From NCBI RefSeq assembly GCF_007752535.1, contig NZ_CP036426.1, forward strand, positions 124,001 to 188,000: a stretch of DNA of 64,000 bases, written 5' to 3'. The notes beneath the pieces were generated by a model that saw only the letters and a list, made by a program, of their open reading frames with translations, made no database searches and was not told the DNA's origin. The position numbers and the translations under genes are program-made. Of the stretch, positions 1-64,000 are shown piece after piece. The stretch comes from Tautonia plasticadhaerens (GTDB lineage Bacteria > Planctomycetota > Planctomycetia > Isosphaerales > Isosphaeraceae). Numbering within the stretch: the stretch's first letter is position 1; each line of letters starts with the position of its first letter.

Positions 1-2376
1 GTCGATCGTGCCGGTGAACGCGCTGTTCTCCTCTGTGTAGTCGGGGGAGACCGGCGTCTCCCGGTCGACGCCGACGTTCGCCGTCTCGTCGGCCGACCAG
101 ATCGCGAACTGGGTCTTCTCGACCCGGCCCGAGCCGACGGGCTTGCCGTCGATGGACAGGGTGACCTTCCCGCCGCCGCCGAGCTTCGGCTCGCCGTCGT
201 AGTCGAAGGCCATCGTGACGGTCGCCTCCCCCTCGGGGAGGGGGGAGTCGGCGGTCACCGAGTAGTGCTCCAAGCCCAGGAAGTTGTAGTGGTAGGTCGG
301 CCTGCCGTCCTTGACGTAGAAGCTCCAGCCGCCGAACCGGCCGGCCTGGCTGACGAGCACCCCGCCGGCCGACTCGCCCCCGGACTTGATCCGGGCCTCG
401 ATCTCGAACGACGTGTTCTTCGTGTTGATGAAGCCGTTCTCCGGCATGAACCCCATCCCCGGGTACAGGTCCAAAGTCTTCCTCCCCGCCATGATGTCGG
501 GGCGCCCGGCGATCAGCGGGTTGGTGCGCTCGACCCGGCGGTCGTCGATCGGCAGCACGTGATACGTGACGGCCTCGGCCAGGAAGAGGGACTGCAGCTC
601 CTTGAGCTTCTCCGGCTGCTCGGCCGCCAGGTCCTTCGCCATGCTGAAGTCCTCGGCCACGTGGTACAGCTCCCACGTGTCCGCGGTCAGGGCGTTCTCC
701 ACCTTGCCCCAGGGCGCCACGTGGACGGTGCCGGCGAACCAGCCGTCGGCGTAAATGCCGCGGTTGCCGAAGATCTCGAAGTACTGCACCCGGTGCCGGT
801 CTGCGGCGGCCGCGTCGTCGAAGGTGTAGGCCAGGCTCACGCCCTCCATGGGGCGCTGGCCGATCCCGTTGACGTCCCTCGGCTGGGGCAGGCCCGCCAG
901 CTCCAGGACCGTCGGGGCGATGTCGTTGACGTGGTGCCACTGCTCGCGCAGCTCGCCCTTCGCCTTGATCCGCTCCGGCCAGTGGACCACCATCCCCTGC
1001 CGGGTCCCGCCGTAGTTCGAGGCGATCTGCTTGGTCCAGGTGAACGGCGCGTCGAAGCAGACGGCCCAGCCGGCCGACATGTGCGGGTAGGTGCTCGGGC
1101 CGCCCCACTCGTCGGCCTTCTCCAGCATCTCGGAGACTTGCTCCTGCACGCCGTTGAAGTAGGTCATCTCGTTGAACATGCCGTTGAAGCCGCCCTCGGC
1201 GCTCGTCCCGTTGTCGCCGGCGATGTAGAAGACGAGCGTGTTGTCCAGCTCGCCCATCGCCTCGATCGCCCCGATCAGCCGGCCGATCTCCGCATCGACC
1301 ATGTCCACGTAGGCGGCGAACACCTCGGCCTGCCGGGCGAAGAGTTGCTTCTCGTCGGCCGAGAGGTCGGCCCAGTCCTTGATGTCCTTCGGCTTGGGCG
1401 CCAGCTCCGTGTCCTTCGGGATGACGCCCCGCTCCTTCTGGCCGGCGAAGATCCGCCCCCGGATGACGTCCCAGCCCTCGTCGAACTTGCCCTTGTATTT
1501 CTCGATGTACGACGTCGGCACGTGGTGCGGCGCGTGGACCGCTCCCGGGGCGAAGTAGGCGAAGTAGGGCCGCTCGGGGGTGAGCGACTGCTGGGCCTGG
1601 ATCCAGCGGATGGCCCGGGTGGTCATGTCTTCGAGGAAGTGGTAGTCCGGGTCGCCCTTGCCCGGGTCGGCGACCGGGGTGACGCCGTCGTAGATCGCCG
1701 GCGACCACTGGTTCGTCTCGCCGCCGAGGAAGCCGTAGAAGGTGTCGAACCCGCTGAGCGTCGGCCATCGGGTCAGGGGGCCCGAGACGCTGATCTCCCA
1801 GGCGGCGACCTCGTGACACTTGCCGAACTGCGCGGTGCTGTAGCCGTTCAACCGCAGGATCTCCGGCAGCGCGGCGCAGGTGTTGGGGATCATGCCCGTG
1901 TTGCCGGGGAAGGCGGTCGCCGTCTCGGTGATCGAGCCCATGTTGACCGAGTGGTGGTTGCGGCCGGTGAGCAGGGCCGCCCGGGTCGGCGAGCACAGCG
2001 CGGTGGAGTGGAAGTGGTTGAATTTCAGGCCGCCGGCGGCGAGGCGGTCGAAGGTCGGGGTCGGGATGACGCCGCCGAAGGCGGAGGTCCCGCCGAAGCC
2101 GAGGTCGTCCACCAGGACGACCAGCACGTTCGGCGCGCCGGCCGGCGCCTGCACCTGGAACACCGGCGGCTTCTCGGCGTCCCGGGCGTCGAGCGTGGTG
2201 ATCGGCGCCCGGTACGGCGCCTTCAGGGGGAGCGCCGTGCGGTCCAATCCCGCCGTCTCCCGGCTCGCGTCCTGGGCCCGGGCGGGGGCGCCGGCCGGCC
2301 CGCCGGCCGGGGCCAGACAGCCGACGGCCACGACGGCGGCGATCAGGAGGGACGGGTTCGGGGTTCGTGCGCGCAT
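1..2376 (-). CDS. arylsulfatase, 3' end cut by the window
   Basis: This is a secreted type I sulfatase that would hydrolyse sulfate esters in the periplasm or outside the cell. The 792 visible codons begin at an ATG at 2376, preceded by a GGAG-type ribosome site, and an N-terminal signal peptide follows (basic MRAR, then a hydrophobic stretch to about residue 34). The signature CSPTR is at residues 128-132; Cys128 is the residue expected to become formylglycine. The metal-binding pair Asp90-Asp91 (VLVDDLG) and GKCH (Lys186, His188) are also present, as is the GDNGTS motif. The catalytic domain is followed by a beta-rich C-terminal region, as in the long PAS-type arylsulfatases. The reading frame is still open at base 1, so the C-terminus is missing. 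The gene is divergent from the NRAMP-like gene. Substrate cannot be told; planctomycetes carry many sulfatases for algal polysaccharides. Confidence 0.95.
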   Translation of the reverse strand, partial: MRARTPNPSLLIAAVVAVGCLAPAGGPAGAPARAQDASRETAGLDRTALPLKAPYRAPITTLDARDAEKPPVFQVQAPAGAPNVLVVLVDDLGFGGTSAFGGVIPTPTFDRLAAGGLKFNHFHSTALCSPTRAALLTGRNHHSVNMGSITETATAFPGNTGMIPNTCAALPEILRLNGYSTAQFGKCHEVAAWEISVSGPLTRWPTLSGFDTFYGFLGGETNQWSPAIYDGVTPVADPGKGDPDYHFLEDMTTRAIRWIQAQQSLTPERPYFAYFAPGAVHAPHHVPTSYIEKYKGKFDEGWDVIRGRIFAGQKERGVIPKDTELAPKPKDIKDWADLSADEKQLFARQAEVFAAYVDMVDAEIGRLIGAIEAMGELDNTLVFYIAGDNGTSAEGGFNGMFNEMTYFNGVQEQVSEMLEKADEWGGPSTYPHMSAGWAVCFDAPFTWTKQIASNYGGTRQGMVVHWPERIKAKGELREQWHHVNDIAPTVLELAGLPQPRDVNGIGQRPMEGVSLAYTFDDAAAADRHRVQYFEIFGNRGIYADGWFAGTVHVAPWGKVENALTADTWELYHVAEDFSMAKDLAAEQPEKLKELQSLFLAEAVTYHVLPIDDRRVERTNPLIAGRPDIMAGRKTLDLYPGMGFMPENGFINTKNTSFEIEARIKSGGESAGGVLVSQAGRFGGWSFYVKDGRPTYHYNFLGLEHYSVTADSPLPEGEATVTMAFDYDGEPKLGGGGKVTLSIDGKPVGSGRVEKTQFAIWSADETANVGVDRETPVSPDYTEENSAFTGTID

Positions 2377-2829
2377 GGTGCGGGTCTCCGGGGAGGTGAT
2401 GGGGGACGGGGCATCGGGCCGAGCTGTCGACATCAATGCGTCGTCCGCGGACACCGCCGTCGATCGAGGTCGGAAATCCGAGGAAATTCCCCCCGCCCGG
2501 GGCCGGCCCCGCGGCCGGCCCGGCCGGGATCGACCTGCCGCCCCCCGCCCCCCGCCGCCGGCCCCGCCCCGGGCCCGCCTCCCGGGATCGGACACCCACG
2601 GCCCCGGGGCCGCCGGGACCGCTTCGGGCCCCGGAAGCCCACGCGGCTGCGAGTCGCCGGCCCGCGTCCCGGCCATCGGCCCCGGGCCGACCGCCAGGCC
2701 ATCGACGGCCGCCGGGCGCCGGGGTATAAGTCGGTGACGGGACGGGGCCTCGGCCGGGCGAGATCGGGGCGGGGCCGGGGCGGATGCATCGGGGGCGATC
2801 GAAGGTCGAAGGGCCGGAGCGGAGGGGGG
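2377..2829. other. divergent intergenic region, sulfatase / NRAMP-like gene
   Basis: This is a 453-bp region between two divergently transcribed genes, so both promoters should lie here. It is extremely GC-rich. A TATAAG hexamer at 2725-2730 is the only clear AT-rich -10-like box on the plus strand, with a poor -35 match (ATCGAC at 2701-2706). Short open frames here have no recognisable protein features. Nothing else is evident. Confidence 0.4.
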
Positions 2830-4251
2830 ATGGCGATCCCGTCGAGGGTCAAGGGGGTGCTGGGCTCGCTCGGGCCGGGGCTGATCATCGCCTCGGTCTG
2901 CCTGGGGCCGGGCAGCGTGACGACGGCCTCGAAGATCGGGGCCGAATACGGGTACATGCTCATCTGGGTGGTCGTGCTCGCCTCGGCGGCCATGATGATG
3001 TACACCGCGATGGGGGCCCGCTTCGGCGCCGTGCAGGAGCGGTCGTTCCTGCAGGCGGTGGCCGACCGCTACGGCCGGTGGTTCGCCGCGCTGATCGGCC
3101 TGGCGGCGTTCCTGATGTCGGCGAGCTTCCAGTTCGGCAACAACCTGGGGGTGACCACCGCCACGGCGTCGGTGACCGACAACTGGGCCTCCCGGGCCCT
3201 CTCGGGGGCGATCGGCCGGCCGGTCGCCGAGGAGCAGATCTGGCCGTTCGTCTTCACCGGCCTGGCGCTGCTGATGGTGCTCTTCGCCTCGAACCTGTAC
3301 CGGGTGATCGAGCGGGTGATGACCGTGCTGGTGCTGGTGATGATCGGCGCCTTCTTCACGAACCTCGTGTTCGCCCGGCCGGACCTCTCCCAGGCCGCCG
3401 AGGGGCTGATCCCCCGGATCCCCGGCGGGGGCCGGGGGACGACGGTGATCGCGGCGATGGTGGGCACGACGTTCGTGATGCACGCCTGCCTCTACCAGTC
3501 GTACCTGGTGCAGTCCAAGGGCTGGCGGCTGGCGGACGTCCGCAAGGGGCTGGTCGACTCGATCGTCGGCATCGCCATCCTGGCGACGATCAGCGTGCTG
3601 ATCATGCTCACCTCGGCCGCGGCGTTGCGCCCCCGGGGGATCGAGATCGCCGACGCCTCGGAGATGGCGTTGCAGTTGCAGTCGGCCTTCGGCCCGGCGG
3701 CGAAATTCATCTTCTGCCTGGGGTTCTGGGCGGCCGCCTTCTCGTCGATCCCGGTCAACGCGATCGTCGGCGGCGGCCTGCTGGCCGACGGCCTCGGCCT
3801 GGGGCACCGGATGGACCAGAAGTGGCCCAAGGCGATCACCGTGGCGATCATGCTCATCGGCATGGTCATCGCCACGATGCCGCAGGAGAACCGGGCCAAC
3901 GCCCTGATCGTGGCCCAGGCGGCCACGATGCTCGCCATGCCGGCGGTGGGCCTGGGGATGTTCCTGATCCTCAACGATCGCCGGGTGATGGGCCGGTTCG
4001 TCAACTCCTGGCGGCAGAACGTCCTCGCCGGGTTCGGCCTGGTGCTGGTGCTCGTCCTCTCGGTGGCGACCTACGGCAAGCTGATCGACCAGGTCGGCAT
4101 GGCCCGGGACCGATGGCGGGCCCCGGACCCGTCCCCGGCCGCCTCGGCTCCGGTCGCCGATCCGGGAGGGGGGGGGCGTCGGAATCCTGACGGCCCCGCG
4201 CCCGGCCCGATTCCGGCTCGCCGGACCCCGCCCGCCGCCGGATCGGCCTAG
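2830..4251 (+). CDS. divergent NRAMP-family membrane transporter
   Basis: This is a 473-aa polytopic inner-membrane protein related to the NRAMP metal-ion transporters, with about eleven membrane segments. It starts at ATG 2830 behind a GAGCGGAGG ribosome site; the longer upstream open frame is not protein-like. The first helix reads GPGLIIASVCLGPGSVTT, where canonical NRAMPs have DPGN: the metal-binding Asp and Asn are replaced by Gly and Ser. The sixth-helix motif, normally MPH, is FVMHACLYQSYLVQ, so the ligand Met is replaced by Val while the His is kept. The fold is therefore recognisable but the canonical manganese/iron site is largely gone, and the substrate is unknown. It could be a magnesium-type or other NRAMP-like carrier. 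It is divergent from the sulfatase gene and followed by a lipoprotein gene 149 bp downstream. Confidence 0.85.
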   Translation: MAIPSRVKGVLGSLGPGLIIASVCLGPGSVTTASKIGAEYGYMLIWVVVLASAAMMMYTAMGARFGAVQERSFLQAVADRYGRWFAALIGLAAFLMSASFQFGNNLGVTTATASVTDNWASRALSGAIGRPVAEEQIWPFVFTGLALLMVLFASNLYRVIERVMTVLVLVMIGAFFTNLVFARPDLSQAAEGLIPRIPGGGRGTTVIAAMVGTTFVMHACLYQSYLVQSKGWRLADVRKGLVDSIVGIAILATISVLIMLTSAAALRPRGIEIADASEMALQLQSAFGPAAKFIFCLGFWAAAFSSIPVNAIVGGGLLADGLGLGHRMDQKWPKAITVAIMLIGMVIATMPQENRANALIVAQAATMLAMPAVGLGMFLILNDRRVMGRFVNSWRQNVLAGFGLVLVLVLSVATYGKLIDQVGMARDRWRAPDPSPAASAPVADPGGGGRRNPDGPAPGPIPARRTPPAAGSA

Positions 4252-4400
4252 GCGCGGGGGGCGTTCCGTGGCACCATCCCGGGCGAATCCTCTCGAGACG
4301 CGGCGGCGTTCGACCGCCGGGGGCTCCTTCGAGTATCCGAAGGTCCGCAATTCACGCCCGGCCCGAGCGCTCGAATCGGGCCGGTCGGGGACAAATCGCC

Positions 4401-4688
4401 ATGGAACGGAGTCCGGTCCGATTCGGCCCGGCGATCTTCGCCTGCCCGCTGATGCTGGTGGCGGCGATCGCACCGGGCTGCAACGCCCTCGGCCGGGGCA
4501 AGGATGCCCAGTCCGGCCAGCCCGCCTTCTACGACGAGTTCTTCGGCGAGGAGTCCGAGGCCGAGCCCGTCTCGGCGACCGAGGACGAGGACGCCGCCCG
4601 CCTCCGCTTCTTCAAGAGCAACCGGCTCCCCGGCGGCCTCAGCGCCGAGGCGAGGGAGATCGAGCGCGGGTCGTTCAACATCCAGTGA
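4401..4688 (+). CDS. small predicted lipoprotein
   Basis: This is a 95-aa protein with an N-terminal signal peptide ending in a lipobox-like IAPGC around Cys27, so it is likely lipidated and membrane-anchored. The rest is short, acidic and without a recognised domain (EEFFGEESEAEPVSATEDEDAA-like composition, then a basic RLRFFKSNRLPGG segment). Codon use matches its neighbours. It ends 50 bp before the YraN-like gene and may share a transcript with it. Function is unknown. Confidence 0.7.
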   Translation: MERSPVRFGPAIFACPLMLVAAIAPGCNALGRGKDAQSGQPAFYDEFFGEESEAEPVSATEDEDAARLRFFKSNRLPGGLSAEAREIERGSFNIQ

Positions 4689-4738
4689 CCCGGTCGCCCG
4701 GCCGGCCCGGCCGGGCGACCGCCCGGGGGCGTCCCCTC

Positions 4739-5212
4739 ATGTTCGGCCCCGGCTTCCGCGTGAGATTCCGGCTCCCGTTCGGGCTCGGCCGCCGATCGGC
4801 CCGGGGGCCGATCCCGATCCCCTGGAACCGCTGGTTCGGGGATCGGGGGGAGCGGGAGGCGGCGCGTTGCCTGCGCCGCAAGGGGATGCGCGTCCTCCTG
4901 CGGGGCTACCGGACGACCCGGGGGGAGGTCGACCTGATCGCCCGGGACGGCGGCACCCTGGTGTTCGTCGAGGTGAAGACCCGGAGGAGGGGGGAGCCGG
5001 CCGAGGCGGTCACGCCGGAGAAGCAGCGGCGGATCACCCTGACGGCCCTGCACTTCCTCAAGCGATACGGGCTGCTGGAGGGCCCCCGGCCGGTCCCCTG
5101 CCGGTTCGACGTGGTCGCCGTCACCTGGCCCGAGGGCCGGGGCCGCCCGGCCGTCGAGCACCTGCCGGACGCCTTCGAGGCGGTCGGCCCCCGGGGCCAG
5201 TTCTTCCGGTGA
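4739..5212 (+). CDS. YraN/UPF0102-family nuclease-like protein
   Basis: This is a 157-aa member of the UPF0102 (YraN) family, which has a restriction-endonuclease-like fold and probably acts on DNA or RNA ends in repair or processing; the exact role in this family is not settled. The family core is clear: GDRGEREAARCLRRKG near residues 34-49, then GEVDLIARD with Glu63 and Asp65, and FVEVKTR with Glu78 and Lys80, which make up the E-D-E-K active site. The ATG at 4739 gives about 30 residues before the family core, slightly longer than usual. The C-terminal part contains the typical RFDVVAV strand. Confidence 0.9.
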   Translation: MFGPGFRVRFRLPFGLGRRSARGPIPIPWNRWFGDRGEREAARCLRRKGMRVLLRGYRTTRGEVDLIARDGGTLVFVEVKTRRRGEPAEAVTPEKQRRITLTALHFLKRYGLLEGPRPVPCRFDVVAVTWPEGRGRPAVEHLPDAFEAVGPRGQFFR

Positions 5213-5370
5213 GCCCGGCCGGTCGGCTGGCCCGGGGTCCCCGGCCCCCGTACAATCGGGCCCGATCGGCCGCCCCCGGAGGAGGTCCGGGGCGGCCGGG
5301 CGATCGAGGCCGTCCGAGGGACGGCCCCGAATCGGACCGAACCGAACCGAACCACCGGGAGCAACCGACG

Positions 5371-5817
5371 ATGCGCACCTCGATGTCCCGCCCCGCCTTC
5401 GCCGCCATCGCCGCGGCCGCCGTGACCGCCGCCGCCCTGACCCTGGCCGGCCGCACCGACGCCGAGCCCGCCCACGCCGCCGCCGCGCCGCTGGCCCACA
5501 TGGTCTTCTTCACCCTGGCCAACCGCTCGGAGGAGAACGCCAGGAAGCTGGCCGACGCCTGCCAGACCTACCTGACCGGCCACGAGGGGACGCTCTACTT
5601 CTCCGTCGGCACCCGGGCCGAGGAGTTCGACCGCGAGGTCAACGTCACCGACTTCGACGTCGCCCTGCACGTCGTCTTCGACGGCAAGGCCGCCCACGAC
5701 ACCTACCAGGAGCACCCCCGGCACCTGGAGTTCATCGAGAAGAACAAGGACCTCTGGTCCGGCGTCCGCGTCTTCGACTCCTACCTCGTCGCGTCCCCCG
5801 GCGGCGAGGGGAACTGA
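5371..5817 (+). CDS. secreted Dabb (stress-responsive A/B barrel) domain protein
   Basis: This is a 148-aa protein with a signal peptide (hydrophobic residues about 8-28, Ala-rich) followed by one Dabb domain, residues about 43-140. The domain has the typical start AHMVFFTLANRSEENARKL and the His-rich strand HVVFDGKAAHDTYQEHPRH. Dabb domains form ferredoxin-like alpha+beta barrels that usually dimerise; in most bacteria the function is unknown. The start is ATG 5371, preceded by GGGAGCAACCG. The signal peptide implies an extracytoplasmic role, unlike the commoner cytoplasmic Dabb proteins. Confidence 0.85.
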   Translation: MRTSMSRPAFAAIAAAAVTAAALTLAGRTDAEPAHAAAAPLAHMVFFTLANRSEENARKLADACQTYLTGHEGTLYFSVGTRAEEFDREVNVTDFDVALHVVFDGKAAHDTYQEHPRHLEFIEKNKDLWSGVRVFDSYLVASPGGEGN

Positions 5818-6017
5818 GCCCCGGGGGCCGGGCTCCCCGCCCGCCCGGCCCCGGCGGGCCCGCCCGTCGGGGCCGCCCGGGCCCCACCGGGTCGTCCGGC
5901 GCTTGCCCGGCCCCACCCCGCCCGCGTCGAGCGGTCCCTCGTCGTCGCCCCCCCACGTCCCATCCCCGTCCGGCCCCGACGGCTCGGCCGGCCCCGTCCC
6001 CGCCCCCGAGGTGCCAG

Positions 6018-8651
6018 GTGTCGCGTAACGCTCGATCGCTCGCCGTTCTTTTCGCCCTTTACGCTTCGGCTATGCCTTCGGTAGCCCAGGAGTCCCCGCC
6101 CCGAGTGGGGCCAGGGGACGAGGGCGTCGTGGTCTCGACCAGGCAGCTGATCCGGCCGGCGGGGCGGTCGGTCGAGTTCGGGGGCCGGCCGGTCGACCTG
6201 GTCGCGTCGGGGGACGGGACTCGCGTTTATGTGAAGGACAACCGGGGCGTGGTGGTCCTCGACGCCGACTCCTGGGAGGTCCTCCAGGAATTGCCCTTCC
6301 CCGAGGGGGGCGGTTCGATGCACGGCATCGCCCTCTCGGCCGACGGCCGACGCCTGTATGCGACGACGGCCCAGGAGCACCTCTACGAGGCGAACGTCGG
6401 CGACGAGGGGCTGCTCTCCTGGTCCCGCACCATCCCCCTGCCCGGCCCGGGCGGCGAGGGACCGTCCCACTCCTGCGGCATCGCGCTCTCGGCCGACGGC
6501 ACGACGGCCTTCGTCGCCCTGTCCCGGAACAACTCGATCGGCGAGGTCGACCTGGCCCGGGGGGCGGTCGTCCGGGAGATCCCGGTCGGCGTCGCGCCGT
6601 TCGACGTGGCAATCGGCGAGGGAGGCGCCTCACTCTATGTCTCCAACTGGGGGGGCCGTCGGCCCGTCGAGGGGGAGCAGACCGCCCCCTCCTCCGGCAC
6701 CCCGGTGCTGGTCGACGACCGGGGAGTGGCCCGGAGCGGCACCGTCGGTAAGGTGGATTTCGGCCGGGGGGCGATGGTCGCCGAGGTCGCCACCGGCCTG
6801 CACCCGAGCGACCTGGTCCTCGACGCCGACGCCGGCCGGCTCTACGTCGCCAACGCCAACTCCGACACCGTCACCATCCTCGACGTCTCCGGCGGCGGCT
6901 TCGAGGAACGGGCGTCGATCCTCGTCCGCCCCGACCCGGATCTCCCCTTCGGCAGCGCCTCGAACGCCCTGGCCCTCTCGGCCGACGGCGGGACGCTCTA
7001 CGTCGCCAACGGTGGCAACAACGCCGTGGCCGTCGTCTCGCTGGGCGAGGACCGCGCCGACGGCCATATCCTCGGCTTCATCCCCGCCGCCTGGTACCCC
7101 GGGGGCCTGGCGATCGGGCCCGACGGGGCGCTGCTCGTCAGCAACGTCAAGGGCCTCGGCTCCCGGGCCGAGCCCGAGGACCCGGCCGAGGGCCGATCGG
7201 TCTACGCCTACCTCGGCACCGTCCAGCGGGTCGAGCCGCCCGACGCCGGGACGCTGGCCCGGTTCACCGAGCAGGTCGTCGCCGACGCCCGGGTGCCCCA
7301 GGCCCTGCTGTCCTGGGAGCGCCAGGAGGCCCGGTCGGGGGCCCCTCCCCGCCCGGTGCCCGAGCGGCTGGGGGAGCCCTCGGTGTTCGAGCACGTCGTC
7401 TACGTCATCAAGGAGAATCGCACGTATGACCAGGTCTTCGGCGACATGCCCCAGGGGGACGGCGACCCCTCGCTCTGCATCTTCGGCCGGGAGGTGACCC
7501 CGAACCATCACAAGCTCGCCGAGGAGTTCGTCCTGCTGGACAACTTCTATTGCAACGGCGTCCTCTCGGCCGACGGCCATTCCTGGACCACCGAGGGGAA
7601 CGTCACCGACCACCTGGAGAAGTCCTTCGGCGGCTTCACCCGCAGCTACACCTTCGGCGACGACCCGCTGACCTACTCCTCCACCGGCTTCATCTGGGAC
7701 AACGTCCTGCTCCACGGCCTCTCGTTCCGCAACTACGGCGAGATGGACTACGCCGAGCCCGTCCCCGACGACCTCACCTTCACCCAGATTTATGAAGACT
7801 TCCTCAACGATAGGAATGAGGTCGCCTTCACCCAGAACATCGGCATCGAGCCCCTCCGCCGCTATTCCAGCCCCTCCTTCCCCGGCTGGAACATGAAGAT
7901 CCCCGACGTCCTCCGCGCCGACCGCTTCCTCGACGAGCTGGCCGGGTTCGAGGAGACCGGCGACCTGCCCGGCTTCTCGATGATCTTCCTCCCCCAGGAC
8001 CACGGCTCCGGCACCTCCCCCGGCATGCCCACGCCCAGCGCCCACATGGCCGACAACGACCTGGCCGTCGGCCGGATCGTCGAGGGCCTGAGCAAGAGCC
8101 GGTTCTGGCCGAAGACCTGCGTCTTCGTCATCGAGGACGACCCCCAGAATGGCTTCGACCACGTCGACGGCCACCGCTCGATCTGCCTGGTCGCCTCCCC
8201 CTACACGAAGCGGGGGGAGGTGATCAGCGAGTTCTACAATCAGACCTCGGTCCTGCACACGATGGAGCGCATCCTCGGCCTGCCGCCGATGAACCAGATG
8301 GATGCCATGTCCCCGCTGATGTCGGCCTGCTTCGCCGACGAGCCGGACCTCACCCCCTACGAGGCCCTCCCCGCCAACATCCCGCTCGACGAGCTGAACA
8401 AGCCCGTCGCCGAGCTGCCCCCCGGCCAGCGGAAGTGGGCCGAGGCCAGCCTCGAGCAGGACTTCGAGGGCTTCGACCGCGCCGACGAGGACACCCTCAA
8501 CCGCATCCTCTGGCACTTCGCCAAGGGCCCCGACGCCCCCTACCCCGCCCACCTCGCCGGCGCCCACGGCACCGGCCTGGAGGGCCGCCGGCTCGTCATC
8601 GTCGAGGTCGAGGACGACGACGACGAGGAAGAAGAAGACGAGGACGATTGA
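6018..8651 (+). CDS. YncE-like beta-propeller / phosphoesterase fusion protein
   Basis: This is an 877-aa exported two-domain protein. Residues about 1-22 form a signal peptide. Residues about 40-440 are a seven-bladed-type YncE beta-propeller with repeated LSADGxxLYVAN motifs. Residues about 455-780 are a phosphoesterase domain of the acid phosphatase/phospholipase C type (VVYVIKENRTYDQVFGD, then DNFYCNGVLSADGHSW and the VIEDDPQNGFDHVDGHR metal-site block). It ends in a very acidic tail of about 15 Asp/Glu residues. The start is taken as GTG 6018; no better ATG precedes the signal peptide. This architecture is common in planctomycetes. It probably releases phosphate from an unknown ester outside the cytoplasm, with the propeller as a binding module. 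Confidence 0.93.
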   Translation: MSRNARSLAVLFALYASAMPSVAQESPPRVGPGDEGVVVSTRQLIRPAGRSVEFGGRPVDLVASGDGTRVYVKDNRGVVVLDADSWEVLQELPFPEGGGSMHGIALSADGRRLYATTAQEHLYEANVGDEGLLSWSRTIPLPGPGGEGPSHSCGIALSADGTTAFVALSRNNSIGEVDLARGAVVREIPVGVAPFDVAIGEGGASLYVSNWGGRRPVEGEQTAPSSGTPVLVDDRGVARSGTVGKVDFGRGAMVAEVATGLHPSDLVLDADAGRLYVANANSDTVTILDVSGGGFEERASILVRPDPDLPFGSASNALALSADGGTLYVANGGNNAVAVVSLGEDRADGHILGFIPAAWYPGGLAIGPDGALLVSNVKGLGSRAEPEDPAEGRSVYAYLGTVQRVEPPDAGTLARFTEQVVADARVPQALLSWERQEARSGAPPRPVPERLGEPSVFEHVVYVIKENRTYDQVFGDMPQGDGDPSLCIFGREVTPNHHKLAEEFVLLDNFYCNGVLSADGHSWTTEGNVTDHLEKSFGGFTRSYTFGDDPLTYSSTGFIWDNVLLHGLSFRNYGEMDYAEPVPDDLTFTQIYEDFLNDRNEVAFTQNIGIEPLRRYSSPSFPGWNMKIPDVLRADRFLDELAGFEETGDLPGFSMIFLPQDHGSGTSPGMPTPSAHMADNDLAVGRIVEGLSKSRFWPKTCVFVIEDDPQNGFDHVDGHRSICLVASPYTKRGEVISEFYNQTSVLHTMERILGLPPMNQMDAMSPLMSACFADEPDLTPYEALPANIPLDELNKPVAELPPGQRKWAEASLEQDFEGFDRADEDTLNRILWHFAKGPDAPYPAHLAGAHGTGLEGRRLVIVEVEDDDDEEEEDEDD

Positions 8652-8778
8652 CCCGGCCCCGCGACGCTCGACCCCGCCGTCCCCCGGGACGACCGGGGGT
8701 CGGGCGTCCGGGGGAACCGGCGGGTGTCCGGGCCCGTCCAACCCCGAGTCGGCCCCGCGACCAGGGAGGTGACGCCCG

Positions 8779-9240
8779 ATGAAGGCCCCTCGCGTCCGCA
8801 TCCGCACCGTCATGATCGCGATCGCGGTGCTGACCGTCCTCTCCTACGTCGCCGCCCGCCTCTGGGCCTACTACAGCCTGCCCGCGAACACGAGGGACGT
8901 CCTCGCCCGGCTCGACCGGCCCGTCCGGTTCCCCGACCCCGGGCCGATGCCCCTGGCCGAGGCCCTCGAAGCGATCCGGGAGGCGACCCGGGATCCGGGA
9001 GACAACGGCATCCCCCTCTACGTCGACGAGCTCGGGTTGCAGCGGGCCGGCGCGACGCTCTGGACCGAGGTCCGCGTCGACCCGGGGCCGATGCCGGCCG
9101 GCGACTGCCTACGCCGGGTGCTCGGGCCGCTCGGGCTGGACTTCAATGTCTATGTCCGCGACGGAATGCTGGAGGTCACGACGAAGGATGTGGCGAGACG
9201 GGCACGAGAGACGACGCCGGACCAAGTTTTGCGCCCCTGA
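8779..9240 (+). CDS. membrane-anchored STN-like small protein
   Basis: This is a 153-aa protein starting at ATG 8779 behind a good GGGAGGTG ribosome site. Residues 9-30 form a hydrophobic helix (VMIAIAVLTVLSYVAARLWAYY), probably an uncleaved anchor. The rest resembles the STN (secretin/TonB N-terminal short domain) pattern seen in many planctomycete proteins: PMPLAEALEAIREATRD, then PLYVDELGLQ, then CLRRVLGPLGLDFNVYVRDGML. Such domains bind partners in the periplasm. No secretin is nearby, so its partner is unknown. Confidence 0.75.
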   Translation: MKAPRVRIRTVMIAIAVLTVLSYVAARLWAYYSLPANTRDVLARLDRPVRFPDPGPMPLAEALEAIREATRDPGDNGIPLYVDELGLQRAGATLWTEVRVDPGPMPAGDCLRRVLGPLGLDFNVYVRDGMLEVTTKDVARRARETTPDQVLRP

Positions 9241-9308
9241 TCGCCCGACGCTCGCGGTCATCGAACCCGCCGGGCTTCGGCGGTCGTCGCCCCGGGAGAT
9301 CGCTGGTC

Positions 9309-10043
9309 ATGCCGATCCACGACTGGAACCGTGTGCCGGCCGGCATCTTCCATGACTTCCGCTTCGGGTGGGTGTCCGAAGTGTGCCGCGCCTTGAACGG
9401 TGGCCTCCTGCCTGCCGGCCTCTACGCAATGGCGGAACGGACGTCCGGGGACCTGGGACCGTTCGGGGGCCCGCCATCGCCCCCGGAGTTGGGGTCTCCG
9501 GGAGCATTCTCGTGCCGGGAACGGCCGCCGAGGGCCCGATTCCATGGCCGACTCGACGAGGCGGCCACCTACGCGAGCATGTCCAAATCCGTCGTCGTCC
9601 GGCTCGAATCCGACCACCGGGTCGTCACCATGGTCGAGCTCGTCTCCCCCGGCAACAAGGCTAGCCGGTATGCCATCGACCAGTTCGCTGCCAAGGCCCG
9701 GCAGGCGATGCAGGACGGGGTCCACCTGCTGATCGTCGACCTCTTCCCCCCCGGCCCACGGGACCCCGGCGGCCTCCACCGGCTGATCTGGGACGAGGGG
9801 GACCGGGGGGGCTTCACCCTCCCCCCCGACGAGCCCCTGGCCTGCATCTCGTACATCGGCGGCCCGGTCCCCCAGCTCTTCCTCGAGCCGATGGCCGTCG
9901 GCCGCCCGCTGCCCGAGGAGATGCCCCTGTTCCTCGACCCCGGGCATTACGTCTCCGTCCCCATCGAGGCCACCTACCGCGCCGCCTTCGACGCCGTCCC
10001 CGAAGTCTGGAGGGACGCCCTCTCCTCCCCCCCCTCGGCATGA
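9309..10043 (+). CDS. DUF4058-like conserved protein
   Basis: This is a 244-aa cytoplasmic-looking protein beginning MPIHDWNRVPAGIFHDFR, the usual beginning of a planctomycete/acidobacterial family related to DUF4058. A second block, VVTMVELVSPGNKASRYAIDQFAAKARQAM (split here by position, about residues 105-138), matches the conserved core IEI(V/L)SPxNK of that group, which may have a PD-(D/E)xK-like fold. The family has no established function. The start ATG 9309 is fixed by this conserved N-terminus. It lies 68 bp after the preceding gene. Confidence 0.8.
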   Translation: MPIHDWNRVPAGIFHDFRFGWVSEVCRALNGGLLPAGLYAMAERTSGDLGPFGGPPSPPELGSPGAFSCRERPPRARFHGRLDEAATYASMSKSVVVRLESDHRVVTMVELVSPGNKASRYAIDQFAAKARQAMQDGVHLLIVDLFPPGPRDPGGLHRLIWDEGDRGGFTLPPDEPLACISYIGGPVPQLFLEPMAVGRPLPEEMPLFLDPGHYVSVPIEATYRAAFDAVPEVWRDALSSPPSA

Positions 10044-10369
10044 CCCCGGTCGGGAACCCCTCCCCCGCCAACCACTTCGGAGAGCCCGACGTCTCTCGCC
10101 GGCGTCCGCCCCCGATCCGCCCCGCCGGCCGGCTCCCGCCGCCCGTGATCGGCATCCTGGGGTGGTTGCGAAGCCTGTGCGAAATTGGCAGACTGTCCGG
10201 CTTGGATATCCGGCGCGGCAGGTTTTCGAAGCCCTTGAATCCTCGCATGGGTGATTGGTAGCTTCGTGTCCGGTCGGCGGCGAGGCCAGGGAACCGGGGC
10301 GGCGGATTCGCCCCGATCGGCGACGCCCCCGGCGTGCAAGGCGCCGGGGGCCACAGCGAGGATCCAGCG
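10044..10369. other. leader region of the giant repeat gene, with a 9-bp hairpin
   Basis: This is a 326-bp non-coding region that is slightly less GC-rich than its surroundings between 10160 and 10270. A weak plus-strand promoter candidate is TTGGCA at 10185-10190 and TATCCG at 10207-10212 (16-bp spacer). A perfect 9-bp inverted repeat (10326-10334 with 10342-10350, 7-nt loop) ends 19 bases before the start codon, in what should be the 5' untranslated leader. It could affect translation. No known riboswitch was recognised. Confidence 0.4.
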
Positions 10370-13300
10370 ATGAGCAGCAGACGAGGTCGCCGGGGTGCGG
10401 CGGGACGGGCTTCCCGGGGCGGCTTCCGGGTCGAGCGGCTGGAGCCGAGGCAGCTGCTGGCGACCTTCGACGTGACCTCGACGGCCGACTCCGGCGCGGG
10501 GACGCTCCGGGAGGCGATCACCCTGGCCAACCTGACGGCCGAGGCGGACACGATCCGCTTCGACCTCGGCGGCTCGGGCGTCCGGACGATCGCCGTCACC
10601 TCGGCCCTGCCGATCGTCACCGCGCCGCTGGTCATCGACGGCGCGACGCAGCCGGGCTTCAACCCCGCCTCGCCGACCCCGGTGGTCTTCCTCAACGGCG
10701 TCTCCACCGCCGGCATGGCCGACGGCCTGGCCTTCGCCCCGGGGGCGGCCGGCTCGGTGATCCGGGGCCTGGCGATCGGCCGGTTCGGCGGCGACGGCAT
10801 CGAGGTCCAGGCCTCCGACGTCCTGATCGTCGGCAACCACATCGGGGCCGACGCCGCCGGGACGGCCGCCGCCATGAACTTCGGGGCCGGCGTCCGGGTC
10901 GTTGGCGCCTCGGGGGTGTCGATCGGGGGGGCCACCGCGTCTCCGTTCAGCCCCGGGGCGGTCGGCAACGTGATCTCGGCGAACGTCGGCGACAACATCC
11001 GGCTCGAAGGCGCCTCCGGGGCCGTCGTGCTGGGCAACTTCCTCGGCACCGACCGCTCCGGCACGGTCGCCCTCCGGGATCCGGCCTCCGGGGGCCACGG
11101 GGTCCGGATCGTCGGCGGCTCGGGGCACGTCGTCGGCGGCCCGACGCCCGGCGAGGGGAACCTGATCTCGGGCAACGGCATCAACGGCGTCGAGGTCGAC
11201 GGCGGCTCCGGAGTCCTCGTCTCCGGCAATCGGATCGGCACCACGGCCGACGGCTTGGCCCTGCTCGGCAACGAGAACCAGGGGGTCCGGCTCCGCAACG
11301 GGGCGACCGGCAACACGGTCGGCGGACGGAACGCCTCGGCCTTCGCCCTCTCGGCCGGCAACCTGATCGCCGGTCACCGGGACGACGAGGTCCGGGTCGC
11401 GGACCCGGGCACCTCCGGGAACCTCGTCGTCGGCAACTTCCTCGGCGTCGACCGCACGGGCTCGGCCGGGCTGCCCAGCGGGGACTCGGGGGTCGAGCTG
11501 AACAACGCCCCGGGCAACACCGTCGGCGGCGCCGACCCGAGGCTCGGCAACGTGATCTCGGGCAACCGGGGGGACGGCATCCTCGTCATCGGCCCCGGGG
11601 CGTCGGGGAACCTCATCCAGGGCAACCGGATCGGCACCAACGCGGCCGGGACCGCGGCCATCTCCAACGTCACCGAGGACGGCATCGAGATCAACGGCGC
11701 CCCGGACACCACCGTCGGCGGGGCCGCCGCCGGGGTCGGCAACCTGATCTCGGGCAATGAGAACCAGGGCATCCGCCTCCGCAACGGCCCGACCGGGTCC
11801 CTGATCCAGGGCAACCTCATCGGCACCGACGCCGCCGGGACGGCCGCCATCCCCAACGGCGAGAACGGCATCCTGCTGGAGGGCGGGGCCTCGTCCGGGG
11901 CCTCGAACAACACGATCGGCGGCGTGAACGCCTCGGCCGGGGTCCTGTCGGCCGGCAACCTGATTTCGGGCAACGGCCGCAACGGCGTCCGGGTCGTCGG
12001 CGCCGGCAGCTCGGGCAACGTCGTGCTCGGCAATTTCCTGGGGACCGACCGCCTCGGCACCCTCGCCCTGGGCAACTCGATCCACGGCGTCCTGCTCGAC
12101 GGCGCCCCCGGCAACACGATCGGCGGGGCGAACATCGGGTTGCAGCCGTTCGCGCTGCGGGCCGGCAACCTCGCCTCGGGCAACGGCGGGGACGGCATCC
12201 GCCTGGCCCTGCTGCTCGACGGCCAGGGCCAGCCGGTCTCGGCCAGCTCGGACAACCTGGTGGTCGGCAACTACGCCGGGACGAACGCCTCCGGCTCGGG
12301 GGCGATCCCGAACCAGGGTGCGGGCGTCGCGGTGCTCGGCGACTCCGCCTCGGCAGGATCCCTCTCCGGCAACACGATCGGCGGGGCGAACGAGGCGGTG
12401 CCGGGGGCGACCCGGGGGAACCTGATCTCGGGCAACGCCCGGCTCGGCCTGCTGCTCCGGGGGGGGGCGGTCTCGGGGAACCTGGCCCTGGGGAACCGGA
12501 TCGGCACCAACGCGGCCGGCACCGTGGCCGTGCCCAACGGCCGGGCGCCGTCGACCGGCGGCCCGATCGACGCCGACCAGGGCATCGGCGTGCTGATCGA
12601 CGGCGGGGCCTCGGCGAACACGGTCGGGCAGGGGAACCTCGTCTCGGGGAACATCCACGCGGGGGTCGTGATCGACGGCAGCCCGTCGAACGCCGTCTCC
12701 GGCTCCCGGATCGGCACCAACCTCGCCGGGACCGGCCCGATCGGCAACGGCATCGGCAGCCCCTTGCCGAACGGCGCCACCGACCCGACCGAGCTGGACG
12801 GCAACGGCGTCCTGCTCCGGGACGGCGCGACCGGCAACACGATCGGCGGCACCAACGCCGACCCCTCGGTGCTCACCGGCGGCAACCTCGTCTCGGGGAA
12901 CCTCGGCGACGGCGTGGCCGTGCACGGCGCCGGGACGTCGGGGAACCTGATCGCCGGCAACCGGATCGGCACCGACCTGGCCGGGACGGCCGCGATCGGC
13001 AACGCGCTGGACGGCGTGGAGGTGGCCGGGGCCGGGTCGACCACGATCGGCGGCGTCTCGCCGGGCCTCCGCAACGTGATCTCGGGCAACGGCAGCGACG
13101 GGGTCGAGCTGGAGCGGGGGACCTCGGACGCCCTGGTCCTGGGCAACTTCATCGGCACCGATGCGTCGGGCTCGGCGGCGGTCGGCAACGGCTCCGACGG
13201 CGTCTCCGTCTTCGACGCCTCCGGCAACCTCGTGGCCGGCAACCTCGTCTCCGGCAACGGCCTGGACGGGGTCCGGATCCGGGACCTGCTGGCGACCCCC

Positions 13301-16300
13301 GGCATCCCGACCTCCGGCAACCGGGTGCTGGGCAACTTCATCGGCACCGACGCCTCGGGGACCGTCGCGCTGGGCAACGACGACGACGGCGTGCAGGTCG
13401 TCGCCTCGTCCGGCAACACGATCGGCGGCGTCGAACCGGCGGAGGCCAACCTCATCTCCGGCAACCGCAGCTACGGCGTGGTCGTCGGCGACGGCGACGG
13501 CACCACCTCGGGCAACCTCGTGCTCGGCAATCGGGTCGGCACCACCGCCTCGGGGGACTCGGCCCTGGGCAACGCCCAGGACGGCGTCCTGCTGGCCCGG
13601 GGGGCGACGCGCAACACGATCGGCGGGGTGAACGCGGGGCCCGGCACCCGGACGGCCGGCAACCTCGTCTCCGGCAACGGCGGGTCGGGGATCCGGGTGC
13701 TCGGCGACCAGTCCCGGGAGAACCTGCTGCTGGGCAACTTCATCGGCACCGACGCCGACGGGTCCTCGGCCGTCGGCAACGGGCTCGACGGCGTCCGGGT
13801 CGAGGGGAGGCCCTCGAACACGATCGGCGGCACCAACGCCGGGCCCGGGGTCCTCACGGCCGGCAACCTCGTCTCGGGGAACCTCGGGGTCGGGATCCGG
13901 CTGATCGGCGGCGGGGCCTCGGCGAACCTGGCCTTGGGGAACTTCATCGGCACCGACGCCTCGGGATCCGACGAGGTCGGCAACGCCGGGGACGGCATCC
14001 GGGTCGAGGCGGCCCCGGGCAACACGATCGGCGCCTCCAACGGGGCGACCGCCTCGCTGGTCGCCGGCAACCTCGTCTCCGGCAACCTCGGGTCCGGGAT
14101 CCGGCTCTCGGGCCCCGGCGCCTCGGGCACCTTCGTGCTCGGCAACTTCGTCGGCACCGACGCCCCGGGGGCCGCCGGCCTCGGCAACCAGGGCCCCGGG
14201 ATCGTCCTCGACCGGGCCTCGGCCAACACGATCGGCGCCGCCAACGGGGCCCCCGGGGCCCTGGTGGCGGGGAACCTCGTCTCGGGCAACGGCGGCGACG
14301 GCGTGATCGTGACCGGCGAGGGGGCCTCGGCGAACTGGATCCTCGGCAACTTCGTCGGCACGGACGCCGGGGGCTCCTCCCGCGTCGGCAACGCCGTGGC
14401 CGGGGTCCGGATCGCCGCCTCGGGCAACTCGGTCGGGGTGGCGGGGGTGGGCAACGTCCTCTCGGGCAACCTCGGCGACGGCCTGGCGATCTCCGCCCCG
14501 ATGACCTCGGCCCGGGCCAACCTCATCGGCACCGACGCGACCGGGACGGGCGGCCTCGGCAACGGCGGGGACGGCGTCCGGATCTCCTCGAGCATGATGA
14601 ACACGATCGGCGGCAACGCCGACGGCCTGCGCAACGTCATCTCCGGGAACGCCGGGGCCGGGGTCCGGGTCGCCGGGGCGGGCGCCTCGCTGAACATCGT
14701 CGCCGGCAACCGGATCGGCACCGACCGGGCCGGGACGATCGCCCTGGGGAACTCGGTCGGCGTGCTGGTCACCGGGGGATCCACCAACAACGCGATCGGC
14801 GACGGCAACGTCCTCTCGGGCAACCGCGGCGACGGCGTCCGGATCGAGGGGGCCGGCGGCGGCGGGACCGAGAACGCGGTGGCCGGCAACTTCATCGGCC
14901 TCGGCCCCGACGGCTCGACCCCGGTCGGCAACGGGGGGGACGGCGTCCGGGTCGTCGACGCGGCCCGCAACACGATCGGCAGCAACCTCGCATCGGCCAA
15001 CGGCGGCTTCGGCGTCGCGCTGGTCGGCCCCGGGGCGACGACGAATTTCGTCCAGTCGAACCGGGTCGGCACCGGGGACGCGGGCCTGCTCGGCCGGGGC
15101 AACGCCGCCGGGGGGATCCTCGTCGAGGACGCCCCCGGCAACCTCGTCGGCGGGCCGGTGGCGGCCGAGGGGAACATCGTCTCGGCGAACCTCGGCTCGG
15201 GGATCGAGATCCGGGGGCCGGGCGCCTCGGGGAACCTCGTCGCCGGCAACGTCATCGGCCTGGCCGCCACCGGGGCCGCCCCGCTGGGCAACTCGGGGGA
15301 CGGCATCGCCCTGCTCGACGGCGCCTCGGCCAACACGATCGGCGGCGAGGTGGCCGCGGCCGGCAACGTCGTCTCGGGCAACTCCCGGGACGGCGTGGTC
15401 CTGGCCGGGGGGGCGACCCGCAACGTCCTCTCCGGCAACCTCATCGGCACCGACGCCGCCGGGGGCCGGGCGCTCGGCAACGGCTCCTCCGGGGTCCGGA
15501 TCTCCGACGCCCCCGACAACACCCTCGGCGGCCGGGCGAACCTGATCTCCGGCAACGGTGCGTTCGGCGTCGCGGTCGCCGGGCCCGGGGCCTCGGGCAA
15601 CGTCGTCTCCGGGAACCTGATCGGCACCGACCTGGCCGGGTCGGCCCCCCTGGGCACCCAGCGGGTCGGCCTGGTGATCCTCGACGCCCCGGGCAACCGG
15701 GTCGTCGACGGCAACCTCGTCGCCGGGCACCTGGGGGACGGCCTCCAGCTCATCGGCCCCGGCGCCTCGGGGAACCTCGTCGAGGGGAACCTGATCGGCA
15801 CCGACGAGTCCGGCTCGGGCGGCCTGGGCAACGCCCGGGGCGTCTTCCTCGACGGCGCCCCCGGCAACACCCTCCGGGCCAACACCGTGGCCGGCAACCT
15901 CGGCGACGGCGTCGTGCTGCTCAACGGCGCCTCGGGCAACCTGCTGTCGGGGAACCTCGTCGGCCTGGCCGGCGAGGGCGGGGCGGTGACGAGGGGCAAC
16001 CTCAGCGGCGTCCTGATCGTCGGGGCCGACGGCAACACGCTCGACGCCAACGTCCTCTCGGGCAACCGGGGCTTCGGCGCCGCGTTGGCCGGCACCTCGG
16101 GCAACGTGCTCTCGGGCAACCTGATCGGCGTCGACCCCGGGGGCACCCGGGCCAGGCCCAACGCCCTGCACGGCGTGATGGTCTTCGCCGCCTCGGGCAA
16201 CACCCTCTCGGCCAACGTCGTCTCGGCCAACGGGCTCTACGGCGTCGAGCTGCGGGGGGGCTCGTCGGGCAACCTGCTGGCGGAGAACCTCGTCGGCACC

Positions 16301-18349
16301 GACCGGTCCGGCTCCTCCCCGCTCGGCAACGCCAGCGACGGCGTCCACCTCGACGGCGCCGGGGGCAACACCCTCTCGGCCAACGTCATCTCGGCGAACC
16401 TGCTGGACGGCGTGAAGCTGATCAACGACTCCCCCAACAACACCCTGGCCGGCAACCTGATCGGCACGGACCGCACCGGGTCCGCCCGGCTCGGGAACCA
16501 GGGCAGCGGCATCCTGATCGCCGGGGCCTCGAACAACCTGATGCGGGGGAACGTGACCTCGGGCAACCGGGGCTTCGGGGTCGGCATCGCCGGGGCCTCG
16601 GGCAACGTGGTGGCCGAGGGCCTGGTGGGCACCGACGCGGCCGGCACCGTCGGCCTGGGCAACGGCCTCTCGGGCATCCTGCTGCTCAACGCCTCGCGGA
16701 ACTCCGTGCTCGACTCCGTCGTCTCCGCCAACGGGGCGGGCGACATCCGGGGCAACGTCCGGATCGACGGCCCGGGGGCCACCGGCAACCAGGTCCTCGG
16801 CAGCCGGATCGGCACCGACCGCCCCGGCGCCCGGTCGCTCGACCCCAACCTCGGGGGTGTCCGCCAGCGAGACCCCGAGTTCCCGGCCGACGGCACCCCC
16901 TCCCCCGGCAACCGCACCACCTTCGACCCCCGCAACGACGGCGTCGTCATCGCCGGGGGGGCCTCGGCCAACTCGATCGGCGGCACGGGGGGCGGCCAGG
17001 GGAACCAGATCTCGGGCAACCGGATCGGCGTCTACGTCCGGGACCGGTCGGGCGGCAACGTCCTGGTCGGCAACCGGATCGGCACCAATCCCGACGGGAC
17101 GTCTCCCCTGCCCAACGGCGACGGCGTGATCGTCCTGAACTCCTCCGGCAACACGATCGGCGGCCTCGGCGCCTCCTCCCGGAACGTCATCTCGGGCAAC
17201 CTGGAGGCGGGCGTCCGCCTGACCAGCCTCGCCTTCGAGGGGCCCCGGGCCCCGGCCGCCGGCAACGTGGTGGCGGGGAATTACATCGGCACCAATGCCG
17301 CCGGGGACGCCGCCGTCCCCAACCGCCAGGGGGTCTTCGTCTACGGCGCCTCGAACAACCAGATCGGCCTCGGCTCGTTCGCCGACGCCGACGGCGGCGG
17401 CAACCTCCTCTCGGGCAACACCGAGGTCGGCGTCCAGATCCTCAACGCCGACACGATCAACGCCCAGACCGTCGCCACCGACGCCGGCCCGGCGATCGTC
17501 CCGTCGCCCTCGGCCGAGGGCGCGGTCACCTCGGGGAACGTCGTGGCCGGCAACCGGATCGGCTCGGACGCCTCCGGCACGGCCCGGGTGCCGAACTACC
17601 AGGGCGTCTTCCTCAGCGACGCCCCCGGCAACGCCGTCGTCGACAACCTGATCGGCGGCAACGTCCAGGTCGGGTTGAACCTCACCGCGTTCAACGCCGT
17701 GGGCAACTTCGTCGGCGGCAACCGGATCGGCCCCGACATCGCCGGCAACCTCGGGCCGCTGGCCAACGGCTTCGGCGACCCCAACGGCCTGGGCACCGGC
17801 ATCCTGCTCAACCAGGTCCTCGACGGCGCCAACACGATCGCCCCCACCAACGACCTGAGGGGCAACACCACCGCCCAGACCCGGACCCGGACCATCGCCT
17901 CCGGCCCGTTCGTCGAGGGGGTGATCCCGATCGTCGACCCGGCCACCGGAGTGCTGACCCGGGTCGACGTCCGGATCAACGGCTACCTCTCCCGGGACGC
18001 CTCCGTCACCCTGAACCCGGCCAACTACGCCATCGAGCCGATCGGGGGTTCCGGGCCGATCGCCCTGGCGTCGATCACCTATGATGAGGTGGCCCGGCTC
18101 GTCTCGATCACCCCCGCCTCCCCCCTGCCCGCCGGCTCCTCCTTCCGCCTGACCCTGGTCGGCCTGGCCCCCGGCGGCCTCCGGTCCCGGACCGGCCCCG
18201 GCGCCCCCCCGGCCTTCCTGGACGGCAACCTCGACTCCCGGGCCGGCGGCGACTTCGTCCAGGTCGTCAACGTGCCCGCCCGATCGGCCTCGGCGGCGAT
18301 GACCGCGAGGGCCGTCGACGCCCTGCTCGACCTCGGCGACCCGACCTGA
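10370..18349 (+). CDS. giant secreted beta-helix repeat protein with LEPR-type N-terminus
   Basis: This 2659-aa protein starts at ATG 10370. A basic N-terminus is followed by the planctomycete sorting motif LEPRQLLA (residues 24-31) and a CSLREAI-like segment (STADSGAGTLREAITLAN, about residues 37-54). The body, to about residue 2465, is made of about 36 imperfect repeats of about 70 residues. Each combines GNxIGTDxxGTxALGN, NTIGG and GNLISGN blocks, the Asn/Gly ladder pattern of right-handed parallel beta-helix (NosD/pectate-lyase-like) proteins. A C-terminal Ig/SwmB-like segment follows (SITPASPLPAGSSFRLTL). It is most likely a surface or secreted filament, adhesin or polysaccharide-binding protein. 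No catalytic site was recognised. A continuous antisense frame also covers this gene but is a by-product of its repetitive codon pattern. Confidence 0.93.
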   Translation: MSSRRGRRGAAGRASRGGFRVERLEPRQLLATFDVTSTADSGAGTLREAITLANLTAEADTIRFDLGGSGVRTIAVTSALPIVTAPLVIDGATQPGFNPASPTPVVFLNGVSTAGMADGLAFAPGAAGSVIRGLAIGRFGGDGIEVQASDVLIVGNHIGADAAGTAAAMNFGAGVRVVGASGVSIGGATASPFSPGAVGNVISANVGDNIRLEGASGAVVLGNFLGTDRSGTVALRDPASGGHGVRIVGGSGHVVGGPTPGEGNLISGNGINGVEVDGGSGVLVSGNRIGTTADGLALLGNENQGVRLRNGATGNTVGGRNASAFALSAGNLIAGHRDDEVRVADPGTSGNLVVGNFLGVDRTGSAGLPSGDSGVELNNAPGNTVGGADPRLGNVISGNRGDGILVIGPGASGNLIQGNRIGTNAAGTAAISNVTEDGIEINGAPDTTVGGAAAGVGNLISGNENQGIRLRNGPTGSLIQGNLIGTDAAGTAAIPNGENGILLEGGASSGASNNTIGGVNASAGVLSAGNLISGNGRNGVRVVGAGSSGNVVLGNFLGTDRLGTLALGNSIHGVLLDGAPGNTIGGANIGLQPFALRAGNLASGNGGDGIRLALLLDGQGQPVSASSDNLVVGNYAGTNASGSGAIPNQGAGVAVLGDSASAGSLSGNTIGGANEAVPGATRGNLISGNARLGLLLRGGAVSGNLALGNRIGTNAAGTVAVPNGRAPSTGGPIDADQGIGVLIDGGASANTVGQGNLVSGNIHAGVVIDGSPSNAVSGSRIGTNLAGTGPIGNGIGSPLPNGATDPTELDGNGVLLRDGATGNTIGGTNADPSVLTGGNLVSGNLGDGVAVHGAGTSGNLIAGNRIGTDLAGTAAIGNALDGVEVAGAGSTTIGGVSPGLRNVISGNGSDGVELERGTSDALVLGNFIGTDASGSAAVGNGSDGVSVFDASGNLVAGNLVSGNGLDGVRIRDLLATPGIPTSGNRVLGNFIGTDASGTVALGNDDDGVQVVASSGNTIGGVEPAEANLISGNRSYGVVVGDGDGTTSGNLVLGNRVGTTASGDSALGNAQDGVLLARGATRNTIGGVNAGPGTRTAGNLVSGNGGSGIRVLGDQSRENLLLGNFIGTDADGSSAVGNGLDGVRVEGRPSNTIGGTNAGPGVLTAGNLVSGNLGVGIRLIGGGASANLALGNFIGTDASGSDEVGNAGDGIRVEAAPGNTIGASNGATASLVAGNLVSGNLGSGIRLSGPGASGTFVLGNFVGTDAPGAAGLGNQGPGIVLDRASANTIGAANGAPGALVAGNLVSGNGGDGVIVTGEGASANWILGNFVGTDAGGSSRVGNAVAGVRIAASGNSVGVAGVGNVLSGNLGDGLAISAPMTSARANLIGTDATGTGGLGNGGDGVRISSSMMNTIGGNADGLRNVISGNAGAGVRVAGAGASLNIVAGNRIGTDRAGTIALGNSVGVLVTGGSTNNAIGDGNVLSGNRGDGVRIEGAGGGGTENAVAGNFIGLGPDGSTPVGNGGDGVRVVDAARNTIGSNLASANGGFGVALVGPGATTNFVQSNRVGTGDAGLLGRGNAAGGILVEDAPGNLVGGPVAAEGNIVSANLGSGIEIRGPGASGNLVAGNVIGLAATGAAPLGNSGDGIALLDGASANTIGGEVAAAGNVVSGNSRDGVVLAGGATRNVLSGNLIGTDAAGGRALGNGSSGVRISDAPDNTLGGRANLISGNGAFGVAVAGPGASGNVVSGNLIGTDLAGSAPLGTQRVGLVILDAPGNRVVDGNLVAGHLGDGLQLIGPGASGNLVEGNLIGTDESGSGGLGNARGVFLDGAPGNTLRANTVAGNLGDGVVLLNGASGNLLSGNLVGLAGEGGAVTRGNLSGVLIVGADGNTLDANVLSGNRGFGAALAGTSGNVLSGNLIGVDPGGTRARPNALHGVMVFAASGNTLSANVVSANGLYGVELRGGSSGNLLAENLVGTDRSGSSPLGNASDGVHLDGAGGNTLSANVISANLLDGVKLINDSPNNTLAGNLIGTDRTGSARLGNQGSGILIAGASNNLMRGNVTSGNRGFGVGIAGASGNVVAEGLVGTDAAGTVGLGNGLSGILLLNASRNSVLDSVVSANGAGDIRGNVRIDGPGATGNQVLGSRIGTDRPGARSLDPNLGGVRQRDPEFPADGTPSPGNRTTFDPRNDGVVIAGGASANSIGGTGGGQGNQISGNRIGVYVRDRSGGNVLVGNRIGTNPDGTSPLPNGDGVIVLNSSGNTIGGLGASSRNVISGNLEAGVRLTSLAFEGPRAPAAGNVVAGNYIGTNAAGDAAVPNRQGVFVYGASNNQIGLGSFADADGGGNLLSGNTEVGVQILNADTINAQTVATDAGPAIVPSPSAEGAVTSGNVVAGNRIGSDASGTARVPNYQGVFLSDAPGNAVVDNLIGGNVQVGLNLTAFNAVGNFVGGNRIGPDIAGNLGPLANGFGDPNGLGTGILLNQVLDGANTIAPTNDLRGNTTAQTRTRTIASGPFVEGVIPIVDPATGVLTRVDVRINGYLSRDASVTLNPANYAIEPIGGSGPIALASITYDEVARLVSITPASPLPAGSSFRLTLVGLAPGGLRSRTGPGAPPAFLDGNLDSRAGGDFVQVVNVPARSASAAMTARAVDALLDLGDPT
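10838..17767 (+). repeat. coding tandem repeat array, about 36 units of about 70-75 codons
   Basis: I counted 36 occurrences of the block [FLRVYH]-x-G-[TAVLS]-x-x-x-x-G-x-x-x-x-x-N, from HIGADAAGTAAAMN at the start to RIGPDIAGNLGPLAN at the end. Most units also contain NTIGG and GNL(I/V)SGN. Units are diverged rather than identical, and spacing varies because some carry insertions (for example around 12580 and 16860). This looks like old duplication and divergence rather than recent slippage. Confidence 0.85.
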
Positions 18350-18453
18350 CCCGGACCGGGCGGGGCTCCTGGCGTCCCGCCCTCGGATCCCGTAGAACGG
18401 GGGGACGCCGCGGGGCGGCCCGGTCGTCGATCCGATCAACCGGGGGAGATCCG

Positions 18454-18717
18454 ATGGGCCATCGACGGTTGTCCTGCCTCCTCCTCGCCCTCCTGGCGGC
18501 CTCGGCGCCGGCCGACGCGTGCCCGGTCTGCGACCGGGAGACGGGCCGGCGGGTGAGGGCCGGCCTCGCCGACGAGGACCTGGGCCGCAACGTGCTGGCC
18601 ACGGCCCTGCCGTTCGGGATCTTCCTCGGCGTCGCCGCCGCCCTCCACTTCGGCCTGCCCGCCCGTCGGGGAGGCCCCCCGGGGCCGGGCCCGGCGACGG
18701 GTCCCGAATCCTCCTGA
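18454..18717 (+). CDS. small membrane protein upstream of DUF2243
   Basis: This is an 87-aa protein with a signal peptide (residues 1-22, LSCLLLALLAASAPADA) followed directly by a CPVCDRETG motif (Cys-Pro-x-Cys) and one membrane helix near residues 47-66. The CxxC pair could be a redox or metal site, or the first Cys could be lipidated, but no family was recognised. It ends 17 bp before the DUF2243 gene and is almost certainly co-transcribed with it. Confidence 0.7.
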   Translation: MGHRRLSCLLLALLAASAPADACPVCDRETGRRVRAGLADEDLGRNVLATALPFGIFLGVAAALHFGLPARRGGPPGPGPATGPESS

Positions 18718-18734
18718 CCCCCGAGGTGGCCGAC

Positions 18735-19244
18735 ATGGCCGACATGGCAGGCCGCACCAACCGCGGGCCCCTGATCTCGGCCGGGACGCTGCTCGGCGTC
18801 GGCATGGGGGGCTTCGTCGACGGCATCCTCTTCCACCAGATCCTCCAGCTCCACAACATGATCTCGGCGAGGAGGCCGGTCACGGATCTGGTCAGCGCCG
18901 AGATCAACATGGCCTGGGACGGCCTCTTCCACGCCTTCACCTGGGCGATGACGGCCCTCGGCCTGGCCCTGCTCTGGCGGGCCGGGCTGAGGGCGGACGT
19001 CCCCTGGTCGACCCGGACCTTCGTCGGCTCGCTGCTGCTCGGCGCCGGGCTGTTCAACCTCGTCGAGGGGCTCATCGACCACCACCTCCTCGGGGTCCAC
19101 CACGTCGTCGAGGCGCTCGGCGTGTCGGCCTGGGACTTCGCCTTCCTCGCCTCGGGGGTGGTGCTGATCCTCGCCGGGTGGGCGTCCATCCGGTCCGGCC
19201 GGGGCGACTCGACCCCCCGGGGGCATCCGGGAGGGCCCTCCTGA
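18735..19244 (+). CDS. DUF2243 membrane protein
   Basis: This is a 169-aa integral membrane protein with four predicted helices. It shows the DUF2243 pattern: GVGMGGFVDGILFHQILQLHNM in the first half (about residues 23-44) and NLVEGLIDHHLLGVHHV in the second. The conserved His and Asp residues (FHQxLQLHN, DHHxLGxHHV) lie at helix ends and could bind a metal or heme, but no function is established. The start is ATG 18735, with ATG 18744 possible. It follows the small CPVCD protein gene. Confidence 0.85.
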   Translation: MADMAGRTNRGPLISAGTLLGVGMGGFVDGILFHQILQLHNMISARRPVTDLVSAEINMAWDGLFHAFTWAMTALGLALLWRAGLRADVPWSTRTFVGSLLLGAGLFNLVEGLIDHHLLGVHHVVEALGVSAWDFAFLASGVVLILAGWASIRSGRGDSTPRGHPGGPS

Positions 19245-19377
19245 GGCCCTGCCCCCGGGCGGGTGCTATGCTTGGGCGTCGGGGCGAGAGGACGGAGCGG
19301 CCCCGGTCGTCGGATCGGCGAGGGCGATGAGGAGGCACGCGAGGCCGGTCCTGCCCTCCCGACGCGGGACCTCTCCC

Positions 19378-19707
19378 ATGCGCCTCCCCTTCCGACTCGC
19401 CGCGCTCTGCGGCCTCGCCCTGGTCCTCTCCCCGTCGGCCCCGGCCCGGGGCCAGTGGTTCTTCGGGGCCAGCTCCGACTACGCGTACTCCGGCCCCTAT
19501 GCCGGGTACTCGCCGATCTGGGCCTACCCGACCGACCTCAGCAACGGCCCCTCCCCCTACTACTCCCCCATCTTCAACTCGGCCGCCGCCAGCCGACCCC
19601 GGCCGAACCTGGAGCCGAGCCCCTACGCCCGGTCCCCGCTCGACCTGCTCCGCTTCAACCGGCCGTCCCCCGGGCACAAGACGCACGGGCTGTTCCGCAG
19701 GCGGTGA
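19378..19707 (+). CDS. small secreted Tyr/Pro-rich protein
   Basis: This is a 109-aa protein with a clear signal peptide from ATG 19378 (MRLPFRLAALCGLALVLS, cleavage after ARG-Q near residue 25). The mature part is rich in Tyr, Ser and Pro (YAYSGPYAGYSPIWAYP) and ends in a basic HGLFRRR tail. No known domain is present. An upstream in-frame ATG at 19327 would bury the signal peptide and is less likely. The function is unknown; it may be an envelope-associated low-complexity protein. Confidence 0.6.
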   Translation: MRLPFRLAALCGLALVLSPSAPARGQWFFGASSDYAYSGPYAGYSPIWAYPTDLSNGPSPYYSPIFNSAAASRPRPNLEPSPYARSPLDLLRFNRPSPGHKTHGLFRRR

Positions 19708-19871
19708 CCGGGCCGGCCGGGCGCGTCGGGGCGCGGTCGCATGAGGCCATCGGCAAGTCGCGTTGACCGATCGGCGTCCGGGGCGTACTGTTCCCCCGAC
19801 CGCCCGGGGGGCGTCGGCGTTCGCGTCGCGCCCGGGACGGGCCGACCTGAGGCAGGGGATCGCCCACCGCC

Positions 19872-21992
19872 ATGTCGACGACGACGGAGCACGCCCCGAT
19901 CCGGAACGGGGCCCTGGCCAGCGACCGATTCCGCGACCACCCCCTGACCATCGCCCGGGGAGAGCCCCTGCCCCTGGGCGCCAACCGCCTGGGCGGCGGC
20001 ATCAACTTCGTGCTCATCTGCCGGCACGCCACCTCGGTCAGCCTCGTCCTCTGCGAGCCCTGCGACGGCGCCGTCCGGTCCGAGATCCCGCTCGACCCCC
20101 GCCTCAACCGGACCGGCGACCACTGGCACGTCCGGGTCGACGGCCTGCCCGACGACTTCTGCTACGGCTACCGGGTCGACGGCCCCCACGGCGGCCCCCA
20201 CCGCTACGACCCGGCCAAGATCCTGCTCGACCCCGCCTGCCGGGCCCTCTCCTGCGGCACCCCCTGGGGACAGACCGGCACCCTGCCCCGGCTCAGCCTG
20301 ATCATGCCCACCGAGGTCGACCGCATCAACGACCTCCACCCCCGCATCCCGCTCGAGGACTCGATCCTCTACGAGATCCACGTCCGGGGCTACACCGCGC
20401 ACCGCAGCTCCGGCGTCCGCCACCCCGGCACCTTCTCCGGCCTGGCCGAGAAGATCGAGTACCTGAAATGGCTCGGCGTCACCGGCGTCGAGCTGCTCCC
20501 CATCGACGAGTTCGACGAGACCGACTGCCCCTTCGTCAACCCGTACACCGGCGAGCGCAACCGCAACTTCTGGGGCTACAACACGATCGCCTACGCCGCC
20601 CCCAAGGCCGCGTACGCGCACAACCCCGAGCGGACCGCCCCCTGGGAGGAGTTCCGCCGGGCCGTCCGCGCCTTCCACGACGCCGGCCTGGAGGTCGTCC
20701 TCGATGTCGTCTTCAACCACACCGCCGAGGGGGGCGACGGCGGCCCCACCTACAGCTTCCGCGGCCTCGACAACGGCCTCTATTACCTCGTCGACGACTT
20801 CGGCCGCTACCACAACTTCACCGGCTGCGGCAACACCGTCAACAGCAACCACCCGGTGGTCCGCAACCTCATCCTCGCCTGCCTCCGCAACCTCGTGGCC
20901 GAGGCCCACGTCGACGGCTTCCGCTTCGACCTCGCCTCGGTCCTCGGCCGCGACAAGAAGGGGCACGTCCTCGTCGAGCCCCCCGTCGTCGAGATGATCA
21001 GCGAGGACCCCCTGCTCCGCGACACCAAGCTCATCGCCGAGCCCTGGGACGCCGCCGGGCTCTACCAGGTCGGCAGCTTCCCCGGCGGCGCCCGCTGGTC
21101 GGAGTGGAACGGCCACTACCGCGACGACGTCCGGCGCTTCTGGAAGGGGGACAGCGGCCAGGTCCCCCTGCTCGCCACCCGGCTCTGCGGCAGCGAGGAC
21201 CTCTACGCCGACCGCGGCCCCCTCCACTCGGTCAACCTCATCACCTGCCACGACGGCTTCACCCTCTGCGACCTCGTCTCCTACAACCAGAAGCACAACC
21301 TCGCCAACGGCGAGGACAACCGCGACGGCCACAACGACAACTGCTCCTGGAACTGCGGCGTCGAGGGCCCCACCGACAACGCCTCCGTCCGGGCCCTCCG
21401 CGCCCGCCAGGCCCGCAACCTCGTCGCCACGCTGATGGTCAGCCAGGGCGTCCCCATGCTGCTGGGGGGTGACGAGTTCCTCCGCACCCAGGGCGGCAAC
21501 AACAACGCCTGGTGCCAGGACAACGAGACGAGTTGGGTCGACTGGTCGCTGGCCGACGAGAACGCGGAGTTCCTCCGGTTCGTCCGCCAGCTCATCGCCC
21601 TCCGGAAGCGGCATCCCGCCCTCCGCCGCAAGACCTTCCTGAAGCGCGGCGGCTCCGGCCACCCGCCCGACGTGGTCTGGCACGGCGTCGAGCCCGGCGA
21701 GCCCGACTTCGGCTGGAACTCCCGCTCCCTGGCGATGGCCCTCGACGGCCGGCGCTGCGACCGCCCCGGCGTGGTCGACCGCGACCTCTACATCGCCTGC
21801 AACGCCTACCACCAGCCCCTCGTCTTCACCATCCCCGCCTCCCCCTCCGGCCGCCGCTGGCGACGGACCGTCGACACCGCGCTGCCCTCCCCCGAGGACG
21901 CGCTGGACCTCGACGAGGGCCCCACCATCCCCCTCCTGCACCGCTACCGCCTCGCCCCCCGTTCCATGCTCATCCTCGTCTCCGAGGCCTGA
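19872..21992 (+). CDS. glgX: glycogen debranching enzyme GlgX
   Basis: This is a 706-aa GH13 isoamylase-type enzyme that hydrolyses alpha-1,6 branches of glycogen limit dextrins in the cytoplasm. An N-terminal carbohydrate-binding (CBM48) domain is at about residues 28-130 (FVLICRHATSVSLVLCEP). The catalytic barrel follows, with VVFNHTAEGG, the nucleophile Asp353 in VDGFRFDLASVLGRD, the acid/base Glu390 in LIAEPWDAAGLYQVG, and the third Asp461 in TCHDGFTLCDLVSYN. Length and motif order match GlgX. The start is ATG 19872. No other glycogen gene is adjacent. Confidence 0.95.
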   Translation: MSTTTEHAPIRNGALASDRFRDHPLTIARGEPLPLGANRLGGGINFVLICRHATSVSLVLCEPCDGAVRSEIPLDPRLNRTGDHWHVRVDGLPDDFCYGYRVDGPHGGPHRYDPAKILLDPACRALSCGTPWGQTGTLPRLSLIMPTEVDRINDLHPRIPLEDSILYEIHVRGYTAHRSSGVRHPGTFSGLAEKIEYLKWLGVTGVELLPIDEFDETDCPFVNPYTGERNRNFWGYNTIAYAAPKAAYAHNPERTAPWEEFRRAVRAFHDAGLEVVLDVVFNHTAEGGDGGPTYSFRGLDNGLYYLVDDFGRYHNFTGCGNTVNSNHPVVRNLILACLRNLVAEAHVDGFRFDLASVLGRDKKGHVLVEPPVVEMISEDPLLRDTKLIAEPWDAAGLYQVGSFPGGARWSEWNGHYRDDVRRFWKGDSGQVPLLATRLCGSEDLYADRGPLHSVNLITCHDGFTLCDLVSYNQKHNLANGEDNRDGHNDNCSWNCGVEGPTDNASVRALRARQARNLVATLMVSQGVPMLLGGDEFLRTQGGNNNAWCQDNETSWVDWSLADENAEFLRFVRQLIALRKRHPALRRKTFLKRGGSGHPPDVVWHGVEPGEPDFGWNSRSLAMALDGRRCDRPGVVDRDLYIACNAYHQPLVFTIPASPSGRRWRRTVDTALPSPEDALDLDEGPTIPLLHRYRLAPRSMLILVSEA

Positions 21993-22152
21993 TCCCCGGG
22001 GCCCTTCGCCCCGACCGACGAGGCGCGACCGATCGGCGGCCCGGCGCCGCCCGGGCCGGCGGCGCCCGGCATGGAAGCCCAGATCGACGGCCCGCCGTGC
22101 GTCGGCTAGACTGGCCCCCGGGGGCCGATCGACCGCCGGGAGTGCCGCCGCG

Positions 22153-22698
22153 ATGCTGCTGATGGCCGTCGAGCAGGACGACCGGATCATCTGGGTGGTC
22201 GTCGAGCAGCACCGGCCCAAGGGCCGTATTCGGAGCCGGATCGTCCTGCACCTCGGCCAGTACCGGGACCGCGACGCGGCCGAGGCCGCCTTCCTCGACC
22301 GGCTCGCGACCAATCCCACGCTCCGGGCCGTCGCCGGGCGCTGGGCCGCGAATGCGGCGGACGTGCTCTCGGACCGCAAGGCCCGGGCCCGGTTCCTCCT
22401 CCACGGCGTCACCTCCGGCGGGATCGCGGCCGACGCCGACGACCTCCTGCTCAGGAGGGAGGAGGAGGAGCGGCGCGCGCGGGAGCGGGCGAGGGCGGCA
22501 TCCTGGCCCGCCGGGATCCCGTCGGTCGCGTTCGCCACGCTCGGTCTCTCGACCGCCGCCTCGCTCGCCGAGATCAAGGCCTCCTACCGGAGGAAGGCCT
22601 TCCTCCTGCACCCCGACCGGGGCGGCGACCTCGCGGCGATGGTCGCGCTGAACGCCGCCTACGAGGACGCCTCCTGGTACGCCGAGTGGCGGGGCTGA
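22153..22698 (+). CDS. protein with C-terminal J domain
   Basis: This is a 181-aa cytoplasmic protein. Residues about 125-178 form a minimal J domain, FATLGLSTAASLAEIKASYRRKAFLLHPDRGGD, with the HPD tripeptide at 153-155, which would stimulate a DnaK-type Hsp70. The N-terminal 120 residues (MLLMAVEQDDRIIWVVVEQHR, then a charged RREEEERRARERARAA linker) are not recognised. The J domain at the C-terminus, without Gly/Phe or zinc regions, makes this a type III J protein, probably with a dedicated client. It sits alone between glgX and a convergent small gene. Confidence 0.85.
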   Translation: MLLMAVEQDDRIIWVVVEQHRPKGRIRSRIVLHLGQYRDRDAAEAAFLDRLATNPTLRAVAGRWAANAADVLSDRKARARFLLHGVTSGGIAADADDLLLRREEEERRARERARAASWPAGIPSVAFATLGLSTAASLAEIKASYRRKAFLLHPDRGGDLAAMVALNAAYEDASWYAEWRG

Positions 22699-22822
22699 GC
22701 CGTCGCGGGGCCGTCCCGGCCGGATGCCCGTGACGACTCGGGCCGTGACGCCCGGGGGGCCCCCATCGGGGCCAGGCCGGGGGCGGCCGGGCCTTCGCCG
22801 ATTCGTCACGCCGCGATCGCAC

Positions 22823-23050
22823 TTACTCGACCGCGACCAGCCCGGCCGGCTCGTCGGCCTCCGGGAACAGCGGCAGCGGTCGCGGCTCCGGCCTTCGGGG
22901 CGTCTCCGCGACCCGCCCCTGCATCGCCGCGATCTTCTTCCGCAGCCTGGCGCTGACGCCGGCGTGCGCCGCCTGGCTCTGGAGCAGGTGGTAGAGCTTC
23001 GGGCCGGCAACCGGCCCGTACTTCCGGACGTAATTCTCGAGTCGTCGCAT
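22823..23050 (-). CDS. small basic hypothetical protein
   Basis: This is a 75-aa protein from ATG 23050, MRRLENYVRKYGPVAGPKLYHLLQSQ, predicted mostly helical and basic, ending in a Pro/Arg-rich segment. The N-terminal YVRKYGPVAGPKLYHLLQ pattern resembles short DNA-binding or scaffold helices, but no family was recognised. It is convergent with the J-domain gene and divergent from the OmpA/protease gene. Coding status is likely but not certain. Confidence 0.5.
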   Translation of the reverse strand: MRRLENYVRKYGPVAGPKLYHLLQSQAAHAGVSARLRKKIAAMQGRVAETPRRPEPRPLPLFPEADEPAGLVAVE

Positions 23051-23523
23051 CGGTCCTCGCCTCGCTGAACCGGCCCCCACGGCCGGCGTCTCTGGTCCCC
23101 CGTTTCCCTCCTCTAAATACGGGCCGTGACGGGAGTTGGTTCGATTTCGCGGGCAGCCTCAGGGGGCGATTTTCGGCCCCCGGGAGCGGTCACGCCGGCC
23201 TCGAAGTCGGCGGTACGAGGAGCGGGGCCCGGGTCCACGACGTTCGACCGCGAGACGCCCTGGACGGCGGCGGGTCGAGTGCCTTGCGGACGCGGCGACG
23301 CACCGCACCGCGGGCGGTGCGTCGCCGCGACGCCCCCCGCTCGACGGCCTCGGCGTTCGCGTCGAGGACGCGCCGCGCGAGTGCGAGTGTCGGCGGCGGC
23401 GGCGTCCTCACGACTCCACATGTGTCTCGGTCGCCGTCTCTCGAGGGAGTTCCCAGGGAAATCGGGGCCTCGTGTCGGCCCCCGGTGCGGAGACCCGGCG
23501 CGGGCCGGAAAGGAACGCGAACG
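23051..23523. other. divergent intergenic region with a strong palindrome
   Basis: This is a 473-bp non-coding region that should carry promoters for the small minus-strand gene and for the plus-strand OmpA/protease gene. Its only clear structure is the 16-bp inverted repeat at 23291-23329. An AAAGGA ribosome site lies just before ATG 23524. Nothing else was recognised. Confidence 0.4.
23291..23329. repeat. 16-bp perfect inverted repeat, 7-nt loop
   Basis: Bases 23291-23306 pair perfectly with 23314-23329 (core gcggcgacgcaccg and its complement). It lies about 195 bp upstream of the OmpA/protease start, in a divergent region, so it is not placed as a terminator for either flanking gene. It could be an operator or a leader attenuator. 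Role is inferred only from position. Confidence 0.6.
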
Positions 23524-24558
23524 ATGTCACGGGCCACGGGAGAGGGGAAGATTCGGCCGCTGGAGACGAGCCGCCAGGGATGCCCGACGGCGTTCCTGCT
23601 GTACAACTTCGACGTCGGCGGCTGCGGCCTGAAGACGCTGCACAAGGGCCTGCTCGATCGGCTCGTCAAGATCCTCGAGCGGAACCCGGAACACCGGATC
23701 CGCCTGGTCGGGCGTGCCAGCCGGTCCGGCTCGGACTCGGTGAACATGCAGTGGTCCAGGCGTCGCGTCGAGGCGGTCGCCCGGTACCTGAAAGAGGCCC
23801 GGGTGCCCGACGACCAGGTCCGGACCGAGTTCATCGGGGAGTCCGCCCCCCTGAGCGCGGACCTGGAGTCCGAGGAGGACCGCTCGGTCGAGCTGCACCT
23901 GCAGATCGCCCGGGTGCTCACCCTCGTCCTGGTGGACGCCCATCGGGTCCGCCCGACCTGGGCCATGGTGGAGCACATCCGGGAGGTGATCGCCCCCCTG
24001 GCGAACCGGGCGGGCCGGGAGCTGCGGATCGTCCAGCAGCGGATCCTGGAGCGGTCGGGGGAGCTGAGCATCACCTTCGAGCCCGGCGGGCGCGGGAAGA
24101 AACCGTGTGGTGGCCTCTCCATCCTGGGCGACGAGGCGGGCGAGTCCGTCTACGTGGGGGCCCACGAGGAATTGCGGGTCTGCGGCGAGTCCCAGGGCGA
24201 CCCCCGGGACCCCATGAACTGGGAAGACCCGCACGGCCCCCGGCACCTCGAGCACACCTCCCAGCTCGAGCACGTCTTCGAGAACGGCGAGCCCGAGTTC
24301 GCCCGGTTCGTCGCCAACACCGCGGTCCACGAGCTGGGCCACATCATGGCGAAGCTGGAACACACGGAGGATCGGACCAACTTCATGTTCGACCAGGGCG
24401 GCTCGGCCAACCTGCCCCGCGAGCTGCGCACCCGGGAGAGCATGCGCCGGTACTGGTCGAGCCGCCTGACGTTCAACTCCGACCAGGAGCGACGGCTCGT
24501 CTGCGCCATCCAGACCGGCAACTTCAGCGGCGGGCTCGAAATGGTCCGCAAGAAGTAG
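23524..24558 (+). CDS. OmpA-like domain fused to a zinc-metalloprotease-like domain
   Basis: This is a 344-aa protein with an unusual pairing. Residues about 20-140 resemble an OmpA C-terminal (peptidoglycan-associating) domain: NPEHRIRLVGRASRSGSDSVN, SRRRVEAVARYLKEARVP near residue 78, and the EDRSVELHL end strand. Residues about 160-344 contain a zinc-protease site, NTAVHELGHIMAKLEHTEDR, with His269, Glu270, His273 and a candidate third ligand His280, followed by NFMFDQGG, which could serve as a Met-turn. This resembles metzincins/archaemetzincins, but the third His is one position later than in HExxHxxGxxH. No signal peptide is seen from ATG 23524 (AAAGGA ribosome site), so export or an intracellular role is open. 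Its partners are unknown. Confidence 0.75.
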   Translation: MSRATGEGKIRPLETSRQGCPTAFLLYNFDVGGCGLKTLHKGLLDRLVKILERNPEHRIRLVGRASRSGSDSVNMQWSRRRVEAVARYLKEARVPDDQVRTEFIGESAPLSADLESEEDRSVELHLQIARVLTLVLVDAHRVRPTWAMVEHIREVIAPLANRAGRELRIVQQRILERSGELSITFEPGGRGKKPCGGLSILGDEAGESVYVGAHEELRVCGESQGDPRDPMNWEDPHGPRHLEHTSQLEHVFENGEPEFARFVANTAVHELGHIMAKLEHTEDRTNFMFDQGGSANLPRELRTRESMRRYWSSRLTFNSDQERRLVCAIQTGNFSGGLEMVRKK

Positions 24559-24678
24559 CCCGGGACCACCCGCGTCCCGGGGCGGTCGGGCGTCGCGGGA
24601 GGGTCCGGGGGCCTCGGTGGCCGCCCAATCGGGGCCGTCACGCGGGCCATTCGCCCGACGGAAGACGCGACGCGGTTC

Positions 24679-24715
24679 GCCCCCCGGCGTGGTCGAGGTG
24701 ACCACCCCGGGGGGC
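24679..24715. terminator. bidirectional terminator-like hairpin
   Basis: Bases 24679-24694 pair with 24700-24715 (16-bp stem, one mismatch, 5-nt loop), and CTGCTTT follows on the plus side. It lies between two convergent genes (stops at 24558 and 24755), as expected for a shared terminator. Confidence 0.65.
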
Positions 24716-24754
24716 CCTGCTTTCGGCTCGATCGTGTCGACCGGACTCGGTGTC

Positions 24755-25291
24755 TTACTTCTTCCGCACGAGCTTCATGCAGCCGCACATCTCCTCGGCG
24801 GGGCCGCCGTTCTCCCAGGCGACGCCGTCCACCTGGATGTGGTCCTCGTCGATGATCGTGAGGGTGGCCTCGTGCATGTGCGTGTCCTTCGACGGGTCCA
24901 GGTTGCCCCCGCCGTCGAACCGGAAGCGGATCTGGCCGGTCGAGGAGTCCCCGTCGGCCCTCAGCCTCGGCTGGTTGCCCAGCATGCAGTAGTGGGTCAT
25001 GACGAGGTCGGGCCCGTCGACCGTGTAGATCGAGATCATCTCCATCGGCTGTCCGGGGAAGCTCGTCTCGTGCACCGCGCTGCCCCCCGCGGTCACCTTG
25101 ATGATCGAGGCGACCTGGTCGGTGGGGTTGCCGTCGGCGTCCGTCGTCAGCCAGGTGCCTTCCAGCGCCTTCATCGCCTCCAGGGCCGGATTCGTGGGCG
25201 CCGGCGGCGGCTGGACGGCGGTGTCGTCGCCGAAGGCGGAAAGCCGGAGGGCAAGCACCAGCGCCGGGATGACCACCAGTCGTCGCGTCAT
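24755..25291 (-). CDS. secreted lipocalin-like hypothetical protein
   Basis: This is a 178-aa protein with a signal peptide (MTRRLVVIPALVLALRLSAFG) from ATG 25291. The mature part begins ALEAMKALEGTWLTTDADG, a start typical of DUF1579/lipocalin-like secreted proteins, and contains MTHYCMLGNQPRL and a late CGCMKLVRKK segment. The pattern suggests a beta-barrel that binds a small molecule, but no ligand or reaction is known. The longer open frame upstream of 25291 is not protein-like. Divergent from the DUF3465 gene. Confidence 0.75.
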   Translation of the reverse strand: MTRRLVVIPALVLALRLSAFGDDTAVQPPPAPTNPALEAMKALEGTWLTTDADGNPTDQVASIIKVTAGGSAVHETSFPGQPMEMISIYTVDGPDLVMTHYCMLGNQPRLRADGDSSTGQIRFRFDGGGNLDPSKDTHMHEATLTIIDEDHIQVDGVAWENGGPAEEMCGCMKLVRKK

Positions 25292-25565
25292 TTTCGATTC
25301 TCCTGACGGAGAGGATCCGGGTTCGGGTCGAATTCGACCCCCATTCTCACGCCACCCGATGATCGATCGGGGACGGGCCCGATCGACACCGGGGGGGAAA
25401 TTTCGTCGGAGATTCTTTCCCGCCCGGGAGGCCTCGCCGCGGCATCCGCCCCAGGAAGCGTCTCGCCGAGACCGAGTGTCGGCGTCCCCGGTTCTCGGCC
25501 CGGTGGCCTTCGGGTGGCCTAGGTTTTCCTGGATGGCACCTTCGGATCGAGGCGGCACGATCCCC

Positions 25566-26042
25566 ATGAAAAAGCTGATCCCCCTCGCGATCGTCGCGAT
25601 CGGCGCCGGCCTCGGCACGATCGACCCCGCTGCCTTCCTCCCCTCGCCGGTCGTCGACGCCGGGGCGGCCGACGGCCGACCCCCCGGGGCCGCCGAGGCT
25701 CCGAGCGGATCCGACCGCATCCTCGCCTCCGCCTTCGAGCACCGCCGGGGCGGCCTCCAGGTGCAAGGCGAGGGCCGGGTCGTCCGGGTCCTGGCCGACG
25801 ACCGCGACGGCCGCAGGCACCAGCGGTTCATCCTCCGGTTGGCCTCGGGGCAGACGCTCCTGGTGGCGCACAACATCGACCTCGCCCCCCGGGTCGACCC
25901 GCTCCGGGTGGGCGACCTCGTCCGGTTCTCCGGCGCGTACGAGTGGAACCCCGAGGGGGGCGTCATCCACCGGACGCACCACGACCCCCGGCGCCGTCAC
26001 GTCGACGGCTGGCTGATCCGAGGCGGCTGGGTCCACCAGTGA
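25566..26042 (+). CDS. DUF3465 domain protein
   Basis: This is a 158-aa protein with a signal peptide or anchor (MKKLIPLAIVAIGAGLGT) from ATG 25566 and a DUF3465 domain at about residues 55-152. The family core is clear: VLADDRDGRRHQRFILRL, TLLVAHNIDLAPR and the C-terminal GGVIHRTHHDPRRRHVDGWL. The His-rich HRTHHDPxxRHxDGW motif is strictly family-like and suggests metal or nucleic-acid binding with an OB-like fold, but function is unproven. It is divergent from the lipocalin-like gene across 274 bp. Confidence 0.88.
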   Translation: MKKLIPLAIVAIGAGLGTIDPAAFLPSPVVDAGAADGRPPGAAEAPSGSDRILASAFEHRRGGLQVQGEGRVVRVLADDRDGRRHQRFILRLASGQTLLVAHNIDLAPRVDPLRVGDLVRFSGAYEWNPEGGVIHRTHHDPRRRHVDGWLIRGGWVHQ

Positions 26043-26202
26043 TGGGGGGGCGGGACCGGCCCCTCCTCCCGCCGCTCGGGCGTCGTCCCCGGGCCCTTCC
26101 GCCGCGCGTCGGGGCCGTGCTATCGTCGAGGACCGCCCGCCGGCCCTCTCCCCCTCCCGACGCCGGCCGACCCGACTCCCCGCGACCGACCGGAGCCCGA
26201 CC

Positions 26203-28320
26203 GTGAGCGCCCGAACCGCGTCCCTGCTCGGCGTCCTGCTCCTCCCCGCGATCGCCCCCGCCCAGGACGCCCCCCCGACGCCCCCCGTCGCCCGGGTGAT
26301 CCCCCACCGCCTGGAGCTGCACGGCGACGTCCGGGTCGACAATTACTACTGGCTCCGAGAGCGGGACGACCCCGACGTCATCGCCCACCTGGAGGCCGAG
26401 AACGCCTACACCGCCGCCATGCTCTCCCACACCGAGGCGCTCCGGGAGGCGCTCTACGACGAGATCGTCGCCCGGATCAAGGAGGACGACGCCACGGCCC
26501 CCGTCTTCGACGACGGGTATTACTACGCCTCGAAGTACGAGGCCGGCCGGCAGTACCCCGTGCTCGTCCGCAAGCGGGGCTCGCTCGACGCCGAGGAGGA
26601 GGTCCTCCTCGACGAGAACGAGCTGGCCGAGGGGCACGCCTACTTCTCGCTCGGCCGCACCGAGGTCAGCCCCGACGGCACCCTGATCGCCTTCGCCACC
26701 GACACCACCGGCCGCCGGATCGCCACCGTCCGCTTCAAGGATCTGGAGTCGGGCGCGTTCCTCGACGACGAACTCGCCCAGGTCACCGGCAACGTCGCCT
26801 GGGCGAACGACAACGAGACGATCTTCTACTCCAAGCAGGACCCCCAGACCCTCCGCTCATACCGCATCTACCGCCACGTGCTCGGCACCGACCCGGCCGA
26901 CGACGTGCTCGTCTTCGAGGAAGGGGACGAGGAGTTCTCCTGCTTCGTCTCCCGGACCAAGTCCGACGAATACCTCCTCATCACCTCCAGCCAGACCCTG
27001 AGCACGGAGTCCCGGTTCCTCGACGCCGACGACCCGACCGGCACCTTCGCCGTCGTCCAGCCCCGCGAGCGCAACCTGGAGTACTCGGTCGACCACCTCG
27101 GCGACGCCTTCTACCTCCGCACCAACCTCGACGCCCCCAACTTCCGGCTGATGACCGCCCCCGTCTCCTCGCCCGGCAAGGAGCACTGGTCGGAGGTCGT
27201 CCCCGGCCGGGACGACGTCTTCCTCGAAGGGTTCGAGCTGTTCGCCGGCCACCTCGTCACCGAGGAGCGCCGGGACGGCCTGGTCCGGCTCGTCGTCCGC
27301 CCCCGGGGCGACGAGGCCGAGCCCTTCGAGGTCGACTTCGGCGAGCCGGCCTACACCGCCCGGATCGGCCCGAACCACGAGATCGACACCACCACGCTCC
27401 GCTACATCTACACGTCGCTGACCACCCCCGTCTCCTCGATCGACTACGACCTCGACGCCCGGGAGTCGACCGTGGTCAAGCGAGACGAGGTGCTCGGCGA
27501 CTTCGACCCCGGCGACTACACCACCGAGCGCCTCCTCGCCGTCGCCGGGGACGGGACCGAGGTCCCGATCTCGATCGTCTCCAAGGAGGGCTTCCCGAAG
27601 GACGGCAGCCGCCCGCTGCTGCTCTACGGCTACGGGTCGTACGGCAACAGCCTCGACGCCTCGTTCGACTCCGCCCGCCTGAGCCTGCTCGACCGCGGCT
27701 TCGCCTTCGCCATCGCCCACGTCCGGGGCGGGCAGGAACTCGGCCGCTCCTGGTACGAGGACGGCAAGCTGCTCAACAAGATGAACACGTTCACCGACTT
27801 CATCGCCTGCGCCGAGCACCTGATCGCCGAGGGATACGCCGTCCCCGACCGCCTCTTCGCCCAGGGCGGCAGCGCCGGGGGGCTGCTGATGGGGGCGGTC
27901 ATCAACCTGAGGCCGGGGCTGTTCCGGGGCGTCATCGCCGCGGTCCCGTTCGTCGACGTGGTCACCACCATGCTCGACCCGAGCATCCCGCTGACCACCT
28001 TCGAGTACGACGAGTGGGGCAACCCCGACGACCCGATCTACTACGAATACATGCGGTCCTATTCCCCCTACGACAACGTCGAGGCCAAGGGCTACCCCAA
28101 CCTGCTCGTCACCACCTCGCTGGCCGACTCCCAGGTGCAGTACTGGGAGCCGGCGAAGTGGGTCGCCAAGCTCCGGGCGACCAGGACCGACGACAACCTC
28201 CTCCTGTTCCGCACCTACCTGGAGGGCAGCCACGGCGGCGTCTCCGGTCGCTACCGCCGCTACCGGGAGACCGCCTTCGAGTACGCCTTCCTGCTCGACC
28301 TCGCCGGCCTCGGCCGCTGA
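26203..28320 (+). CDS. S9A oligopeptidase (protease II-like), exported
   Basis: This is a 705-aa prolyl-oligopeptidase-family serine peptidase. It begins at GTG 26203 with a signal peptide (about residues 1-20, LLGVLLLPAIAPAQ), unlike cytoplasmic PtrB of E. coli, so it probably acts in the periplasm. A beta-propeller domain covers about residues 90-430 and an alpha/beta-hydrolase domain the C-terminus. The catalytic triad is visible: Ser557 in GGSAGGLLMGA, Asp642 in SLADSQVQYWEP and His677 in EGSHGGVSGRY. It would cleave short peptides after basic or proline residues; which of these cannot be fixed from sequence. It is followed by a convergent gene and a hairpin. Confidence 0.93.
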   Translation: MSARTASLLGVLLLPAIAPAQDAPPTPPVARVIPHRLELHGDVRVDNYYWLRERDDPDVIAHLEAENAYTAAMLSHTEALREALYDEIVARIKEDDATAPVFDDGYYYASKYEAGRQYPVLVRKRGSLDAEEEVLLDENELAEGHAYFSLGRTEVSPDGTLIAFATDTTGRRIATVRFKDLESGAFLDDELAQVTGNVAWANDNETIFYSKQDPQTLRSYRIYRHVLGTDPADDVLVFEEGDEEFSCFVSRTKSDEYLLITSSQTLSTESRFLDADDPTGTFAVVQPRERNLEYSVDHLGDAFYLRTNLDAPNFRLMTAPVSSPGKEHWSEVVPGRDDVFLEGFELFAGHLVTEERRDGLVRLVVRPRGDEAEPFEVDFGEPAYTARIGPNHEIDTTTLRYIYTSLTTPVSSIDYDLDARESTVVKRDEVLGDFDPGDYTTERLLAVAGDGTEVPISIVSKEGFPKDGSRPLLLYGYGSYGNSLDASFDSARLSLLDRGFAFAIAHVRGGQELGRSWYEDGKLLNKMNTFTDFIACAEHLIAEGYAVPDRLFAQGGSAGGLLMGAVINLRPGLFRGVIAAVPFVDVVTTMLDPSIPLTTFEYDEWGNPDDPIYYEYMRSYSPYDNVEAKGYPNLLVTTSLADSQVQYWEPAKWVAKLRATRTDDNLLLFRTYLEGSHGGVSGRYRRYRETAFEYAFLLDLAGLGR

Positions 28321-28353
28321 CCGGGCCTGGGCCCCCCGGATCGGCCCGGATCG

Positions 28354-28386
28354 CCGCCCGCCCGGCGGTCCCGGCCGGGCGGGCGG
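28354..28386. terminator. terminator-like hairpin between convergent genes
   Basis: Bases 28354-28365 (ccgcccgcccgg) pair perfectly with 28375-28386, with a 9-nt loop. The hairpin fills the 69-bp gap between the oligopeptidase stop and the stop of the minus-strand plastocyanin-DUF2231 gene. No U-tract follows, so its termination role is inferred. Confidence 0.5.
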
Positions 28387-28389
28387 GGA

Positions 28390-29316
28390 TCAGCCCGATC
28401 CCGGCCAGGCGTAGTAGTCCTCGCCGTAGGCCATCAGGCCGCCGAAGTGGCCGTTCAGGCCCACCAGGACCGCCGCGACGACCAGCAGCCCCAGGTACCA
28501 GGGCCGGATCGATCGGCCCCCCGGCCTCCGGCTCGCCTCGGCCAGGACGAGCACCACCGGCGCCAACAGCCCGGCCGACGTGCCCACCCATCGGTGCGTC
28601 GTCATCACCCGGTCGCCGTCGGACCACGCCAACCCGGCGAAGCACCAGCCGAGCGTCACCGAGACCACCGCCCCGATCGCCCCGACCCAGACGCAGAACC
28701 GCGCCGAGTGGTCGAACAGCGGGCGGCCGGTCGCCGACCAGAGCACCTCGGCCAGCAGGGCCGAGAGGACCAGCGCGATCGGGAAGCTCACCGAAGGCGG
28801 GTGCAGCTTCCCCAGCCAGGTCACCAGGTTCGCCGCGAACCCCTTCGACCCCGTCCCCCCCGATCCCGAGCCGGATCCGGGATCCGGGCCCGATGGCCCC
28901 GAGCCCGACGACCCCTCCGAGGCTTCCCCGGCGCCCGGATCCGTCACCTCGACCGTCCCGATCATGCCGATGGATTCGTGGGGCAGGCAGACGTACTGAT
29001 AGGTGCCCGGCACGTCGAAGGTCCGGGAATAGGACCCGCCCGGCTCGACGTCCCCGGAATCGAACGGCTCGGCCCCCTCGGGGAGCGAGACGTTGCCCGG
29101 GTCGTCCGCCTCGTCCGGGTCGGCCGTCACGGTGTGGACGACGGACGAAGGGTTGGTCCACCGGACGGACTGGCCGGCCTCGATGACCACGCCCCTCGGC
29201 TCGAAGGTGTTCTCGCCGGTCATCTCGACGGTCGCCGCCGGCCCCTGGGCCGCCGCCGTCGTGGCCCAGGCGGCGACCAGCGTCGCGGCGGCCGAGAGGA
29301 TGGGTCTGCGTGGCAT
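28390..29316 (-). CDS. plastocyanin-like cupredoxin fused to DUF2231 membrane domain
   Basis: This is a 308-aa exported two-part protein. A signal peptide (residues 1-23) is followed by a cupredoxin at about 25-125. Copper ligands are visible: the His of SSVVHTVTAD and the Cys, His and Met of YVCLPHESIGMIGTV. A Gly/Ser/Pro linker (about 130-165) leads to a four-helix DUF2231 domain (LHPPSVSFPIALVLSALLAEV, then HRWVGTSAGLL and NGHFGGLMAYGEDYY). The His residues in the membrane part could bind heme, so the fusion suggests a copper-to-membrane electron-transfer unit. That role is inference. Convergent with the oligopeptidase gene and divergent from the DUF1501 gene. Confidence 0.88.
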   Translation of the reverse strand: MPRRPILSAAATLVAAWATTAAAQGPAATVEMTGENTFEPRGVVIEAGQSVRWTNPSSVVHTVTADPDEADDPGNVSLPEGAEPFDSGDVEPGGSYSRTFDVPGTYQYVCLPHESIGMIGTVEVTDPGAGEASEGSSGSGPSGPDPGSGSGSGGTGSKGFAANLVTWLGKLHPPSVSFPIALVLSALLAEVLWSATGRPLFDHSARFCVWVGAIGAVVSVTLGWCFAGLAWSDGDRVMTTHRWVGTSAGLLAPVVLVLAEASRRPGGRSIRPWYLGLLVVAAVLVGLNGHFGGLMAYGEDYYAWPGSG

Positions 29317-29512
29317 CTCTGGGACCTCCCGGATCGTCTCGTCCTCGGCCGCGATCGGGCGTATGGGGGGTTGATCGTCGCAAACGTCGCGCCGTTCCTG
29401 GGTTCAACATCTGCTGGACGCCCCGGGGCCGCCCTGGTACAGTTCCCGTGAGGGGCGATGTTGAGCGAACGTTGAACAGCCCCTCGATCCCGCCTTCCCT
29501 GGGGTGTGCACG

Positions 29513-30916
29513 ATGGATGGGACGCGAGACCGCGCCTCCTGCCGGGGCTTCCTCACCGCCGGCCAGACGCGTCGGGACGCACTGCGGGCCGGGGCGCTGT
29601 CGCTGGGGGGACTCTCCCTGCCGGGCCTCTTCCGGGCGCGGGAGGCGTCGGCCGCCCCGATGCCGGAGACGGCCGCCCCCCGGACCACGACCGGCCGGGC
29701 GAAGGCCTGCATCCTCGTCTTCGCCTGGGGGGGGCCGAGCCAGCTCGACACCTGGGACCCGAAGCCCGAGGCGCCGGACGAGATCCGGGGCGAGTTCTCG
29801 GCGATCGAGACGAGGGTGCCGGGGGTCCGCATCGGCGAGCACTTCCCGATGCTGGCCGACCGCCTCGACCGGCTGGCGATCGTCCGATCGATGACCCACG
29901 ACGACCCGGCGCACCTCTCCAGCGTCCACCACCTGCAGACCGGCCACCTCGCCCCGAGGCCCCACTCCGACGCCGACGGCCCCTCCCCCAACGACTGGCC
30001 CCACCTCGGCGCGCTGGTCGCCCGGGTCCGGCCGGTCGGTGGGGCGCTGCCCCCCTCCGTCATCATGCCCTGGACCGTCTCCCACCCGGCCGCCCCCGGC
30101 GGCAAGGCGCCGGGGCAGCACGGCGGCTGGCTCGGCAAGTCGTTCGACCCCTTCCTGCTGCCCGGCGACCCCAACCTCGAGGGCTTCCGGGTCGAGGGCC
30201 TGGGCCTGCCCGAGGGCCTGGCCGACGACCGGGTCCGGAGCCGACGCGCGCTGCTCTCCCGGTTCGAGCGGGACGCCGTCGACGCCCCCGCCTGGTCCGA
30301 CTACCGCGCGCGGGCCTTCGACGCGCTGCTCTCGGCCGAGGCCCGGGGCGCCTTCCGGGTCGACCGGGAACCCCCCGAGACCCGGGACCGCTACGGCCGG
30401 CACATCCACGGCCAGTGCCTGCTGATGGCCCGCAGGCTGGTCGAGGCCGGCGTGCCGCTGGTGACCGTCAACTGGCACGACGACGGCATCAACTTCTGGG
30501 ACACCCACGGCGACAACTTCAACGGCCTGAAGACCCGCCTCATGCCCCCCACCGACCGCGGCCTCTCCGCCCTCATCGACGACCTGGCCGCCCGGGGGAT
30601 GATGGACGAGACGCTCGTGGTCTGGGTCGGCGAGTTCGGCCGGGCCCCCCGGATCACCCGGGCCGTCGCCGGCCGCGAGCACTGGCCGCGCTGCTATTCG
30701 GCCGTCCTGGCCGGCGGGGGCATCCGGGGGGGCGCCGTCTTCGGCTCCTCCGACCGCTGGGCCGCCCACCCCGAGGCCGACCCCGTCGGCCCGGCGGACC
30801 TGGCGGCGACGATCCTCCACGCCCTGGGGATCTCCCCCGAGACCGAAATCGTCGACCCCGTCGGCCGCCCCCTGCCCATCAACCGGGGCGTCCCCGTCAC
30901 CGCCCTGTTCGGCTGA
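29513..30916 (+). CDS. DUF1501 Tat-exported protein
   Basis: This is a 467-aa protein of the DUF1501 family, an alkaline-phosphatase-superfamily-like group very common in planctomycetes and often paired with DUF1553/DUF1549 cytochrome proteins. The N-terminus carries a twin-arginine signal, QTRRDALRAGALSLGGLSLPG. The family blocks CILVFAWGGPSQLDTWDPKPEAPDEIRG, FPMLADRLDRLAIVRSMTHDD, NFWDTHGDNFNGLK and WVGEFGRAPRI are all present. ATG 29513 is preferred; a GTG at 29504 is possible. No DUF1549/DUF1553 partner lies in the window. Substrate is unknown. Confidence 0.92.
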   Translation: MDGTRDRASCRGFLTAGQTRRDALRAGALSLGGLSLPGLFRAREASAAPMPETAAPRTTTGRAKACILVFAWGGPSQLDTWDPKPEAPDEIRGEFSAIETRVPGVRIGEHFPMLADRLDRLAIVRSMTHDDPAHLSSVHHLQTGHLAPRPHSDADGPSPNDWPHLGALVARVRPVGGALPPSVIMPWTVSHPAAPGGKAPGQHGGWLGKSFDPFLLPGDPNLEGFRVEGLGLPEGLADDRVRSRRALLSRFERDAVDAPAWSDYRARAFDALLSAEARGAFRVDREPPETRDRYGRHIHGQCLLMARRLVEAGVPLVTVNWHDDGINFWDTHGDNFNGLKTRLMPPTDRGLSALIDDLAARGMMDETLVVWVGEFGRAPRITRAVAGREHWPRCYSAVLAGGGIRGGAVFGSSDRWAAHPEADPVGPADLAATILHALGISPETEIVDPVGRPLPINRGVPVTALFG

Positions 30917-31004
30917 CCGGATCCCGGGGCGTTCGGCACGGGGTTCGCGGCCGGTGATGCCCGAGGAACTCCGCCCAATGCGGCGTCAACCACGAGGCAT
31001 CACC

Positions 31005-31346
31005 ATGGCCGACACCACCGTCAAGAAGGTCCAGTCCGCGCAGTCCCCCCGGGGAGAGATGGGCCAGACCTACCTCGCCTCGGGCAAGTCGATGGCGATG
31101 CGGCTCTGGCGGGGCGAGCCCGCCGGGGAGCGCGACTCCCCCCACTCCCGAGACTACGAGACGGTCGGATACGTGATCGACGGCCGGGCCGAGCTGGACA
31201 TCGAAGGCCAGCGGATCAGGCTCGAACCCGGGGATTCCTGGGTCGTCCCCCGGGGCGCGACCCACCACTACGAGATCCTCGAGCCCTTCACCGCCGTCGA
31301 GGCCACCCATCCCCCCGCCCAGGTCCACGGCCGGGACGAGGGCTGA
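31005..31346 (+). CDS. cupin-domain protein
   Basis: This is a 113-aa single-domain cupin. The barrel covers about residues 50-105, with VGYVIDGRAELDIEGQRIRLEPGDSWVVPRGATHHYEI giving the G(X)5HXH-like and second PGD motifs in weakened form. His residues in ATHHYEI could bind a metal. The ATG at 31005 is preferred over upstream in-frame ATGs at 30957 and 30978 because it has CGAGG before it and matches a normal cupin start. Small cupins like this serve as sensors, isomerases or dioxygenases; the role here is unknown. Confidence 0.82.
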   Translation: MADTTVKKVQSAQSPRGEMGQTYLASGKSMAMRLWRGEPAGERDSPHSRDYETVGYVIDGRAELDIEGQRIRLEPGDSWVVPRGATHHYEILEPFTAVEATHPPAQVHGRDEG

Positions 31347-31685
31347 GGCCCCGTCCTGAGGACGATCGGCGGCCTGATGCCGGGGCCGGGGAGGCCCGAC
31401 GCCCGATGTCCGGGATCCGATGATCGCCGATCCGCGTGGCCCATGGCCCCTGCGCATCCGGTCGCCGGGGGACGCGGCGTTTGCGTCCCCCGGCGACCAT
31501 CGATGCGTCGATCGCCTCGGATCGGCGGCTTCCCCGCCGGGCTCTCGGCCTGTCGCACACCAAGACCATCGGAAGTCCACCCGTTCCGGGGGCGTCTTTC
31601 CAGGCGAGAGATGCACTCGACAGGGTGACTCACTTCGGCCGGCAGCCCCGAGGCTTGCCCCGCCTCAACGCCGCGCACGGGACGC
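31347..31685. other. convergent intergenic region with terminator
   Basis: This is a 339-bp non-coding gap between the convergent cupin and kinase-TPR genes. It holds a strong hairpin at 31460-31498 and no supported gene. Confidence 0.45.
31460..31498. terminator. 16-bp perfect hairpin, likely bidirectional terminator
   Basis: Bases 31460-31475 pair perfectly with 31483-31498, with a 7-nt loop (ggcgttt). It lies between convergent stops at 31346 and 31686. It has the same stem and loop sizes as the palindromes at 23291 and 59834. Confidence 0.65.
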
Positions 31686-34600
31686 TCACGGCTGGGCGAA
31701 GACGTCGGCGGGCAGATCGGCCGTTCCCAGCCCCACCTCCCACTCCGCCGCCTTCTCGGGCTTGCCCCATGCCTCGTAGAGGCGGACCAGCCGCACCGCC
31801 GCCTCCCGCAAGCGGTGCCGCTCCGGCACGGTGAGCCTCAACTCTCGCCCCATCATCCCCTCGTAGCCGGCGACGGCCAGCGGCTCGGCATCCGCATAGC
31901 GACCCTGGCCCGCCAGCGACCCGCCGAGCAGGCTCATCGCGTCGTAGCGCCTCCAGTCGTCGGCCGGCGCCTTTTCGGCGATCCCCATGGCCTCGCGCAG
32001 GATCGGCTCGGCCTCGGACCACCGGGACTGCATGAGCAGGTCCCGGCCGAGTTGGGCGAGGTCGCCGGCCACCAGGTGGCTGTCGGGGGTCTCGGTCTTG
32101 CGCCGGCTGGCCAGGGCGTCGCGCAGCAGGCCTTCGGCCTCGGACCACCGGCCGAGCGACTCGTAGGCGGTCGCCAGGTTGCCGCGGTTCCAGAGGGTGA
32201 CGAAGTGGTCGGGGCCGAGCGTCGCCTCGCAGGCCCCGAGCGTCGCCTCGCAGAACGCGACCGCCTCGGGCAGCCGGCCGTCCTGGAGGTAGGAGGCGGC
32301 CAGGTTGCTGCGGCAGATCAGGGTGTGGAGGTGGTCGGGGCCGTGCCTGTCCGTCAGCTGCTTCAGCGCCGCCTCGTTCAGCCCGATGGCCTCCGGCCGG
32401 CCGGCATCCCGGTAGAGGTCGGCCAGGTTGAGGCGGCCGATGAGGGTCTCCGGGTGGTCGGGGCCGAGCGTCGCCTCTCGGAGCCGGAGCACCTCCTCGG
32501 CCAGCGAGATCGCCTCGGGTAGCCGCCCGGCGGCGGCGTAGTCGAGGGCCAGGTTGGAGCGACTGCTGAGCGTCTCACGGTGATCGGGGCCGAGCCGTAC
32601 CTCTCGGAGCCGGAGCGTCTCCTCGTCCAGCGCGATGGCCTCGGGCAGCCGGCCGGCCTCGCGATAGGCGGCGGCCAGGTCGTTGCGGCTCTCGAGGGTG
32701 TGCGGATGATCCGGGCCGAGCTTCTCCTCCTGGAGCCGGAGCACCTCGGCAAACATCGCGATCCCCTTCGACATCTGGCCGGTCGAGTAAGCGATGGCCA
32801 GGTTCTGGCGGCTCTGCAGCGTGTCGGGGTGGTCGGGGCCGAGCGTCGCCTCGCGGCGCCTGAGCGTCTCCTCGTGCAGGGCGATCGCCTTGGGGACCTG
32901 GCCGGCGTACCAGTGGTCCACGGCCAGATCGTTGCGGCACTGGAGCGTGTCGGGGTGGTCGGGGCCCAGATACGCCTCGAAGAGCCTCAGCGTCGACTCG
33001 TGGAGCGCGATCGCCTCCGACGTCCGACCGGCGTCCATGTAGGCGTTGGCCAGGTTGCTTCGGCTGGCCAGCGTCTGGGGGTGGTCGGGGCCCAGGACGC
33101 CCTCGAGTACTGTGCGGGCCCTCGTGAGCAGGCCCTCGGCCTTCTCGAGCATGCCCAGCCCGCGGTAGGTCCGGCCCAGGGCGTCCAGCAGCGCCCCCCG
33201 AGTCGCCTGCGATCCGGTGAACTCCGTTTCGAGCCGTTCGACGGCCTGATCCAGGATCTCGGCCACCCTCACCTGCCGTCCATCCATCGACGGGTCCGGG
33301 CTGCGGAACGCCTGCACCAGGAACGCGCCGACCGCCTCGGCCTGCGTGCGGGATTCCTCCGACTGCTCCAGCGCCGCCCGGGTCGCGGCCTGCGCCTTCC
33401 TCGTCGCTTCGAGCGCCCGACCCGTCTCCCGGTTGGCCAGCCGCAGCTGGCCGTTGGCCCGCGACTGGACGCCCGCGACGACCCCCAGGCCGACCACGAC
33501 GGCGACCAGCGTCACGGCGGCGGCCACCATGGCCGTGCGATTCCGCCGCGCCCACCGCCGCGCCCGGCGCGAGGGCGGCTCGCGCCAGGCGGTCACCGGC
33601 TCGTCGGCCGCCCACCGATCGAGGTCCTCGGCCAGCGCCCGGCACGAGGCGTAGCGCTCCCCAGGCTCCCGCGCCATCGCCTTGAGACAGATGGCTTCCA
33701 GGGCCGGGTCGAGCGTCGGGTCGAGCGCGCGGGGCGGTGGGAAATCCCCCTGCCGAACCCGGCGGAGGACCGCACCCAGGTCATCCCCCTCGAACGGCGG
33801 CTTCCCCGTCAGGAGGCAATATAGGGTGGCGCCGAGGCTGTAGATGTCGGACCGCGGCCCGAGCCGATCCAGGTCGCCGGCCGCCTGCTCGGGGCTCATG
33901 TACGCGGGCGTGCCCAACGCGCTGCCCGGCAAGGTCTCGGCCGACCCGCTGGCCGAGCTGAGGACCAGCGTCCGCTCGCCGGCTCCCGGGTCGGCCCGGC
34001 CGGTGGCCTTGGCCAGGCCCCAGTCGACGACCAGCGTCTCGCCGTGCTTGCCGACGATGACGTTGCCCGGCTTGAGGTCGCGGTGCAGCACGCCCCGGCC
34101 GTGGGCGTAGTCGATGGCGTTGCAGACGTCGGTGAACCGGCGCAGGAGCTTGCGCAGCCCCAGCGGCCGGGCGCCGGGGTCGACCTCCAGGGATTCGCCC
34201 TCGTGGAAGCGGTCGATCGCCTCCTTGAGGCTGTCGCCGCGCACGAACCGCATGGCGTAGTAGGGCCGGCCGTCGCCATAGGTCCCCAGGCCGTAGACGG
34301 GGACGATGCCGGGGTGTTCCAACCCCCCGGTGATCTCGGCCTCGAGCACGAAACGCTGGCGGCTGGTCGGGTCGTCGGCATACACTCCGCGGATCTGCTT
34401 CAGGGCGACTTCGCGGTGCAGTTCCTCGTCCAGCGCCACGAACACGGCACCCAGGCCGCCTCTGGCGTGGGGCCGCAGGACTCGGAACCGCCGGCCGTCA
34501 GCGGTGGCGGTGCCGACGGCGTAGGAGGCCGTGACGTCGGCACCGGCCTCGGTCGAGCCGGCGACGGGGCCGAGGCGGGCGACGGTGGCCGTCAGGTCGG

Positions 34601-34886
34601 GGTCTTCCAGGGCATTGAGCCGCTCGCGGGTTGAGCGGCCGACGGGGATCGAGGCGAGGCTCCGCTCGGCGTTGCCGCCTTCCTTCTTCAGGTGCAAGGC
34701 GACCATGGCCTCGACGGCGGAGCGGGTGTCGGCGTCGAGGTCGCCGCGGACGACGAGGTGATCGGCCAGCGGCCGCGAGCGGTCGCGGGTCCAGGCGCGG
34801 AAGGCGGCCAGGAGCTCATCCTGGTCGATCAGGCCGTTCTGCAGGGCAAGCAGTCCGAAGACGAGGTCGCGGTCGGCGGCGGCCAT
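31686..34886 (-). CDS. Ser/Thr protein kinase fused to kinesin-light-chain-type TPRs
   Basis: This is a 1066-aa membrane-spanning kinase. It starts at ATG 34886 behind GGAGA; the upstream extension to 35009 is unlikely. The kinase domain, about residues 130-415, has the Gly-rich loop PHARGGLGAVF, the Lys of EVALKQI, LHRDLKPGNVIV and a VDWGLAK metal motif (DWG in place of DFG, common in planctomycete kinases), then GTPAYMSPEQA. One membrane helix (about 453-475, MVAAAVTLVAVVVGLGVVAG) separates it from an outer region of at least eight 42-residue TPRs of the kinesin-light-chain type with the repeated (L)GPDHPxTL motif. The repeats probably bind a protein ligand outside the cytoplasm and the kinase signals inside. 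The target is unknown. Confidence 0.92.
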   Translation of the reverse strand: MAAADRDLVFGLLALQNGLIDQDELLAAFRAWTRDRSRPLADHLVVRGDLDADTRSAVEAMVALHLKKEGGNAERSLASIPVGRSTRERLNALEDPDLTATVARLGPVAGSTEAGADVTASYAVGTATADGRRFRVLRPHARGGLGAVFVALDEELHREVALKQIRGVYADDPTSRQRFVLEAEITGGLEHPGIVPVYGLGTYGDGRPYYAMRFVRGDSLKEAIDRFHEGESLEVDPGARPLGLRKLLRRFTDVCNAIDYAHGRGVLHRDLKPGNVIVGKHGETLVVDWGLAKATGRADPGAGERTLVLSSASGSAETLPGSALGTPAYMSPEQAAGDLDRLGPRSDIYSLGATLYCLLTGKPPFEGDDLGAVLRRVRQGDFPPPRALDPTLDPALEAICLKAMAREPGERYASCRALAEDLDRWAADEPVTAWREPPSRRARRWARRNRTAMVAAAVTLVAVVVGLGVVAGVQSRANGQLRLANRETGRALEATRKAQAATRAALEQSEESRTQAEAVGAFLVQAFRSPDPSMDGRQVRVAEILDQAVERLETEFTGSQATRGALLDALGRTYRGLGMLEKAEGLLTRARTVLEGVLGPDHPQTLASRSNLANAYMDAGRTSEAIALHESTLRLFEAYLGPDHPDTLQCRNDLAVDHWYAGQVPKAIALHEETLRRREATLGPDHPDTLQSRQNLAIAYSTGQMSKGIAMFAEVLRLQEEKLGPDHPHTLESRNDLAAAYREAGRLPEAIALDEETLRLREVRLGPDHRETLSSRSNLALDYAAAGRLPEAISLAEEVLRLREATLGPDHPETLIGRLNLADLYRDAGRPEAIGLNEAALKQLTDRHGPDHLHTLICRSNLAASYLQDGRLPEAVAFCEATLGACEATLGPDHFVTLWNRGNLATAYESLGRWSEAEGLLRDALASRRKTETPDSHLVAGDLAQLGRDLLMQSRWSEAEPILREAMGIAEKAPADDWRRYDAMSLLGGSLAGQGRYADAEPLAVAGYEGMMGRELRLTVPERHRLREAAVRLVRLYEAWGKPEKAAEWEVGLGTADLPADVFAQP

Positions 34887-35093
34887 GGCGCATCTCCGAT
34901 CGGTGTCGGTCGCTCGGCCTCGGCCCTCGGGGCCGGGGCTCGATGGCCACGCACCGGCCGGATTATCGCATGAAGACCCGGCGAACGCATCAGCGACGGC
35001 CCGTCCCACTCGACCCGGCGTCGACTCCGGCCACCACCGGCTTCGACCTGACCGTCCGCATCCGGGACGCCCGACCCCCGGGGCCCGCCCCGG

Positions 35094-37064
35094 TCAGGCC
35101 GGGGCGGCGGCGAGCGCCGAGGCGTCGATCTTCGTGTCGTAGCGCTCGTGGGCGATCCGGGTGATCGCCTCGCAGAACTGCGGGTGGTCGCGGAGGATCC
35201 TCCGGAAGTCGGCCCGGTCGAGGACGAACAGGTCGCAGGAGGTCCGGGCCCGGACGGTCGCCGTCCGGTGCTCGGAGAGCAGCAGGGCGACCTCGCCGAA
35301 GCAGGCCCCCTCGCGGAGGGTGGCCAGCACCTCGCCCTCGCCGTCGATCACCTCGGCCTCGCCCCGGCAGATCAGGTACATCTCCGAGCCGGGGTCCCCC
35401 TCGCGGATGATCACCTCCCCGGCCGGGACGGCGTGGGGCCGCAGCGCCATGCTCACCTGGTTCAGCAGCAGCGGGTCGCCGCCCCGGAACAGCGGCACCC
35501 GCCCCAGGGTCTCCCGGTCGATCACCTCGTACCAGCGCCGGCCGTCCCGCTCGAGCAGGTCGTTGGCGGCCACCGGGCCCCACGACCCGGCGTCGTAGTT
35601 GGGGAAGTCCCGGGCCGGGCGGCCCGACCAGGCGTCGAGGATCGGCTGCGCGACCTGCCAGGCCGCCTCCACCAGATCCGTCCTCGAGAACAGCGTCGCG
35701 TCCCCCGTCATGCAGCCGTAGATCATGACCTCGTAGCCGGTCGCCCGCTCGGCCCGGAACGACTCCCCGTAGCTGAACCGCATGTTCACCGACTGCAGCT
35801 GCATCACCGGGCCGGGGACCTTGGCCTGGAAGTTCGACTCGATCCCCTGGTCGGGCTGGATGTGGAAGATCAGCCGGTTGGAGGGCATCCGCCGCATCGT
35901 CGGGCCGCGGAAGAGGACCTCCGGCGCCCGCTTGAACTGCACCGCCACCTCCGTGCCCCGCTTCCACAGCGCCTTGCCCGACCTCAGATAAATCGGCACG
36001 TTCTCCCATCGCCAGTTGTCGATGAACAGCCGGAGCGCCGCGAAGGTCTCCGTGTTCGACCCCGGGTCGACTTCCTTCTCCGACCGGTAGGCCGGGCACG
36101 CGGCCCCGTCGGCCCTGGTCCCCGCGCCGTACTGGCCCCGCACCGCGTTCGACAGCGCCACCTCGGGGGAGTACCGGCGGACGGCCCGCAGCAGCTTCGC
36201 CTTCTCGTCCCGGATGTCGTCGGCCGAGAACGACGCGGGGGGCTCCATGCAGACGTAGGCGAGCATCTGGAGCATGTGATTCTGGATCATGTCCCGCAGC
36301 ACGCCCGCCCTGTCGTAGTAGCCCCCCCGCCCCTCGACCCCCACCGCCTCGGAGACCGTCAGCTGGATGTGGTCGATGTGCCGGCGGTTCCAGAGCGGCT
36401 CGAACAGCTCGTTGGCGAACCGGAAGGCCAGGATGTTCTGGACCGTCTCCTTGCCCAGGTAGTGGTCGATCCGGAAAATCTGGTCCTCCCGCCAGTGGGC
36501 CAGCAGCTCCCGGTTCAACGCCCGGGCCGACTCCAGGTCCGAGCCGAACGGCTTCTCGACGATCATCCGCTGCCAGCCCGGGAAGCCCTTGAACCCGGCG
36601 CCGTTGAGCTTCTCCGAGATCAGGCCGAAGAGCGACGGCAGTGTCGCCATGTAGAACAGCAGGTTCCCCCCCGTGCCCCGCTCCGCGTCGAGCCGGGAGA
36701 CCAGCTCCTTGAGCCTCCCGTACGCCTCCTCGTCCCCGAAGTCCCCCGGGGTGTAGTGGAGCCGGGACTCCAGCCAGTCCCAGGCCCGGGGGTCGAACTC
36801 CTTCCGCGTGTTGAAGGTGCGGAGGTCGGCCGCCATCCGGGAGCGGAACGCCTCGGTGGTCAGCCCGTCCTTGGCGATGCCGACCACCGCGAATTGCTCC
36901 GGCAGCAGGCCGTCGCAGGCCAGGTTGTACAGGCTCGGCACCAGCAGCCGCTTGGTCAGGTCGCCCGAGGCGCCGAAGATCACCAGGATGCAGGGGTCGC
37001 CGGGGGCGGTGGGCTCGGCCGGGGTGGCCGGGCTCGACAGGGAGACGCTTCGGGCGGGTTCCAT
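35094..37064 (-). CDS. zwf: glucose-6-phosphate dehydrogenase fused to a cyclic-nucleotide-binding domain
   Basis: This 656-aa protein oxidises glucose-6-phosphate to 6-phosphogluconolactone with NADP, the entry to the pentose-phosphate/Entner-Doudoroff routes. The dehydrogenase covers about residues 25-505: NADP loop GASGDLTKRLL (from Gly31), VEKPFGSDLESA, and the active-site RIDHYLGKE (residues 198-206, His201 binding substrate). Normal bacterial enzymes end near 490-510. Here about 140 further residues form a cNMP-binding domain (about 518-640) with a phosphate-binding cassette FGEVALLLSEHRTATV; Glu591 and Arg600 have the spacing seen in PKA-type cassettes, so it should still bind a cyclic nucleotide. 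This suggests direct allosteric control. The gene is alone, 207 bp upstream of the kinase-TPR gene on the same strand. Confidence 0.93.
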   Translation of the reverse strand: MEPARSVSLSSPATPAEPTAPGDPCILVIFGASGDLTKRLLVPSLYNLACDGLLPEQFAVVGIAKDGLTTEAFRSRMAADLRTFNTRKEFDPRAWDWLESRLHYTPGDFGDEEAYGRLKELVSRLDAERGTGGNLLFYMATLPSLFGLISEKLNGAGFKGFPGWQRMIVEKPFGSDLESARALNRELLAHWREDQIFRIDHYLGKETVQNILAFRFANELFEPLWNRRHIDHIQLTVSEAVGVEGRGGYYDRAGVLRDMIQNHMLQMLAYVCMEPPASFSADDIRDEKAKLLRAVRRYSPEVALSNAVRGQYGAGTRADGAACPAYRSEKEVDPGSNTETFAALRLFIDNWRWENVPIYLRSGKALWKRGTEVAVQFKRAPEVLFRGPTMRRMPSNRLIFHIQPDQGIESNFQAKVPGPVMQLQSVNMRFSYGESFRAERATGYEVMIYGCMTGDATLFSRTDLVEAAWQVAQPILDAWSGRPARDFPNYDAGSWGPVAANDLLERDGRRWYEVIDRETLGRVPLFRGGDPLLLNQVSMALRPHAVPAGEVIIREGDPGSEMYLICRGEAEVIDGEGEVLATLREGACFGEVALLLSEHRTATVRARTSCDLFVLDRADFRRILRDHPQFCEAITRIAHERYDTKIDASALAAAPA

Positions 37065-37352
37065 CGTCGGGGCCTCGACTGGGGGGGGACTGGTCCGGCC
37101 CGCCCCGCCCGACGCCCCTCGGCCGGCCGGGGCGACGGCGCCGGCACGCCGCGCGCAGGGATCTTACCCCACCGGAAGGCCCGAGGCGCCTCCCATCCCG
37201 GTCGACGGGCCCGGCCGGGGCGACCCGCCGCGCCTTCGGAGTTGGCATCCGAATTGCGTACCCGGTCCGACGTCGATTCGGCACGGCGGACCCGACCCGA
37301 GGGGGGAGGGCCCGGCCGGGCCCGAGGTCCCGGAACGTCGGAGGGGTTCGCC

Positions 37353-37532
37353 ATGACCCTGCTCAAGTGGGCCGCCGTGGCCCTGATCGTCGCCGCGGTC
37401 GCCGCCGTGTTCGGCTTCGGGGGGATCGCCGAGGGGGCGGTCGACGTCGCCAAGTTCCTCGTGATCGTCTTCGTGGTGATCGCCCTGGTGCTCGGAGTCC
37501 TCGGGGTGATGGCCTATCGCAAGGTCACCTGA
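37353..37532 (+). CDS. DUF1328 small membrane protein
   Basis: This is a 59-aa protein with two membrane helices, MTLLKWAAVALIVAAVAAVFG and a second VIVFVVIALVLGVLGV, joined by FGGIAEGAVDVAK. The length, the central GIA(E/A)GAxDIAK motif and the helix pattern match DUF1328, a widespread small envelope family of unknown function often induced by stress. It starts at ATG 37353, after GGAGGGG, and is divergent from zwf. A strong terminator follows 29 bp after its stop. Confidence 0.85.
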   Translation: MTLLKWAAVALIVAAVAAVFGFGGIAEGAVDVAKFLVIVFVVIALVLGVLGVMAYRKVT

Positions 37533-37560
37533 GCCCGGATCGCGCGAGACGCGCAAGACG

Positions 37561-37598
37561 CGACCCGCCGTACCGGCCTCGGCCGGTGCGGCGGGTCG
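37561..37598 (+). terminator. intrinsic terminator of the DUF1328 gene
   Basis: Bases 37561-37578 pair with 37581-37598 (18-bp stem with one G-T wobble, tight CTCG-type loop), followed by TCGCGTTT. It lies directly after the DUF1328 stop codon and before the convergent DUF1559 gene. Confidence 0.75.
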
Positions 37599-37754
37599 TC
37601 GCGTTTCGGTTCGCCTCGCGACGAGGGGGCCGGGGCGTCGTCGGGCGTCGGGTCGGCGACAGGACGACCCCGGCCTCCGGCCCCGTCGGGGGGGGAAGGC
37701 CTCCCGACGGGCCTCCGGGCCCGATCGGGACGGGCCCGACCGGATCGGATCGGA

Positions 37755-38879
37755 TCAATACTGGTCGGCGCTGACGACCTCGCCCCGGTCCCGGGTGGCG
37801 ATGGCCCACACGGTGTTCAGCGCGGTCGTGTTCTTCAGGAAGCGGACCGAGCCGTCGGCCATGCAGATGTTGGCGCCGCCGGGGTGCTGGCTGCTCAGGC
37901 CGAACAGGCCGGGCGAGTCGAAGTCGCCGCAGCCGGCGCAGGTCATGCAGTTGGGGATGCCCTGCGGGTTGGGCGGCAGCAGCATGTTGCCCAGGGTCCG
38001 GCCGGGGATGCCGGTGATCCACTGCTCGCCCAGCCAGCTGCGGTTGGGCAGGTTGGAGCCGCCGGCGGGGACCGGGGCCCAGGTGGTCCGGCAGAGCTGG
38101 ATGGTCGCCTGCAGCGCCGCGGCGCCGAAGGGCATGTTCGAGTTCGGGTCGTCGTTGCCGAACCCGTTGGGCGCCGTGGCGATGTTCACCACGTCGGTGA
38201 TCGACATCAGGTTCTGGTTGAAGTCGCCGGTCCGCCACTCGCCGAAGGCGACGGTGTTGGAGGTGCCGTCCAGCACGTCCCGGACGCCCAGCGGGGCCCC
38301 CAGGTACTGGAAGAGGCCGGTCGGCGGGCCGTTGTTCCAGCCGCCGAAGAACCCGGCGCTGGCGCCGAACGAGGCGAAGTAGTTGTTGCCCGGGGCGTTC
38401 ACGCCCCAGAAGTTGGTGTTCCGGGGCAGCGGCGACGACGGGCAGAGGAAGTTGCCGATCCGCGTCCGGGTCGCGGTCGTGTTGTTCCGCTCGCCGAAGT
38501 AGTTGGCGCCGTTGTCGCCCTGGTTGATCCAGCTGAAGTTGATCGAGTTGTAGATCTGGTTCTGCTCCATGAACGGCAGCAGCAGCGACTGCGGGCTGTA
38601 GCAGCCCCAGGCGCCGCCGACGCCGATCGAGCCCGCCTGGCGGCCCGTGTTGTAGGCCCCGGGGAACACGTCGTGGGTCTGGTGGTAGTTGTGCAGCGCC
38701 AGGCCGAGCTGCTTCAGGTTGTTGGTGCACTGGGCCCGGCGGGCGGCCTCGCGGGCGGCCTGCACGGCGGGCAGGAGGAGTGCGATGAGGACGCCGATGA
38801 TGGCGATGACCACCAGCAGCTCGATCAGCGTGAAGCCGGGCCGATCGGACCGGCGGCTTGAAGACGAGTTCGGACTCAT
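37755..38879 (-). CDS. DUF1559 (pseudopilin-like) protein
   Basis: This is a 374-aa DUF1559 protein, the hallmark of planctomycetes. Its N-terminus is a type IV prepilin-like signal, RPGFTLIELLVVIAIIGVLI, with the processing site Gly15-Phe16 and Glu20 at position five of the mature form. LLPAVQAAREAARRAQCTNN follows. The C-terminal motif NICMADGSVRFLKNT is the usual DUF1559 H/N-x-DGSV ending. Such proteins are exported by a type II secretion or pilus-like system and build envelope structures of unknown function. The start ATG 38879 is set by the prepilin signal. The small lipoprotein gene 203 bp upstream on the same strand probably belongs to the same unit. Confidence 0.95.
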   Translation of the reverse strand: MSPNSSSSRRSDRPGFTLIELLVVIAIIGVLIALLLPAVQAAREAARRAQCTNNLKQLGLALHNYHQTHDVFPGAYNTGRQAGSIGVGGAWGCYSPQSLLLPFMEQNQIYNSINFSWINQGDNGANYFGERNNTTATRTRIGNFLCPSSPLPRNTNFWGVNAPGNNYFASFGASAGFFGGWNNGPPTGLFQYLGAPLGVRDVLDGTSNTVAFGEWRTGDFNQNLMSITDVVNIATAPNGFGNDDPNSNMPFGAAALQATIQLCRTTWAPVPAGGSNLPNRSWLGEQWITGIPGRTLGNMLLPPNPQGIPNCMTCAGCGDFDSPGLFGLSSQHPGGANICMADGSVRFLKNTTALNTVWAIATRDRGEVVSADQY

Positions 38880-39082
38880 CTCGACGAATCCCTTGGGATA
38901 GGAGGAAGGCGGATCGGGGGGAGACGGGGCTCGTGGACCGGGCCGGGCGGCACGACGACGCCCGGCCCACCCGTCGCACAACGGACGCGAAGCCCTCCCC
39001 CCGCGGCGGCGGCCGGGGCGGGTGCGGGGCCTCGTTCGATCGCCCCCCGGCCTCGACCGGCCGGGGGAGGGGTCAGCCCGAA

Positions 39083-39292
39083 TCAGGGCCGGGTGTATTG
39101 CGAGGGATCGCCCTGGCTCATCGACCCGCCGGTGTTTTCCGCGTCCTTCGATTCGGTCAGCACCGGCTGGACCTGAGACTCGGGGAACTCGATCACCGCC
39201 CCCTGGTCGCCGCCGCCGCATCCGCTGAGCATCAGGGCCAGGGTCGCGGTCGCGGCGGAGATCCGGAGGGGGCGGGGGGACGATGCGCTCAT
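39083..39292 (-). CDS. small lipoprotein upstream of the DUF1559 gene
   Basis: This is a 69-aa protein with a lipoprotein signal, ISAATATLALMLSGCGGGD, lipidated Cys near residue 24. The short mature part (VIEFPESQVQPVLTESKDAEN) has no recognised domain. An alternative ATG at 39316 is in frame. Small lipoproteins next to DUF1559 genes are common in planctomycetes. Confidence 0.72.
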   Translation of the reverse strand: MSASSPRPLRISAATATLALMLSGCGGGDQGAVIEFPESQVQPVLTESKDAENTGGSMSQGDPSQYTRP

Positions 39293-40113
39293 CAGATCCT
39301 CGTGATACGTTGGCATGGCCATCGGGACGCGGCACCCCCGGGGTCCGGGGAGCATGCCCCGGCCCGGCGTCGGGCCGCGATGGCGTTTCGATGATTGTTG
39401 GGCAGGTCGGGGCAGGCGGCAAGGGGAGGAACCGGGCGTGATCGACCACGCCTGCGCTCCTCCGATGCCCGGATCGCGGGCGGAGTCCATCGGGGTATGG
39501 GGCGTCAACCGCGACCCGGTCGTCCCTTGAAAACCAATCGCGCCATCGATTTATCGCGATCGGCCGTCGGAATGTCCGTGTCGATTCGACGGTTGTCCGA
39601 TTAACCCCATCACTACTTGTAGCCATCTCCCCTTCGCCTGTCAATCGGCTGATCTCCCAAGATTGTCGGACACTTGCACGACCGCAACCCGGCCGGTCGG
39701 GCCCGACGCCCCCCGCCCCGGGTCGTCCCCCATCCCGGGCACCCCCGGCCGGGGGGCCGCCCCGCAGCCCCCCTCGGCGGGCGTCGGGACCGGCGGGGGA
39801 GGCGGGAGCATGGCGTTACCGACGGTGGGGAAATCACTTGGGCGTCGCCCCGGTCCCGGGCCGGGGGGGGCGGCCGGCCGGCCGGTGCCCCGACGATCGG
39901 GCACATCGGCCGTCCGGCCCGGCCCGAGGGGCCTCCCCGGCCCGCCGCCCGGGGGGCCTCCACCCCCGCCCCGCCAAGATTGTGTGACTGAAAAACGCCC
40001 CAATCACGATGATTATGGTCAACGCCGGTGCCCGAACGCCCGCCGGACGCCGCCCGGGGGACGCCGGGCCGGGCCCCACCGACTCCCCGAGCCGCACCCC
40101 GAGAGGCCGCCCC
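39293..40113. other. long divergent intergenic region with an AT-richer core
   Basis: This is an about 820-bp region (716 bp if the next gene starts at 40009) between divergent genes. Bases about 39530-39680 are clearly less GC-rich than the rest of the window (stretches such as ttgaaaaccaatcgc and gatttatcgcgatcgg), the likeliest place for promoters. The 9-mer ccaagattg occurs twice in direct orientation, near 39658 and 39974. A 9-residue run of G/C homopolymers dominates the rest. No gene or RNA was recognised. Confidence 0.4.
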
Positions 40114-41364
40114 GTGGACACCACCGAAGACCCGATCGCCCCCCCGCAGCTCACCGACCCCGGCCCCGGACGGACCCGGGTCGAGGAGGAGGCCGAGCGG
40201 CTCTACGTCACCGTCGAGCGCTGGGCCTGCAAGCACATGCCCGAGACCGACCCCGAGGAGGCCCTGATCCGGGCGGCCGCCGTCGAGCACGTCCGCTACC
40301 TCCGCTGCGTCGAGGCCGACGAGCAGGCCCTCCGCCCGAGGTGCCGCGAGGCGATGGCCGACTGGGAGGAGAAGCGTCGGCACGCGATCCGGCGCCGGGC
40401 CCAGGGGCTCAAGGACGACCCCGGGGGGACCGTCGCCGAACTGTCCGAGAGCGCCTTCGGCCTCGACTGGATGGCCCGGCACTGGCGGACGCTGCTCGGC
40501 CTGCTCCAATCCGGCCGGGGATGGCGGGGGGACGACCTCGTGACGGCCCTCCAGCTGCTGGGGCGCACCCCCCGGCGTCCCCACCCCTCCGACCTCGAAG
40601 GCCGGGCGCTCTGGGACCTGGCCGCCGCCGCCTGCCCGGCCACCGTCGACGCCGCCGCCCCCCCGGGCCTGACCGGGCCCGCCGAGGCCGCCGCCGCCCT
40701 CCGGGCGCTCGTGGCCGACCGCATCGCCCGGCTCGACGCCCTCCGCCCCGACGCCTGGGACCGGGTCGAGGGCCCCGATCGGCAGGCCGTCGAGGCGTCG
40801 AGCCTGGTCGACACCAGCCCCGAGGGCCAGGCCCGGCACCGCCTGCGCCGGGAGGCCCTCCGGGACATGACCCGATGCCTCTCCCTCATCATGAGGCTCC
40901 GGGTCGAACGCTCCAAGATGGACGCCCGACACTCCCGGTCGGCCCCCCCCGAGCCGGCCTCCCCCTCCCTCCCGGGCCGCCCGCCGGCCTCCCCGCTCCC
41001 GGAGGTGCCGACGCCCCGGCAGTCTCCGCAGCCGACGGAGGTCGTCCCTCCCGCGCCGACGACCATCGGGCAGGCGGCCCGCGCCTCGGCGATCGCCGAG
41101 GGGGCGTCGACGCTCCCGGGCTCGACAGCTGCCGAGCTGGCCCCTCCGGCCCGGTCTGCTCGCGTCAAGTTCGAGGATGCGAAGCGGTTACGGCGATCGG
41201 CCCCCGGCGCACCCCGGGCGCACGATGGGCGCACCGGGGCGCCCGACCGGCGCCCCGGGTCGCCTCCCCTGGAGGCCCGACGCCTGCCCGACGCCGCCGC
41301 GACCTCGCCCCGATCCCCGGACCCGACCCGATCCCGCCCCCCCGGCGACGATCCTTCGCGCTGA
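40114..41364 (+). CDS. planctomycete-type hypothetical protein
   Basis: This is a 416-aa cytoplasmic protein of unknown function. It is read from GTG 40114, which has GAGAGG seven bases upstream; an ATG at 40009 would add 35 Arg/Pro/Gly-rich residues of doubtful coding quality. The first 280 residues are helical and charged (VEEEAERLYVTVERWACKHMP, AEHVRYLRCVEADEQALRPRCREAM-type helices), the rest is a Pro/Ser-rich disordered tail. The helical pattern resembles short planctomycete proteins that begin DTTEDPI, possibly related to mobile or replication-associated proteins, but I could not assign a family. Confidence 0.65.
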   Translation: MDTTEDPIAPPQLTDPGPGRTRVEEEAERLYVTVERWACKHMPETDPEEALIRAAAVEHVRYLRCVEADEQALRPRCREAMADWEEKRRHAIRRRAQGLKDDPGGTVAELSESAFGLDWMARHWRTLLGLLQSGRGWRGDDLVTALQLLGRTPRRPHPSDLEGRALWDLAAAACPATVDAAAPPGLTGPAEAAAALRALVADRIARLDALRPDAWDRVEGPDRQAVEASSLVDTSPEGQARHRLRREALRDMTRCLSLIMRLRVERSKMDARHSRSAPPEPASPSLPGRPPASPLPEVPTPRQSPQPTEVVPPAPTTIGQAARASAIAEGASTLPGSTAAELAPPARSARVKFEDAKRLRRSAPGAPRAHDGRTGAPDRRPGSPPLEARRLPDAAATSPRSPDPTRSRPPGDDPSR

Positions 41365-41532
41365 TCGAACCGCGGCGGCCCCCGATCCCGTGGTCGCCCG
41401 ACCGTTCTTTGACAAACCGAGTCGGAGGGGGCGTCCCTGCCGTCGAGGCGACGTCCGACCTCGGCGGTCCGCCGGGCGCCATGCCTCGATGCCCCACCCG
41501 GGGAGAACTCCTTCGAGCGCAGTCGTCCCCGA

Positions 41533-41660
41533 CCCTCGCCCCCGACCGCGGGGGAGAGGGTGGGCGAAGCCCGGGTGAGGGGGATCGGACGACGCGCGAG
41601 GCGGTGCGAATCCTCGAAGTCCCCTCACCCCGGCCCTCTCCCCGCGAGCGGGGAGAGGGG
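41533..41660. repeat. composite palindromic intergenic repeat
   Basis: Two hairpins face each other. The left one pairs ccctcgccccc with gggggagaggg (41533-41560) and is followed by gggtgagggg. The right one begins cccctcaccccgg at 41621 and pairs ccctctccccg with cggggagaggg (41634-41659). The two halves are inverted copies of each other about 37 bp apart. This CCCTCACCC...CCCTCTCCCC type of element is a widespread dispersed intergenic repeat. Here it lies between convergent genes, where it may also terminate transcription. Confidence 0.7.
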
Positions 41661-41701
41661 GGCGGAACCGATCCCTCAACCCCACGAGGCCGATGGGCCA
41701 T

Positions 41702-42643
<942 letters not shown>

Positions 42644-42748
42644 CGGCGTGGCCTCGTCAGGGGGTCGCTCGGTCCCGAGGGGGTGTGCGTCCGGTCTGGT
42701 TCGGTTCGCGGGGCCGGGGGTGATGGCGGTCGGTCGATCCCCCGCCCC

Positions 42749-45004
42749 TCAGTCGCCCGAGGGGGCCGGCAGGAGCACCCGGAGGACGGTCCCCCGGTCC
42801 TCCCTGGCGTCGGGCTCGGCGCCGTCGAGCAGCAGGGCCGAGGAGGGACCCTTGAGCGTGGCGATCAGGATCGGCCGGCCGAGGTCGAGCTGGGGGGAGA
42901 GGTCGAGGTCCCCCAGGACGAGGTTGGGCGTCTGGCCCCGGCGGCGGCCGGCCCGGGCGAAGCTCAGGGCCCGGACGAGCTCGGCCCGGGGGATGCCGGC
43001 CCCCCGGGCCGAGGCGTAGATCCCGTTGAGGGACCGCCCGGTGTCCTCCAGGAAGCCCGAGAGGTTGCGGTTGGGGACGGAGTCGACCCGGATGGTCTCC
43101 CCCGGGGCGATGGGGCGGTCGACCTGGTAGACGTCGTTGCCGTAGGCGATGACGACGCCCTCCATCGGCCGGCCGAGGCGGTTGGTGAGGGTCCCTTCCA
43201 GGCGGTTGGCGCCGGGGTCCCTCAGGTCGGCCTCGACGGCCGGGGGGGCGTCGTCGGACCAGGAGCCCATCAGGGCCTTGGTGGTCCAGATCGGCACCCG
43301 GACGCCGGCCAGCACCGAGGGGGGGGCGCTGGACATCGGGTCGCCGGGGGATTGGTAGGCGTAGCCGCTGCTGGTCAGGGCGACGCCGCCGGAGTTCCCC
43401 ATGCCGCCGAACCGGCGCTCGGCGATGCCGAACCAGGTGGTGATGACCTCGTCGACCTGCTCGGCCGGCGCCGGCGGGGCCGCCCCGGGGTCGTCGGCCT
43501 CGATCGGCAGGGGGAGCACGGTGACGTCGTAGTCCCGGTTCTGGGGGCTGAAGATGGTGGCGAAGCTGGTGCCCCGGGCGAGGTGGCGGTCGCCGTCGCC
43601 GAAGCCCTGGTCGACGTCGACCACGTCCAGCCGGTTGATCCGCAGGTCGGTCCCCTTGACCTTGTAGGCCGTGGCGTAGGCGACCAGGCTGACGACGACG
43701 ACGATCGTCGGGAAGGTGATCCAGGTCAGCTCCATCCGCCCGAGCACCCGCTTCAGGAAGAAGTAGTCGCCGGGGCCGATCAGCAGGATGTAGAGGAAGA
43801 CGAAGGCGGCGACCCAGCCGAAGGGGACGAGCCGGACCCCCTCGAACTGCTCGAGGGCGCGGTGCAGGTAGCTGGACAGGTCGATCACGTCGTACGAGGC
43901 GAAGGCCCCGGAGGTGGGGGCGTCGAGGGCGGAGGTCTCCCGGCCGCCGAGGTCGAGCGCCGAGGCCCAGAAGGCCTTGCGGTCGGGCCAGTCGACGAAG
44001 GGGCTCTCGTCGACGCTCAGGCCGATCATGGTCACCCGGCCGAAGCCGTACGGCCCCCGGACGATGACCGGGCCGCCGACGGAGCGGTCGTCCAGCAGGA
44101 CGCGGCCGCCCCGGCCGGGGATCGGCCCGAAGGTGGTGACCGAGACGGGCCGCTCGGGGGTGGTGATCAGCGTGTTGGAGCCCACGTAGGACTCGATCGC
44201 CCCGAGGTCCCCCGTCTCGGTCCGGCCGACCGGCAGGGCCGGCAGCAGGTCCCGGAGCACGGCGTCGGGGCTGCTCGCCTGCTCCCAGCGGGGGAAGCCG
44301 CCGGCCAGGACGAGGTGGCCGCCGTTGCGGACCCACTGCTTCAGGGGCTCGCTGCGGAAGTCCTGCAGCGCCTCCAGGGTGCCCTGGGCGTTGAGGTCCA
44401 GGACCAAGGCCTCGGCCGCGTCGTAGCCGTACCAGCGGTCGGGGATCCCCTCGGGGACCCGGAGCCGGGAGACGTGCAGGCGGGAGGCCTGGGTGGCGTC
44501 CCCGGTCAGGAACTCGGGCATCCCCGGCAGCAGTTCCAGCCCCCCGGGGTTGCCGATGGAGGCCAGCACGAGCTGGTCCGGCTCCAGCCAGAGGGCCGAG
44601 TCGTTGGAGGCCCCGGCCCGTCGCCGGCCCCGGTCGTCGAGGACCTCGACCCGGAAAGAGACGGTCGAGTCCCCCGGCCGGGCGTAGACGAGGAAGGGTT
44701 TCGTCTCGTTCGCCGGGATGCTGACCCGGCTGCGGACGAAGGTCGGCACGCCGCCGTCGTCGGGCACGGCCAGCCTCAGGACGCCCTCGAAGGGCTCGGC
44801 CCCGGCGCGGAGGTCGACCCGGACGGGGGTCCAGGTGCCGACCTTGAAGACCTGGTCGTCCCGGTCCTCGGCCAGGCCGACCCGGATGTTCTCGATCGTC
44901 ACGTCCGGCTCGGACTGGCGGGCGTCGGCGACGGGCGGGACGAGCCCCGCCAGCAGGGCGATCGCCCCGAGAATCGGGCGGCGGACTCGGGACGTCAACC
45001 TCAT
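42749..45004 (-). CDS. large exported membrane protein associated with the ABC ATPase
   Basis: This is a 751-aa protein with a signal peptide (residues 1-28), a large extracytoplasmic region with Ig-like and GATase-like segments (KQWVRNGGHLVLAGGFP resembles the DUF4350/GldG extracellular fold), then two membrane helices around residues 395-450 (FGWVAAFVFLYILLIGPGDYFFLKRV, TWITFPTIVVVVSLVAYATAYK) and a second beta-rich region. The layout resembles the accessory membrane proteins of planctomycete GldG-like ABC systems. It starts at ATG 45004 after GGAGAGGCACC, and is the upstream partner of the ABC ATPase gene. Confidence 0.75.
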   Translation of the reverse strand: MRLTSRVRRPILGAIALLAGLVPPVADARQSEPDVTIENIRVGLAEDRDDQVFKVGTWTPVRVDLRAGAEPFEGVLRLAVPDDGGVPTFVRSRVSIPANETKPFLVYARPGDSTVSFRVEVLDDRGRRRAGASNDSALWLEPDQLVLASIGNPGGLELLPGMPEFLTGDATQASRLHVSRLRVPEGIPDRWYGYDAAEALVLDLNAQGTLEALQDFRSEPLKQWVRNGGHLVLAGGFPRWEQASSPDAVLRDLLPALPVGRTETGDLGAIESYVGSNTLITTPERPVSVTTFGPIPGRGGRVLLDDRSVGGPVIVRGPYGFGRVTMIGLSVDESPFVDWPDRKAFWASALDLGGRETSALDAPTSGAFASYDVIDLSSYLHRALEQFEGVRLVPFGWVAAFVFLYILLIGPGDYFFLKRVLGRMELTWITFPTIVVVVSLVAYATAYKVKGTDLRINRLDVVDVDQGFGDGDRHLARGTSFATIFSPQNRDYDVTVLPLPIEADDPGAAPPAPAEQVDEVITTWFGIAERRFGGMGNSGGVALTSSGYAYQSPGDPMSSAPPSVLAGVRVPIWTTKALMGSWSDDAPPAVEADLRDPGANRLEGTLTNRLGRPMEGVVIAYGNDVYQVDRPIAPGETIRVDSVPNRNLSGFLEDTGRSLNGIYASARGAGIPRAELVRALSFARAGRRRGQTPNLVLGDLDLSPQLDLGRPILIATLKGPSSALLLDGAEPDAREDRGTVLRVLLPAPSGD

Positions 45005-45133
45005 GGTGCCTCTCCGCGATCGCTGCGTGTCACTCGGATGGGGCCCGGGCCGGGCGGCCGGGGAGGCGGAGCCGAGGGGGCCGGGCGGGGGCCAGGACCG
45101 GGGGCCCCCCTCCTCCCGAAGACCCGGGCCCGC

Positions 45134-45457
45134 TCAGGGCTTCTCGGCCGGGTCGCATCGGCAGGGCTCGGATCCGCAACCGGGGCAGCCGGCGCCGTAC
45201 TTCCGGGAGACGGCCGCCCCCAGGTCGATGCCCCGGAGGTTGGCCAGGGTGGCCAGCCAGGCGAGCACGTCGGCCATCTCCAGGGCCAGCTCCTCGTCGG
45301 TGCCCGATCGCAGGGCCTCGGCCAGCTCGCCGAACTCGGCGGCCAGCCAGAGGAAGGTCGCGGCGTCCCCCCGGGCGGCGTCCTTGGCGCCGTAGAGCGC
45401 CTCGATCCGCCGCTGCAAGGCGGACAGCGTCATCCCTCCGGCCTGAGATTCGCCCAT
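45134..45457 (-). CDS. MazG-like nucleotide pyrophosphohydrolase with Cys-rich tail
   Basis: This is a 107-aa all-alpha NTP pyrophosphohydrolase-like protein. The metal motif ExxE...ExxD is intact: LAAEFGELAEALRSGT, then LALEMADVLAWLATLA. It would cleave NTPs or dNTPs to monophosphate and pyrophosphate, as house-cleaning. The C-terminus carries CPGCGSEPCRC, an extra cysteine cluster that could bind zinc. Start is ATG 45457, with ATG 45433 (MTLSALQRRIE) as alternative. It is 129 bp upstream of the 751-aa protein gene. Confidence 0.88.
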   Translation of the reverse strand: MGESQAGGMTLSALQRRIEALYGAKDAARGDAATFLWLAAEFGELAEALRSGTDEELALEMADVLAWLATLANLRGIDLGAAVSRKYGAGCPGCGSEPCRCDPAEKP

Positions 45458-45538
45458 GGCCGGTCAATCTTAAGGCGATCGTCCCGGGTTTGCCAGCCCC
45501 GGGCCGCCGGGGTGCCCGGCGGCCCGGGGGGGCGGGGC

Positions 45539-46477
45539 TCAGGGGATCGAGGTGCCGACGACCACCAGGCCCCCCGTGGGGATGCCGTTGCCGACGACGA
45601 ACCGGCTGGTGCCGACGAAGTCGCCCAGGTCCAGCACCGCCGCGGCCAGGGTCCGGTCGATCGACCAGCGGCTGCCCTCGGCGATGAAGACCCCGCCGTC
45701 GATCCTCGCCCCCCGGCCCCCCCGGCCGGTGCCGGAGGCGGCCTGTTCGATCAGCCCCAGGTCCCGGCCGACCCGGATGCCCGCCCCGTCGTTCAGGGTC
45801 AGGAAGCCGCCGACGTTGAGGACGTTGAGGTCCAGCCCGGTGTTGATCCCCGTGCCCGCCCCGGCGAGGTGGGCGCTGCGGAGGACCTCCAGCTGGTTCA
45901 GCGTGCCGCCGACGCTGACCGACGCCCCCGGCTCCAGGTCGGCCAGGGCGATCCGGTCGACCGTGGTGCCGTCGCGGACCACCAGCGGGCCGGAGAGCTT
46001 GGCGGTGTTGTAGCCGAAGATGCCGTTGATGGGCCCGTAGACGTCCAGCAGGCCGATGTTGAGCATGCCGTCGCCGAACGCCTTGTAGGGGCCGAAGGTG
46101 TGGGCCCCCTCCGCCACCCGGACCCGGCTCAGCGGCACCACGTCGAGCTGCGACAGCGTGTTGGTCCCCCGCACCACCAGGCCGATCCGGCCGTCGGGCA
46201 GGGAGGTCGAGGTGACGGCCCCCTCGCCGGTGAGCTGGACCCGGTAGCGCTCGCCGTCGGTGTCGGTGACCGTCACGGCGCTGCCGGCGGCGGTCACGAA
46301 GCGGTCGACGGAGCCCCGCTGGCCGATCATCAGCTGCCGGGCGAGCATGGCCCGGCGCTGGAGGAAGATCGCCCCGGGGGTCAGGGTCGACATCAGCTCC
46401 CTGCTCTCCAGGGCCTCGCCGACGATCGGCCGGAACCGCCTCCGCGCGGGCCGATCCCTCCGTCCCTGGTCGCTCAT
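45539..46477 (-). CDS. secreted protein with LEPR-like motif and beta-helix-like repeats
   Basis: This is a 312-aa protein from ATG 46477. A basic N-terminus is followed by EALESRELMST, a variant of the planctomycete LEPR-xLL sorting motif also present in the giant protein at 10370. The body has Gly-rich repeated strands (GTTVDRIALADLEPGASVSVGG and LDLNVLNVGGFLTLNDG) like a short beta-solenoid. No enzymatic motif is seen. It is probably secreted, and binds or structures the cell surface. It lies 317 bp downstream, in transcription order, of the disrupted DUF1254 gene. Confidence 0.72.
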   Translation of the reverse strand: MSDQGRRDRPARRRFRPIVGEALESRELMSTLTPGAIFLQRRAMLARQLMIGQRGSVDRFVTAAGSAVTVTDTDGERYRVQLTGEGAVTSTSLPDGRIGLVVRGTNTLSQLDVVPLSRVRVAEGAHTFGPYKAFGDGMLNIGLLDVYGPINGIFGYNTAKLSGPLVVRDGTTVDRIALADLEPGASVSVGGTLNQLEVLRSAHLAGAGTGINTGLDLNVLNVGGFLTLNDGAGIRVGRDLGLIEQAASGTGRGGRGARIDGGVFIAEGSRWSIDRTLAAAVLDLGDFVGTSRFVVGNGIPTGGLVVVGTSIP

Positions 46478-46794
46478 GGTCTCGTCTCCTCCTCGACTTG
46501 CCGGTTGCCCGAGCTCTCCGGCCCCTCCCCGGGTCGGCCGGACGCCGGCCCGGGGGGCGACACGCCCTCCTTGATCGGCACGCCCCCGACGGTCGGTCCG
46601 GCCCGATCGCCCCCGGGGCGGCCGGTCGCTCGGCCTGCGACGGTCCGGCCGGTCGTGCCGGCGGGGCCGGCCCCCGGGCGATCGGAAGGGGCGTCCGTCG
46701 ATGGATCGGTCCCGGCAGGCGTCCGGTCCGGGGCCATGCAACGCGACTGGCCCTCGTGACCGCCGGCCTCGGGCTCCGCCGCCGCCGCCCGCGA
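46478..46794. other. intergenic region between two minus-strand genes
   Basis: This is a 317-bp gap separating the DUF1254/DUF1214 gene (ending at 46795) and the secreted-protein gene starting at 46477. It is GC-rich throughout, and it should carry the promoter of the latter. No AT-rich box, hairpin or gene stands out. Confidence 0.35.
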
Positions 46795-48932
46795 TCAGCC
46801 CACGATCACCAGCGACGGCGGGATGTAGCTCTCCGGCAGCCTGGTCGTCCCCCGATCGTCGGGCAGGATCGACGGGGGCTGATCGCCGGGGGTCGGGTCA
46901 TACATCCACATGATGATCTGGAGGGCCGTGCTCACCGTTCGGCCCGGGTAGAGCGAGCCGAAGAAGGCGGCCGAGGGGGTGGGGATCCAGTTCGAGGCGG
47001 CCACGCCCGGAGGCAACGACGGGCCGAACCAGAGCGTCAGCGAGCCGTCGGCGTTCAGGGCCAACTGGCCGGCCGAGCGCTGCTCGGACCCGAGTTGCGA
47101 GACCGGCTTCACCACCCCATACGCGACCGGGCCGGGGCTCGCCTCCTCCTGGAGGTCGACGATCGCCCCGGGCCCGCCCGAGTTCTGGATCGGGACATTC
47201 GCCGGGGAGAGATCGGGGATCCACTGGTTCGAGACCTGGATCGCGTAGGTCGTCTCCCCCGTGGCCGGGTCGACCGTCGCCACGGGCGCCCCGGCCACAT
47301 AATAGACCTCCCCGGGCTCGAGGCCGAGGGCCGTGGCCCCCTCCCCGAAGAGGACAGGGGTGCTGGCCGCCAGGGCACCCCACGAGGGGGGCCTCACGGT
47401 CAGGGTCTCGGTCGAGGGGTCGACGGAGACGATCGCCGTGTCGGCCTCGGAGTAGTGCGTGTTCCGCACGCTCGCCTGGCTGAGATACGTCGCGGCCACC
47501 TCCGAGGGGTCGGGCTGGTAGAGCGTGATCGACCAGAAGCCCCGCGGGTCGCCCCGGTCGTCCTCCACCAGCGGCGGGATGATCCCGACCGCCGGCAGCG
47601 CCCCGCCGGCCGTCTCGGGGGGGGGGGAAGGTGATCGAGTAGGTGTCGTCCCCGTCCAGGGACGATGCCCCCTGATCGGTCGAGATGCTCGGGTAGACGG
47701 CGTCGGCCGGCACATTCGCCGACCCGCCGTTGAGCACGATCGTCGACCGAAACGCGTAGCCGATCTCGTTATTCGGATAGGTGCCGATGATCGTGTTCAG
47801 GATGGTCCAGTCGTTCGTGCCCGCGCCCGCCGTCCGCCCCGCGATGAACCGGTTCAGCCCCTCCTGGCCCGCCTCGAACCCCTCCTGCAGGGCTTGCAGT
47901 TGCGCCGGGCCCCAGCTCCTCGGGACGCGGAAGCCGTTCGCGGTCAGGCCGATCGGCGCGAACGACCGGAGGACGCCCCGCTGGCCGGAGGAGGGGGCCA
48001 GGTAGTGGAGCTTCGCGCCGTACTGTGGGGACGTACCACGGCGGCAGTCGCCTCAGGGCCAACCCCGAGAGCCCCCCGAGCCGCGAGGGGATCGGGCTCT
48101 TCCTGACGGACCGGCCGAGCTGCTCGAAGAAGCGGACGGCCTCGGTCGGCGTGTCCTTGTAGGGCTCGGCGGCGGCCTCCTGCTCGGGCGTGGGGGTGGG
48201 GGTCGAATACGAGTCTGGGGAGACCGGCTGGTGGCCGTTCCGCCGGAACTCCGCCAGGCTGTTCAGGGCGAACTTCTGGACCAGGTTCGTCGTCGTGTTC
48301 GGCACGGAATCGGGCGCGGCTGGGTCGGCCAGGGTGTTCATCCCGACGCGGATCAGCATCCAGTTCAGGTTCGTGTCCGACGCCATCACCCGGTACCGAT
48401 ACCCCCCCAAGTCCACCTCCCGGAACCGGGCGAGCGGCGAGTCCGGCCCCACCAGCAGGTACGAGGTCGGCTCGTCCGACGGGGTGGTCCGCGTCCCGAT
48501 GCTGCCGATCGTGTTGAGGTCGTTGTCCAGGTAGTTGACCACGTAATACTGGTCGCGCGAGGCCGGCACGGTCAGGACCATCGCGGGGGTCCTGGTGAAG
48601 TCGAGGAACCCGTTGATGTAGAGGACCGAGGCGTCCCCCGCATTGGTGCCGGCGTTGTTCCAGGCCGCCGGGTCCGATCCGTAGGTGAACGCGCTGATCG
48701 GGGCGGCGATCGTCGTGTTATAGGTCGAGAATCTCAGGTTGAACTCGGGCGCGAGCCCCCAGACATACGCCTCCGCCGCGAGGGCCTTGATCGCCTCCGG
48801 GTCGGTCGCGGCCACCGGCGCCGCGTGCGAGGTCATCAGCGCCCGGCCCTCCAGCGGCTCCAGGCCGACCCTCGCCGGGCGACGGCCACGAGAGGCGTTC
48901 GGGCGGGTCCCGCTGCGGGTGAAGGGGTTCAT
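46795..48932 (-). pseudogene. DUF1254/DUF1214 exported protein gene with two frameshifts
   Basis: The gene encodes a DUF1254-DUF1214 protein of about 710 residues, with a planctomycete sorting motif LEPLEGRALMTS near residue 24. The coding reading is broken into three frames. Residues from ATG 48932 run to RRLPPWYVPT; continuation QYGAKLHYLAPS lies one base out of phase near 48026. The middle section ends TYSITFPPP, and the rest, ETAGGALPAVGIIPPLVEDD, is one base further out, at an 11-G homopolymer (47617-47627). Each break equals one extra base. The C-terminal DUF1214 ends VIVG at 46795. The breaks may be assembly or sequencing errors, particularly at the homopolymer, or a true recent pseudogene. 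Intact relatives in many planctomycetes are secreted proteins of unknown function. Confidence 0.85.
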
Positions 48933-49185
48933 GCGGGCGAGTCCATCGAGCGGGGCCGACGTGATGTGCGCGGGTCCATCCGGACCGGGCGGATGCGAGG
49001 GGCCGCCGGCTAATGAGACACTCCGGCGCGATCCCGCGGCGGCAACCACCGCGGCCACCCCCCTGGAGGATTTCGAGGAGCCCACGAGGTTCGGCCTTGC
49101 CCGCGCCGCCGCCCTTGACATAGGATTGCGAAGCGTGGCCGTGTTGGATCGTCTCCCTTCCCCGTTCGGGACAGCCCAGGACCCG

Positions 49186-49551
49186 ATGATCGGTCCCCTC
49201 GCGATGCTCTGGCTGGCCTTGCTCTGCCCGCCGACCGTGGTCGGCGAGGTCGGGGTCTCGCCGCCGGGCGTCGAGCCGGTGGTCTCATCGCCTGGCCTTG
49301 ATTTCGAACTCGCCTGGGAGCGTCCCGCCCGATCTCCCCGGGATGCCCGTCCCGCCGGCCATCCCTTCGAGCCGATCCCGGCGACCGAGTCGGAGACCGA
49401 GCAGGAGGAGTCCGGCGGCGAGGACGGGGAGGGCCTGGCGACGGCCTCGGCCGCCCCCGGCAATCCGGCCGACTCCTCCCCCCCCGCGATCCGACCGACC
49501 AGCTCCCCGCCGGGCCGTCCCAGGCGCCCGGTGACCCGCCTCCGCTGCTGA
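49186..49551 (+). CDS. possible small secreted protein
   Basis: This is a possible 121-aa protein from ATG 49186 with a signal-peptide-like start, MIGPLAMLWLALLCPPTVVG, followed by an acidic Pro/Ser-rich region ending TRLRC. No domain or relative was recognised, and the frame is one of several long open frames here. The N-terminal signal-like segment and its position between two divergent or parallel genes are the only evidence. Confidence 0.35.
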   Translation: MIGPLAMLWLALLCPPTVVGEVGVSPPGVEPVVSSPGLDFELAWERPARSPRDARPAGHPFEPIPATESETEQEESGGEDGEGLATASAAPGNPADSSPPAIRPTSSPPGRPRRPVTRLRC

Positions 49552-49832
49552 CGCGGCCTCCCCGCCCGATCGGGCCCTGACCCCGACGCGGCGGACGACC
49601 ACCCCCTCCTCTCCCCTCCTCGAGCGGGCCCGACGCCGGGCGTCGGTCGGGGTCGACCACTCCCGATCCGGGGCCGGCCCACCCCCGGCACGCCGTCGCT
49701 GACGGGCCACCGCGCCCGGCCGGGATCGGGGCCGCTCGGGCACGCCCCGCCGACGGCCCGTCCGCCGTCGTCTCGGTCGAGTCCTCCATCCATCCCAAGT
49801 CGTGGTCCCGGTCCGGGACAGGAGCGATCCGC

Positions 49833-51614
49833 ATGCGTTGCGCGAATCGGAGGGCAGGCCGCGTGGTCGGGGCCCTCATGCTGGTCGGTTTGGCCGGAGT
49901 CCTGGGCGGCGCATCGGCGGCCGGGGCCGACATCATCGGCACCGTCGAGTCGGTCGACCGGGAGACCAAGACGGTCGTGGTCGTCCAGGACGGCTCGGGC
50001 CGGAAGGTCGCGGTCAAGGTCACGCCGACGACGGCGATCGAGGTCCACGGCGAGCAGGGGATCGACCTGGAACACCTGGAGGAGGGGACCCACGTCGTCG
50101 TCCTCGACGACGTCGTGGCGGCGGCGATCCGGGTGGAGAACGAGGTGGTCGGCTCGATCCGGTCGGTCGACCCCGAGGGGGGGCTCCTCGTCATCGACGA
50201 GCCGGGGCAGTCCGGCCCGGTGAGCTTCCCCCTGTCCCCCGAGACCCTGCTGAGGCGCCTCTCCGGCGGGGAGGTCGAGGCGGAGGACCTCAGGCCGGGG
50301 ATGCCGGTGACGATCGTCCATTCGTCGGGGAGCCCGACCCGGATCACCGTCGAGGAGCCGCCTGCGGGCATGGTCGGCGAGTTCTGGGAGAACTTCCGGC
50401 ACAACCTGTTCAAGCCGCTGCTGCTGTTCTTCTACGCCGGGTTCCTGATCCCGCTGCTGGGCGTGAAGTTCGAATTCCCCTACGTGATCTACCAGGGGCT
50501 GACGATCTACCTGCTCATCGCCATCGGCTGGCATGGCGGCGAGGAGCTGGCGATGCTGGACGCCTCGTCGCTGGGGACGGCCGCGGGCTTCATGGGGGTC
50601 GGCTTCGTCACGAACCTCTTCATCGGCGTGCTGGCCTTCGGCATCCTGCGGGCGGCGACGAAGCTGAGGAGGATCGACGCGGCGACGGTGGCCGGCTACT
50701 ACGGCTCCGACTCGGCGGGGACGTTCGTCACCTGCCTCGGCGTGCTCGGCTCGCTGCACCTGGCCTACGCCCCGTACATGCCGGTGATGCTCGCGGTGAT
50801 GGAGATCCCCGGCTGCCTGGTCGCGCTGGTGCTCGTCTCCTCGCTCCGCAAGCGGGGGATGGACGGCGACGGCAACTGCCCCGACGAGCCCGGCTTCACC
50901 CCCGGCAACGGCAAGGCCTCGCACGACACCGCCTTCGAGATCCAGCACCAGCTGGACCTCGCGGACGAGGAGAAGATGGCCCTGGAGCGCGGCTACCACG
51001 AGCACGAGCAGCAGGAAGAAGAGCACCGGCTCGCCCGGGGCCACGCCCCCGGGCGACCCGCCCCGGGCAAGCCCCCGGCGCTGCTGAGCAAGGAGCTGTT
51101 GCATGAGGTCTTCTTCAACCCGGGCATCTACCTGCTTTTCGCCGGCATCCTGATCGGCTTCATCAGCCGCATGCAGGGGCCGGACGTGACCAACCCCGAC
51201 GACCGCGTCTTCCTCGACCTGTTCCCCGGCCTGCTCTGCCTGTTCCTGCTGGAGATGGGCATGACGGCGTCCAGGAAGCTGAAGGACCTGAAGGTCGCCG
51301 GGCCGGCGTTCATCGCCTTCGGGCTGATCGCGCCGAACGTCTTCGCGACGATCGGCATCTCGGTGGCCCACGCCTATTCGATGGCCCTGGGGCAGCCGTT
51401 CGACATCGGCACCTACGCCCTGTTCGCCGTGCTCTGCGGCGCCGCCTCGTACATCGCCGTGCCGGCGGTGCAGCGGCTGGCGATCCCGGAGGCGAGCCCG
51501 ACGCTCCCGCTGGCCGCCTCGCTGGGCCTGACTTTCAGCTACAACGTGACGATCGGCATCCCGGTCTACATCGAGATCGCCAAGCTGATCACCCGGATGC
51601 TGCCGGTCGGCTGA
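49833..51614 (+). CDS. SbtA-type bicarbonate transporter with N-terminal periplasmic domain
   Basis: This 593-aa protein joins two parts. Residues 1-32 are a signal peptide; about 34-95 and 101-172 are two similar small beta-barrel repeats (GTVESVDRETKTVVVV..., GSIRSVDPEGGLLVID...), DUF5666-like. From about residue 183 the Sbt (DUF897) transporter follows in two five-helix halves (about 188-340 and 423-593), with motifs NFRHNLFKPLLLFFYAGFLIPLL, LFAGILIGFIS and SYNVTIGIPVYIEIA. A hydrophilic His/Glu-rich loop (about 341-422) joins them. SbtA proteins import bicarbonate with sodium; the substrate here is inferred. As SbtA has its N-terminus outside, a signal peptide plus periplasmic domain fits. 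Start ATG 49833 follows ACAGGAGCG. Confidence 0.85.
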   Translation: MRCANRRAGRVVGALMLVGLAGVLGGASAAGADIIGTVESVDRETKTVVVVQDGSGRKVAVKVTPTTAIEVHGEQGIDLEHLEEGTHVVVLDDVVAAAIRVENEVVGSIRSVDPEGGLLVIDEPGQSGPVSFPLSPETLLRRLSGGEVEAEDLRPGMPVTIVHSSGSPTRITVEEPPAGMVGEFWENFRHNLFKPLLLFFYAGFLIPLLGVKFEFPYVIYQGLTIYLLIAIGWHGGEELAMLDASSLGTAAGFMGVGFVTNLFIGVLAFGILRAATKLRRIDAATVAGYYGSDSAGTFVTCLGVLGSLHLAYAPYMPVMLAVMEIPGCLVALVLVSSLRKRGMDGDGNCPDEPGFTPGNGKASHDTAFEIQHQLDLADEEKMALERGYHEHEQQEEEHRLARGHAPGRPAPGKPPALLSKELLHEVFFNPGIYLLFAGILIGFISRMQGPDVTNPDDRVFLDLFPGLLCLFLLEMGMTASRKLKDLKVAGPAFIAFGLIAPNVFATIGISVAHAYSMALGQPFDIGTYALFAVLCGAASYIAVPAVQRLAIPEASPTLPLAASLGLTFSYNVTIGIPVYIEIAKLITRMLPVG

Positions 51615-51660
51615 TCCGGCATCCGGCATCGACCCGCCCGCCGACCGGCCCGCGCCGGCC

Positions 51661-51751
51661 GGCCCCCGACCTCGCGGAGGCCGGGGCGTGCCCCGATCCG
51701 TACCCGGTCCGGCCCGGCGTCCGGTCGGCCGCCCCGGCCCCGCGAGTCCCG
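51661..51751. repeat. 91-bp direct repeat, copy 1
   Basis: This segment is identical, base for base by my reading, to 51803-51893. It begins ggcccccgacctcgcggagg and ends cgcgagtcccg, and contains short inverted stretches such as ccggggc/gccccgg. Start-to-start distance is 142 bp, so this is a partial duplication with a 51-bp spacer. Confidence 0.85.
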
Positions 51752-51802
51752 ACCGATCCCCCCGTCCACGCCGTCCGGCCCGCGCCATCCGCCGGGCCGG
51801 GC

Positions 51803-51893
51803 GGCCCCCGACCTCGCGGAGGCCGGGGCGTGCCCCGATCCGTACCCGGTCCGGCCCGGCGTCCGGTCGGCCGCCCCGGCCCCGCGAGTCCCG
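51803..51893. repeat. 91-bp direct repeat, copy 2
   Basis: This is the second copy of the repeat at 51661-51751. The sequence after each copy differs (gaccgatcc after the first, tcccgagcc after the second), and the sequence before each is only partly alike, so the unit edges are sharp. Confidence 0.85.
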
Positions 51894-52050
51894 TCCCGAG
51901 CCGGGACGCCGAGCGGTCCGGGGAATCGGCCCGGTCTGACGGAATGACCGAAGGATTCGGCCGGGTTTGCCGATTGTAAGGCCTGGGGTGGCGTGAGGCG
52001 TCGCTCCGAGAGCCGGGCCGGACACTCGCGCTCAAGGATGAGGACGATCG

Positions 52051-53757
52051 ATGACCCCTCGAATCGGAGGCGGGGCCGCACTCCGCCTGGCGATCCTCGC
52101 GGCGACGCTCTGCGGGATCGCGGTCGACCGGTGCCGGGCGCAGACGCCCCCGGTCCCCTCGACGGCCCCCGGGCTGCCGCCGGCCTTGCCGTCGGCCCCG
52201 GCCGAGGCGCCCTCGACCGCCGAGCTGCAGGGCCAGATCGCCGAGCTCCAGGAGATGTTCCGGGCGAGCCTGGAACGGCAGGAGCAGCTCGAACGGCGGC
52301 TGATCGAGCTGCAGGGCGGCGCGGGATCGGCCCCGGTCGCCCCCGGGCCGGGGATGGTCCCGTCCGCGTCGGGCGCGAGGTCGCCGGCCGACGTGCTGGA
52401 TTCGTCGGGGCCGCTGGTCGGCCCCGGGTCCCCCGAGGACTCCGCCGGACGGGGCCTGTCGCTGGTGCCCGCCGGCTCCGGGGGACGGGGCCCGACGGCC
52501 CCCACGGCCCCCGCCGTGCAGATGCCGGCCGGGGCCCCGGACCTGGCCACCGAGGTGAAGTTCGGGCCCGGGTTCCAGATCAGCACCGAGGATGAAGAGT
52601 TCGTCATCCAGTTCCACAACCTCACCCAGGTCGACGGCCGCTTCTACCTGGAGGGCGGCCAGCGGACCACCCGGGACACCTTCGGCCTGCCCCGGGAGTG
52701 GTTCATCTTCAACGGCCAGCTCACCAGGCCGTTCGAGTACTACGTCGCCATCAATCAGGGCTTCAACAACCTCAACCTGCTCGACGCGTTCCTGAACGTC
52801 CACTACGACGACCGGCTCCAGTTCAAGGTCGGCCGCTACAAGACCCCCTACACCTACGAGTTCTACAGCCTGCCGATCAACGGCCTGATCACCCCCGAGC
52901 GGTCGCAGTTCTTCAACAACTTCGCCCTGAACCGGGACGTCGGCCTGATGGCCTGGGGTAACTTCTTCGAGAAGCGGCTCGACTACGCCGTGGGCATCTT
53001 CAACGGCAGCCCCAACGGCTTCCTCGACTTCGACGACGACAAGAACGTGCTGGCCTACGTCAACGCCCGGCCGTTCGCCTTCCTCGACCTGCCGGCCCTG
53101 CAATACTTCAACGTCGGCGGCTCGGTGGACGCCGGCCACGAGCTGCAGCCCCGGATCCCGCCGATCCTCCGGCTTAACGTGCCGACGACGGCCGACGCGG
53201 CCATCGGCGTCCCCTTCCTGGCCTTCCGGGACGGCGTGCTGGAGTCGGGCAACGAGGCGCTCTGGTCGCTGCACATGGCCTGGTACTACCGGCAGCTCTC
53301 GCTGATCGGCGAGTGGCAGAGCGGCTACGAGAGCTACGCCTTCCGGGACACCCCCCAGCAGCGGACCCGCAACGTCACCCAGAGCTTCTACGTCTGGACG
53401 GGCTACTTCCTGACCGGTGAGGAGGTCTCGGGCCGGGGGATGGTCAAGCCGCTCCGGCCCTTCGACGTCCGCCGGGGCAAGTGGGGGCCCGGGGCGATCG
53501 AGCTGGCCTTCCGGTACAACTACCTCGACGTCGGCGACAACGTCTTCGACGGCGGCTTCGCCGACCCGAGGCTCTGGACCGACCGAGTGCAGTCGATCGA
53601 CCTCGGCGTCAACTGGTACCTCTCCCAGTACGTCAAGTTCTTCGCCGGGTGGCAGCACAACGAGTTCGGCAGCCCGGTCCTGTTCCGGACCACGCCGACC
53701 GAGCAGTTCCAGCTGACCGACGACCTCTTCTGGTTCCGATTCCAGATCTACTTCTGA
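52051..53757 (+). CDS. OprO/OprP-family porin
   Basis: This is a 568-aa outer-membrane beta-barrel related to phosphate-selective porins O and P. It has a signal peptide (residues 1-30, AILAATLCGIAVDRCRAQ) and a coiled-coil segment at about 55-92 (LQGQIAELQEMFRASLERQEQLERRL), followed by a Pro/Gly/Ser-rich linker. The barrel starts around residue 165 (FQISTEDEEFVIQFHNLTQVDGRFY) and ends with the aromatic terminus DLFWFRFQIYF, the usual outer-membrane insertion signal. The barrel has several typical strands, FKVGRYKTPYTYEFY and AWYYRQLSLIGEWQSG. Located 436 bp downstream of the Sbt-like gene, it may supply anions to it. Anion preference is inferred from the family. Confidence 0.88.
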   Translation: MTPRIGGGAALRLAILAATLCGIAVDRCRAQTPPVPSTAPGLPPALPSAPAEAPSTAELQGQIAELQEMFRASLERQEQLERRLIELQGGAGSAPVAPGPGMVPSASGARSPADVLDSSGPLVGPGSPEDSAGRGLSLVPAGSGGRGPTAPTAPAVQMPAGAPDLATEVKFGPGFQISTEDEEFVIQFHNLTQVDGRFYLEGGQRTTRDTFGLPREWFIFNGQLTRPFEYYVAINQGFNNLNLLDAFLNVHYDDRLQFKVGRYKTPYTYEFYSLPINGLITPERSQFFNNFALNRDVGLMAWGNFFEKRLDYAVGIFNGSPNGFLDFDDDKNVLAYVNARPFAFLDLPALQYFNVGGSVDAGHELQPRIPPILRLNVPTTADAAIGVPFLAFRDGVLESGNEALWSLHMAWYYRQLSLIGEWQSGYESYAFRDTPQQRTRNVTQSFYVWTGYFLTGEEVSGRGMVKPLRPFDVRRGKWGPGAIELAFRYNYLDVGDNVFDGGFADPRLWTDRVQSIDLGVNWYLSQYVKFFAGWQHNEFGSPVLFRTTPTEQFQLTDDLFWFRFQIYF

Positions 53758-56618
53758 TCGGGCCCGGTCGCCCCGGCCCCGGCCGGGGCGGCCTCGGCGT
53801 CGGTATCCGGATCGGGGGCGGCCTCAGCCTCGGGGGCGGCCTCAGCCTCGGGGGCGGCCTCGGCCGCCCCCGATCCGTTGCCGGCGGCGGCCAGGGCCTG
53901 CTCCCGCTTCGCCTCGATGGCGTCGGGGTCCTCGGGCTCCAGCTCCAGGGCGACGGCGTATTCCTCGGCGGCCTCGGCGGGGCGGCCGAGGCCGAGCAGG
54001 GCGTCGCCCAGGGCGACGTGGGGGGCGGGGTCGTTGACGTCGATGTGCAGGCATTCGCCTGCCCATCGGGCGGCCTGCTCGAACTCCTCGCGGGCGAGGT
54101 GGCGGTCGGCCAGGACCTTGCGGACGGAGAGGTCGTCCGAGTCGTTCTCGGCCAGCCGGGAGAGGTCTTCGAGGAAGGCGGCCTCGTCGCCGAGGCGGAG
54201 GTGGACCCGGGCCAGGCCGGCGAGCCACTTGGAGTTGAGCGGGTCGTCCCGGCGGGCCAGCTCGTAGAGCCGGGCAGCCTCGTCGAGGTCCCCTTCCTTC
54301 ATCGTCAGCTCGGCGAGCAGGTCGACGACGCGCTCGTTGGGCCGCTCGTCGTCCAGCGCGGGCCGGAGCAGGTCGAGCGCCGCCGCCTCGTCGCCGATGA
54401 GCATCATGACGCGGGCCATGACGTAGGAGGCGAGCGGCTGGTGGGGCTCCGCCTCCAGGGCCTGCTCGGCATAGGGGCGGGCGCTCTTGTAATCGCGACG
54501 GGCGAAGTACTCGTAGGCGACCTTCGCGTTCAGCTCGGCGTCGTCGGGGGCCTTGCGGGCGTCGAGCAGCAGCCGGGAGAAGGAGACGGGCTCCTCGTCC
54601 TCGACCCGGGTCCGGATGGTGGAGACGACCTCGTCGAGGAAGCCGAGGTAGCCCTCCTCGAACTCCTCGACGGGGAGGTCGAAGGTCTGCTCGACGGCGT
54701 CCTTCGTGGTCAGGCCCCGGCGGTAGGCGTCGAGCAGCCGGGCGAGGGAGTCCTCGCCGAATTCCTTGACCATGTACTGGGCGTAGAGCTGCGCCTGGCA
54801 GTAGGCGAGCTGCCGTTCGTCGGGCTCCTTGGGGCGGATGAAGCCGAGGTTGATCGTCTCCAGGTCCAGCAGGCGGCGCTCGGGGACGCGCTCGACCAGC
54901 AGGTTGTTCCAGGGCTGGGGCCGGGGGCCCCCCTCGCTCTCGACGGCGAGGGCCTCGGTGTACCAGTGGGGGATGTTGAAATTCGTCTGCTGCAACGTGA
55001 TGACGTGGGCGACCTCGTGCGTGAGCACCCGGGCCCAGTTGAACGCCTTCCGGGTGGCGGCCGGGCTGGCCAGGGCGACGACCTTGCCGGTGCAGGCGCC
55101 GACGGTGGGGATGAACGGCAGGGCCGTGGTCCGGCCGCTGAACTTCTCGTGGTCCTTCATGATCTGGATCGAGGTCTTGCCCGGCGGCTCGTAGCCGAAG
55201 CGCTCGACCAGCTCGGGATGGACGGATTCCAGGTAGTCGGCCATGTAGCGGCCGAGGAGCCGGTCCTGGGTCGGGTCGACGAGCACGATGTAGTGGTCGG
55301 TCTCGATGGCTTCATACGTCGCCATGTGGTCGAGGACCTTCATCATGTTGTCGGCGCGGACGTTGAAGGGGTCGGCGGCAAAGGCCTGGTCGAAGAGGGC
55401 GCGGGCCTCGGGCTCGCGGCCGATCTGCATGTAGAGCATCCCCAGGCCGACCTTGGGGCCGGCGGCCTCGGGGTCGGCGGCGATGGCCTGGAGGAAGGCC
55501 CGCTCGGCGGGGTGGTACTTGCGGCGGTCGGCGAGGCGGTCGCCGAGGGACTCGTAGAAGGAGGAGGGGCGGGGGTTGTCCCGGAGGGCGGCCGCCTCGG
55601 CGGAGGCGGCGCCGAGGGGCTGGACGAGCAGGGTCCGGGCGGCGGCGAGCCGGGAGAGGGCGTCGGGGTCCCGGGGGCCCTGCTCGACGGCCTTCGTCGC
55701 CGCGTCGAGGGCGTCCTCGAAGCGTTCGTCGGAGATGTTCAGGTCGGCGAGCAGGACGAGGGCGGGGGTGTACGCCGGGTTGACCTCCAGGGCGGTCTCG
55801 GCCTTCTCCCGGCCGTCGTTGAGGGCGTAGTTCTCCAGGTCGATCCGGCCGAGGGTGACGAGGACCTCGGCGGCGGAGGGGTTGATCAGCAGGGCCCGGT
55901 TGAGCTCCCTCCTGGCGTTGCCCTCCTGGTAGCCGTCGAAGAAGAGCTCGCCCTGGAGCCAGGCGGCCTGCCAGCACCGGGGGTCGACGCGGATGGCGCC
56001 TTCATACAACTCGTTGATCACGTCGTTGAGCGATTGCGCCAGCTCCTCGCCCCGGGCGGTGGCGCGGTAGTAGCGCTGGGCGGCCTGGCCGATGAGGCAG
56101 AGGGCGTCGGGGTCCCGGCGGGCCTCCTTGTCCCGGGCGTTGAAGTCGCCGATGAACCAGCGGTAGGCCTCGACGGCCTCGGCCTTCTCGCCCCGGGCCT
56201 CGTGCAGCAGGGCGACGACCCATCGGGCGCGTCGGCAGAGGTCGTCGACTTCGAGGGCCTGGGAGGCGAGCTGCTCGGCCTGCCCCCACTCGCCCCGGGA
56301 GAACCGGAGGTCGGCGAGCAGGCCGAGGACCTCGGCGTCGGGGTCGGCGTCCCCTGCCCCGCTCGCCTCCTCCAGCGTCTGGACGGCTTCCTCGACCCGG
56401 CCCATGCTGCGGAGGCATTCCGCGGTGGCGACGGCGACCCGGGCGGCCTCGGCCGGGTCGGCGGGCTCGATGGATTGGAGCTGTTCGAGGGCCGTGGCGT
56501 ATCGGCCGGTCTGCCAGTCCCGCCGGGCGTCTTCGAGCGCGTCGGCGAGTGCCGGGGCCCCGGTCGACGCGAACACGCCCCCGACCCCGATGAGGAAGCC
56601 GATGGTCCTCAGCCGCAT
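53748..56618 (-). CDS. TPR protein with embedded zinc metallopeptidase domain
   Basis: This is a 956-aa exported protein, starting at ATG 56618 with a signal peptide (LRTIGFLIGVGGVFASTGAPALA). TPR-type repeats cover about residues 25-430 and again about 690-930. Between them is a peptidase MA/gluzincin-like domain: LTHEVAHVITL with His534, Glu535 and His538, and the third ligand Glu555 in HWYTEALAVESE. A low-complexity Ala/Pro/Glu tail with a repeated AAPEAE unit ends the protein. The last codons overlap the end of the convergent porin gene by 10 bp. The gene lies downstream of DUF58 on the same strand and may work in envelope protein processing. Confidence 0.88.
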   Translation of the reverse strand: MRLRTIGFLIGVGGVFASTGAPALADALEDARRDWQTGRYATALEQLQSIEPADPAEAARVAVATAECLRSMGRVEEAVQTLEEASGAGDADPDAEVLGLLADLRFSRGEWGQAEQLASQALEVDDLCRRARWVVALLHEARGEKAEAVEAYRWFIGDFNARDKEARRDPDALCLIGQAAQRYYRATARGEELAQSLNDVINELYEGAIRVDPRCWQAAWLQGELFFDGYQEGNARRELNRALLINPSAAEVLVTLGRIDLENYALNDGREKAETALEVNPAYTPALVLLADLNISDERFEDALDAATKAVEQGPRDPDALSRLAAARTLLVQPLGAASAEAAALRDNPRPSSFYESLGDRLADRRKYHPAERAFLQAIAADPEAAGPKVGLGMLYMQIGREPEARALFDQAFAADPFNVRADNMMKVLDHMATYEAIETDHYIVLVDPTQDRLLGRYMADYLESVHPELVERFGYEPPGKTSIQIMKDHEKFSGRTTALPFIPTVGACTGKVVALASPAATRKAFNWARVLTHEVAHVITLQQTNFNIPHWYTEALAVESEGGPRPQPWNNLLVERVPERRLLDLETINLGFIRPKEPDERQLAYCQAQLYAQYMVKEFGEDSLARLLDAYRRGLTTKDAVEQTFDLPVEEFEEGYLGFLDEVVSTIRTRVEDEEPVSFSRLLLDARKAPDDAELNAKVAYEYFARRDYKSARPYAEQALEAEPHQPLASYVMARVMMLIGDEAAALDLLRPALDDERPNERVVDLLAELTMKEGDLDEAARLYELARRDDPLNSKWLAGLARVHLRLGDEAAFLEDLSRLAENDSDDLSVRKVLADRHLAREEFEQAARWAGECLHIDVNDPAPHVALGDALLGLGRPAEAAEEYAVALELEPEDPDAIEAKREQALAAAGNGSGAAEAAPEAEAAPEAEAAPDPDTDAEAAPAGAGATGPDQK

Positions 56619-56768
56619 GGTCGCCCTCTCCCTGGGTGCTTCGCCCGAGTTGCGATGCGATGCTCCGTTGCGGGGGTGGGCCGGCGCCGGCCCACCCCGT
56701 CGTGATCTTCCTTCCACCATAACACCGCCGGGGCGCCGCGTTCCAGGCCGGCGGGGCCGGCCCGGGGG

Positions 56769-57686
56769 CTAGGACCGGGCCCGACCGGTGCGTCGGGCGA
56801 GGTAGTCGAGCAGGATGCGGTCGGTGGGGGCGTCGGTGGGGGCGAGGTGGTAGTCGGCGGCCATGCCCAGCAGGCGCTCCCGGAGTTGCAGGCGGTGGGC
56901 GTCGAACCGCTCCAGGTAAGCTGCCCGGAGGGCGTCGGGGTCGACCCGGAGCGTGCGGCCGGCGGCTTCGAGGTCGAGGAAGCGGGCGGGCCCCCGGAAG
57001 TCGAAGGTCCGCTCCTCGGGGGCGAGGACGTGGAGGAAGAGGACCTCGTGGTGGCGGTGGCGGAGGTGGCGGAGGGACCGGGTGAGGGCGTCGAGGTCGT
57101 CGAAACCGTCGGAGAGGACGACGATCAGCCCCCGGCGGCGGATCCGCTCGGCCATCGCGTGCAGGACGCGGTGCAAGGGGGCCTCGCCGCCGGCCCGGGC
57201 CCGCTCCATCGCCCGGCAGAGCACGGACAGGTGCCCCGGCGCCGAGCGGGCCGGGAGCATGGACCGGACCTCGCCGTCGAAGGTGGCCATGCCGACGGCG
57301 TCCCGCTGGCGGATCATCAGGTAGGCGAGCGACGCGGCGAGCCGCCGGGCGTGCTCCAGCTTCGAGGCCGTCCGCCCGGCGAAGGCCATGCTGCCGGAGG
57401 TGTCGAGGACGAGGTAGGCCTTGAGGTTCGTCTCCTCCTCGTATTCCCGGACGTAGTAGCGGTCGGTCTTGCCGAAGGCCCGCCAGTCGATGTGCCGGAT
57501 CTCGTCGCCGGGGCCATACGGGCGGTGCTCGGCGAACTCGACGGAGAAGCCCTTGAAGGGGCTGCGGTGCAGGCCGCTCATCACGCCCTCGACGACCAGC
57601 CTGGCCAGCAGCTCCAGGCGGCCGAAGCGGTCGAGGGCGGAGGGGTCGAGGTCGGGGTCGGGCGGCGGAGGGGGGGTGGAGGGCAT
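56769..57686 (-). CDS. DUF58 (von Willebrand-like) protein
   Basis: This is a 305-aa DUF58 protein, normally encoded beside MoxR. The core blocks SPFKGFSVEFAEHRPYGPGDEIRHIDWRAFGKTD and the metal-site motif LVLDTSGSMAF (Asp95, Ser97, Ser99) are intact. DUF58 proteins are clients or partners of MoxR AAA+ chaperones in envelope-assembly systems such as BatA-type complexes. Here the TPR peptidase gene follows 151 bp downstream. The moxR gene is upstream on the same strand but separated by a gene on the opposite strand. Confidence 0.92.
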   Translation of the reverse strand: MPSTPPPPPDPDLDPSALDRFGRLELLARLVVEGVMSGLHRSPFKGFSVEFAEHRPYGPGDEIRHIDWRAFGKTDRYYVREYEEETNLKAYLVLDTSGSMAFAGRTASKLEHARRLAASLAYLMIRQRDAVGMATFDGEVRSMLPARSAPGHLSVLCRAMERARAGGEAPLHRVLHAMAERIRRRGLIVVLSDGFDDLDALTRSLRHLRHRHHEVLFLHVLAPEERTFDFRGPARFLDLEAAGRTLRVDPDALRAAYLERFDAHRLQLRERLLGMAADYHLAPTDAPTDRILLDYLARRTGRARS

Positions 57687-57806
57687 CGGGGTCCGCGACC
57701 GGGGGCGTCCGTGGTAGGATCGGATTCGATCCCGATCGTAGGGGCTTCCTCGATGCCCTGCAAGCGAACCGATCGCAACGGCCCCTCGGGCCGGGAGCTG
57801 CCCCCG

Positions 57807-58511
57807 ATGGCCACCTCACCCCACGCCAGGACCGGGCGCGATCTCGACGCCGAGAATCGCCGATACCCCACCTCCGACGGCAAGCCGATGGCCGAGACCG
57901 ACCTGCATCGCCAACTCATGTTCGTCCTGATCGAGATCCTCCAGGCCCGATACGAGGACGATCCCCGGGCCTACGTCTCCGGCGACCTGCTGCTGTACTC
58001 TGAGGAGGGGAACGGGCGCCGTCACGTGGCCCCGGACGTGTTCGTGGTCTTCGGCGTGGCCAAGCGGCCGAGGCTGAATTACCTGCTCTGGTCCGAAGGC
58101 AAGGGCCCCGACGTGGTGATCGAGGTCACCTCCAAGATGACCCGACGCGAGGACCAGACGAAGAAACGGACGCTCTATCAGGACGTCCTCCGAGTGCCCG
58201 AATACTTCCAGATCGACCCCACCGAGGACTACCTGAAGCCGCCGTTGCAGGGGCATCGGCTCGTCGACGGGGCCTATGTGCCGATCGAGCCGGTCGACGG
58301 CCGGCTCCCCAGCGTCGTGCTCAGCCTGCTCCTGGAGCGGGAGGGAGAGCGGCTGCACCTGATCGACCCGGAGACGGGCCGTCGGCTGCTCCCCGGCCGA
58401 GCGCTGGCCGCCGAGGCGACCCGGGAACTCGCCGAGGCACAGGCCGAGGCCGATCGGCTCCGCCGGGAACTGGAGGAATTGCGGGGCCGGTTGAACGGCG
58501 GCGGGGCCTGA
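57807..58511 (+). CDS. Uma2-family restriction-endonuclease-like protein
   Basis: This is a 234-aa Uma2 (DUF820) protein, a PD-(D/E)xK nuclease-like family expanded in planctomycetes and cyanobacteria. The N-terminal RRYPTSDGKPMAETDLHRQLM is a planctomycete Uma2 hallmark. The catalytic pattern is visible: Asp77 in HVAPDVFVVFG and Glu106...Lys110 in DVVIEVTSKMTRREDQTKK. A coiled coil closes the protein (residues about 205-230). ATG 57807 is preferred; ATG 57753 is possible. Its biological role is unknown. It sits on the opposite strand, between moxR and DUF58, as if inserted there. Confidence 0.88.
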   Translation: MATSPHARTGRDLDAENRRYPTSDGKPMAETDLHRQLMFVLIEILQARYEDDPRAYVSGDLLLYSEEGNGRRHVAPDVFVVFGVAKRPRLNYLLWSEGKGPDVVIEVTSKMTRREDQTKKRTLYQDVLRVPEYFQIDPTEDYLKPPLQGHRLVDGAYVPIEPVDGRLPSVVLSLLLEREGERLHLIDPETGRRLLPGRALAAEATRELAEAQAEADRLRRELEELRGRLNGGGA

Positions 58512-58526
58512 TCGATCCGGATCGGC

Positions 58527-59579
58527 TCAGGCCGGGCCGGCGAGGCGACCGGCGGCCTGCTGCAGGGGCTCGGGGACGTCCCGGAGGAGGCGGTCGATGA
58601 CGCGGTCGGCGTCGATCCCCTCGGCCTCGGCGTGGAAGGTGGTGACGATCCGGTGGCGGAGCACCGGGCGGGCGACGGCCCGGACGTCGTCCGGGCTGGC
58701 GGCGAATCGGCCGAGCAGGACCGCCCTCGCCTTGGCGCCGAGGATCAGGGCCTGGCCCGCCCGGGGGCCGGCCCCCCAGGAGACGCTCTTGCGGACGAAC
58801 TCGGTCGCCTCCGGCTGGTCGGGCCGGCTGGCCCGGACGAGGTCCCGGGCGAACCGGAAGACGTGCTCGGGCACCGGCACCCGGCGGACCAGGCGCTGCA
58901 ATTCGAGGATCTGGGCCGCCTCCAGGAACGCCTCGGGCTCGGGGACGGCCTCCCCGGTGGTGCGCCGGAGGATCTCCAGCTCGTCGTCGGGCGTCGGGTA
59001 GGGGACCCGGACCTCGAGCATGAAGCGGTCGAGCTGGGCCTCGGGCAGGGGGTAGGTCCCCTCCTGCTCGATCGGGTTCTGGGTCGCCAGGACGAAGAAC
59101 GGGTCGGGCAGGTCGTAGGTCTGGCCGCCGGCCGAGACGTGGCGCTCCTGCATCGCTTCGAGCAGGGCGGCCTGGGTCTTGGGGGGGGTGCGATTGACCT
59201 CGTCGGCGAGCACGACGTGGGAGAAGAGCGGCCCTCGGATGAAGACGAAGCGGCGACGGCCGGTGTCGGGGTCGTCCTGGAGGATGTCGGTCCCGGTGAT
59301 GTCCGAGGGCATCATGTCGGGCGTGAACTGGATGCGCCGGAAGCTCAGGTGGAGGATCTTCGCCACCGTGCCGACCAGGAGGGTCTTGGCCAGCCCCGGC
59401 ACGCCGACCAGCAGCACGTGGCCCCGGGCGAAGAGGCCGATGAGCAGCTGCTCGACCACCTCCTCCTGGCCGATGATGACCCGGGCGATCTCGGCCCTCA
59501 TCCTCCGGGAGGCGTCGGCCAGGGCGGCCAGGGCGGCCAGGTCGTTGAACGGGGCGGCGGGGCCGTTGCCGGCTTCCAT
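58527..59579 (-). CDS. MoxR-family AAA+ ATPase
   Basis: This is a 350-aa MoxR-type AAA+ ATPase that helps assemble or activate envelope or metal-containing complexes. Walker A is GVPGLAKT (residues 59-66), Walker B is VVLADEVNRTPPKTQAALLEAMQE and the sensor block is FFVLATQNPIEQEGTYPLPEAQLDRFML. The start is ATG 59579; a longer frame upstream is not protein-like. Its usual DUF58 partner follows after the divergent Uma2 gene. Confidence 0.93.
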   Translation of the reverse strand: MEAGNGPAAPFNDLAALAALADASRRMRAEIARVIIGQEEVVEQLLIGLFARGHVLLVGVPGLAKTLLVGTVAKILHLSFRRIQFTPDMMPSDITGTDILQDDPDTGRRRFVFIRGPLFSHVVLADEVNRTPPKTQAALLEAMQERHVSAGGQTYDLPDPFFVLATQNPIEQEGTYPLPEAQLDRFMLEVRVPYPTPDDELEILRRTTGEAVPEPEAFLEAAQILELQRLVRRVPVPEHVFRFARDLVRASRPDQPEATEFVRKSVSWGAGPRAGQALILGAKARAVLLGRFAASPDDVRAVARPVLRHRIVTTFHAEAEGIDADRVIDRLLRDVPEPLQQAAGRLAGPA

Positions 59580-59924
59580 GAGTCGGGTGCTCCTCCCGGT
59601 CGGTCGCTCGGGTGCGTCGGCGGGCGTCCCGGACGCGGGGCCGGCCGACCTGATCGGGACAGCCTGCCACGGGCCCGGACCGGCCGTCAAGCGTGCCGGG
59701 GCCGGCGTCTCGGGTGATCGGGAGCGGGCCGGGCGGATCCTCGCGGGCCCCGGCGACGCCCGGACGGCCGGGCGGGGGGCCGATCCTTCCGGTGAGGGGC
59801 GGCGTCGGGCCCGGGGGCCCGGCCCTCGAACGACGTCACGCCGCCCCCGGGTTGATCGGGGACGGCGTGACGGGGAGGATGCGGGATCATCCCCCCGAAC
59901 GATGCGGGGATCGGCCGCCTGGGG
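59580..59924. other. intergenic region upstream of moxR, holding a terminator
   Basis: This is a 345-bp gap between the 3' end of the giant secreted-protein gene and moxR, both on the minus strand. Bases 59834-59872 hold a strong hairpin. The stretch from 59580 to 59690 probably holds the moxR promoter. No gene was recognised. Confidence 0.4.
59834..59872 (-). terminator. terminator hairpin after the giant secreted-protein gene
   Basis: Bases 59834-59849 pair with 59857-59872, with one mismatch and a 7-nt loop (ggttgat). It lies about 50 bp after the stop codon of the minus-strand giant gene. The stem is GC-rich and no clear U-tract follows. Confidence 0.6.
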
Positions 59925-62900
59925 TCAGTCCTCGGCGCCCGGGCCGGACTTCCGGCCTCGGGCCGAGTCCGGGCGGGTCGGCGAGTCGGCGTGGCCGAAG
60001 ATCGGCCCGGCCTTCGCCAGGAGGTCTCGGTTGCGGAGGCTCCTCGCCCAGGCCGACGACGTCGGGGCCCGCCCGGTCGACGGGGCGGGCGGCGACCCGT
60101 CGCGATCGACCGGGATCGAGCGGCCCGGGGTGCGGGCCTTGGCCCGATCGGGGCCGCCATCGACGTCGGGGGCTCGGCCGCCGGGCTTCCCGGGCAGCAG
60201 GGCCTCCGGGTCGGCGAGCAGTACGTCGACCAGCGCGGCGTAGGCCGCACTCGCCCCCGGCAGGTCGATCCGATGCGGGGGCGTGGGCCGGCCGGGGTCG
60301 GCCGGGTCGATGCCCGGCGAGGCGACGGCGACGACCGGGGCGGGAGCGGGCGCGTCCTGCCGGGTCTTCGGCGAGGAGGGGTCGCCGGCCCGCCCGGACG
60401 GGTCCTTGCCCGAAGGAGACGAGGGGGGCTGTCCCGGCGCGGCCGGGGCGCCGATCGAGGCCAGGCCTCCCGTGGCGCCGGCCCCCGTCGAGAGGACGTA
60501 GGAGCCGAACGTGCCGGCCTCGCCGACCACCCGGATCCGGTAGAAGCCGGCGGACTCGGCGGTGAAGGCGATCTGCTCGTTGCGGCCGTCGTCCAGGACC
60601 GTCGACGTGGCGACGAGGGCGCCGCTGGGGTCGTAGAGTTCGATCCCGGGGTCGAGCGTGTTGTCGGACGCGCCGGGGCCGTCGGCCGGCGTCAGGGTGG
60701 TGAGCGTCAGGGCCTGGCCGGCGTCGAGGTCGATGGCGTACCAGTCCTCCTCGCCCACCGTCTCCGCCTGGATGTCGAACGCGGTGACCAGGCCGTAGGC
60801 GCCGCTCCCCGGCCCGTCGAAGTTGACGAAGCCCGTCGTCGCCGACGTCTCGAAGGCGTAGACGCGGGTCGTGACGTCCTGCTGCCCGAAGCCGCTGGTG
60901 TCGAAGAAGCTGGTGATCGGGGAGCCCGTGGTGAAGATCTCGACCAGCAGGTCGCCCTGGCTCGGGTCGTAGTCGAACAGGTCGTCCACGTCGATGACGA
61001 TGTCGAAGCCGGCCCCCGAGCCGGACAGGTCGAGCGGCCCGTCGTAGACCGTCAACTGGCCGGCGCCGATGTTATTGGCGAACGTGTCGGAGACGGTGCC
61101 GACGGTCGTCGCCGCGTAGCTGAGCCGGATCTCGGTGTCGATGCCGGTGGCGGCGAAGGGCGCCCCGAACTCGTCGAGCCGGAAGCGGATGGCCTCGATG
61201 ATGCCGCCCGACTCGAACTCGGAGGCCGAGTAGATCTGCTGGTAGCGCATCTGCTCGAGGCCGAATGCGCCGATGTGGTAGGGCCAGGCGTTGCCGTCGT
61301 TGCCGGGCACGTCGGCGAGGCCGCCGGGGACGACCGTGCCCGAGGGGGGCGGGGGCTCGATGGCCCCGACGACCGCCGGGGACGCCCCCAGGTCCTGGGC
61401 CGAGTCGAAGCCGTCGTTCTGCTCGGAGTCGAAGGCGGCGTCCCGGTTGACCACCAGGCTGTAGTCGCCCTCGGCGATGACCCGGACGGTGTAGGTGCCC
61501 GAGGTCGGGGCGACGAAGTCGCCGATGATCGCGTCGACGTTGTCGGCCAGGGGGCCGCTGGCCAGGTCGGTCGTCAGCGAGACGCCGTCCAGCTCGTACT
61601 GCCCCGGGCCGAAGAAGGGCTCGGGGATGACCTGGCGGAACTGGAGGCGGATGTCCTGGCCGATGAAGGCCGAGACGTCGACCGAGTGGGACAGCCAGCC
61701 GGTGTCGCCGAACGGGTCGGACGACTCCGGCCCGGTGGTGAAGGAGTAGAGGGTGGCGAGCACCGAGTCGTCGGCCGGGTCGAGGACCGTGACCTCGTAG
61801 TCCCGGGCCAGGGCCGAGCTGCCTTCCAGGGTGAAGTCCCACTGGACCCGGTCCTGCCACTCGAGCGTGGCGGTGGTGGCCTCGGCCGGGATGGAGACAT
61901 CCTGGTAGAGGAGGTATTCCATCGGCCCCGCCCCGTCGAAGCCGTTCCAGGCGACGAACTCGCCGTCCTGCGGCGAGGTCGGCGGGAAGAACCCGCTGCC
62001 GGCCCCGGCCCCGCTGACCTGCCACGGGACGAAGGGCCCGGCCGTCTCGATCGCCGTCCAGCCCGAGAAGGAGCCGGCCTCGAAGCTGCCGTTGGTCAGC
62101 AGGTTCCCGTCCGAGGGCCGGTCGAAGGCCACCAGGTTCCCGTCAGGGTCGTACAGCTCGATCTGGGGCAGGTCGCCCCCGGACCGGGGCAGGTGCGTTG
62201 CCGCCGAGGTGATCGTCTGTCCGGCCTCGACGGTGAAGGAATAGTGGTCGCTCGGGATCTCGGCCTCGGCGGGGGTGATGCGCGTGCTCTGGCCGGTGCC
62301 GACGTACTCGTTGGGCCCGTCGTCGAAGGCCAGCAGGAGCCGGTCGGGACCCTGGGCCCCTGGGCCCTTGACGCCCACCGTGCCGACCGCGCCGCCCGGG
62401 ACGAAGTCGGAGTCGAGGTCGAGGTAGTTGAACTGCATCGACCCGTCGGCCTCGTCCAGCACCGCCTGGAAGGTGATCGCGCCGGAGTCGAAGATGTACT
62501 CGACCTGGTGCCACTGGATGACCAGCCGTTGGTCGTCGCCGCTGCCGAGGACATCCCAGTAGACCGTGCCGGTGTCGACGTTGTAGAGATCCACCCACAG
62601 GGGGGCGATCGCCGCCTGCGTCGGCGAGTCGGTCAGGTCGGTGTTGGAGAAGCTGGAGTTGGGTCCGTCGAAGGTGATCAGGCCGTTGGAGCTGAAGGAG
62701 AGCGCGGAGTAGGCCTGGCCGAAGAAGTCGAATTCGAATCCGTCGAGATCCGCCGGGGTCAGGGTGACGGCGGCGTCGTCCACGCCGATGAGCGTCGGGG
62801 TGCCGGTGCCGCTGATGTCCTCGAACTCGAAGCCGACCGCCGCCGCGTCGTAGGACGACCCGCCGAACCCGTCCCCGACGCCGAGCACGCCGGCCCGGCT

Positions 62901-64000
62901 TGCGTTGCCGTCCAGGTCGACGAAGGCGGGGTCGATGTCCTGGGCCGTGCCGAGGTCGTCGTTCGGGGCCCCGGAGTACGTCTCCTCCTCGACGGCCGCG
63001 TTGAGGATCACTCGGGGGATCGAGTAGAGGCCCTGGGAGCCTGAGTCGCCGGAGATGCGGAGGGTGTAGACGCCCCCCACGGTGATCGGGGCGGTCTGGA
63101 GCAGGACGAGCTCCCCGGGGGCCGCGGCGACGGCCGTCGCCACGACGTTGCTCGACGGGTCGAGCAGCTCGACCCTCGGTTGGACGGCCCCGCCGAACGG
63201 GCTCGGCACGACGAGGACGGTGATCGTCTGGCCCGGGTCGACGTCCACGACGTAGTCGTCGGCGTCGCCGTCGTAGGCGATGGTGCCGTCGCCCCCCGAG
63301 GCCTCGTGGATCAGGCTGCCGAGCGGCAGGATCGCCTGGAACGGCCCCACCGGGAGGGCCGCAACCGGGTCGACGGCGAAGTCGACGAAGAAGTTGCCCC
63401 CCTCCACGCCGTCGCCGGTCGGGAAGCCGATCGGCTCGCCGTCGAGGTCGTTGCCGACCAGATCCTCGAAGGCGAAGTCGCCGCTGAGAAGCTGCAGCGT
63501 GTAGGCGTCATCCGGCAGGCCGGAGTACTCCAGGGTCAGGATCGTGCCGGTCGGGTCGAAGGACAGCGCGGGCAGGAAGGAGTTCCCCCGGTAGAGGCCG
63601 AAGAGCGCCGTGTCGGACGCGTCGATCCCGGCGGTATTCATCGGCTCGTCGAAGGTGACGGTGACCGTCAGATCTCCCGGCTCGAGGATCTGCCCCTGGG
63701 CGAGGGAGGAGGAGAGGATGCGGGGCGGCGTCCGGTCGATCGTGAACGTGCTGCTGAAGGCCGAGAGCGGCGAGCCCTGGGTGTCGGTGATGGCGCCGGC
63801 GGGGATCGAGAGCGTGACCTCGCCGTCCTGGAATTCGACGTCGCTGGTGAAGACCAGGGTATTGCCGTCGACCACCTCGACGCCGACGGCGGCCACGCCG
63901 TTGACCAGCAGGTCCGCCGGGGAGACGCTGCTGAGCAGGACGTTGTCGTTGAAGTCGATCGTGAACGAGTCGGCGTCCTTCCGGAGGGCCCCCGGCTCGG
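59925..64000 (-). CDS. giant secreted protein with Ig-like and PPC-like domains, 5' end cut by the window
   Basis: The visible 1358 codons are the C-terminal part of a large exported protein; the frame is open through base 64000, so the N-terminus and any signal lie outside. From the upstream end it has SwmB/Ig-like modules (FTIDFNDNVLLSSVSPADLLVNG, TPPRILSSSLAQGQILEPGDLTVTVTFDEPM), then several PPC-like domains of the bacterial pre-peptidase type (IAYDGDADDYVVDVDPGQTITVLV, SDHYSFTVEAGQTI, EEDWYAIDLDAGQALTLTTL, each ending GTYTVRV/GFYRIRV-like). A LamG/GEVED-like insert (NGLITFDGPNSSFSNTDL) and a long Pro/Gly/Ala-rich C-terminal tail are present. Such proteins are usually surface-attached adhesins or carry an enzyme domain. 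The tail shows no type IX or PEP-CTERM signal that I recognise. Confidence 0.88.
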   Translation of the reverse strand, partial: EPGALRKDADSFTIDFNDNVLLSSVSPADLLVNGVAAVGVEVVDGNTLVFTSDVEFQDGEVTLSIPAGAITDTQGSPLSAFSSTFTIDRTPPRILSSSLAQGQILEPGDLTVTVTFDEPMNTAGIDASDTALFGLYRGNSFLPALSFDPTGTILTLEYSGLPDDAYTLQLLSGDFAFEDLVGNDLDGEPIGFPTGDGVEGGNFFVDFAVDPVAALPVGPFQAILPLGSLIHEASGGDGTIAYDGDADDYVVDVDPGQTITVLVVPSPFGGAVQPRVELLDPSSNVVATAVAAAPGELVLLQTAPITVGGVYTLRISGDSGSQGLYSIPRVILNAAVEEETYSGAPNDDLGTAQDIDPAFVDLDGNASRAGVLGVGDGFGGSSYDAAAVGFEFEDISGTGTPTLIGVDDAAVTLTPADLDGFEFDFFGQAYSALSFSSNGLITFDGPNSSFSNTDLTDSPTQAAIAPLWVDLYNVDTGTVYWDVLGSGDDQRLVIQWHQVEYIFDSGAITFQAVLDEADGSMQFNYLDLDSDFVPGGAVGTVGVKGPGAQGPDRLLLAFDDGPNEYVGTGQSTRITPAEAEIPSDHYSFTVEAGQTITSAATHLPRSGGDLPQIELYDPDGNLVAFDRPSDGNLLTNGSFEAGSFSGWTAIETAGPFVPWQVSGAGAGSGFFPPTSPQDGEFVAWNGFDGAGPMEYLLYQDVSIPAEATTATLEWQDRVQWDFTLEGSSALARDYEVTVLDPADDSVLATLYSFTTGPESSDPFGDTGWLSHSVDVSAFIGQDIRLQFRQVIPEPFFGPGQYELDGVSLTTDLASGPLADNVDAIIGDFVAPTSGTYTVRVIAEGDYSLVVNRDAAFDSEQNDGFDSAQDLGASPAVVGAIEPPPPSGTVVPGGLADVPGNDGNAWPYHIGAFGLEQMRYQQIYSASEFESGGIIEAIRFRLDEFGAPFAATGIDTEIRLSYAATTVGTVSDTFANNIGAGQLTVYDGPLDLSGSGAGFDIVIDVDDLFDYDPSQGDLLVEIFTTGSPITSFFDTSGFGQQDVTTRVYAFETSATTGFVNFDGPGSGAYGLVTAFDIQAETVGEEDWYAIDLDAGQALTLTTLTPADGPGASDNTLDPGIELYDPSGALVATSTVLDDGRNEQIAFTAESAGFYRIRVVGEAGTFGSYVLSTGAGATGGLASIGAPAAPGQPPSSPSGKDPSGRAGDPSSPKTRQDAPAPAPVVAVASPGIDPADPGRPTPPHRIDLPGASAAYAALVDVLLADPEALLPGKPGGRAPDVDGGPDRAKARTPGRSIPVDRDGSPPAPSTGRAPTSSAWARSLRNRDLLAKAGPIFGHADSPTRPDSARGRKSGPGAED

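Follow-up and report, generated by a model that had tools for sequence, protein, structure and literature searches.

A candidate metzincin-like zinc peptidase fused to a signal-less OmpA-like domain in Tautonia plasticadhaerens

The gene and its surroundings

The window analysed in this study is a 64,000-nucleotide stretch of Tautonia plasticadhaerens DNA; it lies in contig C1, and the whole genome measures 9.4 Mb. The open reading frame of 344 residues that an earlier sequence-only reading had singled out was confirmed as described, and its features are collected in Table 1. Using a codon table built from three neighbouring genes, this frame scored +0.50 bits per codon, whereas the other five frames scored between -0.26 and -2.42; since it alone matches the codon pattern of the neighbours, and with a GC3 of 0.945, the gene is judged to be real. 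Nothing in its codon pattern points to recent acquisition. The ATG at 23524 is considered the best start because the in-frame extension upstream of it, beginning at the first possible start (TTG 23284), scored -0.99 and is thus non-coding-like, and because a probable ribosome-binding site lies just ahead of the ATG.

Table 1. Features of the OmpA-like/zinc-peptidase-like gene, in window coordinates
Feature	Position	Strand	Basis
Gene of the OmpA-like/zinc-peptidase-like protein, 344 aa	23524..24558	+	Open reading frame, GC3, frame coding score
Probable ribosome-binding site AAAGGA, nine bases ahead of ATG 23524	23509..23514	+	Sequence; assignment inferred
OmpA-like domain, residues 29-117; Ser66 at the diaminopimelate-Asp position, Arg81 retained	23608..23874	+	PF00691, PDB OmpA chains, predicted fold
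C-terminal zinc-peptidase-like domain, about residues 130-344	23911..24555	+	Alignment over nearly the whole length with the stand-alone Gemmatirosa protein
Putative active-site motif H269-E270-x2-H273-x6-H280-x2-D283-x2-N286-x-M288	24328..24387	+	Sequence; conserved in the Gemmatirosa relative

No export signal was visible from any in-frame ATG, GTG or TTG when the ATG form and the upstream frame were scanned for hydropathy in 17-residue windows, which is a crude search compared with a signal-peptide program. The five most hydrophobic windows of the extended frame all lay at residues 121-142 (mean at most 1.52) and none was N-terminal. The earlier statement that the best-supported start yields no signal peptide therefore agrees with the scan, which shows no hydrophobic N-terminus, and the upstream in-frame start that had been proposed as a check supplied neither a signal nor coding-like sequence.

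The gene, on the plus strand, stands by itself. Its neighbour on one side is a DnaJ-domain gene (22153-22695) and on the other a minus-strand gene (24755-25351) that Pfam does not match; beyond these, Pfam matches identify an alpha-amylase/isoamylase-type enzyme and a prolyl oligopeptidase, and nothing nearby hints at a pathway. The DnaJ-like neighbour is present in relatives. At the six loci compared, two of which are truncated by the end of a contig, no match was found for the protease or for five other neighbour genes, and no clean empty site can be demonstrated because the neighbour genes are likewise unmatched there. Elsewhere in the window, a repetitive frame of 2671 aa on the plus strand (10334-18349), with many GNxIGT/NLISGN repeats, is overlapped by a longer minus-strand frame of 3071 aa.

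The zinc-peptidase-like half and its relatives

The C-terminal half contains HELGHIMAKLEH and NFMF, which together supply H269, E270, H273, H280, D283, N286 and M288. H280 follows H273 by seven residues, compared to six in metzincins, so the third candidate ligand does lie one residue later than in HExxHxxGxxH, as had been noted. With respect to the other features of the metzincin clan, HExxH with its glutamate (H269, E270, H273) is present both here and in the one clear relative described below, the glycine is replaced by Ala276 and the late histidine recurs in that relative, and a methionine with a putative turn role (M288) follows the third histidine. The distance from H280 to M288, eight residues, equals that in the archaemetzincin consensus HEXXHXXGXXHCX4CXM as given in the portion of PMC3427221 consulted; T281 and N286 stand at the first two cysteine positions of that family.

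None of the models in the family libraries searched, including Pfam and NCBIfam, matched the protease half above its cut-off. Outside the OmpA-like half, Pfam and NCBIfam gave weak matches to three models, all of metalloproteases and all lying on the motif (residues 256-290): Peptidase_M10 of Pfam (E 0.16; 12.3 bits, below the cut-off of 24), and from NCBIfam an archaemetzincin model (E 0.085; 12.8 bits, below the cut-off of 145) and an MXAN_2677/2678 metalloprotease model (E 0.19). The earlier description of an OmpA-like half joined to a probable metzincin-like half in one signal-less protein of 344 residues is upheld, none of the libraries searched holding a model for the latter half. A two-member profile (A1) compared with the PDB gave a Fic-domain chain (3cuc, E 0.51) and MMP-16 (E 1.2), neither significant, and 3cuc also appeared at a non-significant E of 0.53 when the single protein was used; the MMP-16 alignment has a gap of one residue between histidines two and three.

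Structure prediction added little for this half. The full-length AlphaFold2 model reached a mean pLDDT of 45.8 and was fair in the OmpA-like half only, and a second model, for which two M10-like viral proteins were added as alignment rows, was worse (mean pLDDT 37.2). The C-terminal half of the first model, at low confidence, runs from a helix through four strands to a long helix carrying HExxH, and the strands are absent in the second; this order would fit a zincin, at a confidence too low to count.

The sole clear relative of the protease half is encoded on plasmid 2 of Gemmatirosa kalamazoonensis (NZ_CP007130.1, 190913-191491; tblastn E 6e-12, BLASTP 31% identity over 209 columns). That protein starts about where the OmpA-like half ends, has no OmpA domain and stands alone, and no obvious export signal was seen in it by eye. 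It retains the H, E, H, H, D, N and M of the motif with the same spacing, one residue longer than usual; homologues lacking HExxH had been named beforehand as evidence that would count against the peptidase reading, and this one clear relative keeps it. In 200,000 shuffles of the Tautonia protein, HExxH arose in 4.7%, HExxH-x6-H in 0.14% and HExxH-x5/6-H-x7-M in 0.0075%, and conservation in so distant a relative is stronger evidence for the motif than these frequencies. Such conservation also bears on the idea that this half is not a metzincin at all, its fold being unrelated and its HExxH-like string a chance occurrence. The lack of any family match above cut-off, the two AlphaFold2 models, neither usable in this half, and a top PDB profile match to an unrelated Fic-domain chain at non-significant E all speak for that idea; however, between the two distant members the motif is clearly better conserved than the rest (11 of 20 positions identical over H269-M288 vs. 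55 of 164 in the remaining aligned columns), and we regard an accidental string as highly improbable.

The late third histidine did not prove to be a peculiarity of the protein: it is shared by the Gemmatirosa relative, so that the longer spacing is a family trait, and by two M10-like proteins from viral contigs. These two emerged when viral contigs were searched with the pattern HExGH-x6-H-x2-D-x2-N-x-M (L013:2956-3516 and L014:993-1631); against the Peptidase_M10 cut-off of 24, L014 scored 25.5 bits (above) and L013 20.1 bits (below). L014 aligns weakly with MMP-1 in the PDB (E 0.13-0.16), with a gap of one residue placed two residues ahead of the third histidine. Because both resemble Peptidase_M10, the longer spacing seems to be tolerated in matrixin-like proteins, and the late histidine seems to be a variant and not a defect, the likeness of the Tautonia protein to these two being at the level of the motif.

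The protease half is narrowly distributed. Among 45 genomes of the family and order, three others of which belong to the same genus, it was found in the source genome only, and the same result was obtained with the two-member profile over the order (1 of 45). A search of 392 genomes of the phylum, a set that overlaps with the 45, likewise returned the source alone. Four short weak matches in the phylum were rejected because they cover query residues 11-109 and stop short of the HExxH at 137-141, and a weak match in a further genome (G011) was rejected as covering residues 23-112 only. The class of two genomes, G221 and G299, contained the protease half in none of 29 genomes. No relative was found in viral contigs with the C-terminal half, the two-member profile or a three-row profile (A3), none was found in phages, and among plasmids only the Gemmatirosa protein was recovered, which as a query matched only itself. 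Genome contigs scanned with the two-member profile gave 591 stretches, none confirmed. The three-row scan gave 232, of which the only one confirmed, L016, was set aside as a 666-residue HELGH protein lacking a third histidine at the required spacing, which we take by eye to be M3-like. These contig scans cover only sequences with the chosen peptide patterns, and more members may exist. The occurrence of the two members in different phyla, Planctomycetota and Gemmatimonadota, would fit horizontal spread.

The OmpA-like half and signal-less OmpA domains

The OmpA-C-like nature of the N-terminal half, also proposed previously, was established by a match to PF00691 over residues 29-117 well above the curated Pfam cut-off (E 8.9e-12; 45.7 bits vs. 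27.2). OmpA-family PDB chains were matched by sequence (best E 1.6e-7), and the predicted model of this half matched OmpA-type domains by fold (best E 6.3e-8), model confidence there being only fair. A reading as the Zorya defence protein ZorB was rejected, the resemblance being of the general OmpA/MotB type (E 0.0035).

The ligand-contacting positions were mapped by alignment together with the motifs HTDxxG and LSxxRA, which we assumed for this purpose. By this alignment-dependent mapping, the position of the diaminopimelate-binding aspartate is Ser66, the arginine of the pair is retained as Arg81, and Asn74 is also retained; in Acinetobacter baumannii OmpA the pair is Asp271 and Arg286, according to the part of PMC5974059 consulted. 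The Asp and Arg pair of peptidoglycan-binding domains is therefore incomplete here (Ser66, Arg81), and the 17-residue hydropathy scan showed no export signal, lipobox or membrane helix of the sort that peptidoglycan-binding proteins carry. Because of Ser66 and the lack of a visible export signal, the earlier suggestion that the protein is localised to the wall found no support. With Arg81 retained, the OmpA-like half may nevertheless bind wall or amino acids to some degree.

A search for PF00691 in the family's 45 genomes gave 55 rows in 38 genomes, and every row was examined. In 52 of these 55, a 17-residue segment with a mean hydropathy of at least 1.36 precedes the domain, and the OmpA domain is C-terminal. 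The remaining three lack a hydrophobic N-terminal stretch (mean hydropathy 0.07, 0.06 and 0.94) and are the 344-residue protein, a protein of 168 residues from the same genome (L002/L017) and a protein from genus g2 (L009). All three carry serine at the diaminopimelate-Asp position. Serine alone is also seen outside this trio (8 of 55 rows in all, vs. 33 of 55 with aspartate), but the combination of serine, asparagine and arginine at the three marked columns occurs in these three rows only. The distance from domain start to protein end is 316 residues in the 344-residue protein and 308 in L009, compared to 94-127 in the other 53 rows. A protease anchored to the wall or resident in the periplasm, exported by an unusual route with its OmpA-like half on peptidoglycan, would agree with the OmpA fold and with the retention of Arg81 and Asn74; the absence of a visible export signal from every in-frame start, the change of aspartate to serine in all three signal-less members, and the hydrophobic segment and C-terminal OmpA domain of the other 52 rows argue against it and make it very unlikely.

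The protein from genus g2 (G001, L009:1477-2511) begins at an ATG with AAGGAGG just upstream. Its C-terminal half is unlike the protease half, has no Pfam match and shows weak PDB matches only (best E 0.02); by eye this half looks beta-rich, and the weak match at E 0.02 is to gp138 of phage phi92. As a query, this protein matched nothing in plasmids or phages. The 168-residue protein (L002:1492-1998, minus strand) is a stand-alone signal-less OmpA-like protein, and near it a minus-strand frame ends in what looks by eye like a resolvase-like tail. Among the 55 rows, 38 have glutamine at the diaminopimelate-Arg position. In many OmpA proteins of the family, for example L047:1421-2674 (minus strand), a membrane segment at the N-terminus is followed by about 240 residues and then by a C-terminal OmpA domain with glutamine at that position; by eye, these resemble MlaD/MCE proteins.

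In the wider phylum, a profile for the OmpA-like half (A5) matched 60 of 392 genomes at 1e-6 with 66 rows, two of them from the source genome. Inspection by eye of 29 of the 64 further rows (L096-L124) showed that all 29 retain the aspartate and 27 have a hydrophobic N-terminus; of the other two, L124 runs off the available sequence, and L117 (158 aa), with no hydrophobic N-terminus and the aspartate retained, may be a further signal-less case. The same profile gave no match in viral contigs. The full protein matched 4 of 198 genomes of the class, namely the source, G001 (L009) and two with other OmpA proteins (L010, L011), whose match is confined to the OmpA-like half. Plasmid records matched the OmpA-like half in 35 cases and the 168-residue protein in 135, the rows listed being mostly OmpA-type or unannotated; the rarity of signal-less OmpA domains stated here applies to this phylum.

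A proposed intracellular role and comparison with known systems

Combined, the two halves are best explained by a soluble, cytoplasmic metzincin-like zinc peptidase with a repurposed OmpA-like recognition domain, an explanation to which we give about an even chance. H269, H273 and H280 would coordinate the zinc, E270 would activate the attacking water and M288 would form the Met-turn; the protein would stay soluble in the cytoplasm as a zinc endopeptidase. Its OmpA-like half would act in recognition or assembly, bringing the catalytic half together with a partner or substrate, and would not tether the protein to the wall. We infer the binding of zinc, the catalysis, the location in the cytoplasm and the role of the OmpA-like half. 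The protein's place of action is probably the cell interior and not the wall, because no export signal is visible and the wall-contact aspartate is changed, although an unrecognised export route would overturn the cytoplasmic location. The previous proposal of a new protease type, acting either at the wall or in the cytoplasm, is thereby narrowed: action inside the cell is favoured, wall localisation is not supported, and the family libraries searched hold no model for the protease half.

There is precedent for a metzincin relative working inside a bacterium: in Myxococcus, the archaemetzincin CarG has no proteolytic activity and belongs to a transcriptional regulator, as described in the portion of PMC3427221 consulted. 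By analogy, the zincin half could be a zinc-stabilised scaffold that binds partners in a non-enzymatic regulator, and its narrow distribution (1 of the 45 genomes searched for the family and order) and unusual spacing would suit such a role. However, Glu270 and all three histidines are retained in both members, whereas CarG, in the same portion of that source, has glutamine in place of the glutamate; a regulator without catalysis is accordingly rated unlikely.

Extracellular contractile injection systems (eCIS) were considered because their (PVC) toxins can contain both an OmpA and a metallopeptidase domain, according to the extract of PMC3482391 consulted. The protein could be a delivered effector that leaves the cell by an injection or lysis route and whose OmpA-like half binds the wall of a target cell, and the N-terminal domain of the same kind on a different C-terminal half in L009 is in keeping with such an effector. 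The eCIS_core and Phage_sheath_1 models gave no match at E 0.001 in the source genome and likewise none in G001, although both match in another genome of the family (G014), so that such searches do work in this family. Additionally, the domain order is reversed relative to the eCIS toxins and the motif is unlike their HExxHxxQ-E, as far as that extract describes them, and the three nearby genes with Pfam matches encode DnaJ-domain, amylase-type and prolyl-oligopeptidase proteins. On these grounds, eCIS being the delivery route that was searched for, export as a delivered effector is considered distinctly unlikely. As a separate observation, an eCIS core domain and, some 5 kb away, a sheath protein lie on the same contig of G014 (L070 and L075, G014:C503), and this genome probably carries an eCIS.

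An OmpA-like domain is generally taken as a sign of association with the cell wall. The small signal-less group with a changed ligand aspartate suggests that the OmpA fold may do another job inside the cell. A broader proposal, which we hold tentatively and with more doubt than confidence, is that certain bacteria of this family use the OmpA fold as an interchangeable cytoplasmic N-terminal module for recognition, occurring alone, with a new peptidase or, in a second genus, with an unrelated beta-rich partner, and that the peptidase belongs to a new metzincin-like HExGH-x6-H family found also on a Gemmatimonadota plasmid. If it is metzincin-like, the peptidase half widens the accepted signature by one residue and a missing glycine, and searches based on HExxHxxGxxH would miss such peptidases because of the extra residue and the absent glycine. 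No fusion of OmpA with an archaemetzincin or metzincin was found in the open-licence literature searched, as judged by titles and abstract openings.

Compared with known systems, the protease half shares with metzincins (M10 and archaemetzincins) its HELGH, a third histidine, an aspartate three residues further on and a methionine eight residues past the third histidine; in matrixins an aspartate stands three residues after the third histidine, as is visible in the MMP-16 alignment. It differs from them in the extra residue before the third histidine, in alanine for glycine and in scores below every cut-off, and from archaemetzincins in the absence of both of the first two cysteines. The OmpA-like half resembles the OmpA C-terminal-like domains of Pal, YiaD, PdsO and PorE in sequence and predicted fold, but it is N-terminal, signal-less, has serine for aspartate and is fused to a protease-like half; OmpA effector domains typically have a membrane segment ahead of them, in the part of PMC7159879 consulted. 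As in eCIS (PVC) toxins, a metallopeptidase-type and an OmpA-type domain share one polypeptide, but in the toxins with PVC-metallopeptidase and Tox-OmpA domains that the extract of PMC3482391 covers, the OmpA domain invariably comes last, at the very C-terminus; in the Tautonia protein it is N-terminal, the zinc motif is not HExxHxxQ-E, and the source genome has no eCIS match. The Gemmatirosa protein matches the whole protease half and its motif spacing but has no OmpA domain.
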